A DNA stretch of 64,000 nucleotides, from positions 50,673,885 to 50,737,884 of the forward strand of contig CAIIXF020000001.1 of assembly GCA_903813345.2 (NCBI GenBank). Reading direction: 5' to 3'. The notes under the pieces are model-generated. The model did not search any database, was not told the DNA's origin, and was given only the letters and a program-made list of their open reading frames with translations. The translations under genes were made by a program, and so were the position numbers. Positions 1 to 64,000 of this stretch are shown here, in pieces. This stretch comes from Owenia fusiformis. Taxonomy: Eukaryota; Annelida; Polychaeta; Sabellida; Oweniidae. Position 1 is the stretch's first letter. Every line of letters begins with the position of its first letter.

Positions 1-132
1 ACTGTCAGTATCAGGATACGGTACATAAATAGGTATTACAATATTTTTCAAAATGATGAACAAGAAGCACCATTGGTTGAAAAAACTTTTGCATAAAGTT
101 TTGGCTTTGAAATTTTGGCCATATCAAGATTA

Positions 133-912
133 CCGTATTCTCTGTAATTAGCGCCCAGGGCGTTTAGAAAATTGAAAATACATTATTTAGACCATTCTAA
201 TAAGCGCCCATGTATGAAAGAAATCAGAAATCCCGAGGAATTTCATGTATGGCAATTTTTCTTGACAAAAATGCATTTTCTTCAACATATTTTTATAATA
301 ATATGACAAGTGCTGTTATTGGAGAGAATATGGTAAAGATCGCTTAGACAATATTGACAGTGGTTGAAGACCCGTCTATGTCTAATTTATTTCCGGCACG
401 CCCACTTTGTCATTATCGCCGATTACCTTCAATATTTCCACTAGAGACTGCTGGATATCGATCTAAAGTTATACATTATTTCTAATTTGATGAGAGATCA
501 TCATTATTCGTGCAAAAGTCGTGTAAAAGTCGAGAAACATTAAAAAGAAACCAGAAAGTTCACGACCTTGACATGCGCAGAACATCTGCGCAGTAGCTTT
601 TGAAATTTCTGAATGCCGATAAAGAACAATTCCTTCATTCTTTATGGACTATTTGGAGACAATATTAGCATGGTATGATTTGGGAAGCACCCATCGATAG
701 ATATGTATCGAGAGGATGCATAGAATTACAAAACGCGTCGTGTTTACAGCAGTTTTAGGGTAAGTACTCTATTATCGCCCGCTCCTGGATTTCGAGAAAT
801 ATTTTTTTCCTGATATATTCTTCAATTCTTGTTGATTCCTCGATGTTTCTTGAACTTTGTGAAGCGGGGTGGGCGCTTATTAGAGAGTGGGCGCTAATTA
901 CAGAGAATACGG
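133..912. mobile_element. TA-flanked MITE, long copy (family A)
   Basis: Both ends carry an inverted repeat that begins CCGTATTCTCTGTAATTA and runs into a GCGCCC block. The element is flanked by TA on each side (131-132 and 913-914), as expected for Tc1/mariner-type target duplication. It has no transposase. A second copy of the same family lies at 13589-14190 in the opposite internal orientation. This copy is about 180 bp longer because it keeps an internal segment, roughly 640-820, that the other copy lacks. Confidence 0.85.
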
Positions 913-1392
913 TATACTGAAATTGTAGTGTGTATGTGTGTCTGCAGGGTTCTAATGGAAACAGGAAAACATATGTTTTTCTTATAAGATATCCCTGAAT
1001 AAATAAAAGCTAAATAAAATAAATACATTATTAACACTCTAATTGCCTAAAAATGCATGAATGCAACAATCATACAAACACTTTCACACACAAGGCAAGT
1101 GGCATTTTCAGGTGTTATCGATCTTTGCTGTGGCTTGAATTTCAAAGCTAAAAGCTGCTATAGAAAAGTGGTTAAACTGACTGAAAGAATTGGAAAAGTT
1201 TGAAATTCTTATCCTTCATTTTGAATGATATGGCAATGGTTAGTCTATCTTGATAATGACCAGCAGTTAAAGTGATCTTTAATTCAATTAATATATGCAG
1301 ATGAAAAAACATACTAAATGATTTAAAAAATAGGAGTTTGTATGTGTAAGCTTCAACATGACATATATATTTTCCTTCAATTAGATTTGCAG

Positions 1393-1576
1393 AGGAGAGC
1401 CATGTGGAGGGATGTGCCCTTTGTTTTGGAACTCTACAAACTGTTTCTACGAGCATGCCGTTTGTAGAGTTGCCTGTCCAGAGACTGATGCTTTGGGGAA
1501 TCCTGCTTGTAGATGGGATACCCCTGAGCCTTGGTGGAAATGTGTGAAAGGACAAAATGTTTGTAGATATAATTGA
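1393..1576 (+). CDS. Possible terminal exon of a Cys-rich protein (doubtful)
   Basis: A pyrimidine-rich tract ending in TTTGCAG precedes an open frame of about 60 codons that ends in TGA at 1574-1576. The peptide has eight cysteines (spacing C-x3-C-x7-C-x6-C-x3-C-x10-C-x9-C-x6-C) and several tryptophans, like a small disulphide-rich extracellular module. Candidate AATAAA signals follow at 1581 and 1599. No upstream exon was found, and the stretch probably lies inside a PSMC2 intron on the other strand. The family is not recognised, and a chance open frame is quite possible. Confidence 0.25.
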
Positions 1577-1974
1577 GTGAAATAAAATGGGTGAAATCAA
1601 TAAAACACAATGTTGTATTTTTGAATATCTCAAATTTAAAAATGGTATGTTGCACTGAACTAAAATTTCATACCAATTTGTAATAAAAGATAGAAAAGAA
1701 ATTGTCAACTTTGTCTTCTCCTCCTCCAAGTTCATTTACACCCAAAGGAAACAATCTGTTCAACAATAAATGTATTTGGACTTGTCCTCTAATCAGAAAT
1801 GTTGCAATCAGGCAACTGTTTAATAAGCAATATTTATGTGACACATATTTGGGCCCACATGACTTTCTACTAGACCCCATGTGACATGTTCTGGTATACT
1901 GAATTGCGATATCATTGATCCACATTGTTTTCCATTTGGTTTCACAACAAGGATCGTATAGTTGATATGATTTC

Positions 1975-1988
1975 ATGATGACCAAGAA
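1975..1988. repeat. 5' target-site duplication of the LINE
   Basis: The 14-base sequence ATGATGACCAAGAA occurs here and again at 6532-6545 directly after the poly-A tail, so these two copies delimit the LINE insertion. Confidence 0.9.
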
Positions 1989-4900
1989 TACCAGGATAGT
2001 GCGAGCGTTAGTTGGTGCATCTATCCCACGAGCAAAGTGCGATATGCCGAGTTTTTTACAAAAATTCTGTAATTATGTGTATCATTTATGTATTCTTTGA
2101 TCATTATAGGAACAAAATACGAGCACTACAGATTTCACAAACAAAATGTTGTTATTGTTTTGATAGCGCACTGACGTCCGCGCGATGGCAAAATCTATAC
2201 ACAGTAGATCAGTTATGCTGAAATCGACCGCTGTAATGCTCGTATAATGTACTCTATAAACCACTAAATGGTATGTATAATGCGTGTAGATTTTTTAAGC
2301 GGTCAAAAGTAAGCGAATGGAGTGCTTTGGAAATGCAAAAATCAAGTTGTATATATGTTTGGTTAGCGCTTGAAGCTTGGCTTTTAGCCAAGCTGGATTA
2401 TTCGTACTGTAAATTATGTTACTTTAGCAAGCGCCTGAAAAGTGTAAACTTTTGCTTCTTTTATTTATTATCAAGTGTTTTATATATGGGAAATGAAGTT
2501 ATGAATGTAAAGTATGAGTGGAATGAAAGGTGGATGAATGTGATGTTGGTTTGGACAAATTATTTGTTAGAAATTGAATATTTTATATGCCTCGAATTAT
2601 ATGTGCAAGGACTATTGGATAATTGTATTTTATTTTACTCAAAGCTTATAGTGTGCTGCTACTAAAGGTCCACACACAAATTTAAGATTATGCACTCTTA
2701 ATGTAAGAGGCATTAGGAGTCACTCGAAGAGAAGATCTATATTTTTATACGTAAAACGTTTTAAGAATGATGTTGTATTCCTTCAAGAAACGCATTCAAG
2801 TGTAGATGATAGTAAGAGATGGGAAAATGAATGGGGGTTAGGGAAGTGTATATTTTCTCATGGCAGACTTTGAAATGAACGGGGAGTAGCTATTTTATTG
2901 GGAAATAACCGTATATCCATCATAAAACAGTTGAGTGACACTGAAGGAAGATACATCATCATTCAAATACAAAGTGAGGGTAAAAACTACACGTTATGCA
3001 ATATATATGCTCCAAATGATGAAAATGTTAGGAAAGAGTTTTTCGACCATGTATCAGCAATTATAACAACAGAATTTTCACACGAAAATCTGATTCTAGG
3101 GGGAGATTTTAATGTTACTATGGATAATAGATTAGACAGATATTCAAAAAATGTTGAACATATTCAAAATAATGATGCATCTCGTGGGGCGCTGCTGGAT
3201 TTACTTAAATTTTATGACCTCGTTGATATATGGAGGCATCAGAACCCCACAAAAATTCAATATACCTATGAATCTTATGCAAAAGATGACATGCGAAATT
3301 CTCTTTCCAAAAGTAGGTTAGATATGTGGTTCATTAAAAGAAATATGGGTAACAGTAGCCTCTGTAAGATAGCTCCATCGGTTAAGTCTGATCACAAATG
3401 TGTATTACTAGACACTATGTCAAATGGAAATAATAAACGAGGCCCTGGCTTTTGGAAAATTAATAATAAACTGATTGAGAATGAAGAATATCAAAATATT
3501 ATCAGGAAATTGGTGAAAGATGTTAAAACAGAATATAATGACCTTGATAATATCCAAATGTGGGAATTTCTAAAATACAAAGTTAAAGTTCGAACTATTG
3601 AGTTTTCTAAGCAAAAGGCCAGGGCACTTAGGGCGCAAGAGATAGAGCTAATTAAATTATTAGAGAATCTAGACAGTGAGCTGGTCAACGGAAATAATCT
3701 TAATGCAGACAACTGTAGGAAATACGATGAAGCAAAATCTAAGCTAAATGACATTTATCAGTATAAAGCTGAAGGGGCAATCCAACGCTCAAGGGCTGAA
3801 TGGGTTGAAAAGGGGGAGAAAAGTACTCAGTATTTTTTCAATTTGGAAAAATCTAACCATAATAAAAAACACATTACAAGACTTATTGTTGATGGAGCCA
3901 TTGTTACGGATGAGACTGAAATTCTTAATCAAATAAAAGCATTTTATGAAGAACTATATTCATCGAAATCATTAAAAGATTGTGAGAAATTTAGACGTTT
4001 TGATGAAGGAATACAAATAGATAAATTAGATAATAATGAACAATTATCATGTGAGGGAACCTTAACAACTGATGAATGTTTTAGAGCCTTAAAGAGATTT
4101 AAAAATGGAAAAACACCCGGAAGTGACGGTCTTAGCTCCGAATGGTACAAGCATTTTTGGGATGACATTAAAGAATCCGTAGTTAACTCATTCAATTTTG
4201 CATTTGAAAAGGGTATTCTTTCAATGAGCCAAAGGCAAGGTGTTATATCCCTTATACCGAAGGGAGAAAAAGATTCAGAATATTTAAAAAATTGGCGACC
4301 AATTACTTTGCTAAATATTGATTATAAAATTGCATCCAAATCAATAGCACAGAGAATAAATGCTGTTCTAGGTAAAATTATTGGATCGGATCAAACTGCT
4401 TTTATTGAAGGGAGGTTTATCGGAGAAAATATTCGCTATGTCGAAGATCTTTTGGAATACACCAAGAAGAGGGGTATACATGGAATCGTTTGTATGGTGG
4501 ATTTTCTCAAAGCCTACGATAGTGTCGAGTTTGATTATATTGAGCATGTACTAAGGGTGTTTAATTTCGGAGATGACCTGATCCGATGGGTTAAGATGTT
4601 TAATAATGATATTAAAAGTTGCGTCCTTAACAACAACGTGTCGACTGGCTGGTTTAGTGTTAAACGCTCATGCAGGCAGGGGGACCCGATCAGTTGCTTG
4701 AATTTTTTACTTGTTATAGAGATGCTAGCCTTAAAAATTAGACAAAACAATGATATACAGGGAGTTGACATTGGCGAGGCAAGTCAAAAACTAGCGATTT
4801 TTGCAGATGATACCACGTTGACTCTTAAGGACGTAACGTCATTACAAAAAGCATTGGACATCTTTGAAGATTTCAGACTAATATCAGGTTTATGTATTAA

Positions 4901-6531
4901 TAGAGAAAAAACAGAGTGTATGTATATTGGAAGTGATCGTCATAATAATGAAATAAACCTTTTTGGTCTGAAATGGGTAAAGATACCAAGTAGACTTTTA
5001 GGGATAAAAATATCATATGACACAAATGCAAATAACACGGATAATTTTGAGAGAAAGTTAAATATGCTTGAAAAGGTTCTTATATTGTGGTCAAAGCGAG
5101 ATCTTACTTTTTATGGAAAGGTACTCATAATTAAGTCCCAGGCAGTGTCGAAGCTAATATACTCGATGACAATGACCAATACGCCTGATGATATCTTGAC
5201 GAAGGCTCAACGACTAGTCTATTCTTTTTTATGGGGAGGAAAGGGTGAGAAAATTAAGCGAAATACTTTAATAGGGGATTTTGAGGATGGGGGTCTAAGA
5301 ATGATTAATATGTTCACAATGGAGAAAGCCTTGAAATTAATGTGGTTAAGACGTTTACTTGACACACGAACTAGTCACTGGAAGCTTATTCCTCAAGTTT
5401 ATTTCAAGTGTCTTGGAGGACTGAGTTTTTTGTTGCAGTGTAATTATGATATTAAAACACTGGCACACAGTGTTCCTACCTTTTATATGAATTTGCTTCG
5501 AAACTATTCAGAATTAAGAAATAGGTCGCCGCCTAGAACCAGTTCAGGGGTTAAAGGTGAAATAATTTGGAATAACAAATCAATTCTAATTAATGATAAG
5601 GAGGTGATGTACAAACATGTCATGGAAAAGGGGGTCATTTATATTAATGACCTTCTTAACGAGAATGGGGCTTTTTTACAGTACAATGAGTTTAAGACTA
5701 AGTATAATATTAATATCAACTTTCTTGAGTATTTTTCAATCATATCGGCTATACCAAATGATTGGAAATTTCTATTGAAATCAGATTTAAGTTCGACCTT
5801 TGAACCCAGCATACAGGAAGAACTCGTGTATTTGAAACTTGGTGAAAAACAGGTGACAATCTCTAGTATAACGGTTAAATCAATTCAAACAATATTAAAT
5901 GGAAACAAGTTCTTGGAACCGTTATATAAAGACAAACATGATCGTGAATTAAAGAGAACCGATTATTTTAAAATGCCTTATATGTGTACGAAACAGAATA
6001 AAACGCGACAACTTCAGTTTAAAATACTTCATGGTATCTGCACTACAAATGCCTTTTTAGCGCAGATAGGCATTAAAAATGACTCTAAATGTAACTATTG
6101 TGCCTTTCGAGATACGTTAAAACACAAATTCTGGGAGTGCAAAAGAATTCAAATATTTCTGGAAGCAATCAAAGGGAATTTAAAGCGTTTATTTAAAGTT
6201 GATTTCGATTTTAACGCCCATGACATGGTTTTTGGAAGGCAAGCTAATAAGAAAAATATCTTACCAAATAGACTTACCCTTGCAATTAAGTACTATATTT
6301 TTATTAAAGAGTTCGACGAAGTGAATCCCAATTTGTATGAGGCGCAATTTGAAAAAAATATGTTTTATTATGTACCTGAACTTAAAAGTATGACTGTTGC
6401 AAATGTCTGAATGAATGGAGGTGGTGTGAAAAATATCTGAACTGTTCTAATTATTGTACTTGTACTGTTTGAATAGAGAAATAAAAAAAACAAACAAAAA
6501 AAAAAAAAAAGAAAAAAAAAAAAAAAAAAAA
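1989..6531 (+). mobile_element. LINE retrotransposon, L1/Tx1-like, near full length
   Basis: The insertion is bounded by 14-bp target-site duplications and ends in an A-rich tail (6480-6531). It has a 5' leader of about 690 bp in which no convincing ORF1 is seen; an open frame at 2273-2665 has low complexity and no recognisable domain. The leader is followed by one long endonuclease/reverse-transcriptase frame. The intact target duplications and single stop codon suggest a fairly recent insertion. It lies in the presumed first intron of PSMC2, in the orientation opposite to that gene. Confidence 0.9.
2679..6410 (+). pseudogene. LINE ORF2: AP endonuclease + reverse transcriptase, one in-frame stop
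   Basis: The frame starts with an APE-type endonuclease (LNVRGI, then NIYAPND, GGDFN and a terminal SDHK motif). The reverse transcriptase follows, with NWRPITLLN, DQTAFIEGRFIGEN, VDFLKAYDSV and the catalytic FADD box near residue 635 of the frame counted from 2898. The C-terminal part has a C-x2-C-x7-H-x4-C zinc knuckle near residue 1065. The motif set looks closest to the L1/Tx1 group, judged by eye. A TGA at 2871-2873 interrupts the frame inside the endonuclease. The frame is open from 2652, after a TAG, with no methionine before the TGA, so its native start is unclear. Downstream of the stop it is open for 1170 codons. Confidence 0.88.
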
Positions 6532-6592
6532 ATGATGACCAAGAAGTAAATAAGACCTATTCATGATGACCAAGAAGTAAATAAGACCTATA
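6532..6592. repeat. 3' target-site duplication inside a 31-bp tandem duplication
   Basis: A unit of about 31 bp that begins with the LINE target sequence (ATGATGACCAAGAA) is present twice in a row, at 6532-6562 and 6563-6592. The 5' flank has only the 14-bp target sequence. Confidence 0.85.
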
Positions 6593-7160
6593 ATTTAAAA
6601 GTATGATGTCCATGATCCAATAGGGTCAATTCAGACAAATCCATCAATTCCAATGATTTAAGACTGCTAACAGTTATTTCTTAGGACTCTACTTTGAGAT
6701 TACAATGCAGAAATCCACATTTTTTATAGCTGTAGGTTGAGAAAACTTATTTCATGTAAGCTTGAACCAAAATTAATAGTAGTAGTAGTAAAATAAAATA
6801 TATTGTTAGACTGCGAATTTCCAATGGTTGGCTAAACTATATCCTCTAGTATGAAATAAGATTTTTGGAAATTTGGAATGAACATATTCAATTCAGACTG
6901 ACCACTTGTAGGTCTGTGGGATATATACTTAGACTGTATCCTTCATCTGAATAAATTCAGAAAGCAAGTCACCTATTTTAAAATGTGGTGTAAATATTAT
7001 ATTCGGTCTGTTGGATACATACTAAATATATACTAGAGGTTGGCCGGCTTGGATTGAGATGTTGCCTGTTGGAGATTTTGATTTATTTCTAAATTTTAAA
7101 AACAAACATGGTATGAATTGAACATAATATTGACGGTCAAAATAACCTCATGACAAAGTA

Positions 7161-7431
7161 CCAGGTCATTCAATAAGTTCATGCAAAAACATTCTCATTT
7201 TTTTATTTTTTAATGTTTTTCCTTGAAACTTTCACAAATCATTTGGATGTAGATGTAGAAACACGGGTTACCATAGCAACCATAATTTCTGACCAATCAA
7301 AACAAAGTTATTTATATTTTTTGTTTTTCAATGAGTATGTACTTTTTCTATGATTTGACAAAGTTCCAAGGAAAAACGTTGAAAAACAAAAAAATAAGAA
7401 TGTTTTTGCATGAACTTATTGAACGACCTGG
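7161..7431. mobile_element. Mariner-like MITE, 271 bp
   Basis: Imperfect inverted repeats of about 70 bp start with CCAGGTCATTCAATAAGTTC and its near-complement. TA dinucleotides flank the element at 7159-7160 and 7432-7433. No transposase is encoded. Confidence 0.8.
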
Positions 7432-8023
7432 TACATTTGTAATTCCACACATCAAAGTTTGCTATGTCCATGTTCATAAACAAAGTTTGTCATGTGGAAT
7501 ACGGAACGGCATTCTGAAAGCTGGCACGTGTCATGTTGCATTCTGGTAGCGAATTCTCACTGCGACGTAATCGGGCTCGAAATTATTGATGTAGATGTAG
7601 AAATCACCTCAACATTTGAAGAGTCAGCATTAACATGTGAATATCCACTTCAAATTTGTAAGTTCTTATTTGTCATTATGGACAAAAAATTCCACTATAT
7701 CTGGACTTACTAGGACAGAGAAAATAGAGCACTGAATACACTGAGGTAAGACTTTATTACATGTGCGACAGCATGTAATTTTCATAGCTTTTGTAATTCT
7801 TTATGTTCCCCACTGTAGGAGAAGACAGAATAATGTACTTGTTCACCCTCAACTCAATAAACACTGCTCATGACTATAACAAGTGAAGTGAAAGAACAGT
7901 TCGTCGGCACTTAATACTGTGATACTGATAGTAGATTATAACAACAAAATCAAGTCAAGTGACTCAGCACAGAAAAATATTTCTACTTGATCTTACCGAC
8001 AAAAGAAAAGTAATGATATTTAC

Positions 8024-8093
8024 CTTGTATCGGCTCGTCTTTTTTGTCTTCCTCTTTGACCTTTCTCTGGTCATCGCCTAAGTAGTCTGGCAT
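8024..8093 (-). CDS. PSMC2: PSMC2 (26S proteasome ATPase Rpt1), first coding exon only
   Basis: On the minus strand an ATG at 8093 opens a 70-base exon whose 23 complete codons read MPDYLGDDQRKVKEEDKK, then DEPIQ. This is the highly conserved N-terminus of the proteasome regulatory particle AAA ATPase Rpt1/PSMC2. A good donor (GTAAATATC) follows at phase 1, which fits the alanine codon expected next. PSMC2 unfolds ubiquitylated substrates and feeds them to the 20S core. None of the later exons (coiled coil, OB fold, AAA domain) is recognisable in 1-8023, so the gene continues beyond the left edge through an intron of at least 8 kb. The gene is head-to-head with the ubiquitin-like/armadillo gene that starts at 8554. 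Confidence 0.85.
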
Positions 8094-8553
8094 TGTGAAA
8101 TATGATGAAGATATAAGCCAAAACGTGATTTTTAAAAAAGAAATCTTTCAAGTTTTTCAAGTCTCGTTCCTTATCTCGCACAAGGAGATCTTAAAATCTA
8201 CACATAATTCGATGACGTCATGAAAATAGTAGCTGCAAACAAGGAGGATTGGCTCCCAGAGTGCACCACCGATATTCTGTCCCATATATGGGTATGTCGT
8301 AATACAAAATTCGAATTCAAACAGCCGCCATTTTGTTCACTTCAACATTTAAATCGTGAATTTTGGTCTTATTTCCAAACGAAAAATTCCAAAACTCACA
8401 AGAAATGATCGAGATATTGGTTCGAATCTTTTGAACTGTTTATTTTGAATTTATAGTCGGTTTTAATTTCAGAAAATAACGACATTTCGACGTTTTCATT
8501 GTTGGAAAATATCGAGTTTCGATCCTGGGAGCCAATCCTCCTTGAGCTGCAAA
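8094..8553. promoter_or_regulatory. Bidirectional promoter region interrupted by a MITE
   Basis: The start codons of the divergent PSMC2 (8093) and the gene at 8554 are 460 bp apart. Without the 305-bp MITE and one 9-bp target duplication, the original spacing would be about 146 bp. No TATA box is evident. A TGACGTCA (CRE/ATF-type palindrome) lies near 8213-8220. Confidence 0.6.
8240..8544. mobile_element. MITE with 9-bp target duplications (family B), copy 1
   Basis: The 305-bp element has terminal inverted repeats starting CAAGGAGGATTGGCTCCCAG. It is flanked by the direct repeat AGCTGCAAA at 8231-8239 and 8545-8553. The 9-bp target duplication fits Mutator-like elements, though the superfamily is inferred from that length alone. 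It is virtually identical to the copy at 21826-22130. Confidence 0.92.
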
Positions 8554-11500
8554 ATGATTATCTATGTGGAAAGCAAAGCCTTTCTAGTAAGATTACTACC
8601 GAAATTACTATATAAATCACTCTCAAACTATTGCTGAAGTTTCCATGAATATTTAAATTTCTATATGATGTTAGTTTAAGGCCAGTAAGAACCAGTTATG
8701 AGGTTGAAATAGGAGTTGGGAAGTCAACGAAATTCTGGAAATCTAAATTTTGACCTGTTTCCAAAGTAAACAAACATGATGTCTGTCATTGTCAAAATCT
8801 GTTTCTCCTTTATTCTAAATTATTTTTAAAATTTGTATATTTTCAGCATAAAACCTTTATTTGTGTTGTATATGCTCACCAGACAATAGCAAGGATTCGA
8901 GCGCAGATACTTCACATCCTCTATGAATTAGGACGAGAAGAACATCAATTCCGATTAAAATTCAGGAGTGAATTTTTGCGTGATGGCTTTACAGTTGAGG
9001 ACTACAAGATCCCAGACAATGCTGTCATCAAGATGGTACCAATGTCTAAAAAGCAAAATGTAAATAAAACCAAATTATACTTTGGACATGCCACCTGAAC
9101 ATATCTTTGTATAGAGCTACCAGTTAGGATCATAAATTACACTGTTTATGGCCCTGTTTTACAATTAAGTCTTACTTTCTGGGGTTTTATACCTTGTTTT
9201 GCAAGAATTTCTTGGGAACTCTTAACTGTTTGTGTCTTCTGTATTTTTCACAATGTATTTTTACTTTTTTTTTGTCACCACCAAATATTGGTTATAGTCC
9301 AACTTTTTGTGGTTGGTGTAAGGACGTTGGTGTTTGGCATTCGGTGATTGATGTTTGGAATTCAGTGTTAGGTGGTTTGTGTCTGTAGCAAATGGTAGGT
9401 TGTGACATTTTGCATGTTGCCTTGTTTCAATTTATATGGGATGTATATGTTTTTAATAATTTTTTGTGACTAATAATTTTAAGGCTTGTGTAACCTCAGG
9501 CAAATGTCTGTTTAGCCCAGATGTAACTGACAAAAAATTCAATAACATATTATCATTTTTATAGAGTTATGCTGACATTAAATCTCTGAGTGAAACAAGT
9601 AGCAGTGCTGACTTGGGTCAAGGGTATAGTGCAGATGTCAAACAAGCTCTATTGAAAGAAGTAAAGAGGTTTGATCAAAGAGAGAGACTCCTGTTTGATT
9701 TCAAGGTAATAAGAATTACATATAGTTGATGGAATGTCATTATCAATGTAATATTATTTTTGATCATAGATAAAACACAGTTTGAGATTGATTGCACATA
9801 ATACTTCTTTTAAATGTGCCATTGTGGTGTCTTAGATTGTGATATGTTGCATCTTTAGTATATATATTTCTGTTAAATAAATTGCAAAATATCAAAACAT
9901 GTATGCAGGATGAATCAAGGAATTTTTTTTCTTATATGCTTCAATGTTCTGTTCCTACTCAACAGTGCTTTTAAATGCAACATTCATTTGGTTAAGTATA
10001 TTATTAAGATCAGATTGTGGTCCGTAAAATCAAATCACCATAAATTCATGTTAGTACTTAAGTGTATTGTTATGGTTTCAGGGAATGCTGTACCTTCACT
10101 TCATGGCTTCTTGTTTCGCATTCCTCACCACTTACTGGTATTCAGGCTTCTGGACGATGCTTGTATTCCTCTTTGGTACCTACATGGTCCCTACCTTTAC
10201 CAGAACTGGTGGCTTCATAGGCAGCCAGAGTATATAGTAAGTGTATATGATTGACTTTAAAGGGCCAGTAGGGATAAGCTTTAGAGTTTAGTTTTGAAAT
10301 CTTTATGAGATTTATTTTGCTCTTGTTATTCCATGTCATGTCTATTTTCAAAAAGGTCAAACAGATCTGACTTTATTTCAGGACAATCCTTTGATATCCA
10401 GATTATCTGAAAAAAGATTTAAGAATCCTAATAACAAAGATATGAACAAGTGTGTTGAGACATTATTGGCATCTGTATATTTGCATCACTGGTGTAGAAA
10501 CTGCCAGGCCAATAGGCAGCCTTTACTTGGGGGGGGGGGGGGTGTCTAGAATCCACCCCTTGCTACAGCCCTGACTGTGACATTATAATATCACATGTTA
10601 AAATCCTGTGTTACTTATTATAAAGCAAATTGCTTTTATTATTGCAGCAAAGTCTGGTTCTGTGTGATATATGGATTGGGGGCTCTGTTTAATGCTGCTG
10701 CTTCTGTCTACTTCTGTGTGGTCGAATGGATCAGGATTGTGGTAATTATTATTAGTTATATATACAGCTAGGCATACTGTGCTAATAATAGACAACCAAG
10801 TGGGAGACCCTCTACATATTTTTATTGAGTATGAGTCAATTTTCTATTTTTATGCTAGATAAATTTCACATTTACGAGGGTTGTTCAAAAAAAATTTAAC
10901 ATTTTTGCACTAATTCAAAGTGTTTTTGTCTATTCTTGCTGGAACTTAGTATGCATATCAGGCATTTGTTTTTCAGAATCATGGGTGCAAGGATTGGGAG
11001 TTTGTAGATGATTGCAGCCATCAGGTGGTGTTTTCAGCAATATTCTTTGGGATTCATGGACTGTCCCTTTTGATTGCATCTATAATTGTATGGGTGCTGT
11101 TCTGGAACTTCAAAATGGAAGTATGTACTGATATATAAATTCAACCGTAAACATAAATTATTTAACACTGTTTTTTAGTAAGACCTGGCCTATGTTGCAT
11201 ACGATGTACAGAATTTAAGAGTGTCATATCCTTTTAATATATTAATCTCAGATAACAAATAGGGTGATATTTGCATTGTTATGCGCTATCCAGTACTTGG
11301 TCATGATAATTATTGGAACATTTGATTATTGGAACATTAAATGATGTTATATTTTGCCTGTTTCAGTATGGTGACTTGATAGAGAAACATCTGGTACAGA
11401 CTAGAGACATTGAGAAAGTGATGGCAGCTGCTAGAAGCAGCAAGTAAGTTTTTTGACAAGTACCAGTCTTTCTTAAATTTAAAGCAGTATAATTTAAGGT

Positions 11501-14500
11501 ATTACATACCTAGCAAAGCATTTGTCGGTGTCATTGAATATATGCCTTCGGTCTGTCATAAATATAGTCCTTTCAAGCTTGGGCTATATTGATGACAGAC
11601 CTCAGCCATATATTCAATGATAGGAACATAATGGCTAAATACCTAAATACTCATACAATTATATGTTATTGTGTATACAGAGGATATCCTTTGATTTTTG
11701 AAGGATATCATTTTCAGCTCACATGGTGAGCTATTGCAATCACCCACTTGTTATCCATGAGTATGTAAATATTCTTATTAGTGTTTCTATTTTGAAAGAG
11801 AGACTCACTTGATTCCATTTTGATTCTTCAGGGTAAAAGATCGTCGTATTGCTGCATATGAATTAGCAACACTAGCTTCATGTGGAGATGACAATAAGTT
11901 CCGTATAGTTGCGGATGGTGGACTTGAAATCCTGATCAGTATGGCTCTGTCTAGTGACACTGCCACCCAGGAACATTCTGTGGAGGCCCTTTCTGAAATG
12001 TTGACTGTCCCAGCTATACAAGTAAGTCTATGACAACGTGAATATTAAATGGACATTATTGTACCAATATCTGTTTGAGGTTGTTTTGGATTTCCTCCTA
12101 ATAAGCTCTCTACATTATATAACTGTTAAGAGGAATTTAAAAATAATGGCCACATGTGTTTATTACAAGTCAGAGACAACATTAAGGATAAACACTTTCA
12201 TTTAAACCCCTGGGGTGTCATTAAAAAATCTAGTATCCTTGGTGCCTGCTCCTACATGGGTTTATCTTGGGACTCTATCAACTCACTCAAATTGAAATTC
12301 AACATGAAGTCAATAACATAAGTTTTATCTTTTAATCTCTATCAACGCACTCAAAAAATCACTAAAAATTTGAACTTCACATAAATTCAATATAAAGTAG
12401 GTGACTCTATTGCGCTATCATATACTATCCTCTAGGACACATTTGTTGAGATGGGAGGTGTGAAGACTCTGACTGCCCTGCTTCACTCTACTGAAAGGAG
12501 ACTGATCTATGAGGCTGCAACTGCTCTGTCTTACATTGTAGCAGACTCAGAAGAGAATAAACAAGCAATTGTGGCAGATCACGGGTAAGAATAATGCTGC
12601 AATTCAAAGAAATGTTGATGAGTTAAGAGCTAACAGGGTAAAATCAAGATTTTTATCTTAGGATATTGTGATATATGATAGCTGAAGGATTCTCTGAAAA
12701 TTAAATTCAGTTTTTTTAACTATCCATGTTAAGGTAGTGAATTATACAATAATGAATGCAAGTGTTATATGAGGAAAACATTATATCTTTAACATAATTC
12801 ATCTTAAAGAAAGGAAGGCTAATGTAAATGTAGGCATCATTGAAATGACATATTTATCCTGGATCCATTGTCATTAAAAGATTTCTTCTGATTCCTCTTT
12901 CTGACATTCCAAATAGAAATAAACAAAGGCAGTTAAAGTAAACCTTGTATTCCAGGCTCCAGGATCTTTGCCACGCAGCTCGCCACAGCGACACTGATAC
13001 GCAGAGAATAGTCGCAGGAATCTTCCTTGATCTTGCATTCAATCCTGAGATCCGTGCCCAGATGACCTCGATGAACTCTCCAGCGAAGGCTATGATAGAG
13101 ATGTGTAGAGATAGTGAGGATACTGACACACTGAGGTTTGCCTTACAGACATTGGAGCTTCTGGCCATTGAGAGCCCAGATATGATATGTGCACAGGTAA
13201 AGCAGCAAAAAGTGGTGGCATGTTGCTATAGTAAAGTAAGCCTAATGCAATTGTTGTTGGGAACAATCTGGATGTTGATAGGATAGTCAAAATATGGGAC
13301 TGAAAAAAGTGTGACACCATTGGTGAAAAATGTAACTTCACAAATCATCACAGATTGTCAATTGCTCTTTTTAGTTTTGTGCTTTAATTTTGAAAGTATT
13401 TCAGTTTATCTAAGGCAAAATTCAAAATAATACTCTTTGTTCTCCCTGTAGGAGGATCTGGTAGGTGTCTTACTGAACTTCCCATCACGTTCAACAGATG
13501 ACAAACTCTACCTACTGGCTGGGAAGATTCTACTTTACTATGCTGAGAACCAACAGGTATGGATACTTTCACATAGGAAAGTAAATTACCGTATTCTCTG
13601 TAATTACCGCCCACTCTCTAATAAGCGCCCACCCCGCTTCACAAAGTTCAAGAAACATCGAGGAATCATAATAATCCATAATGAATGAAGGAATTGTTCT
13701 TTATCGGCATTCAGAAATTTCAAAAGCTACTGCGCAGATGTTCTGCGCATGTCAAGGTCGTGAACTTTCTGGTTTCTTTTTAATGTTTCTTGACTTTTAC
13801 ACGACTTTTGCACGAATAATGATGATCTCTCATCAAATTAGAAATAATGTATAACTTTAGATCGATATCCAGCAGTCTCTAGTGGAAATATTGAAGGTAA
13901 TCGGCGATAATGACAAAGTGGGCGTGCCGGAAATAAATTAGACATAGACGGGTCTTCAACCACTGTCAATATTGTCTAAGCGATCTTTACCGTATTCTCT
14001 CCAATAACAGCACTTGTCATATTATTATAAAAATATGTTGAAGAAAATGCATTCTTGTCAAGAAAAATTGCCATACATGAAATTCCTCGGGATTTCTGAT
14101 TTCTTTCATACATGGGCGCTTATTAGAATGGTCTAAATAATGTATTTTCAATTTTCTAAACGCCCTGGGCGCTAATTACAGAGAATACGGTACATAAAAT
14201 TCATCATTAATTACGGAAAGTGTAACATGAAGCCTCAGTCACATTTGCTACACAGCCACGGCAGCCGTAGCTTCCCAAAATCAATATAGAAAATCTACAC
14301 TGTACTGCTTATTCCTATATTTTATGCAGCTGCATATTTCTCTTGAATTTGGGAAGCCATGGCTGTTGTATGGTTGCCGTAGATCAAGTATGACTGAAGC
14401 ATTAGATAGCGAGCATATCAAAAAAAACTGCTTCAATTTTAGAACCTTTGACACATTCACATCCAAATAATTAAAAGCTCTTTCCAAGGAAATTATAGAT

Positions 14501-17451
14501 TCGATACTATTGTGTTTGACACATTTTGTCAGCCTAATTTACTCCTTTATTTGAAAAAAGAAAATTAAAATTTCAAAGTTGATAAACATTTCTAGGTGTA
14601 ATTTTATATGTACAGTAGATCTCAAATATGATATCACTTTGACTAAACTTTTAATATTAATGACTTAAATCAGGATTATTTCTTTATTTCATATTTTATT
14701 CATATCGGTGAAATATTACAGACATGCGAGCAGTTACTACAGCAACCTAACCTGAAAGTATCATTAGATCTCTATGCTCGGACAAGGAGTGCCGTTCTCC
14801 AGAAAGTTGTCGCCAAACTTATATTCTGCTTCATGGAAAACAAGGAGTTCAGGTGAGAAACTACTTATTTTTGAATAAGACTTTAAGGACACTAGATTCT
14901 TCAAAGAGTTTTAATGCATTTGTAAGTTGAACACATCTTGCTAGCAGCAGCAGTGGATGAATGTTAATTCATGTCATTTTACAATGTTTTACATTTGCAG
15001 AAGTCAAGCCAGACAACTGGAGTTGGATGGTATATTAAAGTACATTAAAGACAATGCAGCTGACAGGGAGGCCTGGGATATGGCAGATGAAGGTAAGCTT
15101 AACTAAGCACAATAGAAATTTTTCTTCTGTGAATAATAATATATTGATGTGATAAAAACTCATTTTGTAATACATGCATTGTATAATGATGTGCTGTTAA
15201 TATGTGTCAAAAAAGTTCTTCTGCATTATTTTGAAGACAGATTTAAGACAACCTTAACTTGACTTAAGATTTGCCTTGGGTGTTGCACTTTTCTACAGTT
15301 CTGTTACTCTACTTAATTTGGCGGCTGTTTGAATTTGGCGATTTGCAAAAACTCACCAATTCATGTCTGCGCCAATCTTTCAGAAAAAAATCCCCAGGAA
15401 GGTTTTCATCCAGTGCATCTGTGCATGCGCATTCAGTAATTTTGCTGTACTGTAAAATTAATGAGTCTTCATCTGTGCCAAAGTCAAAACATGATCCTTG
15501 ACTTTACATTGTCTTAGCAACATGCTCACTCTTGTCAAATTCGCTAATTTCACAGGTATTATTCTTGATAAATTTGCCAAATTAAATCTTCACCAATTTT
15601 TGCCAAATTAAGAAGAGCAAATACTATGTATTTGTATCCAATAATACCAATGACTGATATCTCATTACAGCCATAATGAAAGAGATTATTCTTCTGCTTT
15701 AATTATAATGTATGAATTTTGTGTAGCTTCATTATACATTTATGGTCGAAGGAGGTACAAAAAGTAAGAATCACATAGGTGTGCTTAAAAATTTGAAATC
15801 CTGCTTAATCAGGATTTGGATGAAATAAATGCAGCTAGGCTATGTTGTTACATCAAGATAAATTGATGAAAATGTGTTTTACAGCAGTAGATAAAAAAGT
15901 AGATACACAATACATGTAGGTAATACATGGCGTATGCACTATGGAATGATACATAAGCAGCAATAGAAATCAACATTCATTTGTATAACTGTAACTTGTC
16001 AAAAAGTCACTTCCGTTACAATGCTCGTTCAAGCTTATCACTAAAGACTGAATGAAATACCATTCATGCAGTGTATGCCCTAAGGAGCTGGGAGCTGCTT
16101 GTCAAAATGGCATTACAGACCAGTTGCAATGTTATTTTACTATAGTGAAAAATGAACTGGTCTGTATCAAAAGTAACCTTGTAGTGACCAGTGGACATAA
16201 GGGGCATATAGAGCATACACTGCATGCATAAATTTCATCACACTGTTATGCTCTATATAGATGTTATTTACATGGTTCAATCTTGTAGCTTTTATCTACG
16301 ATTCTGAATGAAGTCTCTAAACAGGCTTTACCTGACTTCAATATTGGGTTATAGCGCTTCATTCATCTTTGAATTAGGAATGAGTATGAGACATGAAAAT
16401 TCCTGATTTAAGTGGCAGTAATCAGGTAAAGAATCATAAGAGTAAAATGTTGGAATCAGCATTTTCATTAGTTATGCCAATGTATTGCTTGATCAAAAAA
16501 AGAAAGTAAATGAATTGAATGTTGATCAAAAATATTCAAATTCTTGCAGTTTTTCAGAATTGTGGTCAAATAGCCTCGCAAATCAAAACATTTTCATGAA
16601 ACAAAGTCAAAGATTTACTTTTTGTAAGAAAAAATTATGATAAGGAATGCATTGCGCAATGATTATTGTAAAACTGATTATATTTCAAAAAGCTTCAATC
16701 AGTTAATAATATACATCTCCATCATTTGTCACCTATTTTATTCCCTTTTCAATAAAAACATTTAGAAATACATCCTTCATATGGTCATTTGTCACATAGG
16801 TTGCAATTCCTTCAAATTCTGTTTTACAAAGAAGTTTGACAACTTAGATAAAATTGAGTATCACAGGGTTTCTTATAGAATTTCAACAAATTCCAGCCTT
16901 ATGTTTAATCATCGATCAATCATGGTTAGCATTAGATCAACCTATAGTGGAGCACTTGTCAGACAGTGATCTCACCAGCGTTAACGCAAGTGGGCACAGC
17001 ACCCACCTGAGATTTATAAAAAATGCTTGTACCCACCTGAAAATCCTTTTGCACCCACTTGAAAATGAGAAAAATCATGAAAATGGACATATTTTGACCA
17101 ATTTTGGACTGATTTGTGAAAATGAGAAATGTCCACCCACTTGAGAAAAAATCATGTGGAGAGCACAGTTTGAGTTACCAAAGGTGTTCCACTTGTACAG
17201 GTTTTACTGTATATAACATACTTTGTCATCTTCTTACAGGCATCAGGATAATGAATGAAGAACCATCTGGAGTACCCAATCTGGCAACCATGTCCACCTT
17301 GGAAAAATTGGCCCAACTAGAGGATGACAAACCCTCTTATCTGAGGGATAGATTTGGCTCTCGAGGATCTCTAAGCTCCAAGTCATCACTCCGATCAATA
17401 GATAAAATCTCTTCAAAAGGATCGGGAGATGTCAGGAAAGGAATAGACTGA
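8554..17451 (+). CDS. Ubiquitin-like / four-TM / armadillo-repeat protein, 14 exons
   Basis: Exons are 8554-8586, 8847-9059, 9565-9705, 10082-10236, 10648-10741, 10977-11120, 11367-11443, 11832-12021, 12436-12584, 12956-13196, 13452-13556, 14722-14852, 15001-15092 and 17240-17451. All have GT-AG introns and compatible phases, giving 658 residues. Residues 1-70 look like a ubiquitin fold, ending DYKIPDNAVIKMVPM where ubiquitin has its last strands. Four hydrophobic segments follow at about 131-148, 150-166, 183-206 and 229-255. Residues 285-560 form repeated amphipathic helices of armadillo type. The tail (610-658) is rich in Ser, Lys and Arg. The start was chosen because exon 1 (MIIYVESKAFL) gives the first beta strand and a strong GTAAGA donor. 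I do not recognise an orthologue. A cytosolic ubiquitin-like head and armadillo platform on a membrane anchor suggests an adaptor, but the function is unknown. Confidence 0.82.
9268..9425 (+). repeat. Dispersed GTCACCAC repeat family, intronic copy
   Basis: This copy starts near TTGTCACCACC, runs through short degenerate TTTGGCATTYGGTGATTG-like units, and ends with GTCTGTAGCAAATGGTAGG then TGACATTTTGCATG. Related copies are at 40190-40375, 44180-44280 and 62836-63015. It lies in intron 2 of the gene at 8554. Confidence 0.65.
11530..11622. repeat. Intronic foldback (hairpin-forming inverted repeat)
   Basis: Arms of about 40 bp (TCATTGAATATATGCCTTCG near 11531 and its near-complement ending near 11620) are separated by about 10 bp. 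They would form a long stem in the transcript between exons 7 and 8 of the gene at 8554. Confidence 0.6.
13589..14190. mobile_element. TA-flanked MITE, internally deleted copy (family A)
   Basis: The 602-bp element has the same CCGTATTCTCTGTAATTA termini as the element at 133-912. TA lies at 13587-13588 and 14191-14192. It is inverted relative to the first copy and lacks about 180 bp of its interior. It sits in intron 11 of the gene at 8554. Confidence 0.88.
14232..14400. mobile_element. Short foldback element
   Basis: Imperfect inverted arms of about 50 bp (14232-14277 and 14348-14400) share CAGTCA at their outer ends and TTCCCA/TGGGAA at their inner ends. There is no coding content. It lies about 40 bp from the family A MITE, in the same intron. 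Confidence 0.55.
16066..16230. mobile_element. Short foldback element
   Basis: The outer arms share ATGCAGTGTATGC and its complement, and the inner arms share ACAGACCAGTT and AACTGGTCTGT. The total is about 165 bp without coding capacity, in the large last intron (15093-17239) of the gene at 8554. Confidence 0.55.
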
Positions 17452-20400
17452 ATCATTAAATCAAAAATTCTGATACCAAAGACTTTAGAATAGCTTACAG
17501 TGGACTCCTACAATGCATGGACTCAGACTGGCTCCTCAGCTACAATATCAGCTGATGATCTGTACATACCTTTCGCTTTCTGAAGGTGTGAATTCCCCCA
17601 GATATGGATAAATTGAATCCAAAGATTATAAAATTTGACAAATGTAGTGTTTACTAAATAATTTAGACAAGATACCCATGTATTTTGACCATTCCAGATT
17701 TTTGATTTTTCAAAAGAAGAATGCATGTTGTATGATTTTATTGACCATGTTACATGTTTATCCTCCGTCCACAATTTATTCAAAAATTACAAAATATATT
17801 TTAGATGTTATTTTTCTCGATGAGGATTTCATAATCATGTACATGTATGTTTGTATTACCATTTTAAAGAGTCGTGCATGATTTCTGAAACCTCGTTATT
17901 CAACTCACCTAAGTAATAGTTCTTCGAAGCCATAAAATTATATAATTAACACATACGGTACTTTGTACAAAATCTCTAAATAAGACCCCATAGAATCCCC
18001 TGTAAAACCTTCGGTAGGAAACCCTATTAGACTTTATATGGTTTCACTCCCAGAACATCCTTATCTCAATTAAATTTTTAATATTTAGGTTGAATCAAAT
18101 AAAACGGTTTCAGGGATCTTTTTAGCCTCTTTAAACATAGATGATTACAAGCTGGACTTGTTCACATTTATGCATGTTAATAAGATATGAATGTACAAAT
18201 ATATTTTGTAGTGACTAGCCCTATAATTTGTAAGATCACAAAATTCTTAGATGTGTGTACCAATTTTATATTGCTAATTAGGTAAGTCATTAGTATAGGC
18301 TAAATTTTGTAACTGTGTTTAGTGATATGTACATCATTGATATTTGTTTGTCAAATTTATTTTTATTCATGCATATTATTGCTTCCGTCCAAAAAAAGTA
18401 TTCCATCGTTGTACTTTTGTACATTTTACAGAATCCTTCCTTGCCAGATGTAATATGTAGAGTTGTAGGCTAGACCTAACATAATATTTATATATATAAC
18501 AAGTGTAATAATTTATCTATCCAGATCACTAACATGTATGCAATGTATACATATTGTAGAATAGACTAGTACCTGCCAGGAGCAGGTCTTTATATCTATG
18601 CTTCATAGGAAAATAAAATATATTGTAACAAAATATGTTTTTTTGTGTTTATAACATCTGATTTTATTTGATAAGTGTTCCCTTTTTATTTGGCATACAT
18701 TTAAAAAACAACAGAAAACAGTTCAAGTTCTGCAAACAGACGCCAGTCCTTTCACTTAACTCGTAGCAGTATGGACTATTTCACTAGATTTTACAACTGT
18801 GGTCTGATATTTTTCAAAATCATTGATAAATATACTTTTCAGCTTACACCAAGCAAATGCCTTTTTGTGAATAAATTTTTTCCATGTTACATATCCAATG
18901 AGGTCATATGAAAAAGCACTGCACATGCAACACATGTTTGAAATATCAATATTATACAAATATTAAATTCTTTTGAAGTGAATACCAGTGTATCTTTCAC
19001 AAGTGATATTCTGGAAGAGCTCGTGGAATATCATCTAATTTGATGTTTAACCTCTTGACTACCTGGAGTGACGAGATTTCTCGTGACCTCAGAAATGACC
19101 TTGAAACCCAGAGTGACAAGAAAATCTCTCACAAACTTTTTCACTAAAATTGCTCTTACTTGAACAATTTTCATCCCATTTACACCAAAAATGTTTTAAA
19201 ATCTATTTGTACTGAGTTGAGCATCTAAAGTTTCATAGGTATGTAGTAAAATGTCAAAATGTGGCAAAAATGAAAAAACTGGATTCAACTGATTTTAGCC
19301 TGGGATTCAAGAGGTTAATTAATAATACCATTGTACTCCTGGGGATATTTAAGATAAAAATACACTTGACTAAGTCATGGTTGGTGAATATCATATTCCA
19401 TTGAATATATACAGAATATCACATTATTTTGAGTGATATCATTTTTATCGCCGAGTTGATATCAAATATCAACACGAGTGAGCGAAGAAAAGGCGATAAA
19501 ATGATATCACGAGAAATTATGTGATTTTGGGTTTATCCCATGATTACAATCACATTTTAATAATAAAATATAACAAGAGAATAAATTATCTGACCTAATT
19601 TCCAACAATATTGTGGCGCGAAATGCAAATGTGATATCACACGGATATGCGTGAGATAAACGATATCACACGCATATGAGTTTGATAAACGATTTTCTGG
19701 AAAATATCACACGGATTTCAATAATATCAGAAATATCAATGGCTGTTATTGTACAGATAACACATTAATCGTGGGATAAAGCTTGTTATTTTTAGTCACA
19801 TGTAGCACATGGACCAATCAGAGAGAGGAATATGACAGTGACATAATAAAATATTATATTTATATTCTACTATGGATTATAAATATGCATTTTCTAATGA
19901 AATCAAATTACGTGGGAAGGGCACTCAACCTCATTAAATCAATGTAACAGGTAGAACTGCAGTGGAGCTTCATTTTTTTTTCAAAATTAATGTTTAATTT
20001 TAAATTAAGCCTCTTGAATTTCAATGAATCAAGAGACTAATGTACAGGGTGAAGCAAAAATGTCCATATTATATTTGATGATTACTGTTGAATCTCAAGT
20101 GAAAATATTATTGAAATTCATGTAATAAAAAAAAGTTAAAGCAAAATCAAAAATATAGAACTATGATGCACATGACTACATGTACTTCAATGTAAGACAT
20201 GTGTCATGTGATAGATAACTCAACAATTAATCTAAAATAAAATGAGCTAACTAGAGTGATATAATGGCCATTATGAAATATTTATATCCGTTATACTATA
20301 CATAAACAAGGCCAGAACATTCCATCTTTACTAATATTTGTAAGTAGTAATATTCAACAATATATACCAAAGTAAAGCTACTTTCCAAAATGATATATAC

Positions 20401-20846
20401 AGTACAATGAATAACTAGAAAAACAGAAATCCAAGGAATAACAGATCAGATTGAACAAAAATACATTACTATTTCATCATATCATTAATCATTTTGAAAA
20501 TTCACTAATCATTTTGAAAATTCACTAATCATTTAAATTTGCTTATTAAGCAGCTTCCACGTATAGTAAAATGAAACAGTTGCCACATGACTGATTCGAT
20601 GACATCATCAAATAAATCCATTATTAAATAAAAATGATTCCTTTAGGTCTAAATTATTATTTCAGTTGTCTTTTAAGGCTATTTGTTGAGCCTTGAGCTA
20701 TTGCAATTGATGTCATTGTCTCAACCATGGCTGTGTTTGACACAGCCTTCCCCACACACTAGTACTATTTAGTATCAAATATACAATGCTGTACATACAA
20801 AATAAATTAATTCATATAAAATGGTCCACATAAAAATTAATATGGA
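17452..20846. other. Intergenic: 3' UTR and convergent spacer, no gene seen
   Basis: This stretch separates two convergent genes. A strong AATAAA at 18612-18617 probably ends the transcript of the gene at 8554, giving a 3' UTR of about 1.2 kb. Near 19430-19512 a GTGATATCATTTTTATCGCC arm is paired with its inverted copy (GGCGATAAAATGATATCAC), followed by several degenerate GATATCACACG units up to 19720. No further coding region is supported. Confidence 0.6.
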
Positions 20847-23104
20847 CTAAGGCTCAACTTTATAACCTTTAATCCATGGTAATCCAGTTCCAACTTTCTG
20901 TTTGTAGTCCAAATAGTCTTCACCAAAAAAGTTTAAAAGTGAGATCTCCTCGTCATAGATTCTAGCTTTGAAGAACATCCATGATGCTCCTGTGTACGCC
21001 ACTATGCAGAGTGGATTGCACAGAGTCAACTGAAAACAAACAGCAGAGATGAATTATAAAATTGGAAAAACATACACTGTCATATAGGCTCATGTATCAA
21101 ATTGACAATTTATATGAATTAAGCGAGTACCCAAATTGCAGGTAAATATTTCACACCCTTTTAGCTCATATCAACATTTACAATATCATGCTTTTTGAAA
21201 ATTCAAAATTCATATCGTATACTAGACAATCTTAGATTCATTCATTTTTATCTTGTATTTTTGTTCATTTTACCTCACCATTTGGAAAAAAGAATGGATA
21301 TTTTAAAAATACGTATGAATTTTAAGTAATTTGAAATGGATATATTCCTCCTCAATGGACACCCATATTTGAATTGTTTTGCATTATATGTACCATACCT
21401 GTGTTCCTATACTCCAGTAAAACCAGCCAACATATGAGGGATGACGAGTGTATTGGTAAACACCATGAGTGACTAGTGTATGACCCTCCTCTTTCACATG
21501 CTGCACATAATGATTAAAATTTGCCCTGGCTGTTACCATGGCAATCTTACGTAGTGATTCACCAAATATCATCAATAAAAGTCCAATGAAACTGATAAAC
21601 CGAAACTGCTTCAGACCTGGAATTTTAAGAGAACATATACAGAAAGGGAAACAGACTAGGGTGGTGTAATGTAATTCTAGTCTGATACAGTACAGTAAAA
21701 CCTATAAAGTGGAATACCTCTCTAAGGGGAGCACCTCCATAAATGGAACACTTTTCAAAGTCCCGCAACCTTCTTTTTAGAGGTACCAAAGATGGTCCAA
21801 TTTCACAGGTTTTACTGTATTTAGTCAAGGAGGATTGGCTCCCAGAGTGCACCACCGATATTCTGTCCCATATATGGGTATGTCGTAATACAAAATTCGA
21901 ATTCAAACAGCCGCCATTTTGTTCACTTCAACATTTAAATCGTGAATTTTGGTCTTATTTCCAAACGAAAAATTCCAAAACTCACAAGAAATGATCGAGA
22001 TATTGGTTCGAATCTTTTGAACTGTTTATTTTGAATTTATAGTCGGTTTTAATTTCAGAAAATAACGACATTTCGACGTTTTCATTGTTGGAAAATATCG
22101 AGTTTCGATCCTGGGAGCCAATCCTCCTTGGTATTTAGTTTTTGAAAAATTGCACCATTGACCTGTTGACAGAGGACTCTCGTGGTTAATAGTTATGTAA
22201 ATTAAAATATGTTCAGTAAAAGAAAATATTATCTGTCCAATACAAGGAAAGATATTTCACTTTTTGGTTGATAAACAATTTTCTAATCCATATTTCTAGA
22301 TGTACTTTTAGTAGTAGATTTGACATGACTTTGACTGAATTTTGAATATTTAATGACCTAAATCAAGATTATTTCTCCTCGCATCTAGTCTATTGTCTTT
22401 ACCTGGAAAGAAATACCACTCAATGGCGAACTCAATCCAACTGGAAACAGCAGCAATCTTGTATTCTCTACTATGGTTGAGCAAATATGACTCCAATGTG
22501 AGGCTGTGAGGGTTACATACAGCAGTTGTGAAGTATTCCGACCAATGGAAGAACGCAAGAAATGTGAGGTACCAGCCAAAGTGTGTCACAGTGTTATCCG
22601 AGAAACTCAGTATTAATCCTGCTCCAAAGGCGACACCGATCCCACCGCCTCTTACCACTACCTGAAAGTGTAGATGGAAAATTTATGGTAAGTAACCGAC
22701 GACCCCCGCCATTTACCTATAATAACCGTGGCAATAACTTATAGGACTCAAAGGGGGGGGGGGGTATTTTATGACTATCCGACAAAAGATGTGAGAACTA
22801 GATCTACATAGGTTGTCACAGTTCCAAATGGAATTTTCATAACACTAATTAGTGACGAGGCTACAGCAGATGTCTAATATTCATTCAATCAATTGATTTA
22901 AAATTTTACCTGAAATGCTTGTCCTCCTTTGTAAAGACCCAACAATATGAGATTGACAGCAGCAACATATCCAATCAATATATATATGTACCAATCAGTT
23001 ATGATACTATATAACGTCCTGTGTGTATATGCAAGAAGAGGGACCACAACTATACTTGCCCCAAGAAGAAAACTGAAGAGACTTCTTTTGGCATTCGCGA
23101 TCAT
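20847..23104 (-). CDS. ICMT: Isoprenylcysteine carboxyl methyltransferase, 4 exons, complete
   Basis: Minus-strand exons are 22910-23104, 22403-22661, 21399-21616 and 20847-21029. They join in phase to 284 residues, the usual length of animal ICMT. The enzyme sits in the ER membrane and uses S-adenosylmethionine to methylate the C-terminal prenylcysteine of CAAX proteins such as Ras and Rho. The sequence shows several hydrophobic helices, HFGWYLTFLAFFHWSEY, the LLNHSREY segment, and the conserved C-terminal SAM/prenyl-binding region with RHPSYVGWFYWSIGTQ (RHP at about 209-211), CNP and EEISLLNFFGEDYLDY. The start at 23104 matches known N-termini (FLLGAS near residue 12). An in-frame upstream ATG near 23131 would add about nine residues. 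The second intron holds two small transposons. Confidence 0.96.
21693..21817. mobile_element. 125-bp MITE with CAGTAAAACCT termini
   Basis: CAGTAAAACCT and its complement AGGTTTTACTG form the ends. TA lies on each side at 21691-21692 and 21818-21819. The 9-bp target duplication of the adjacent family B MITE begins at this element's last base, so the family B MITE inserted at this boundary later. Confidence 0.6.
21826..22130. mobile_element. MITE with 9-bp target duplications (family B), copy 2
   Basis: It has the same 305 bp and CAAGGAGGATTGGCTCCCAG termini as 8240-8544, in the same orientation. It is flanked by GTATTTAGT at 21817-21825 and 22131-22139. It lies in intron 2 of ICMT. Confidence 0.92.
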
Positions 23105-23849
23105 TTTGAAATCTGGCAGTGCACGCCACATATAGATTTTCCGAGGGTTTATATCACGGGCATAGACAAGAATAAAAGTCTTATTTTTGTTAGGATATAT
23201 GGCCAAAATGTATTACAAGTAATGATGTACGCCAGACACAAGGATTCACTTTTAAAATGTTGATAATACAGATGAAATATAGTGAATGTTAAAACTTTGA
23301 TGGGGTGGTCATTATTTTAATGCACTTCCGGTTAGTCTAGCATGAAAGTTTTTGAGAAATTACTTCTATCTCTTATTTAACTATTTTCAGTTAGATTTAG
23401 ATGATTCCGCTCCTGTGTGAGTAATTTATTTAATCATAATAGTTCATTCCATCAAGAAATCATGCGGTTTGATTAGTTGTAATTATATTGAATAAATTCA
23501 GTGACATTGGATTTTTTTCTGTGGTTTTATTTCAAATATTTGCATTTGGATGGGATCGCCCCTGGGATAGCATACCGTTACGTCATGAATCATAATCGTT
23601 CTTTTGAAAGTTCATGGTGATATATTCATCAGGTTCCAGGATGTATAGACTTTCTTGCCCAGTTATCTACTTCTGACGTCGTAGAGCTACGTTTTCATTA
23701 TTTCAACATTTCAAATTCGGGGAGTTGATAACTGGGCAGACTGGTTTGGTTACTATCCTATAGTGTTTGGGAAAACTTCCACTATCCGTGTTTTTGTGCT
23801 ACAGAATCTTGATCCGATATTAGTAATGGATATCTAATTCAAATATGTA

Positions 23850-24630
23850 CAGTTGGGGACAAAAATAAATGACAGGTCGATTTTCGATTACCATTTCCTA
23901 ATTATGGTGGTCTGAAAGCCCATAATTTCCAATATTGTCTAGATATATATCCCTTAAAATTTGTATATTTTACCATGGGCTTTCAACTAGAAGGGTAGGC
24001 AACTTCCCATATTTCATACATAAACATTGCCATGGGTTTTCAAAATTGGAGAATGTACACATTCCAAGAAAATCTTATTTTGTACTTTTTATTGATGATT
24101 AAAAGAAATAACTCAAAAATAAAAACATGATCTTCTACATACATCTTGATATTTTAATAAAAATTGGAATTCATCATAATTATGACAATACAGAAAGTGA
24201 ACATTCTCCCACAAATTATGTTTTTATTGGAATGTGTTCTTGAATAATTACCCACAATGCAATACTCAAAGAGAACATCTTGATAACTCTTTTTCTTATT
24301 GGTCTCTTTTGTTTACTTTTATATGATATTGAATATATTTTATACTTAAATCATATTAAAAATTGATTTTTATTCAAAATAATACTAAAACATATACATT
24401 TATCTAATACTTTTTGAAAAATTGCCATAAAAGGGAAGCATGTCATTGCTCATTTTGAAGGTCTCATGTTATTACATAGAGTTGCATACCCTTCTAGTTG
24501 AAAGCCCATGATTTTACATTTTGTATAATCTCATCCACTGATGTATGGCCTCTTGTAAATTCTCTTATTTTTAACATGGGAAATCCTCACTTCAGCAAAT
24601 CCACCTGTCATTTATTTATGTCCCCAACTG
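23850..24630. mobile_element. TA-flanked MITE with CAGTTGGGGACA termini, 781 bp
   Basis: Inverted termini of about 28 bp (CAGTTGGGGACA..AAATAAATGACAGGT) are flanked by TA at 23848-23849 and 24631-24632. A second inverted pair inside it (CATGGGCTTTCAACTAGAAG near 23976 and its complement near 24492) makes it largely foldback. It has no transposase. Confidence 0.8.
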
Positions 24631-24634
24631 TATG

Positions 24635-25029
24635 TAGAGTCCATTTCACTGCTTCATTTCGTCAGTAGAACGGCAAAAATAAGAAATTGGGAGACATTTG
24701 TGCAATAATATATGGAAAAGTATATTCATAATGTACATGAATGACATTTGTATATTTCAGATTTTTTAGTTTTTTGTGCAATAAGCCTGTGCCGTCTTGT
24801 AATTTGAAGAATTTCAGCCATGTTAATCTTATTGAAAATAACATGGCAGAGAAACATCCAAATATAAGAGGCCACACACTTTATAAGCCAAACTAGAAGC
24901 AATCCAAGATATACAAATGTCATTCATGTACATTATGAATATACTTTTCCACATATTATCGCACAATGGTCTCCCAATTTCTTATTTTTGCCGTTCTACT
25001 GACGAAATGAAACAGTGAAATGGACTCTA
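24635..25029. repeat. Large inverted repeat with ~120-bp arms
   Basis: Arms at 24635-24757 and 24907-25029 are near-perfect complements with a spacer of about 150 bp. The outer ends read TAGAGTCCATTTCACTG. It directly abuts the MITE that ends at 24630. Confidence 0.8.
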
Positions 25030-25583
25030 GTTTGACTTGACTTGTTTCTGTCAAAATTCAACAGATAAAGTCTATTAAATTTACTGCATAGTAACCGCTT
25101 GAACCTAAAAAATAAGAAATCTGAAGACCATTGTGCAATGATTTATGGAAAAACATATTCATAATGCGCATGAATGACATTTGTATATTTCAGATAATTT
25201 AGGTTTGAGTGCAATGAACCTGTGCCCTCTTATAATTTGAGGTCTATCAGCCATGTTAATTTTTCAGAATTATTTCAGAATTAATATGGTGGAAAAGCAT
25301 CAAAATATAAGAGGCTACAGATTTTATGAGCCAATTTAGAAGTAATCCAAGATATACAAATGCCATTCATATGAAGTATTACAGTCTTATACTTATAAAA
25401 TGGAGCCATCTTGGAGGTAACAAGGAGCTATAACTACCAGAGCTTGAATTACAATATATAACCTTAGATTGAAATTCATGTTGCCCAACAATGCCTGATA
25501 AATACCTTCATATTTTGTTTTCAATTTTTAGATGTCTTTGAGTAGATGACTAGAAACTGCGATTTCAAGGGATTTCTCTCAAG

Positions 25584-27354
25584 ATGGCTTCTCTGCTACA
25601 ACAACTAAGGAGAACAGTAGCAATTACAGCTCAAATCACCCAGCAAGTACACAAATGTATTCTTCCATCCCTTCATCCTTCAACAGTAAGACTGTCTGAC
25701 CAGATAATTCGAGACTATTCCTCTAACTCTGTGAAGGCTTTACGTAAGAGAGATATCAGGGATGACCACCCAGCCAAAGTGTATGATCCATACTTTCAGC
25801 CTCAGGATCAATCACCATACAAACTACCTGATGTTAGTAGGCGCTATGGTTACAAAGTGAAAGTTCACACAGGAGGTAAAACATATAATTTTTCATTGAT
25901 GTACTGTAAAACCCCTCTTAGATGAACACTCAATATCTACAAAAACATGAACCCTACTCTATAAGATCCTTTTTAAAAATAAACAGCAAAATATATACTA
26001 TGTGTGATGAACAACCCTAAAACTTATACCTTTTACCCAAGTCAAAAAAGGTACCTCATCGAGGTATCGAGAAAATATTTCTGAAAGCTGTTTGGAATAG
26101 TGAACTTTGAGGTGCTATTGAGGTTTGTAACATATACCATTGCTCATATATACAGAAATTTTTTTCAATTTACCACTGACTTCCTCAATATCAGTGTGCT
26201 CTCAAACTTTGATGAATTAACTAAATGGAGAATTTTCAAACATTTTTCACTGTTAGAAAAATTAACAAAAAAGCTCTCATTATTAATAACATTTTTTACT
26301 TCTCATGAATTAATCTTTAAGAATCTACAAACATTTTGGGGAAATTCTGGTAAAAGTGCATATTTTTGAGACTACTTAAAGTTTCCTAGAACAACTTTTT
26401 GTTTACCGATTTTTGTGAAGTGAATATTCCAGATATTTACCTAATGGTGTATTCACAAGTTACCACTCTTGTTCTTTATTATAAACATTCAGCTTAAGGC
26501 TGTTCTGGAAATTTCATTCTGTTTTAAATATCTAATAAATCAGATCTATAGGGTGACTTTAAGAACTAGACCCTTCAAAATTGTATTTTTTTTTTTACAT
26601 TTATCTGTGCGATCAACCTTTGCTGATACAGAAACTAGAATATGGCCACTTAGTTAAAATTTAATATCATTGCAGGCTTATTACCTCGAGATGATGCTAA
26701 GCTGCACACAATGCCAACATATATACCTAAAGATGCCTGGGACCCAAAGAGGGCTCTGTTTGGCCAGAATGACTACATAGGTGAGACATCTATAGGCATT
26801 CGGTTGAACAACTGTTCAAAAAGAAATGAAGTTTACTAGACAGTTGAACCATATTTTGCATGAACCAACAACCTGTGGGATAAAACACAATCTAATACAA
26901 TATTCCTTCTGCAGCTTAGCAGTCAGCAACTTTTTCCAGTTGTTTTTATTAAAATCAACTATTTTTATGTTCAGATTACACAGGATTATAATTTTCAATA
27001 ATTCTGTTTTTCTAAATTTTTTGCCTGTTGCAATTTACTTACTCATTTCAGATATTACTATGTACTTGAGTATAAAAGACCCCGAAGATCTTCTCATTTT
27101 GTTTTCCAGATATATTAGGAGACGGAACGCTCCATCCCAGGGATCTTGTGAAAGGACCCATCTGGCTTCGTGGTTTCCGTGGAAATGAGATGCAAAGACT
27201 TATACGAAGAGTAAAAATGAACAGGAAAAAACTTCATGACACTTTTCCGAAAAAGTTACATGACATCCAAAAACGTATTAAATTTTTGCACAAGCGCTAT
27301 AATCATAGACGTCTTAGGTCTAACTTCTGGAGTGGAACAACCGGAGGAAAATAA
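25584..27354 (+). CDS. MRPL51: Mitochondrial ribosomal protein mL51, 3 exons, complete
   Basis: Exons are 25584-25875, 26676-26780 and 27110-27354, joining in phase to 213 residues. mL51 is a metazoan-type component of the mitochondrial large ribosomal subunit. The diagnostic part is the C-terminal half: [19 protein letters not shown], then [19 protein letters not shown], then [19 protein letters not shown]. The N-terminal 120 residues are poorly conserved and begin with a Ser/Thr/Arg-containing stretch ([17 protein letters not shown]) typical of a mitochondrial targeting sequence. The protein is longer than the human one (128 residues), mainly at the N-terminus. The start follows AAGATGG, a good initiation context. 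Confidence 0.95.
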
Positions 27355-29560
27355 GAATATTCTAAATTATCAAACCATACTCTCAATTATAAGTCTGTCA
27401 CAATCATGCTGGAAATTAGAACTCAAAATGGAACATTGCCACCAAAAGCTTTTGTATGATTCCCAAGTGAGTTGCTGCTACCATGGATATGATGATGTCA
27501 TAGTTAGAGAGCAATCCTTAATGAAGGGGTTTGGTAATGAATCTTTGATTATGCTCATGGACATTTTAGCAACCAATTAACAGGTAGAGAACAAAGTGAA
27601 AGCTTTTAATGCACCCCTTTTCATCAAAGTGTGAATTTCTGGAAAATCTAGGACCACAGATTTTTATCTTACTCAGGAAATAAAAAGGTATTTAACATAA
27701 AATTTAGACTACATTTATTCTCATAGCATTCAATTTATTGCAATAATTTAATAAACTTTTGTACTGTACATGTGACATGTTTTTCAAGCACACTTTACTA
27801 AAACAAATGCTATAATTTATGAAAATGGTGCATCAGCATAATTTGGCATACATTCAATTTGACAATTTGAATCTTTAATTGTACAATCTACATGGATTAT
27901 CCATGATGGATACAATAAAATAAATAAATAACTAGTAACAGTTACAAAATTCTCATCTTGTATTTAAATTCTATCATGGACAAATTGGACATGAAGGAAT
28001 GAGATAATTATTTTTAAACCTTGTCTCTGGCAGAGTTGTTTGTTTGGTTTCAATCAATCTCAGGAATACTACTAGATCTAAATGGAGACTTCATTCTCTA
28101 TGGCTTGTACATGTCCATTCAAATATGAGTTTTTACCATTTTATGGCAAACAATCCAAATTGGAAAAATTCTATTTAATTTCAAGTGATCTGATTGGCCC
28201 ATATGACTTGCATAGAATGCATATTACAAATAGACCTTTATTATTCTGTGTCATATTCAAAATTCATATTTATAATGTCAATACATGTTAAATACATCAT
28301 GAAAAACAAATCTCTGTTGGTGTCTCATGGGAAAATTTTTCTCCATATGACTCGGAGCATGTAGTTTTTCTCAGCTCCCATGATGTCTCTGACATATAAA
28401 GAAATTATTTATATCATAGACTTGTCCATGTTTATATGTCACTCTATTTCTATATTTACTTTGTAGCGATTGGAAATATCCATATTCCATAGTTATCTGA
28501 TATTCCATAGTTTTCTGATATTGGGATATGCATGTACATTGTACATAGGATCACAGAATTCCTGCATATTTCACAGTCCAGCAATTTCCTAAATGGCCTA
28601 AGTTTTGTCAAATTGGCTTCACCTGGCATTGTCTGTATTATTAGGTATATTACTCTGGTCCAGTAGGTGGGCTGCAATGGCAGAAAGGAAACAAGTCAGT
28701 AGTGAAAAAACTAGAGTGACACTCAAGTCCCACAATACATCAAGAAAGTAGAATCAAACAGAATTAATCTTAATTTCAAATACTGAAAGTCAGTTGAAGT
28801 AATACTATATTTCAGGGGGGGAGATTTCCCAAAGATGCCCTATCATATTAGCACGTTCGAAAACAAATTTTATAAACAGGCTTCAATTTGCCGTTAAAAT
28901 GGATCTCCAAATGTTCACTGTAGTTTTATGAGTATTCTGTACAAGTATGGATTGAGTAACTTCAATAGTATTACCGTAGGTTTGAAATGATGATGTTGAA
29001 CTGATGTTAACGCCATTCCCACGATTTCAAATTTAACTTTGCGCATGCGCAGCAATGAGAGAGCACGCGCTAAGGTTTGTTCACGTGATCGAATCCTGCA
29101 ATTTGATTGGAGATGATGCAAGAGATGATGTAATGGGGAATCCCCGAATACGATAGAATATGAAAGAATTATGGGAGCTACTCACTCCTCCTGACTATAT
29201 TTGAAGTCTGTATATGAAATTACATACCAAGATTTGATTTTAAAATTTGGTGAATCAACTTTGAGAGAATGTGACTTATATGTTGATAAGCCCTCAGTCA
29301 GACCCTAGATATGATATCATGTAAAAGGAAATATCTTGATTTATCACAAGTAATGTAATAGTTATAATACTCAATACAGTTAGATTAAATCAGTCCACTT
29401 AATATATTTTTATAAATAAATGAAACTTTGTTTAAATCTGCAATACTATTTGACTTGAGTTAACTGGCAGATAAACTAAAAAAAACATCATTCTGTATAA
29501 GGGAGGAGGAGGGGTTGGTTATATCAAGGGGCTGAATAGATCAGTAATATAACTATGTAA
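27355..29560. other. Intergenic spacer, no gene seen
   Basis: This holds the MRPL51 3' UTR (AATAAA candidates near 27680 and 27750) and unique AT-rich DNA. A short duplication of TGATATTCCATAGTT is present at about 28490-28520. No open frame here looks protein-like. Confidence 0.5.
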
Positions 29561-29760
29561 GCCATGCACAATAAAGAGAAAGTAATTGCATAAGTTTCAA
29601 TAATTTATTTCAATTAATAACAATACTGTACAACATTTATTTACAATTTTCATTATGTACAAACAGTTAAATAGTATATGAATAACAATAATACATTTGG
29701 CAAGAGAAATCACTCTCCATCAGATCCAACTTTGGCAACTATAACTAGAGTCTATATTAT

Positions 29761-30768
29761 TTACAACCACTCATAGTTGACAAGATCACCACTAAAGTCT
29801 CTATGGTTGTCATGACGCAGATGCGCCATCAGCTTCTTGTTGACACGTCCCTGGAGTCGCTTCCTGGATAGCCACTTGCGAACTTGCTTGGTGGAGAGCC
29901 CTGCAGATTGAGCTAGTTGACCAACCATCTCGCCTGTGGGGTAGAGATTGTCGCTGTTCTGTCCAAACCAGGTGTCAAGTACGAGTTTGCTGGTCCGGGA
30001 GATTCTCTGGCGTTGAACCACGGGTGCAGGGACCTTGTAGGTGTTAGTGGAAGACTTGCTTGATTTCGCAGGTGTTGACGTCATGAGAGGCTCCCTGGGT
30101 AGAGCAGAGTGGCTGGCACCTCGGGGCTCAAACTTGGCCAGCTTGGCACCGATGATGTCCTTAGGGGCAGCAGAGAGTTGGCTCAGGTTGCGTTCAACAC
30201 TGTCAAAGAGAGCTAGTTTCTGAACATCATGCTGACGATTGATGGCTGTCTGGTGGTGAGGCTTTGGGTTGGCGAGGAGAAGACGATAGCGACCACATTC
30301 AATCTCGTGCACTTGCTTGCGATAGAAGACTTCTAGTTCTAGCAGTTTCACATTGTCAGATAGGCGATACTTGAGCATGCTGAACTGCATCTCCAGCATA
30401 GAGCCCCGTAGTGACAAAGCATCAGTTGTATTCTCTGCTGGCCTTGGTCCCACTGTAGACTGGCTCGCATCTGTAATGGTGAATTCTTCCACTGATGTGC
30501 TTGACAGAAAATCGAGTCCAGACTTCTGGTTCATCCTATCTGATGTGGAGAAACTTAACTGGCTTGATGATGCATCTCGATGGATCTTGTTCACTGTAGC
30601 TGGTGAAAATGTCAGATAGCTGGCTGACTTCAATGAGTTGTGTGGAGCTGTTTGCTGTTCGGACACTGCGCTCACTTCTGTGCTCAGGTTGAGAAGGTTG
30701 TTCATCGACAATGGGATGTCTCTCCTCGTCTTGGCTGCAACTGGTGTACTGGTGGTGTTTGTCTTCAT
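29761..30768 (-). CDS. Divergent TALE-type homeobox gene, intronless, copy 1
   Basis: One uninterrupted minus-strand frame encodes 335 residues from the ATG at 30768. The region to about residue 245 is Ser/Thr-rich and low in conserved motifs. A homeodomain-like fold covers about 250-309. The distance from the helix 1 tryptophan (in LDTWF) to the tyrosine of NLYP equals that of TALE homeodomains (three extra loop residues, LYP in place of PYP). Helix 3 reads LSTKQVRKWLSRKR and keeps Trp48 and Arg53. Phe49 is Leu, and the nearly invariant Asn51 is Arg (residue 302). The family is probably a lineage-specific TALE-like transcription factor; a link to the spiralian TALE expansion (SPILE genes) is a guess. 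TATA, CCAAT and TCF-type sites lie upstream. An almost identical copy lies at 36734-37741. Confidence 0.8.
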   Translation of the reverse strand: MKTNTTSTPVAAKTRRDIPLSMNNLLNLSTEVSAVSEQQTAPHNSLKSASYLTFSPATVNKIHRDASSSQLSFSTSDRMNQKSGLDFLSSTSVEEFTITDASQSTVGPRPAENTTDALSLRGSMLEMQFSMLKYRLSDNVKLLELEVFYRKQVHEIECGRYRLLLANPKPHHQTAINRQHDVQKLALFDSVERNLSQLSAAPKDIIGAKLAKFEPRGASHSALPREPLMTSTPAKSSKSSTNTYKVPAPVVQRQRISRTSKLVLDTWFGQNSDNLYPTGEMVGQLAQSAGLSTKQVRKWLSRKRLQGRVNKKLMAHLRHDNHRDFSGDLVNYEWL

Positions 30769-30842
30769 GTTGCGTTTATAACTGTGTATATTCACTGTTT
30801 GATAACTGACTTAAAGTCTGAATATTACAAAAAATGATCAGG

Positions 30843-30850
30843 CTTTTATA
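30843..30850 (-). promoter_or_regulatory. TATA box of homeobox copy 1
   Basis: TATAAAAG on the minus strand lies 75 bp before the ATG at 30768. A CCAAT box in gene orientation lies upstream of it at 30888-30892. Confidence 0.75.
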
Positions 30851-30887
30851 CAAATCAGGAATGAATTAATCTAAATGCAGCAATCTG

Positions 30888-31260
30888 ATTGGCTGAGATC
30901 GTTTTTTCTTTGATCCGTTTGATCCCACCAGGGTATTATTTAAATCTTAACTCCCTGTGGATCAAGAAACAGTGGGATTAAGATCAAAGCACAACAGGAC
31001 TCCTTATGTGGCCTCACTTGGCAGGTAAGTTTTCTTGATCTCAAAGATCCCACTGGGGTATAATTCTTAACTCCCTATGGATTAAAATACAATGGGATTA
31101 ACCAGATCAATAAACTTAGATCCCATTGGGGTTTTCATAATTCTCAACGCCCTGTGGATGAATATGCAAAGGAATTAGGAACAAAGCAAAACTCCTTGTG
31201 TGTCCTCATTTGGCAGATAAATTTTCTTTGATCTCAATGGATAATATTTTTTTACAATTC
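30888..31260 (-). promoter_or_regulatory. Upstream module of homeobox copy 1 (CCAAT + TCF/LEF-type sites)
   Basis: Exact CTTTGAT or ATCAAAG heptamers (core of the TCF/LEF consensus) are at 30908-30914, 30983-30989 and 31226-31232. They are embedded in repeats of the form GATCCCACYRGGGTATTAT then CCCTGTGGAT, in which sites face each other as loose dyads. The block is homologous to the one upstream of copy 2. Confidence 0.55.
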
Positions 31261-31304
31261 CTAGCTATCTGGGATATAATGGCATCAATGATATAAGGTA
31301 CTGT

Positions 31305-31974
31305 TGTAACAGTTTTTTAAGTTCGAATAAAGTAACACAAAATTCTTAAAGTTAAAGTCCTAAACGTTTATTATTTCATTATCAAAATCCAATCTTTACA
31401 TTGAGTTTAGTTTAATCAGTATGTTGTGCCGTAGTAAAAACTGTTCTGATCATGATATTCTGAGATGATAATCAAGAAAAGTCCGAAAGTATGGAAAGTT
31501 CCACAGGGAAGGTTCCAAAAAGGAGGTGAATAATAATTTCCCATAATTACCAAATAAATGAACCAATAATGAACAAATTAAAGATAATATCAAATTAAAT
31601 CTACTGGACTTCCTAAACCTCCTTTAAATGGAGGCAAATGTTGATTCCCATGAGGAACCAACATTTGAACCAATAGAAAGCCAAGTAGATTATGTAATAC
31701 ACTAGAATATCCTGAACTAAAAAATCCTCCTTTATGGGAATTGGAACTTTCCTGATAGAAAAGACATAACAATATGAAAAGAGCCAAGATTTTAATGATA
31801 TTTATGAATGATAGCACGTATTGAGTGCAAATGAACTTAAGGAGAATAAAGAATAGAAATGATGTACATCAAATGTATAGAACAATAACATATATCTTAA
31901 AACCTAAATCAATGTGATATAAAAATGAAGTTGTACCAAAATTTAATGTATATGAAAACCTAAACCCTGTTTCA
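31305..31974 (-). repeat. 3' LTR of the non-autonomous element
   Basis: The 670-bp direct repeat is paired with 35242-35911 and preceded on the minus strand by a polypurine tract. It reads TGTAACAG at its plus-strand left end, where the other copy has TGAAACAG. Confidence 0.92.
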
Positions 31975-33849
31975 TTACCCCCAACTTAATTAAAAGTGTT
32001 TGTCCTCAAACACAAAATATTTGTACAATAAACATTGTCAACTAAAATATTCAATAAAAAACAACAATGTTTCATTGCCACCAACTTTGCAATTACAACA
32101 AAGTTTTACAGAGTTTTACTCCATATAATAACTGTTCTTCAAACGCATTAATATCTAATAAAGGTTTCTTTTACAATTTTTGTTTCATTTTTTCAATGCA
32201 AAAGTATGCATGGTATGTTTTCTTAAAGCAGTATATCAACAGTATAAAAGAACATGCATGGTTAAATAGTGATATTTGAAGTTGTAAAATATAAGGACAC
32301 TCTGTGACACATGTGTTATTAAAAATTCACAATTGTTTACTATTCTTGTTTACTATGAAATGTATTGTTTACTATAAATGCAATTGTTCCTGGTTTCACG
32401 AATGTCATGTTATCCCAAAGTCAAAGGTTAGTAAAGTAGAATATGTTTATATTATTTAAGAAAGTTGCCAAGTAACAGGACAGCAGAATAAAAACAATAT
32501 TTCACCTCTAGCCTCTTATTCCAAACTTGCCATACATATGCATTATGCAAAGTTACATACAAGCAGCCATTAGCGATTCTTCAAATTGAATTCATTGTTA
32601 GGTAAGATAATTTTTCTGTATAAAATGTTCTTGCCTAAAGCATTGGCATGACATACTTTTAAAACAAATTAATATGAAATTCTTCCTTGACTTTACTATA
32701 GATCCTTGAGATCACTATAAAATTATCATTATTTGAAACAGATACAAACGCATGAATTATATTCAGTTTAGGGATTCGTTACAGAACTTGACCAACTATG
32801 GTAAACTGAAAAACTGTCATGTCACATTAATTGTACCGATATTGGTTTTCATTAACTTTCATATTTTCTAAATGGTTCAGTACTAAATTATTTAGAATAG
32901 CCTTTCACCTCCCCGTAATATACAAACCATCTAGATGTAAGATTGCAGTATATATAACATCCACTGGCTAATGGAAATAGCATAGAATCATAACCACATA
33001 GAATTTGTCCTTGACATTCAACAAAATACCCGACGACAATTAGAATCTCAATATCTTAAATCAGACCTAACTTGACTACAAAAATTGAATCGAACAACCA
33101 GAAAGTAAATGCAATTTATCATGAAAATTAAATTTATCTCAAGGAATAAAAGGCATCCAGTATTTTCATGCAGAAATGTGTGCACCCACTTCGACATGAA
33201 AAACCGTGATAACCTATTATATAACCCCTAAATTCTCATAACAGAGACATACAAAACATGTCTATGTTCATACTTGATCAGATTTACTATGATTAACCAG
33301 CTACCTTAATAAAAACTGTATATATTTCCTGAAGAACATTTAATCATTTGAATGTTACCCTTGCCTGATTTAGTTTACACTGTCGTAAATAGTAAGCAAT
33401 GTTTTCAATCAGGGTCTAGTTGTCAGTCCTCTCTCACAACAGTTTTCTTTTGATGTTGGTTATATGTTGTCTCTAAGCACTGATATTCAAAATGTTATAA
33501 AATACAGTATATCAAGAGGTTGATTTCTATGGTCATTATTTTAATAATCCATTCTTCTTCATCGCTCAAGCATAATCCATTATATATCCATAAGGCTTGT
33601 TTACATTTGCTATATCCAAGCATTGTATTTTGTCAACATCTTGCAGCAGTTGACATTTTAATATTCAAGCAATGGGATGCACAATTGGGTAATATGGTTT
33701 CTTGTATATATCACATTCATTTCACTAAACTTGTATGGTTGCACTTTCTGGGCATCATGGTGACATCTGGGGAACGATACATCTGTTGCAACATTATCTT
33801 CGTATTAAAAGTACATCTTTTGGTTGAGACATGCACTGATACACTATCA

Positions 33850-34400
33850 TGGGTAACATGGAACACGGGACGGCTACGACTGCACTCTGGCATTACGGGT
33901 TACTTCTCTGGGGCACGGGACATCTACGAATGCACTACCTGGCATTAAAATACTTCCCGGGGGTACGAACATCTACGAATGCACTACCTGGCATTAAAAT
34001 ACTTCCCGGGGATACGAACATCTACGAATGCACTACCTGGCATTAAAATACTTCCCGGGGATACGAACATCTACGAATGCACTACCTGGCATTAAAATAC
34101 TTCCCGGGGATACGAACATCTACGATTGCACTACCTGGCATTAAAATACTTCCCGGGGAAACGAACATCTACGAATGCACTACCTGGCATTACGATTACT
34201 TCTCTGGGGCACGGAACATCTACGAATGCACTACCTGGCATTACGATTACTTCTCTGGGGCACGGGACATCTACGAATGCACTACCTGGCATTAAAATAC
34301 TTCCCGGGGGTACGAACATCAAAGAATGCACTCCCTGGCATTACAGTTAACATCTCCTGGGTATGGGGCGTCTACGAATATAAACTCTGGCATTATAGCT
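33850..34400. repeat. 49/51-bp minisatellite inside the LTR element
   Basis: About ten to eleven tandem units contain CTACGAATGCACTACCTGGC. Successive starts are at 33924, 33973, 34022, 34071 and 34120. Two unit types occur: a 49-bp form with ATTAAAATACTTCCCGG and a 51-bp form with ATTACGATTACTTCTCTGGG. Edge units on both sides are diverged. The open frames across it are a by-product of repetition, and I see no protein. Confidence 0.9.
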
Positions 34401-35222
34401 CTCCCATTTAGTGTATCAGCTCACGATAAGTATGAATGTGCGTCATCCTACATTTTTCATTATCATCACATGTGGCAATTGTTTATATAAGGTTATAATA
34501 TTCCTTAAGAGCAGCTTACAAGCGTTTTAAACACTCAGTTTATATACATATTTACAGTGAGAAACAGTTTATATTCAATATCCAATTTCCATGTCCAAAT
34601 AATTTATGTATAGTAATCCATCTTCTTTAAAGATTACTGTCAACGGGCTAATGAGTGCAGCTGACCTAACTGCTGGTGCAAAATTGTCAGAATTTCTAAC
34701 TCCAACTTGATGAATTTTATTTTCATATGCCATTTTCGTAAAAATCATTCTTATTGAAGGTTATGGTGACTTTTGTCTTCTTTATAACACAATATCAAGG
34801 GCAAAACATCGTAACTAATATGCAATATCCATAAACGTTTTGAATGCCATCTTCCCCGTAATTTTAAGTGGGGGAAGCATGACTAGATTTTTTACTCCAT
34901 GAACATTATGATTGTTAGGTGTCGGTAAACATTCCACTGATAATTTCTAATTCATATGTGATCCAACTACATGTATGTGTTTTAGCCATAACAATTGTTT
35001 ACAATTAAACGCATATAGTTACCTGATGTACTAATCCAGCGTTATTGATAATCTGATTTTAATCCGACGATAATGATAATCCAATTCGAGATGATAATCC
35101 AAGTTAATTCCAATAGCAATGATAATCCAATATAAATCCAATAGTGATAAAAATCCCAAATTAGTTGAAGTTGAATCCGAAATGTTAAATTAGTCCAATT
35201 AAGTTATAGAAAACTTAATTAT

Positions 35223-35240
35223 ATCCTGGCAACGGCACCA
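35223..35240 (-). other. Primer-binding site of the LTR element
   Basis: On the minus strand the 18 bases TGGTGCCGTTGCCAGGAT start with the TGG complementary to the CCA end of a tRNA. They lie one base after the 5' LTR. I could not assign the tRNA. Confidence 0.75.
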
Positions 35241-35241
35241 A

Positions 35242-35911
35242 TGAAACAGTTTTTTAAGTTCGAATAAAGTAACACAAAATTCTTAAAGTTAAAGTCCTAA
35301 ACGTTTATTATTTCATTATCAAAATCCAATCTTTACATTGAGTTTAGTTTAATCAGTATGTTGTGCCGTAGTAAAAACTGTTCTGATCATGATATTCTGA
35401 GATGATAATCAAGAAAAGTCCGAAAGTATGGAAAGTTCCACAGGGAAGGTTCCAAAAAGGAGGTGAATAATAATTTCCCATAATTACCAAATAAATGAAC
35501 CAATAATGAACAAATTAAAGATAATATCAAATTAAATCTACTGGACTTCCTAAACCTCCTTTAAATGGAGGCAAATGTTGATTCCCATGAGGAACCAACA
35601 TTTGAACCAATAGAAAGCCAAGTAGATTATGTAATACACTAGAATATCCTGAACTAAAAAATCCTCCTTTATGGGAATTGGAACTTTCCTGATAGAAAAG
35701 ACATAACAATATGAAAAGAGCCAAGATTTTAATGATATTTATGAATGATAGCACGTATTGAGTGCAAATGAACTTAAGGAGAATAAAGAATAGAAATGAT
35801 GTACATCAAATGTATAGAACAATAACATATATCTTAAAACCTAAATCAATGTGATATAAAAATGAAGTTGTACCAAAATTTAATGTATATGAAAACCTAA
35901 ACCCTGTTTCA
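35242..35911 (-). repeat. 5' LTR of the non-autonomous element
   Basis: The 670-bp direct repeat is paired with 31305-31974 and abuts the primer-binding site on its inner side. Confidence 0.92.
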
Positions 35912-35915
35912 CTGT

Positions 35916-36530
35916 CGATCAACTTTTTTCTACAATTCAGTTTTTCTTGAAAAAATATAGGTAAAAGATATACTGTATAAAAAAATATGTGAAAATCAGA
36001 AAGATTGACTGTCTGGTTATTTCTCGAAAAATGTTTTAATTCAACATGGCTGCCAATGAGAAAATGCATTATTCAAATAAAAGAAATTGCATAATTCAGA
36101 TTCGCTTTAAAAAATTGGGATCAAACTATGGAAAATCAAAATTATTTTGAAAATTATTTATGAAAATTCACCATCTGGATCTTGAGAAAAAATAAAATAA
36201 CTTTGAATATTATGAATCAGTGGGGATAAATTATTCCATTGTATATAATGACTGCCCATAAAATGTCTTGATAGATTAACATGAGTGTGTGATAGAGCCA
36301 ACAAAAAGTTCCAAAAAGCAAGCCCAATGTCCCCAATCCTTACTATTGAAAATGGATTGTAGCAATACTATCGAATATGAATGTACTTATTAAGACTCGA
36401 TCAGCTTGAGTTCTTCTGAGAAAATGAGTATTTCAGCAAGGGTCCATTGACTTAACATGGGGATATATACACTGTGTACATAGGAGATGTATAACAGGTT
36501 CCATCTATCTACTTGGCAATTATATAAGCC
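35916..36530. other. Spacer between the LTR element and homeobox copy 2
   Basis: Unique AT-rich DNA. Homology to the 3' flank of homeobox copy 1 begins at about 36530 (matching about 29560) and runs into the gene. No coding region is seen. Confidence 0.5.
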
Positions 36531-36733
36531 ACACACAATAAAGACAAGACATTGCATAAGTTTCAATTATAATTTATTTCAATTAATAACAATACTGTAC
36601 AATATTTATTTACAATTTTCATTATGTACAAACAGTTAAATAGTATATGAATAACAATAATACATTTGGCAAGAGAAATCACTCTCCATCAGATCCGACT
36701 TTGGCAACTATAACTAGAGTCCATTTATATTAT

Positions 36734-37741
36734 TTACAACCACTCATAGTTGACAAGATCACCACTAAAGTCTCTATGGTTGTCATGACGCAGATGAGCC
36801 ATCAGCTTCTTGTTGACACGTCCCTGGAGTCGCTTCCTGGATAGCCACTTGCGAACTTGCTTGGTGGAGAGCCCTGCAGATTGAGCTAGTTGACCAACCA
36901 TATCGCCTGTGGGGTAGAGATTGTCGCTGTTCTGTCCAAACCAGGTGTCAAGTACGAGTTTGCTGGTCCGGGAGATTCTCTGGCGTTGAACCACGGGTGC
37001 AGGGACCTTGTAGGTGTTAGTGGAAGACTTGCTTGATTTCGCAGGTGTTGACGTCATGAGAGGCTCCCTGGGTAGAGCAGAGTGGCTGGCACCTCGGGGC
37101 TCAAACTTGGCCAGCTTGGCACCGATGATGTCCTTAGGGGCAGCAGAGAGTTGGCTCAGGTTGCGTTCAACACTGTCAAAGAGAGCTAGTTTCTGAACAT
37201 CATGCTGACGATTGATGGCTGTCTGGTGGTGAGGCTTTGGGTTGGCGAGGAGAAGACGATAGCGACCACATTCAATCTCGTGCACTTGCTTGCGATAGAA
37301 GACTTCTAGTTCTAGCAGTTTCACATTGTCAGATAGGCGATACTTGAGCATGCTGAACTGCATCTCCAGCATAGAGCCCCGTAGTGACAAAGCATCAGTT
37401 GTATTCTCTGCTGGCCTTGGTCCCACTGTAGACTGGCTCGCATCTGTAATGGTGAATTCTTCCACTGATGTGCTTGACAGAAAATCGAGTCCAGACTTCT
37501 GGTTCATCCTATCTGATGTGGAGAAACTTAACTGGCTTGATGATGCATCTCGATGGATCTTGTTCACTGTAGCTGGTGAAAATGTCAGATAGCTGGCTGA
37601 CTTCAATGAGTTGTGTGGAGCTGTTTGCTGTTCGGACACTGCGCTCACTTCTGTGCTCAGGTTGAGAAGGTTGTTCATCGACAATGGGATGTCTCTCCTC
37701 GTCTTGGCTGCCACTGGTGTACTGGTTGTGTATGTCTTCAT
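36734..37741 (-). CDS. Divergent TALE-type homeobox gene, intronless, copy 2
   Basis: 335 residues from the ATG at 37741, intronless like copy 1. I find only two amino-acid differences from copy 1: a Tyr for Asn near the N-terminus and an Asp for Glu in the homeodomain loop (YPTGDM). The few silent changes seen bring the total to roughly half a dozen in 1 kb. The homeodomain keeps Trp48 and Arg53 and has Arg in place of Asn51. The 3' flank is also close to copy 1, but the upstream 400 bp differ visibly more. The promoter has TATA at 37816-37823 and a much longer array of CCAAT and TCF-type sites. The gene lies just downstream of DNAJC11 on the same strand. Confidence 0.8.
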   Translation of the reverse strand: MKTYTTSTPVAAKTRRDIPLSMNNLLNLSTEVSAVSEQQTAPHNSLKSASYLTFSPATVNKIHRDASSSQLSFSTSDRMNQKSGLDFLSSTSVEEFTITDASQSTVGPRPAENTTDALSLRGSMLEMQFSMLKYRLSDNVKLLELEVFYRKQVHEIECGRYRLLLANPKPHHQTAINRQHDVQKLALFDSVERNLSQLSAAPKDIIGAKLAKFEPRGASHSALPREPLMTSTPAKSSKSSTNTYKVPAPVVQRQRISRTSKLVLDTWFGQNSDNLYPTGDMVGQLAQSAGLSTKQVRKWLSRKRLQGRVNKKLMAHLRHDNHRDFSGDLVNYEWL

Positions 37742-37815
37742 AGTGCGTTTATAACTGTGTATATTCACTTTCTGATAACTGACTTAAAGTCTGAATGTCC
37801 AAGAAAATGTTCAGG

Positions 37816-37823
37816 CTTTTATA
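37816..37823 (-). promoter_or_regulatory. TATA box of homeobox copy 2
   Basis: TATAAAAG on the minus strand lies 75 bp before the ATG at 37741. A CCAAT box in gene orientation lies at 37861-37865. Confidence 0.75.
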
Positions 37824-37860
37824 CAAATCAGGAATGAATTAATGTAAATGCAGCAATTTG

Positions 37861-38847
37861 ATTGGCTAAGATTGTTTTTTCTTTGATCTGTTTGATCACA
37901 CCAGGGTATTATTTAATTTTTAACTCCCTGTGGATCAAGAAACAATGGGATTAAGATCAAAGCACAACATGTTTCCTTATGTGGCCTCACCTGGCAGGTA
38001 AGTTTTCCTTGATCTCAAGGATCCCACTGGGGTATTATTCTTAACCACTTGTGGATTAAAATACAATGGGATTAAGATCAAAGAAATGTGTTCTTTATGT
38101 GGCCTCACCTACAATTGAAGTTAGGCTTGATCTCTTAGATCCCATGGGGTATTTATAATTCTTAACCTCCTGTGAATCAACATGCAATGGGATACAAATT
38201 AAAGCAGAATTCCTTATTTGGCCTCACCTGGCAAGTAAGCTTTCTTTGATCCCGATGGGTATTTATTTATTATTATACTCCCTGTGTAGTAAAAGAGAAA
38301 GTCATTTGATCCAAGATCTACAATGTAAGTTTTATCTGTTATGGAATGCAGCACTGTGATTGGCAGAGAATGTTTTTTTTTCTTTGATCTGTTTGATCCC
38401 ACCAGGGTATTATTTTAATCTTAACTCCCTGTGGATCAAGAAACAATGGGATCAAGATCAAAGCACGACGGGACTCCTTATGTGGCCTCACTTGGCAGGT
38501 AAGTTTTCTTGATCTCAAGGATCCCACTGGGGTATTATTCTCAAGCACCCATGGATAAAAATACAATGGGATTAAGATCAAAGATCATCTGTTCTTTACC
38601 TTTGAAGGACAATTATTTCTAAATATGAAGTGTTGCACTTTGATTGGTTTAAAATGGTTTCCTTTGATCAATGTAAGTAAATGAGAAAGCTATCAATCCC
38701 AGATCTTTGCATAACCATTTTATCTTTCATGAAATGCTGCAATATGATTGGCCAAGAATGTTCTCCTTTGATTCGTAAAAATAAAGGAAAGAATCATTCG
38801 ATCCCAGATCTCCTCGGATCTTTATAAGATTAGGTCACTTTGATTGG
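37861..38847 (-). promoter_or_regulatory. Expanded CCAAT + TCF/LEF-type array upstream of homeobox copy 2
   Basis: Exact CTTTGAT/ATCAAAG heptamers start at 37881, 37956, 38077, 38244, 38382, 38457, 38577, 38638, 38662, 38766 and 38838, with a CTTTGAA at 38600. ATTGG (CCAAT in gene orientation) is at 37861, 38359, 38643, 38747 and 38843. The promoter-proximal module (a TGCAGCA-like motif, ATTGG, then CTTTGAT) recurs several times at uneven spacing, which suggests amplification of one module. The array ends about 50 bp from the DNAJC11 stop codon. Confidence 0.6.
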
Positions 38848-38895
38848 TTGATAATTATTTTTGATAAATAATAAGTTAATAAGTAAAATCAACAC

Positions 38896-41800
38896 TTATA
38901 CAATACCTGCCAGGGGTATCCTGAGTTTTTCTTTGTCCCCTACTATGACTTCATGGATCTGTTCTCTAAACATGTATTTCACATAAAGTTGTTTCTCTTC
39001 GCCGTAACATGGATCAAAGAACCCTTCCAAGCCACTCTGTAAACAAATAAAAAATGTAACTCTTAACACCTAAAAGGATTTATGAATTGCAAAGAGAGAC
39101 CATCTTCAATTTAACTGTGCTTTTATTTATAACACATCCAAGTTTTCTGAATGAGAGCCCTTGCAATTGTTTTACACTTTATTTCTCCAGGAAATGTTTC
39201 TGATCAAATTGCCCTTGCAATTGTTTTTCACTTTTCTTGAGGAAATGTTTTGATCAAATTGCCCTTGCAATTGTTTTTCACTTTTCTTGAGGAAATGTTT
39301 TCGATCAAAAGAGCCCTTGCAATTGTTTTTACTTTTCTTGAGGAAATGAATTGATCAAATTGTGTGAATAAGGCATATAACTCCTTCATTGAAATTTTTA
39401 TTTTCCTGATTTTCCATCCCTTCCATCCCTGCTTTTTTAATTTTTCTTGAATCAATATGTTGTGTTTTGACACAGTTAACCCCTTTAAAGGAATAAGTGA
39501 TTCCTTTTCGATAAAGTGGAAAACAATATTTCCGAAGTTATTTTCCAATAGGGAAAACTCATGCGATCCATTGCTTTTAGCTACTTTTGGTCACCCATAA
39601 TGGATATCTTTAAAACCCCCGAAGGAATCATTAATTCCTTTAAAGGGGTTAACTGTGTGTCAAAACACAACATATTGATGCAAGAAAAATTAAGAAAGCA
39701 GGGGTGGAAGGGGATGAAAATCAGGAAAACATTTCAGAAAAACATGTGGGTGGGTTGTTTACATCTTCCCTGTCTCAAAGTCGAAATTATTTTATCATCT
39801 CTAGGAGTGCTTTCCTGGAGGTAATGCATTGGTCTAACATATGCACCTGTTTACATCCTCAGAAAATAGCCAAAATCCAACATATGACTGTCCGAAATCT
39901 GTTGCGATACTTTCCCTCCTCCTTTGGAAAACCAAAATTCTGGGGTCATGCGGAATCACAGCGCACTAGGATGAGTGATTTTTAAACAATGCACTACAAC
40001 AATATCTAGCAAATAAGATATACAAATCCGGAACAGACCATTCCCCCAAAATAACTACCTTAGAGACTCCTCCCGGGACTATCAGCTTATGGTTGTCTAT
40101 CAATACATACAGTGGATCAGTGACATCTATACAGCATTCTTCATTCAAATGCCTGCAATGCAAGGTTAATCAACAATTAAGGAAAAGCAATACATGTATC
40201 ACAACAAAGCATAAACATCCAATTGTCACCACCTGCCATTTGTTACAGATGCCATTTGTTACAGACACTGAATGCCGAAGACTGTACACAAAAAAGTTGG
40301 AGACTATAACAATATGTCAGCACTTGTGATGGTGACATAACAATATGTCACCACTTGTGATGGTGACATAAAAAGTGATGCCAAACAATATCCTCCAGCT
40401 ATACGATACTTGATTACTTGAAGTTTTATGGACATGTTATCTTGTCATAAATCTAAACCATTCTAGCCAATATACCCTAGTTTCACTCATTCACCAAAAC
40501 GGTTCACTGGACCTATTAGAAAGGCCTATCCTTAATCACAGTGACTATCTAGGCTCTGTATATATGGCGAGCAAGTTCCCACTGACATTGCGAGCAATAA
40601 GCTCATGTTAAAAGCGGGGCCTTGAAAGATGATAAAATATAGTTATAGTTAAAGAACGTTGTTGCCCTGCAATTGAAATATTCATTGTACTATGAAATAA
40701 AGTTGTACTGAGTTTATTTTACAAATCTTTCATATAAATGTTATATTTCAATTATCATGGGCTCATTGCTCGCGATGTCAGCAGGGCCTGGATAGTCCCC
40801 GTGATAATGGCCTGAATGTAATCAATCATACACTACTCTTACCTGGACTCCTCGCTTGTATATATTTTTCCATATTTGGCCGCCAGAATGATCAAACCAA
40901 GTAATTTCTCTGCCTGCTTTATTGATTCTATTTTATTCTTCATTAGTAGAATCTACAAAAACAAACATTTGAAACAATTAAAAGTATTGTTTTTATTCAA
41001 AAGCAATATTCATGCGTATAGTATGTTACCAGGTTTATATGAAAAATCTGTAAGTGTAAAGCCCTTGGGATTACAAACATTGCTTCTCTTTGGATTCAGC
41101 ATGAAAATGGTGAAAAATCTAAATTTCCTTATGTTGTTGCAGGTCATTGCAAAAAATGAGTACGTTTGAGTAGATCCCAACTAAACATGGGACTATAGAC
41201 AAAAGAGTAATGGATAGACAGCCATAGAATACACTTACTGCTTCTCGTGCCTCCTCTTTCTTCTTCTGTAACCTCTCTCTGTTCTCTTGCTTCTGTTCCT
41301 TTAGCTCCCTTGTAAAAAGCATGGAATTTTGTTATATTCTCGTACAACTTTATTTCCCTCATGTACTATTGATTTAGATTTCAAATGATTTTTTAATTTT
41401 TTTTTTTCAAATGATTTTAATTTTTAAATTAATAGAATAACCAGGAAGTTAGTAGTTACAACTATGATCAAAATAGGAATTCAACTTCTAATTTACCAGG
41501 GTTACAATCGTCAGTTTTGTACCATGTGCAAGCTTTTGTTAAGGGGGTTCACTTTTCAAAAAATTCCAGGAGGATTAATATTTGACAACTTTTTCAAAAA
41601 ATCACTTGAAGTGCTCAAAATGGTGAAAAATCTGCATGATTTTGAGAAAATTTTTGGCCAAAGGGGGTTCAGCCCCCCCCCCCTCTAGTTACGAGCCTGT
41701 GTCAATACACACAAGAAAAAGGTCGATATTGTGAATATACCCAGCATCAGACTTAACATAATGTTGAACATTCAAACAAACTTCTTTATGCACTCACTTG

Positions 41801-44800
41801 TCTTTCTGTTCCTTTAAAAAAGGCTTCACAAGGAGTTGTTTCACTGCAAAGTATGTCAAGACTGGAATCACAGAGCCATAGAAGAGGGCACTGGGGATAA
41901 TCTGCTCTGATAAATGTATGGGGAACAGGTAGACTTGGTTACCCCTGTTAAGTCTAAAAACATGAAATACAAATACATGTAAATAAAGAGGACAGAGAAA
42001 TGTTTGGCGTTAATATATACTCATAGCAATTAAATACCTATAGATTGCAAATAAAATTATTCAGCGGATGTAATAGTATCATTTCATTGAAACTATTTAA
42101 AACCTTTAGTTCTTAAAACTTCTATTTAATTTCATAATTGTAGAGAAAAAGTGATATATTTGATTTGTGTAGTGCATTTGAAGTTTAATTGCAGCAATAT
42201 TTACACATAAGCCAATGGAATAATATCCTAGATGCGAGTAAAAATAATCTTGATTTACGTCATTAAAAATTTACAATTCAGTCAAACTGATGTCATATTT
42301 GGAATCTACATATAAAATTACATCTAGAAATGTGGTTTTGAAAAGAGTTTACAACTTTGAAAATTTAATTTTTTTTGAAAATGTGACTTCTAGGTCGGGG
42401 AGATTCCCCATAGACCCCATGTTGTAAAACCACAAAAAGTGAAATATCTTTTCTTGTGTTTGGCAGATAATATTTTCTTTTACTGGGCATATTCTAATTT
42501 GTATAACTATCAGATACATAAGGGTAATATGAAAAGTGAACCACTAAAACTGATGAATATTCAGGTTTAAGGGAATTTTGTAATACCCTGCCATGTTATT
42601 TCCCCCGAATCAGCCACCTGGTGGTGAAACTGGTAACTACCTACTCGCATCTGAGTAATTGGGACGAGCAAGCTACTTTTAGTTAACTGCCATCTATATT
42701 AGCAACATGGCACTTCAGTAAATAAAAATATTTTTCAAACAAATATTATTACGTAGAGTTATGAATATATGTTATGAGGATCAAAAAAGGTTTTAAGAGC
42801 CTTTAAAACATACCATAATTTTAGAGCATCCAAAAAGTTCATATTTTGTGGGATTTAGTTATAAGAAACATTGTTGTATTAAAATTATACCAAAAATATT
42901 AGGTATATACACAGCAAGGTCTAAAATCAGGTATGAAATATACCTAAGACCTCCCCTTGATGCATAATTAACAACATCCCTAACTTACTTTATTTTCAAC
43001 GTGACACCCACTGGGGAGCCGACAATAATGGTGGCTCCTAGGATACTAAACTGAGATATCTTTTTCTCTACACCATACTCCAATAAAGCACCAAATGTTC
43101 CAGCCCTGAAACAGAGCATTGACAATATAAAGAATGTGAAAAAATTGGAAAATCAGAACCAGAGATTCAAAACCTTACATTGTCTTTATGTTCAAACAAC
43201 AATTTTATCTAACTCTTTAACTTAATTTATATCAATGTTTGAAGACACGAATATGATGCAGCTGCCAAAATTAAGAACAACCATTGGCAGCAAGAAATAG
43301 TATGTAACAATTGCAATCTATCTAAATCTACAGATACCATTTGATCTCTTCATTGCTAGCATAATTTATTTAATTAAATGGACTTGTTTACCGTTTACAC
43401 AATCTGTGTACTGGAAATTAAAGTATAGTTTATCTTAATCTTACTTCAAGGACAGACGCAGTTTAGCTTCCTCTTCCTGAAATCTCCTGAAGTAGTTGAG
43501 TGCCACATAACACGTTGGGATTCCCAGCTGAAAAAGTTCATGATATAGATTATTTTGGAAGATGAATTTCAGTAAGTTGCACATTTAATATGTCTTAATA
43601 ACACAAATTGAAATATTATGTTGATAAAGAGGCTTACGAAGAAGAAAAGAATCTTACGGACACTTTTTTTCAATGAATATTAAATCTGGTGTTTCCTTGT
43701 GTTATCTTGTGGCTTTATCTCTAGGATCCATTTTTTAAGATTGGTATCATAGACAAACAACAATTATTTAATACACTAACATTCATGTCATTAATTACCT
43801 TACAGAAGACAATTACTATCATTCATACCAAAAATGGACCCCTGGGGGTCATCAACAGAAACTTCGTAAAGTTAAGAACTCCTACACTAATTGTTATGAC
43901 CGTGCATATAATGATGTCATTGGAAGAAAACAATGTACTTAGGAACTCAACTTTAGGCATGTTTCTGTTAATGACCTCCTGATTACACCCAAAAATGATA
44001 CAATTTTTAAAAATATTTTGTGTCTCAAACCTGCATTATAACTGCTAGATGGTGGACCTGGTTGTCCCATGTGACTGTTGTGTTCATACTGGACATTAAT
44101 CCAACATTCCATGTGAGCCTTCCATGGATATTCTTGTCTAATTGCTGAGCTAAAACTACAAAATATCATCGAATATCAACAAGACATACACATGCAAAAT
44201 GTCACCACCTACAATTTGTTACAGACGCCAACTACCAAACATCATCTGCCAAACACCAAACACCATCAACATTAAAGCTTTAATTCCTACCTGTGGTGAG
44301 ACCAGGTCTTATACCATGTGGGGTGAATTGAAATGTTCCTGCCATTGTACCATATCTGTAAATAACAAAATATACTTTAAGCCTACCTGATATATGATAT
44401 GCTATATATTTTATATTAAAAAGGTATAATTATTACCAATAACTACTAATATTTGGTTCTTCGGATGTGTTCCATGTGGTAAGATGTTCCCTGAAGAGGG
44501 AAAAAGAGAATTAGATAAATGTACATGTTAATATGGAGAAAAATCAATTTTGAATACGATTAAATCATAAAACATGTTCAATCTCATTTAAAAGTAAACA
44601 AAAAAGAGCGATAAGAAAAGAAAAAAGAGGTATCAAAATGTTCTCTTCAATATTGCCATAATTATGATGAATTCCATTTTGTATTCAATTTTCAACATGT
44701 ATGCAGATAATCATGTTTTTATTTTTGAGTTTTGTTTTAAATCATACATGAAAAGTACAAAAATAAGATTTTTCTTGGAATATGTACAGGAAGCATTTTT

Positions 44801-47800
44801 CTCCAGTTCTGAAAACCCAGGACAATGCTCATGTATGAAATATGGGAAGTTGCACACCCTTCTCTTGAAAGCTCATGCTTTAATTTGAGATATATAAAGA
44901 TTGCCATATTCATTTCCTTACCCCCTACTCCATAGAGTTCTGAAGCCCCTCATACTAAATGATGCCCCATTGCCTGCTGCTACCTCCACCTTTAGATAGA
45001 AAACAGATTTAGGAATTATACCAATTACATGACCCAAAAATCGTCAATAAGATATATTGTTAATGGAAATATATTCTATAATTCTAAAAAGTACGCTATC
45101 TATTTCCCAGACATGTATAACAAATACTTTATTAATGTTTGAGTACATGAAAAGGAGACTGGGTACAAAACAACAAATTGGCTTACAATGCTTTAACTTA
45201 TGAAAGTATCACAATTTACCTCTCCCCAACCATTATGTGATGTCATACGCCGAAACGAGGCTGAGACATTGCCAGCACCTACTCCATTACTAGCTGAGAG
45301 GGTACCCCCAAGGGTTGCAGTGTCAGTCAGGGTGAGGGGGGCCTCTATGGATTGTGAAATTGACATCTGACTAATCTCTATTGTTGGAAGACCACTGTAG
45401 AATAGCGATTAAGGGTTGTTTTTTGTACATTTTAAGAATCACGAGTGAAATAAGAAATCTTACTGTGTATGATTTGGAAACATAGCCAGTAAAAGTTGTT
45501 CTGACAATTCATAAACTCAATGAAAAAGCCATTTTATCAGGATATTTTACAGGTAGTACTAGCTAAAAGTAAATCTAAAATTGTTTGAAAGTTTGAAAAA
45601 TTTAATGAATGCATATGTTACTTCTTACTATTTTATACTTTTAACAAATAAATACTGAATTATGTACATGTACAATCCATGTATTGACAGAGTATATATT
45701 TTGAGCAATAGGGTTTACCTGAAGAATTGTTCATCATATCTATCGAAAAGGTCTGTTGCATCTATCCCCACATTTATAGAACCCTGAAAAACAAACAGTT
45801 CAACATTGAAGCATGCAAACATGCTATCTTAAATTAATCTCTACCATACTAAAACATATGAACTAAAACTAACTATTTTGCCACAGTACACAGGCCTGTA
45901 GCCGAGTGAATCCCTCCAACTTAACCAAAAAAATATTTCAAAATCATGCAGTTTTAAACTATTCTGAGCACTTTTGAGTGATTTTGCGCCAAAATCAAAT
46001 GAGAACTTCCCTGGATTTTTTGTGAGCCCCCTGGAATTTAAAAAAAAAAGTAGTCCCCTTGACAAAAGCTGGCTACAGGCCTGGCCTTTTATACAAGCAC
46101 TAAATGAACTTTGGTGGATTAACACATGGTAATATTCTACCTTTGGATTTGTTTTTTGTTGTAATCTTCTCTCCTCTTCTTCTTTCTTCATACGTTCATA
46201 TTCCTGGTACATCTCTTCAGGTCTTTTATTCCTAGGGACAACCTAAGGGAGAGAAAATACCACATATGCAACAGAGTTTTATATAATACAAATAAGAATT
46301 CACACATATTAAATCTAGTAGTGCATTCATCCTATACAGCAGCTTGTAGTTTTAGGTGCAAAATTGAGGGGAATATATAAATACTTAGTATTGACTGAGA
46401 CCATCATCATTTATGTTAGTCTCAGGTATTGACTACAGTTTTATAATATCATTTCATACCTGTCAATTGTGAGATATATTATTAGTGTTATATATCTATC
46501 ATATTTACATGTACATGTACATGTAAATTATATACATGTGTATATATTTTACAGTATACCCTGCCTACTGTAATAATACATACCCAAGACTCCATTTCAT
46601 CAACAGCTTGCCTGCCCAATGTATCATATACATATTTTTTCTGGGGGTCTGCAAGAACTGAAAAAAAATCCAAATCAAATAATCTATTTGTAACAAGGCT
46701 ATGGAAACTCTACCACAAAATATTCAAATAATGGTCACATAAAAAAGATTTTATGGATCTGAATTCTGGTAAGGGTATTTTTGCAACTGACTGATGTTGC
46801 ATCAATGTTGTATTTCCCATAATTGACCATGGTTACAGTATGTCACTCAGTATGTCACATGGACATACATGTATATGTATGTGAATTTTGTTTGTTAAGT
46901 TTAATCTAACTTACTATCTCTTGCTTCAGACACTTTGTTAAAGAGAGTCTCCGCAGATTTCTTGCTTTTTGGGTCTAGATGTTTGTCTGGGTGGTACAGT
47001 CGGCTGTATTTTTTATATGCACGTTCCACATCATCGATACTTGCCTGGAATATTTAAAACATTATCATATTAGCAAACAATATGGAACAATATTGAGTCT
47101 AATGTGTCGGATAGAGTTAATTTTTTAATTTACTTATTCATTCAGTCCGTAGAACCTGAAATGAAAAAAAACTGCCATGTCATTGAAAATCAAATGTATC
47201 CATGTTAATAGGAGCAAATGTATGGATGTCATTGTCAAGCGATGGAAATGTATGGAAATCATTTAGATTTCCATTGACATTTGATGGGAAATGTGACTTG
47301 AACTAAGCTTTTGATTATCAATTTTGGAGCTACAACACCCTGAGGTGAGATACATTATGGAAGGAGAAAATCAAGGTTTTTCATGTAATATTTCAATTTT
47401 TGTTGTAATTGATCGTAAGTATCTGCTTTGAATTGGATTTTTTGATTGTCGAACACCAAGGTTTTTAGACCGTAATTCAAAGAGCTGATATCACTATGAA
47501 CATTTTGAAAGTGAAAGTGTCAATCAATCAATTGTGATGAATTACCCCCATAAATGTGAGTTCGGTTTGTTTTTTAATTTTTGACTTTGATAAGGCAGTT
47601 TTGCTATCACTAAATCGTCAGCTCAGAACACATTAAGTGTATCTGAAAAATTTTAAGTTTTGAGTTGAGCACAGATTCTGAATGTGGAGGCCATGAGGAT
47701 TGCAATGGTAAGGTTCATTTTAGGGTATCCACCCCCTTGCTGAGTTTTCCAGTGCACTGTTGGGCTATGTGCATATTCTGAAATAAAAATCTGGAGTATG

Positions 47801-48300
47801 TTATGTTTAACTTCTCATATCTCAAAATAAGGAAAAATGTAGATACATTAATAGTGAACTGAGCTGACGAAATGTCAAAAATAAGAAAAGGGCAAAACAC
47901 CCATACTGTACATTTATGAATGAATGAATGAATTCGGTTGCATCACATACATTGTACAGAAAGATGAACGAGTTATATATACATGTAGAATAGACGAGAA
48001 AAGATGGAACAGAGGAATTTAATATTATAATATTCGATTTCATCAGACATTTCTCGTAGCCTACTAAACAATACCAATGCAAAGCTTGTCAAGAAAAATA
48101 AAATTTTTGAAAAAATCATAAAGTTCACGATAAAAGTCAAAAAGGATATATGTAGAGTTATCTTCGAGTTCAAAATGAGATTAATAATATGCATGAAATA
48201 ATAATCATCTCTTGCAATGTCATACCTTGTCATCAATGCCAAGAACAGCGTAAAGATTCTCATATTCAACTTCACCGTTCCTCTCCGAGGCCGCTGCCAT
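38896..48300 (-). CDS. DNAJC11: DnaJ homolog subfamily C member 11, 16 exons, complete
   Basis: Minus-strand exons are 48226-48300, 46915-47044, 46584-46657, 46141-46242, 45719-45783, 45220-45394, 44922-44989, 44291-44355, 44031-44155, 43445-43527, 42989-43105, 41798-41953, 41239-41308, 40843-40952, 40059-40152 and 38896-39036. All are in phase and give 549 residues (human 559). DNAJC11 is a mitochondrial outer-membrane J-protein associated with MICOS/SAM complexes and cristae organisation. The J domain is at the N-terminus, with HPD at 43-45. The conserved block [13 protein letters not shown] follows, then a beta-rich middle ([36 protein letters not shown]), a hydrophobic stretch ([18 protein letters not shown]), a charged coiled coil, and the DUF3395 C-terminus ([20 protein letters not shown]). 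The start [11 protein letters not shown] fits the family. Several introns contain repeats. Confidence 0.96.
39157..39362. repeat. ~50-bp tandem repeat in the last DNAJC11 intron
   Basis: About four units of GCCCTTGCAATTGTTTTTCA, then a CTTTTCTTGAGGAAATG-like part, then TTTTGATCAAATT. Confidence 0.8.
39390..39735. mobile_element. Foldback element with ~100-bp arms
   Basis: Inverted arms (about 39412-39506 and 39619-39724) share GTTAACCCCTTTAAAGGAAT, ACAACATATTGAT-like and CCTGATTTTC segments. There is no coding content. It lies in the same intron as the 50-bp repeats. Confidence 0.7.
40190..40375 (-). repeat. Dispersed GTCACCAC repeat family, DNAJC11 intron 14
   Basis: The minus orientation contains GTCACCACCTGCCATTTGTT (plus strand) and a terminal pair of CACTTGTGATGGTGACATAA units that form short hairpins with TATGTCACCAC. 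Confidence 0.65.
41500..41700 (+). repeat. Dispersed repeat with C-run (GGGGGTTC... family)
   Basis: An AAGGGGGTTCACTTTTCAAA start, a central AAAATCACTTGAAGTGCTCA, and an end GGGGTTCAGCC plus a run of C, followed by CTAGTTACGAGCCTGTG. A relative in the other orientation lies at about 45890-46085 (TGAGCACTTTTGAGTGATTT, GAGCCCCCTGG, GGCTACAGGCCTGG), and fragments lie near 52605-52640 and 59865-60075. Confidence 0.55.
44180..44280 (-). repeat. Dispersed GTCACCAC repeat family, filling a short DNAJC11 intron
   Basis: The 135-bp intron between 44156 and 44290 is largely made of this repeat (AAAATGTCACCACCTACAAT, then CAAACACCAAACACCATCAA), in the same orientation as 40190-40375. Confidence 0.6.
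45890..46085 (-). repeat. Dispersed repeat with C-run, DNAJC11 intron 4
   Basis: Inverted relative of 41500-41700: shares GTGAGCCCCCTGGAATTT, the GACAAAAGCTGGC segment and the AGGCCTGTAGCC end on the plus strand. Confidence 0.5.
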
Positions 48301-50477
48301 TTTGGTTTTTCAGCACAAGATGAATACCAGCGAAATATAAGGTAACATATGTCAATTTTGATAATGTACAAAGCAAGAAACAATATTAACCTTAAGCTAA
48401 AAATATTTTTAAATTAATGATAGAGTTGGATGATTTACATATCTTATACAGAATCTTTGTAATTCTGATATATTCCTCTTATACGTTTCTCGTCATTAAA
48501 AATAGAGCTCTTCAAAGAAGAGTTAGTTTTTGCTATTTTTTGAAAGGTAAAAAATGTGAGTTTTTATTATTTGTTTTAGTCTTATTTTCACGATGAATAG
48601 ACTAAAACCCAGTAAAAATACGTAATTTTGATTGATTAAAATTTTACAATGATGGGCTTTTATTAGAGTTGAAAGCCCATGGTACGAGGCCTAACTTTTA
48701 TATTTCAGAGTTAGTAGGTGCAATCATGGGCCCATGGTGCAATGTGCAGTAAAGCTGTGGCACGGATAGTGGGAAGTCCTCCATCTAGGAGGTATATACA
48801 CCAGGTTATGCGAATAAAAATTAAAACAAGAAAATGCAGCAAACTCCTCGAGTCGAGGTCTCCAAGTCAAAAAAATGCCTGACCCTCTCATGTATCTGTT
48901 GATTATCCATGTTTATAACTGATTCAAGAGCGTGGCACTGAACGAACCTAATATGCCTATTTGTTATTTGTTTAGTTGTTGGTTGGTAACATGTTTATGA
49001 CGTCACAAATGATGCGAAGAATCTTTAAACCAATCAGTGAAGTCTATATTAATTGTTTGTTTAGTTGTTGATGTGGCAATACGTGTCTGACATCACGGGT
49101 GATTGCATCATATTCCAGTCACGCCATTTTACGACATTTCATAATTTTAGCTGATTTTGGCTTCATTTCACTTTATTTGAAAGAATTTTAAAAATATAAT
49201 AATGAGTCAATATTTTTTTTAATAAATATTAATATTTGAATTCGAGGTCAAAGTCCGAAAATATGATCAACTGATTGAAATCACATTTTAAAGAGGTGAA
49301 GAAGTGAATAATTACAGGAGCAAACGTGATCAATGGTTCGAGGTCTCCCTCAAAGTAGTCGCTACGCTCCTACTTTGCGCTGCCTTCGGCAGAGGAGACC
49401 TCGAAAAAAATATGAAAAAAATATGGTCACCTGTTCTCTGGATTCAATTTTTGAATGAATCGTAGCAATGTACAGATTATTTGATATCATGCTATTCTTG
49501 AAACATTTATACGCAAAAATAACTGGGTCGCTCACCTCTTATGCCTATATGTGATCAGTTATCATCAATTCTCCTGAGTAAAATTTCTCCAGGCCATTGA
49601 AAGGTCCGCTCAGAAATTGACAATTTCTACTGCGCATGTGTGAAACACTGGACGAAATGGTTTGGTAAATTTCAAGCTATTTGATTGGTCGAAAAAACCA
49701 CGCGCCTTTGCGTGATTTGCTTTATTCTCGCGAGATAAGGCGCTCCGTCCCCTTAAATTTTTATTTTGAACAACCATTATGATTTGGTGCATTATCTGAC
49801 CAATAAAGCAGATTTGGAGGTATGAATATTTTTTTATTTTTCTGTTTAGTGTTTTCTACAGGCCCTATGTGTCTCAGGGTATTTGTTTAACGAAAACTAG
49901 ACAAATAATTCATTTTAAAAATACATATTTTTTATTTTGGATGGAAGCTGCGTAACCTGACAAATGATATAAGTAATATATATGGAGGACTTCCCATAAC
50001 CGTGAGCTGTGGCCTTTTGTAATTTCGGGAGACAAACCAAAATAAACAAAAATTAGGCCTTGGACATATGTATCTATTTTTCTATATACTATTGCAATGT
50101 CATCCTTTGATTGCTTAATTTTTAGATTTGAAGTTGTTCATGGAATTATTAATCTGCCTATAGGTTGCACCCGAGGTTGCAGCTAGGTCTAGCCCAGGTC
50201 CTACTGCCTTTTCATAGATGGGGCTGCCCTGCGTCTTGTGACATTGACTATTGTTTTGACCATACTGGGCTAGAGACAAATCTTAGATATACCATGGGCT
50301 TTCAATTAGCTTTTCAATTAGTTGAACGCCCATGGATATACAAATAAAGGTTCAGCGGTGCACTTACAGTATAGTAATCTGATATAGCAGGACACTACTG
50401 TTTTTGTGTGTCTATATTTACATGAATACCTGTTAAGTTTCTAATAGAAAAACTAAATTATGTTGTCTTTATTTTAG
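48301..50477. other. Gene-poor stretch upstream of DNAJC11
   Basis: The DNAJC11 promoter and 5' UTR should lie just right of 48300. No TATA box is visible. The rest is mainly the TIR element 48761-50004. CATGGGCTTTCAAYT/AAAGCCCATGG pieces at 48652-48695 and 50288-50340 resemble those inside the MITE at 23850. No gene is seen. Confidence 0.5.
48761..50004. mobile_element. Possible TIR element, ~1.24 kb
   Basis: The ends CACGGATAGTGGGAAGTCCT and (inverted) AGGACTTCCCATAACCGTG are imperfect 23-bp inverted repeats. A third partial copy of the terminus (ACTTCCACTATCCGTG) occurs near 23776. No transposase or clear target duplication is seen. Confidence 0.45.
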
Positions 50478-50584
50478 ATTGGATGTTTGACTGGGGTGAG
50501 GAATCTCAGATCCAACTCATGAGAAGCTGAATAAAACCTGGAAAAATCAGCAAAATATTCATCATCCATCTCCATGGGGACCAT
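50478..50584 (+). pseudogene. Decayed ELAC1 (short-form tRNase Z) exon
   Basis: A TTTATTTTAG acceptor precedes, and a GTAAGA donor follows, an exon-like block. Its frame reads WMFDWGEESQIQLMRS, a TGA at 50528-50530, then IKPGKISKIFIIHLHGDH. This is the N-terminal metallo-beta-lactamase core of ELAC-family tRNase Z, which trims tRNA 3' ends, including the zinc-binding HLHGDH motif. The family's usual DCGEGTQ has become DWGEESQ. No other ELAC1 exon was found nearby, so this is a remnant or a duplicated single exon. Confidence 0.75.
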
Positions 50585-51417
50585 GTAAGAGAAAATATGT
50601 TTATTCAAATTTCAGTTCTTGTGAAGTCAAGAGGCAAACAATATTATTATAACTTAGTGTTAATGAGATGGTGACAATATAGATAGTGATAGGTGGGGGG
50701 GGGAGTAGTAGACATTCTAATGATTTGGGAAAGTGGGGATTCAAAGTTTAAAAAATTAGCCTAAGTGTATAGATAATACAATTGATACATATTTTTTTAT
50801 TTTGAAAACAGTTGAACTTCTGACATTGTAATCGCTATTATTTGTAACAGCTGCACAAGGAGGATGAGTTGCAGTCTATAGAAAAACATGTATGGGTGAG
50901 ATCGGTAAACAAGCTGTATAGATAGGGAGACATCTTTTGGTTGCTATTTTTCCATAGTCTACCACTCTGTATATTTTACCATTTCACTGATTTATTAACA
51001 CATCTACATTGAAAATTGCCTACTAACCTCGAAAAATTTTTCTTTGTGAGTTATTTGAGGACTTCCTGTAGCAGTCACTCTGCCCTACCACATTTAAAAG
51101 GGATACAGGCTACAGTGAAGTTGCAAATGGAAGGATATTTTCTATCTTTGTCTACGGGGCTATTCTGGTAGTAATACACTGTAAACGGCTCCATGAATCC
51201 ATACAGCATTGTGTAGTAGAACACTTGGAATATACTAGTATGTAAAATCTTGTATACATTCAAAAATATGGAAATAAACAAATGTTCTCCATTTGCAACT
51301 TCACTGTAGCCTGTATCACTGTGGTAATAGAACCTCAACATATTTCAACAGAGCATCCATATATATTTATTATAACTACATGTTTACTATATGCATATTA
51401 ACTAACATGTACATGTA

Positions 51418-52539
51418 CAGGGTGGGCCAAAAAAAACCAATACCCAACTTTAAATAATAATGAAAATGGCTATGTTCAATATGATACATTGGTTTATATA
51501 TCATTTTAAAGGTAATCCATTTTCGAACAATATGGTATATAACACTATGTCATGAAATCAATATTAAAGTTTTATTATGCTTATTTGGGAGGCCGGGTAG
51601 GTATTTAAGGTATTCAGATTTTAGGGAGAAAATAATAAATCTGCGGAATAATGTTAATTATTTATTAATAGAATATCATTTTGTTAGGTGAATACATGCT
51701 TGTATATTTGCATATTGTGTCACTAAACTTATTGTTTATGGATTTTAGTGTTGTTTATTATCAATAAGTACTCAAATAGGGAGTCTGTTAAAAGACATTA
51801 AACGTATATGTGACGAGGATTTTATTTTCCAACAAGACATTGCCTCGTACCATAGATCAAAGGAGACATTGGCGTTTCTTTGCAAACAAGGTGTCAATTT
51901 GATTAATCTCGATGCTTGGCCACCCAACAGCCCCGATGCTAATGTGTTTGATTACCATACATGGAGCTATCTGGAGGAAATGGTACAATCAAAAGCATCC
52001 AATAAACAGCATTGATGAGCTGAAACAGAATCCTAAAGTGCCGAAATGAATTGTAACAGAAATCTCTCAATAAGGCTATTGATAGATTGCGCTACCACTT
52101 GAAGCTTATTGTTGATGCAGAGGGGAAGGGGTGGGGGTATATTGAGCAATTGTTAAAATTGTTTAAATAAATAAAGTGTAAAATGTTATTAAACAACACT
52201 GAAATTCATAAACAATAAATTTAGTCACACAATGATGCAAATATCAATATCCAAGCATGTATTCACCTAACAAAAGAATGATATTCTATAAATAAAAAAT
52301 AAACATAATTCCGCAGATTTACTATTTTCTCCCTTAAATCTGGAGACCTTAAATAGCAACCCGGCCTCCCAAATAAGTATAATAAAACTTTACTAATGAT
52401 TTCATGACACAGTGCTATATATCATATTGTTTGAAATTGTATAACCTTTAAAATGATATGTAAGTCAATGTACCATATTGAATGTAACTATTTTTATCCT
52501 GATTTGAAGTTGGGTATTGGTTTTTTTTGGCCCACCCTG
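51418..52539 (+). mobile_element. Defective Tc1/mariner (DD37D-type) element with very long TIRs
   Basis: The ends CAGGGTGGGCC and GGCCCACCCTG are flanked by TA at 51416-51417 and 52540-52541. The inverted repeats extend about 345 bp inward on both sides (about 51418-51760 and 52190-52539), with many mismatches. Only about 430 bp remain between them, holding the end of a transposase. Confidence 0.88.
51785..52015 (+). pseudogene. Transposase C-terminal fragment, DD37D type
   Basis: A 76-codon frame without a start carries FQQDIASYH (second catalytic Asp) and WPPNSPDANVFDYHTWSYLE (third Asp), with 37 residues between the two Asp, as in maT-like mariners. The first catalytic Asp and the DNA-binding domain are missing. 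The frame ends in TGA at 52013. Confidence 0.85.
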
Positions 52540-53102
52540 TATATGTTGAATATTTAGCGGTTATGTCACTATGATGTGAAATATGCCTCCTGAGTTCTGC
52601 AAATATAGGCCAGGCCCGTAGCCCGATGGACCCCCCCCCCATGACATGATATTGACATGGTTATTAAAGAATCTAATATCAAAACGAGCCAAGGGGGCTA
52701 TATCGGGGGTAATCGGGCAATATCGGTAGATATAGCCCGCTAACTTTCCCATTGACGTCCATACAAATGCTAGGTATACAACTGAATATAAGGCAAGAAC
52801 ATAACTGAATTCTGTCACGAAAAACAGAGGTTGTAATTACATGTATATGTCATTCCTCTTGGTTGTGACATGACAATTGGACTATGACTATGAAGTGTTT
52901 ATATGTACATAATACGACACATGCATTTTCTTTTAGTAATCTATCTCAGTATTCATACATTGTCCCCTGCTTCAATGTTATTACTCTCAGTTATCGATGT
53001 AGAGCCAATATTCATAGGACCAGTAGTCATTTTTGGACAAAATTGTCGCGTTCGATCATAAAGCTGATGGTCACCATATTCAGTGAGATAGTTATCATAG
53101 CC

Positions 53103-53852
53103 CTAAGTTTGGTTGGGTAGAGATGTGATTGTCACGCTACTGTCTACAGGTATATATACTATCTTCACTGGTGGGGTAGGTGCACAGCATGTCGCTTTAC
53201 ATGTCAGACCTGAAGCTACAATACAGATGACTGCAGCTGCTAGAGACAGTAGCATTAATGTGCAATGCAATGCGGTCAATTTCGTTTGATATGCCTGATC
53301 TTTCGCAACTCGTTTCCAAGTAAATGTCTCATTAGATCTGGGGTGTATGTAGCAGTACACATCATCTTTCCATTCGTAATGATGGGTGCAGTTATAATTT
53401 GGTAGCGAAACTTGACTGATACGTATGGCGGTTCTACTTTCGATTTTAATTCCAGTGCCATGGTGCATAATTAATAAACAAGATATCACAATCGTGATTA
53501 TTGTTAGCACCATCAGGGTGATAATGAACGGTTTGGTTTTGCGTTTTGCTGCAAAAATCCCGATGATACCTGTTACAATCATTAATGATGCTAAGATAAA
53601 GTCAGGGATCGCTTTAAAAAATGTGTATGTCCTCATGCTGTCAACTACGATTCCTAAGATAATGACGAGAGTGCCACATATAATGAGTAGCACTGCAAGA
53701 ATAAGTGCTTTTTTGTCCAACCAGGCTTTGTTACGTGCTTCTGCATTGGATTCTCCATCACCTATCTCTAGGGATTTATCAGATGTCCCATTGTCTGATG
53801 TAACTGGTGGAACCTCATGAGACATTAACCCATACTTGTTGTTTTTCATCAT
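53103..53852 (-). CDS. Four-helix membrane protein, intronless
   Basis: A single minus-strand frame of 249 residues begins with tandem Met codons at 53852. Four hydrophobic helices are predicted by eye at about 48-71, 82-101, 108-129 and 192-217. The N-terminus is acidic and cytosolic in character. The large loop between helices 3 and 4 (130-190) has two N-glycosylation sequons (NCT at 154, NET at 174) and two cysteines (155, 167), so it is probably extracellular. The tail after helix 4 starts with clustered cysteines (CKATCC), a likely palmitoylation site. The topology recalls MS4A/CD20-like or sarcospan-like tetraspan proteins, but I see no signature that fixes a family. Confidence 0.75.
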   Translation of the reverse strand: MMKNNKYGLMSHEVPPVTSDNGTSDKSLEIGDGESNAEARNKAWLDKKALILAVLLIICGTLVIILGIVVDSMRTYTFFKAIPDFILASLMIVTGIIGIFAAKRKTKPFIITLMVLTIITIVISCLLIMHHGTGIKIESRTAIRISQVSLPNYNCTHHYEWKDDVYCYIHPRSNETFTWKRVAKDQAYQTKLTALHCTLMLLSLAAAVICIVASGLTCKATCCAPTPPVKIVYIPVDSSVTITSLPNQT

Positions 53853-54469
53853 TTTGACTATTTGGCAAATGATTCAGATACTAGATAGTAGTACTAAACT
53901 TAAGTTAGCTTGACTGTTGTATTTTGTCTTCTAATACCTCTTTAAGTCTCTGAAATGGTTTTCACAGTTTGGTGATTCTCTTCTGTATATATTTGTCATT
54001 TCCTTTGTAAGTTTGAAGGCTGTTATGAATTCAAGACTCCACTTAGTGACTTTTATTTAGAATAGAATTGTGCGTCACTTAACATATACGTACTTGTTGT
54101 TCACTCCATATGTTTTGAGTGATGTACATGTAATGTAATTCAGTATGTAAATGGAGAACTTCAAGATGTGAATCATTTAAAGGCAATTGTTTTAGCATAA
54201 TATTTTAAAGAGGTTTCTCTGTTGAAAATGTGTGAGTATGTAATTTGCAACGCATGGGCTCATTGTTCTTTTTCATGATGCCTAGGGGCAAACTTATTAA
54301 ATATTATGCAATATACTTGCATCGCAGGCAGTTCAAAGACGCATTCCTAATGAGCCAATGATCCGTGCAGTGCAAATTACATGGTCACACGTTTTCAACA
54401 AAAACAGCTCATTCAAGCACATTGACTTAATTCCAGTTATTATCCCACCAAATGAAGTTCGAGGGGGAT

Positions 54470-55150
54470 ATAGAGAAGCCATCCATTCGTCCGTCCGTGT
54501 GTCCGGGCGATAACTCCAATACCATTTGACGGATTTGGTTCAAATTTTATAGGCTTATGCCTTATGAGTGTAGGACTTCTGCTCGAGAAGGAATTTTCAA
54601 TATGGCTGCTCAATTCAAAATGGTCGCCATTTTTGTAAAAAATGTAATCGTTGATAACTCAAATACAAGTAGACGGATTTGGTTCAAATTTTATATGCTG
54701 ATGCCTAGGGACAAAGGAGTTTTGCACAAAAAGAGATTTTCAAAATGGCCGCTTAATTTCAAAATGGCGGCCATTTTTTGTAAAAATATGTAATCTTTGA
54801 TAACTCAAATACCAGTGAACAGATTTGGTTGAAATTTCATATGATTATGCTTAGGGACATAGTAGCTCTGTTCAAGAAATAATTTTCAATATGGTGGCTG
54901 AATTTTAAGATGGCGGCCAATTTTCGTAAAAAACCTAATCTTTGATAACTCATATACCAGTGAACGGATTTGGTTCAAATTTTATATGATGATGCCTAGT
55001 TCACAATGGTATAAACTAACTTTGTGCCAAATTTCATGCTTCTATCACAAAGTGCACAAACATTTCAACATTTACACTAGCTATAATAAGCATAATATGT
55101 TTTGTTCGGTGGGATTTGCTACTCCGTGGAGTTGCTGTTTTTCTAGTTGA
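54470..55150 (+). repeat. Tandem ~145-bp repeats with ATGGCGGCC cores
   Basis: After a GTCCGTCCGTGTGTCCGGGC start, about four units repeat GATAACTCAAATACCAGTGA, a GGATTTGGTTCAAATTTTAT part, ATGCCTAGGGACA and AAAATGGCGGCCATTTT-like cores. The unit starts are near 54508, 54651, 54797 and 54942. Short open frames here are repeat artefacts. From general knowledge, repeats of this look are common in bivalve genomes. Confidence 0.75.
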
Positions 55151-55314
55151 AACATAAACATGTATACACCTCCAAAAACATGATATTAGGGTGCAAAATA
55201 TTGTCCCCTCCAACTGACACTGTCTCTTTAAAAGTAATAAATAAATATGTTCTTGGGGAGTTGATGATGTGATTATAGCAATACCCTTTAAGAATTCAAG
55301 CTTTTTATGCATTC

Positions 55315-56442
55315 AGTTGCTCAAGATATGAGATATGTATGGGAACAAGTTGAACTAGACACAAACAAAATACACTTCAAGAAAACAGATATTATTCTTG
55401 TACAATACAACATTTTTCGAAACTGCAGTAATTACTGAAAAATCTTACTTCGTTGTGGGAATATACTATCATTTCATGTTTTTGAACGCTGAAATTTTGT
55501 GATTGGTACTTTAATGGCTCCTTACGTCAAAAATGTATATCTTCCTTTAAATGATGTATGGGAAATATATGTTGTTAATTTTAAAAATTGTAAAAGGAAG
55601 TCCCACTTATGGAACTATGTCATTTGAGAAAAGAATTCCGTCAAACATTTGTTTTTGTTTTGTTTCAGTAAATCAGGTCAAACAAATCCTAAGAGGCTTT
55701 TGTTGATTTTCAAAAGACCAGTATCTTTAAATGTGGTGTTATTTTATATACATGTCGTATAATTAGTAGATCAATCAACTGTCAAAGGAAAACAACCGAA
55801 TTGGACACAACCCAATAAATGAACCAACATAACACAGCCAACAAAAACAAACTCAACGCAACTGATTGTTGAATGAACACCACACAATTAGGCACAATAT
55901 AAAATAGCCAGACACAACCTAATTCACAACCGATTAAACACGAACAAACATGGATTAACCATTTTTGAGAGATCTATCGAAAAAATCCATAAAACTAGTT
56001 TTTGCGATAGATTTTTGGAAAACCTGTAGTTTTTGCAGTAGGTTCTGAAAAATGATAGATTCTTGAAAATGCAATAGTTGCTACAGTAGATTTTTGAAAT
56101 TAGGTGTTATAATTCTGACTGTAGCGACATCAGAACTGACATCTGAACTGTTACTCTTGGGTGACACAGAGAGGGTTTTACCTTCATATATGAGCTAAAA
56201 TGTAAAAATGGGATTCCAATCGAAATATTGAAAAATTCTCTATGAGGTCCAAGGATTTTTTCAAAAATTGGCGGAGACTTAAAATGGCAGTTTTTATCAA
56301 TCCGCCAAATCAGCCAAATTAAAACGGCGATCAAATTAATGCAATTTACAGTATATTAGAAGAGTTTTCTACAGTCAACAAATTTACATTGATGAAGTAC
56401 ATTTACACCATTCTTACACTTTAATTCTTTCTTTTCTTTTAG
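55315..56442. other. Non-coding stretch
   Basis: AT-rich DNA with a run of CACAACC-like and ACAAACAAA-like simple repeats at 55795-55960 and several near-repeats of TAGATTTTTGAAA at 55990-56100. No gene is supported. Confidence 0.45.
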
Positions 56443-56578
56443 GAACATGAACTATTGTAAAAGAAAGATGGTTGAAAAGTTGTCTCCTGGTGTTTCCATG
56501 TATCACAATTTTGGTGATTCTTGGTATGCTACAAAAGAACTACTGAAAATCTGGGGCCATGTCAGGTTGAAAACAAAG
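56443..56578 (+). CDS. Orphan internal exon candidate
   Basis: A strong polypyrimidine tract (TTCTTTCTTTTCTTTTAG) precedes a 136-base block open in one frame only (NMNYCKRKMVEKLSPGVSM, then YHNFGDSWYATKELLKIWG, then HVRLKTK), ending at an AAG/GTTAGT donor. The boundaries look genuine. The peptide is not recognised, and no partner exon is convincing, so it could be an exon of a gene extending beyond this region or a chance match. Confidence 0.3.
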
Positions 56579-56862
56579 GTTAGTGAATATGCATATTGTA
56601 ATATGTAAAAAGAGAGAAATTAAAAATATGAAATTCACTTGTAAGAAGTACTAAAAAGAATAATTGATACCTTTATTTTCCCCTACATTATGTCACCACC
56701 AAGAAGTGGTGACATATGTTATTTTTATAACCTCTGCTTTTGTGATCAACACAGAGGTCAGCATTCATCAGTTGTTATCTGTAACAATTGGTTACACTTT
56801 TGTAACCATTCAAATTACCTAATCAGGTTGTTACATTTTATCATGTTTTAAAAGCCTTGTAT

Positions 56863-57422
56863 TTACTCACGTCGAGAGCTACCATGTTAGATTTTGAAAG
56901 TATAGCTCTCCATCGTGAGGATCTCCAGCTGAAGTATTGTGACATCTAAATTTGATCAGCGCCATTCAGCGGCTTACTGTTTGTCTCAAACTGTAGCCTA
57001 CATATGGGCTCATATGTGTCTACTTTCCCAGTGCATGTAGGATCGCGGATGTGCTTCTAAATCGATCAGGAGTTCTAATCGTTTTATTGTTTGATACCCA
57101 TTTCCAATATGGCGGTTAAACGGAAATATCATTGACGCATGCGCAACTTGGGAAACGTCAAGCCGCCATATTGAATATACCTGGCCAAAACTTTTGACAC
57201 GACCAATAAAATGAAGTCCTGATCGATACATAGGGCAGTGAGACGTTCTATAGTTGAGCTGAATGAAAGATGGCGATGTAGGATACATTTTCAGGTATAT
57301 AATGTGCAACATGAGTCAGCTGAATTCCCTGGAATTTTCTTTGAAGTCAGGATTCTTAAGCTGTTGATTCTAGCGATAGAGAGCTATACTTTCAAAATCT
57401 AAGTAGCTCTCGACGGGAGTAA
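56863..57422. mobile_element. Foldback element, 560 bp
   Basis: Inverted arms of about 45-48 bp (56863-56911 and 57376-57422) share TTACTCMCGTCGAGAGCTAC and GATTTTGAAAGTATAGCTCT. The interior has ATGGCGG/CCGCCAT pieces and no coding region. Confidence 0.7.
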
Positions 57423-60400
57423 GCTTGTATATTTTGTAACTGAATTGTTAAAAAGATGGCGCTGATGTATATCAAACTGTATAAGAGTACAGCTGTTAAC
57501 CGACATATTAATAATATTTAATGGCATTAAACAGTCACAAATTATAACAATTGTTATAGCCATCACTTTAGGCACTTTTAAATGACATTGAAATGAGTCA
57601 TTAATTTAAACTTTTTGTGAAATAGTTAACATTTCCCAGACAGTCTGAATAAATAGAACATGGAACTTTAGTGGATGGATATTCTCAAATTCTTTGGAAC
57701 ATATTTCAAGGTACACATTTATCATACATTTTCAGCTCATTTTAATAATCAATTTAGAAATTAGTATACTTTTAGTATGTTATTTTATCTGTGTACTATA
57801 TACTGTAGTACAATCTACTATTATATTATTACTTTATTTCATAACAATTTGTATATTTAGGTTAAAGCATAGTATTCATCTCCCAAAGTTGATATACATA
57901 TGTTCAAGTAAGACATAACATTTTATGACATGTCAAATGTACATGATAACCTAACATTCATTAATGTCAATCAATATTTAGTTCTGTACATAAAAAGAGG
58001 TAGCCAGGATCAAAAATAGAGGAGTCAAGTTTGAATAGAGAGACCAAAGTGGGTATTATACTTATGTGTCTGATATATTATAACAGTTTTGTTTTACAAA
58101 TACCCCGAAAGTGTCTATTGATCTACTAAATCTTCCATTTCAGATTAAAAGGACACTGTCTGTTGTCCTGACCCTTAATAACTTCAAAAATTCATTCATA
58201 AATATTTTTAACTTGCACCATCATTTTTTCAAAAGCCTTGGACATATTTTAGTAAGAATTAATTTAGAGAAAGTTGCTTTAAATGGGTGACATCTTTTAA
58301 CCAAAGCAAAAAATCCTAGTCAATAGGCTATTTCTATGGTTGCCAAACCATGTCAAAAAGTTACCTAAAATTAGGTATGAATTACAGATACTGATCCTTT
58401 AAAAAGGCGGAATGTGTACCTTATAATTCTTAAAATGAGATTTAAATTTTTCGCTTAATATGCGAGCAATTTTTCAAATGGTAATGTTTACAGTAAAGAA
58501 TTGTTCTTATTAATAGTATTTTTCTGTCGAGTTGAATGTTATCTTGAAGAATGTTAAGGCAATTTTGAATTGTCTTCATCATGTGTTATTTAATCATTAT
58601 TTTATTGGGAAATCACTTAGAAACACATGCTCTTTGCACATTTAACTTGTTTATAGTGTTCACTTATTCCAGTTATTGTTAGTGAATGTCACTTTAAGTT
58701 AAAGTGTTTGCACCTAACTTTGCAAATATTGATTGAATGGAAATATTAAAATACCAATATCATTAGTAATTTCGTGGAATTAAAACTGCATCAGAAACGT
58801 TAGAATTGATCTAGAATCAAAATCTTTAATCAAAGTTTCTTAATGGATTTGTATTAGATAATGTCACTGTTTTCTTCCAAAACAACTGTTATTCATGTTA
58901 TTGTGTGAAAGTTATGGGATCTACATGTAACATGAATAACTTGAACTCTTTTCTTAGAGGAAAATTCTCTAAAATTAATACAGTATTGGTTATTGTGTGG
59001 CTATTATAATGTTAATAACTGCAAAAGGTTATATCCGTCATATTGTTTTGAGTTTTGAGACTTGAGTCATACTGGAGTCGTGGAATAATAATAATATATT
59101 AATGTATAAATTGGAATATTAATGCTAAATGACTTACATGAAATGTATCCACTTCAAATATTATATTCTTTCTGGTTTTCTTTAATGTGGATTAGCCCCT
59201 GCTAGGATGAACAAAGCATGGCACGTTCTTACATTCTAGCGGATAAATGAACCTTGCAAAGTTAGTTTTATAAACAAGATTTGTCAGTTCTATACCCAGG
59301 ATCTGAAAATCATTTAATTTTGTATACAATTTTAGATTATTGTTGGAGTTGGAGATGACAAACAAATCGTATATGTGACGTAACGAGACCTAACTGCTTT
59401 GACAGCTAATCAAGAACTTACGAAATAGGGCACCGAGTACGTATTTATAAGCTGCTCACCCCCACATAGATGAACATGATATCATGTTTTGCGTCATTTT
59501 CATGACTATTAAGTTTCATACCATCGAGCAGTCGCAATTGAAAGGTAAGTTGTATTATATGTAATGCTTGCATTTCAATGAAGGCGTTTCTTGATTTGAT
59601 AATAATGTTCAAAGAAGACAAGACAATTTGTTGATGAGGAATGGTTTGAATCTGACATTGATTTGGTAACACAGGCCTAATTTAAGATTTAGAATTGTAT
59701 TTGCGAAAAAAAGTTTGAAAGTTTCCAAAAAGTAAAATAGTAATTGTTAAGTTTTTGGCATTATTGCTTCCATTTTATACATCTCAGTAAAATAGAACAC
59801 TTTGAACTTGAATTATGAAATAGAGTGCTTTAAATGAAAACTATGCATTTCTAATGTATACATGGGTGTAGCCAGGTGTGTGTGCCATTACTCCCCCCAT
59901 CCCCACAAAAAAAGAAAAAAGCAATTTTGTAAAATTTGTTGAAAAACAGTAACAAATTATAGCTTGAAATGCTTAGAGTGCACCGTATTCAAGGTAAATT
60001 TTTTAGTGCTCACTTCGCTCGGTGTGATCCAAACCCCAAAATTGCACCCCCTTGACAAGTGCTGGCTATGCCCCTAGTACATATAACATAGTATTGATCG
60101 AGACTATCACCAAAATATGTACAAGGCCATAATGAATAATTTTTATATCAATATTTTGTCAAAGGGCGTAATATCCATCCATAGTAAGTTAATAAATCTA
60201 ATAAGACAACATAAAGACAGGATGGAAATGAGGATATGAGCTTTGAAGCTAAGCCAGATTAGTAATAGCAGATACGATTTAGCCAAGTTAACCTAATCAT
60301 TATGATGTACAAGGGACTAATAAACCAACTAATAGTGAAGGGTTGAGATAGGAGATCGTAGGTGAGATCAGAGATTTCATGTCTGTTTGGGGGAGATTAA

Positions 60401-62835
60401 CTCTGAGACCCAGGAAGGAACATTATCTATACTGTGTCAAGTCTAGCAGGAATTGTTCAATTAATTTTAGACTGATTAGATGAAATTGAAATTGAATTTT
60501 GAGGGAAACTTCTACTATTTATGTATTGATTAAATGTTGAACCCTGTATCAAGGTCAGGAGTTTGTGATATAAATCTGGTTGAGCATTTTCTCCTTTAGG
60601 AGTAAAATGAGAGACACGTATATGTTGATGAAGCTACATAATCAGGTTATCATTTCACCTAATCATACAACAGACAAAGAAACAGACAAGCAAAAATGCA
60701 CTGACTGTGAGTGTCATGAACATAAGGAAACATAGCAAAGACAAAATGAAAAATTATTTTTTGAATTTAAGATATTGAAAAATCATAGGAGCACTGTATC
60801 CTAGCTGACCCTCAGTTTAATCAGGTGTGCACAGCTCCAAACTTATCATGCCATCAAATTTGAGAATTTTATTGCTACATGAAAAAACCCTCAGATTGTC
60901 ATGAAAAAATCATTACACATTTTAAGTTGATTTATTTCTTATAGTAACGGATTTCCTCATATTTCACAGCCAAATAACATTGATTTCCAACCTTTCAATA
61001 GAAACTTTGATCAAACGTGATATTAAATAGGAGGGGTTTAACAACCATAAAATTGTTTTATGCGATTGTTTTTGTCTTTCACACAAGTATAATTTAACAT
61101 TGCAGAAATGATGCTTGTTTAATATCAGTGACCTTGTAATATATTGCTTTGAAATTACCAAATGACAACTTTTGTCACATTATTAATTTGGCGTTGAAAT
61201 ATTATTAATTTGTCGGCCTAAGGCACTTTTAGAAATAACAATATAAACTAACAGGCTCTGTATTGTCAATGGTTGGATTTTATGGAGAATTTACTGCCAA
61301 TAACAATCTAAACTGCCTCGTGATTCTTCAAAATGTTGAATAGATTCAATGAGGGACAGTTCATATGAGGGCACTGTCGAAACGAGACCCAAGTTGTGTT
61401 ATCATAATTAGATTTGGACAAAAATAAAATAAAATCACGTTCGTGATAATCCGATGAAATGAAGGAATATAAAATGAAAAGAATTATATTCTCTTTCTAT
61501 TCAGTTTCATAAGATTCTACTTCATTAGGGATAGTCTCCGATGTCAGTACAGTAATTGTAGAAGAAAGTGTTACATTTGTTAAGGAGATGCGATGTATAT
61601 TAGGTAAAGTAAAATGAAATTATTTGTTTCCATATTATTTGAAAGTTCAAGGTTTCCCAATTCCCATTTACAAAATGATCTAAAATTACCACTCTATCTC
61701 GTACATAAGTGCAGCAGTGGGAAATCTGATTTGCTGCAAATTAAATCGTCTTTCATAAATCATATATGGTTATAATTTTTTTTTGATAAAAATGTACATA
61801 ATGTAATTTTTATCCATTATCATGGATTAAAAAGACTCTTCTACTTTGTTATACATAACTTGTGAAGAACGGCCTGGTAATGATCCAATTCCCATCGTAC
61901 CCTATCATCATTTAGCAGTATTAACCACATCAACGTCAAGAGATTAGAAAAAACTTGTTTTAATTCCCAGAAGTAAGGTAATGTAAGGCATGTGGATAAA
62001 CACAGGGGGCCATTGTCAATATAACCAGGATACCATTCCTGTATGTTTAACTACTGAGATCAACTGGGAACAGTTTACTTAGCTAATAGAAGCAAAAGTG
62101 ATGTTTTGGGAAACATCTAAGGTAAACTTGAAAGTCCCAAGAGAGACAAAAATAATCCAAAATCAAGAAGGATAATATTTTTAGATTGAGATACCTTGGT
62201 ATAAAATAACAATTTTCAAAATAAGAAAGTTTGGAAAATATTTATTTAGGAAGGTAGTTAAATAAATCTGCTTTACTCAGAAGATAAATTATTAATCTCA
62301 AAGACTATTAAAACACATTGCCATCTCAGGATAAAATGTCAGATTAAAAGTTTGAAATACATAAATAAAGCAAGATTTTACATTCACTAGAGAATTTTTA
62401 TAATTGTAGCCTCAGGGTAATAGGGTAGTTACCAAAAACATGATATGTTACAATATTGTATATATTATTATAATTTCTTCAAACCCTGTTATTGATGTGA
62501 CACATTCACAATCACTGTCTTCTCTATAAATTACTTTTATACCATAAAACACATCAAGTAGATTCAATTCCACCTCATTTAATTTGTGAAAAAAGTAGGG
62601 TGTTTCATGTTACTTGGGAAGATTCAGTGACCGTAATGTTGACCAGTAGACAAAGAGCATATCTGGGGTGGATCTAGAACTTCATAAGATACATGTGTCC
62701 CAATAGAAGCCTTTAGAAGAGAAGACATTATGTTTTTCAAGGTTTATTGTTTCAGGAACCGAAAAACGAAAATGAAAGAGTACAAAAGGGAACATCTGAA
62801 ACCCACTTAAACAGACTTTTTTGAATGGGTACAGT
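57423..62835. other. Long gene-poor stretch
   Basis: No coding region, RNA gene or long repeat is convincing. A decayed copy of the C-run repeat family lies at about 59865-60075 (GTGTAGCCAGGTG ... CTGGCTATGCCCC). The rest is unique AT-rich sequence. Confidence 0.5.
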
Positions 62836-63015
62836 TTATGTCACCACCCAGCCACCAGAAGTGGTGACATATTGTCTCTAACCTTTTTTGTGGATTGTGT
62901 TTGGCATTTGGCAGCTGGCATTCAGTGGTTGGCATTTGGTGATTGATGTTTGGTGGTCAGTGTCTGTAACAAATGGCAGGGGGTGACATTTTGCGTATTA
63001 ATGCCTTGTTTGTTA
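62836..63015 (+). repeat. Dispersed GTCACCAC repeat family, longest copy
   Basis: TATGTCACCACCCAGCCACC pairs with AGAAGTGGTGACATA to form a hairpin. It is followed by TTTGGCATTTGG-like units and the shared end GTCTGTAACAAATGGCAGG, then TGACATTTTGCG and TGCCTTGTTT. A hairpin-only fragment lies at about 56693-56722. Confidence 0.7.
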
Positions 63016-64000
63016 ATGTTTCTACGTGAAAATGTTTGAGACTTTGAATAACTGCCAATCATTTCTGAATCCTTGCTCGTGATTCGTCTCAGTTGAGATT
63101 GGAGTGAAAGCCCTCTAAATATTCCAGAGATTACTCTTTTCATAGATTCTACTGATGGAGATCCAAAATTCAATTAAAGCAAGATTTAAGATGTTTGTAC
63201 GGAGATTGCTTTATTCATTTCGAGATCATCTAAATACATAACTAGATGTATATCTGGACATTCTTCAGTGGGAAGAAAATAGTTAGAAGATCTCGTAAGA
63301 TATAGATAGTGAAGGTAATATGGAGTTCAAATTCACTTATTGACACTTTTATAAATTCTTTAGTTTTTATGTGTATTCAGTGTTTGTATTTGTAACAATT
63401 GTTACACTTTTTACTGTTTTGACATTTTGTCATGTAACTATCTCATTGCCTTGTTCCAAATTTTGTTTTTGTAACATTTTGTTCAATTGCACATTTTACT
63501 TTTTGAATCTTGAAGAAGCACATTAAATAGGCCTGTATGAAATATTATTATATTATTGGGTTATGGAATTTTGATGAGTGGCCAAAGAGACCCTGTGGAA
63601 CATGGATGACAGTTGGTCCAGCTGACACTAACAATTATGACACATCTAATAGTTACCCCATAATTGTACCAGCAACTGCCAGGGGAACTGCAGTATTAAA
63701 AAATCTGATAAAGGAAGATTTGAAAGATTTTAATGGTCAAAACTAATCAAGTATAAATCGTATAATTGCCATGGAAACTAGTACTCTTAAATTGATTATG
63801 AAATTATCAGTGCATGTCCTGATTTTAGGAGAAATGCAATAATTGAAGAAAATGTAAGAAACAGAACATATTTTTCTATTTCTTTTATTTTCTCTATTAC
63901 ATGAACAAAAAATTTAAATACATTAATTATATTAATTCAATTACTTGTAATTACTGGTTTCCCTTTGATGTCCCTTTAAAAATTATATAATAAAGAAAAT
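63016..64000. other. Right-edge stretch, no supported gene
   Basis: A 70-codon open frame ends in TAA near 63744, with only a weak acceptor-like CATTAAATAG at its left. It resembles no family I know. The rest is AT-rich non-coding sequence. Confidence 0.4.

Follow-up and report, generated by a model that had tools for sequence, protein, structure and literature searches.

A tandemly amplified putative promoter array upstream of candidate early TALE homeobox genes in Owenia fusiformis

What is the dense array of short sites that precedes a duplicated homeobox gene of Owenia fusiformis, and which protein might read it? The array lies at 37861-38847 of a 64,000-nucleotide stretch of DNA (hereafter the window) and had been predicted to consist of TCF/LEF-type sites interleaved with gene-oriented CCAAT boxes, with an amplified TATA-proximal module. 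Exact matching within these 987 bp returned 11 CTTTGAT/ATCAAAG heptamers and one CTTTGAA at the same positions as originally predicted. Based on dinucleotide composition, 0.40 (interval) or 0.30 (whole window) heptamers would be expected, so a chance origin was ruled out; the genome as a whole contains 143,077 in 498.26 Mb, or 0.29 per kb. The CCAAT boxes and the amplification were likewise recovered, with five boxes in gene orientation and none in the opposite orientation within 37861-38847, a second copy of the TATA-proximal block (37847-38097 versus 38345-38598, 88.6% identical) and units of about 121 bp. Because the array grew by tandem duplication its heptamers are not independent sites, a caution that the prediction itself had given. 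The basic features are:

36734..37741, minus strand: SPILE-like TALE homeobox gene copy 2, 335 amino acids, single exon (open reading frame; Homeobox_KN 30.6 bits, cut-off 24, E 3e-7; genome search)
29761..30768, minus strand: SPILE-like TALE homeobox gene copy 1, 335 amino acids (open reading frame; Homeobox_KN; 99.4% amino acid identity to copy 2)
37818..37823, minus strand: TATA box TATAAA, 42 bp downstream of the proximal CCAAT
37912..38239, minus strand: array units of about 121 bp, 2.7 copies (TRF)
30874..31300, minus strand: shorter array upstream of gene copy 1, stopping where a 670-bp repeated segment starts (31305)
37881, 38244, 38382, 38638, 38662, 38766, 38838: CTTTGAT, seven exact matches in 37861-38847
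37956, 38077, 38457, 38577: ATCAAAG, four exact matches in 37861-38847
38600: CTTTGAA, one exact match in 37861-38847
37861, 38359, 38643, 38747, 38843: CCAAT, five boxes in gene orientation

Other repeats were also noted in the window. The 670-bp segment occurs twice (31305-31974 and 35242-35911, 99.85% identity), one occurrence adjoining the end of the copy 1 array. Directly distal to the copy 2 array, a 50-bp tandem repeat (39157-39362, four copies) carries GATCAA in each copy without CCAAT, and gave three weak matches (E 0.2-0.36) with profile R2, described below. An inverted repeat of approximately 330 bp at 39401-39729, 75% identical to its own reverse complement, represents a fold-back element. 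There is also a satellite at 33901-34343 (49-bp unit, 8.9 copies), and an open frame of 1178 codons at 2874-6410 resembles a LINE endonuclease-reverse transcriptase, with a FADD motif recognized by eye.

Both window proteins scored above the Homeobox_KN cut-off (30.6 and 31.1 bits), which places them in the TALE class and agrees with the prediction of a duplicated TALE-like homeobox gene. Across the genome, 43 of 47 Homeobox_KN matches were marked as over the cut-off, including members of all five clusters considered here. Twenty matches came from a genome search. Two lie in the window (C1a), and the others fall at C4:25.5 Mb (three), C1:58.46 Mb (C1b; five, including a fragment), C5:39.5 Mb (seven, including a fragment), C8:11.2 Mb (two) and C3:28.05 Mb (a single weak match). 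Intact single-exon SPILE-like TALE reading frames numbered 17, in five clusters (C1a, C1b, C4, C5 and C8) whose representatives were 28-74% identical between clusters. Ten public protein records belong to the family (seven from O. fusiformis, one from Mya arenaria and two unnamed); a protein search with the window protein alone as query recovered only itself.

SPILE genes are reportedly spiralian-specific TALE homeobox genes. The tree comprised the Owenia genes, the Mya arenaria ceh-40-like protein and two unnamed ENA proteins. Midpoint-rooted and subject to long-branch warnings, this tree grouped the C3 gene with the Mya and ENA proteins, apart from all 17. When the Owenia proteins were compared among themselves, residues about 16-146 of C3 matched (E 6e-5 to 0.007) the region upstream of the homeodomain in seven proteins, four of them from C5, two from C8 and one from C1b. 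In the accessible portions of two SPILE papers (PMC8524836, PMC6118893), SPILE genes resemble the window family in having a TALE homeodomain, a spiralian host and tandem amplification specific to the lineage, and perhaps in a conserved PADRE-like region preceding the homeodomain, whereas the window copies differ in that homeodomain N51 is absent. Both window proteins read RKWLSRKRLQG where C4 relatives have RKWFSNKRLRG and have lost R55 as well as N51, and their DNA binding may therefore be altered. R55 is also missing from C1b_461667; the solved structures nearest to the C4 homeodomain are Exd/PBX, with N51 and R55 in common. Elsewhere, at C11:22962033-22962383 (G000), a TALE homeodomain with 37% identity to the C3 gene was observed within an open frame of 2032 codons.

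The predicted tie between the array and a TALE gene was strengthened by recurrence of the upstream array before related genes. GATCAA occurred 4-16 times per 900 bp upstream of the 17 intact genes, compared with a maximum of 6 in background windows, of which 3 of 239 reached 4; both tandem duplication and duplication of the genes have inflated these numbers, and the 120-kb background includes five loci chosen for holding CTTTGAT (L001-L005) as well as gene cluster flanks. Fourteen of the 17 genes exceeded 6, and three lay inside the background range (C4_515786 with 5 sites, C4_518736 with 6 and C8_177251 with 4). Across 15 genes of four clusters, GATCAA was found at fixed spacing upstream of CCAATCA, with 25 sites at -31 and 18 at -22 among 55 within 60 bp, two being in the opposite orientation. 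CCAATCA itself favoured the gene direction by 68:2 in the 1.3 kb upstream (fragments included), with up to five boxes before a single gene. TATA was found in 16 of 17 genes, 31-42 bp downstream of CCAAT in the four module-sharing clusters (+31, +40 or +42) and at +22 or +31 in C8; the patterns used found none before C4_515786.

The module thus defined carries, in order, one or two GATCAA (-31, -22), CCAATCAGA with an AAAACAA stretch between, and TATA 31-42 bp further on, GATCAA and CCAAT being on the same strand; a consensus drawn from 23 selected modules reads ATAAGATCAAnnGGATCAAAGAAAAACAATnnCAACCAATCAGATTGCAGCATTT. The C8 genes are without an alignable module, and CCAATCA, TATA and runs or clusters of TTGATC are present upstream of them. 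An AP-1-like TGACTCA was observed adjoining the GATCAAAG site in C4, C1b and some C5 modules (upstream arrays of L029 and L031), and a CCCCAGGGGG-like stretch adjoins this site in C4 and C1b modules. TATA/CCAAT promoters bound by NF-Y are a known kind of promoter. The Owenia module resembles them in its single CCAAT orientation and set CCAAT-TATA distance, and is unlike them in that the module itself is repeated.

The array is best explained as a promoter together with its proximal control region, amplified in tandem, that belongs to an Owenia gene in the spiralian TALE (SPILE-like) expansion and has a proposed role in zygotic activation; we assign this reading as a whole a probability of approximately 0.68. 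Its description as a promoter array of early TALE genes appears well supported. That a module common to four diverged gene clusters is tandemly repeated upstream can be read from the sequence. The tandem periods were 121 bp in the window, 155 bp in C4, 163-165 bp in C1b and 73 bp in the C5 stretch scanned, and ahead of one C5 gene CCAATCA also returns at intervals of 166 bp. Since the periods differ by cluster, one ancestral module was probably multiplied separately in each.

Identity was compared between four-fold synonymous sites and 68-bp core segments anchored on CCAATCA, the anchor, which matches by construction, having been removed. The core was clearly above four-fold sites for C4-C1b_461667 (85 vs 63%), C1b-C1b (89 vs 64%) and C1b_461667-C5 (59 vs 46%), and slightly above for C4-C1b_471145 (82 vs 77%), C1b_471145-C5 (56 vs 52%), C1a-C1b_461667 (44 vs 38%) and C1a-C5 (46 vs 39%). 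It was not higher for C4-C5 (56 vs 56%), C1a-C4 (46 vs 49%) and C1a-C1b_471145 (39 vs 44%). Overall, C1a showed no excess conservation (core 39-46%, four-fold sites 38-49%, anchor removed), with 4-60 of 200 shuffles attaining its gapped scores against C4, C1b and C5. The C8 cores were 28-34% identical, below their four-fold values, and unalignable. A shared origin and fixed spacing are well supported; selection on the core beyond them is not proven.

Profile R1, built from 23 chosen modules including some from the window, was searched in 184 kb and identified 65 modules at E<1e-6, its own training modules among them. Sixty-one of these sit 5' of, and point at, a SPILE-like open reading frame or fragment; the other four (three at L029:8561-8940, one at L032:8349-8407) are aimed at none and are perhaps remnants of lost copies. 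No R1 module reached E<1e-6 in the C8 stretches. The held-out profile R2 was built from 17 modules of C4, C1b and C5 only and run over 104 kb made up of the window and the stretches from C8 and C3. Its best five matches all lie before the two window genes, being the core module of each copy and three further modules of copy 2, followed by a next-best match at E 0.12, and this recovery argues for a shared origin of the module. The modules in the window are:

37842..37906, minus strand: core module of gene copy 2, with GATCAA at -31 (37892) and -22 (37883) from CCAAT (37861); R2 E 1.1e-11, R1 E 4.9e-15 (in R1 training set)
30869..30933, minus strand: core module of gene copy 1; R2 E 5e-11, R1 E 5.5e-15 (in R1 training set)
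38344..38407, minus strand: second full module, at the start of the duplicated block 38345-38598; R2 E 3.7e-07, R1 E 4.3e-10
38729..38789, minus strand: distal module; R2 E 1.6e-05, R1 E 9.6e-13 (in R1 training set)
38624..38687, minus strand: distal module with the CCAATCAAAG composite; R2 E 3.2e-05, R1 E 2.7e-11 (in R1 training set)
38837..38878, minus strand: doubtful, degenerate distal module with CCAATCAAAG; R1 E 0.03, R2 E 0.13

Neither profile found a full module in 17 other TALE/forkhead stretches of 1.9-3.0 kb each, which end at the domain hit and so need not be promoters in intron-bearing genes. Over 24 other loci (58.5 kb), R1 and R2 gave three weak partial matches only, all in foxQ2-like loci and confined to the CCAATCA part (E 0.001-0.14); we infer the foxQ2 label from tandem forkhead clusters. 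A general early-zygotic code was rejected, as seven foxQ2-like and five other forkhead loci lacked a full module and carried GATCAA at 0-2.0 per kb. A general TALE feature was also rejected, with 0-2.0 GATCAA per kb at five other KN loci and none at the C3 gene. Four tandem forkhead genes at C8:13.95 Mb (L046-L049) have an upstream CCAATCAGA box in common, and GATCAA occurs there no more than once in 2 kb, so boxes of the NF-Y type may be shared by early genes. As far as tested, the module appears to be restricted to one young gene family.

The arrays could instead be functionless tandem-repeat DNA carried along by gene duplication, which we consider quite improbable. Such an origin would suit the near-identity of the window copies, the four of 65 modules aimed at no open reading frame and a core whose conservation does not exceed that of synonymous sites in C4-C5 and in two of the four C1a pairs (anchor removed), but it sits poorly with spacing and orientation fixed over four clusters, with the ability of a profile from other clusters to pick out the window modules, and with TTGATC clusters in the non-alignable upstream DNA of C8.

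If the array is an amplified promoter, the factor reading it may be sought from the enriched sequence. By mean enrichment over five clusters, the top 6-mer of 1617 was GATCAA and the top 8-mer was GATCAAAG, while ATCAAAG ranked 15th of 3704 7-mers (two gene fragments, C5_478866 and C1b_465980, were excluded from k-mer counts). GATCAAAG accounts for 8 of the 11 heptamers of the interval; two of the other three (38638 and 38838) form the end of CCAATCAAAG, so overlapping a CCAAT box. Forms without CAAAG were strongly enriched (GATCAAGA 55, GATCAAGG 37 and GATCAAAC 31 times), and in 103 GATCA sites, near-duplicates having been collapsed for this PWM only, the base completing CAAAG was G in 29% (assumed background 17%). 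The constant part of the site is GATCA. Sox sites were rejected, AACAAAG being near background.

TCF prefers AAGATCAAAGG, and the GATCAAAG subset therefore fits TCF while the other sites do not. These extended TCF-type sites are enriched, ATCAAAG preceded by G occurring at 44 non-independent sites in 15.3 kb versus 5 in the 120-kb background, and no GATCAANN form other than GATCAAAG occurs in all five clusters, for which reasons TCF stays a candidate. A WWCAAAG core as such was not enriched: ATCAAAG preceded by A, C or T occurred at 6 sites versus 43 in the 120-kb background (about 5.5 expected). ATCAAAG was absent from the TATA-proximal modules of C4, C1b and C5 (0 of 13 genes), as was GCCGCC, the helper motif of fly TCF, from 26 kb of upstream DNA. 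TCF/LEF-responsive homotypic enhancers are a known kind of enhancer; the Owenia array is like them in its many GATCAAAG sites and unlike them in its GATCA core with or without CAAAG, its lack of the helper motif and its tie to CCAAT and TATA. On a TCF/LEF account, TCF would bind the GATCAAAG sites and animal-vegetal asymmetry of nuclear beta-catenin would set TALE expression in quartets. The available text of two papers is consistent with this, describing beta-catenin in the annelid Platynereis as a reiterated animal-vegetal binary switch (PMC4669655) and staggered animal-vegetal expression of SPILE genes (PMC8524836); against the enrichment of forms without CAAAG and the background level of ATCAAAG lacking the preceding G, we regard the account as on balance unlikely. 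The TCF/LEF label of the original prediction holds in so far as GATCAAAG is the best 8-mer and present in all five clusters, and fails in that enrichment centres on [A/G]GATCA(A) and not on CAAAG; it is one of three candidate readings of the sites and is not established.

The PBX half-site is TGAT, which fits TTGATC. A SPILE or PBX-type protein, possibly encoded by the single-copy C3 gene, might thus read TTGATC beside NF-Y and the family activate itself, a tentative and somewhat doubtful proposal. The Exd/PBX-like C4 homeodomain with N51 and R55 points this way, as does the position of the array-less C3 gene with the Mya protein, outside the 17. In zebrafish, according to the part of PMC6023610 available, maternal TALE factors bind near NF-Y motifs at an average spacing of about 20 bp. 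The Owenia module is like those elements in having sites approximately 20 bp from CCAAT, a probable early-embryo setting and a possible TALE reader; it differs in having no DECA motif TGATTGACAG of the zebrafish kind (0 sites across the 900-bp upstream regions of the 17 genes) and in that the sites belong to amplified promoter repeats of the TALE-class genes themselves. TGACAG is depleted upstream of the family genes, which also speaks against self-activation, and the N51/R55 losses in the window proteins and C1b_461667 imply that some members would be unable to read such a site. As the putative GATCA reader, a TALE protein (PBX-type, perhaps a SPILE protein itself) and TCF/LEF have roughly the same likelihood, and the reader may also be a third factor.

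Expression in the early embryo, raised as a possibility in the prediction, is in print for TALE genes of the species and not for these gene identifiers. In the portion of PMC12550047 available, actinomycin treatment and RNA-seq place genome activation of O. fusiformis at 4-16 cells, with over ten TALE genes, reported at species level and not tied to the window genes, among the first zygotic transcripts and up at 3 hpf. In molluscs, A/C- and B-clade SPILE genes are zygotic from 4-16 cells and D/E genes maternal, according to the excerpted text of PMC8524836. The C3 gene has no array and would fit the maternal type by analogy. The covered parts of the SPILE papers (PMC8524836, PMC6118893) deal with genes and expression, whereas promoters are considered here; no publication on SPILE promoters was named among the matches listed, and the covered parts of the Owenia chromatin literature contained nothing on these loci.

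For a promoter array amplified with its genes, we propose that NF-Y would bind CCAAT and open the promoter, that a factor reading GATCA would bind the paired sites, and that the repeats would raise occupancy, so that these short intronless genes could be strongly transcribed when the zygotic genome is activated (4-16 cells). The parts of the array are ordinary (an NF-Y-type box and TATA); what is unusual is the fixed GATCAA pairing, the amplification and, as far as tested, the restriction to one young family. A further step, speculative and rather unlikely, would be a private stereospecific promoter code of paired GATCAA, NF-Y and TATA, with a TALE/PBX-type member of this very family as its reader, in a self-reinforcing circuit that would act at first zygotic transcription in a spirally cleaving embryo and be tuned by module repeat number.

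The shared module may bear on how the spiralian homeobox genes that mark early-embryo quartets are first switched on. Its compactness would allow beta-catenin/TCF to be separated from a GATCA-reading TALE loop through the CAAAG end of the site, and in this family promoters and young transcription factor genes may be seen amplifying together.
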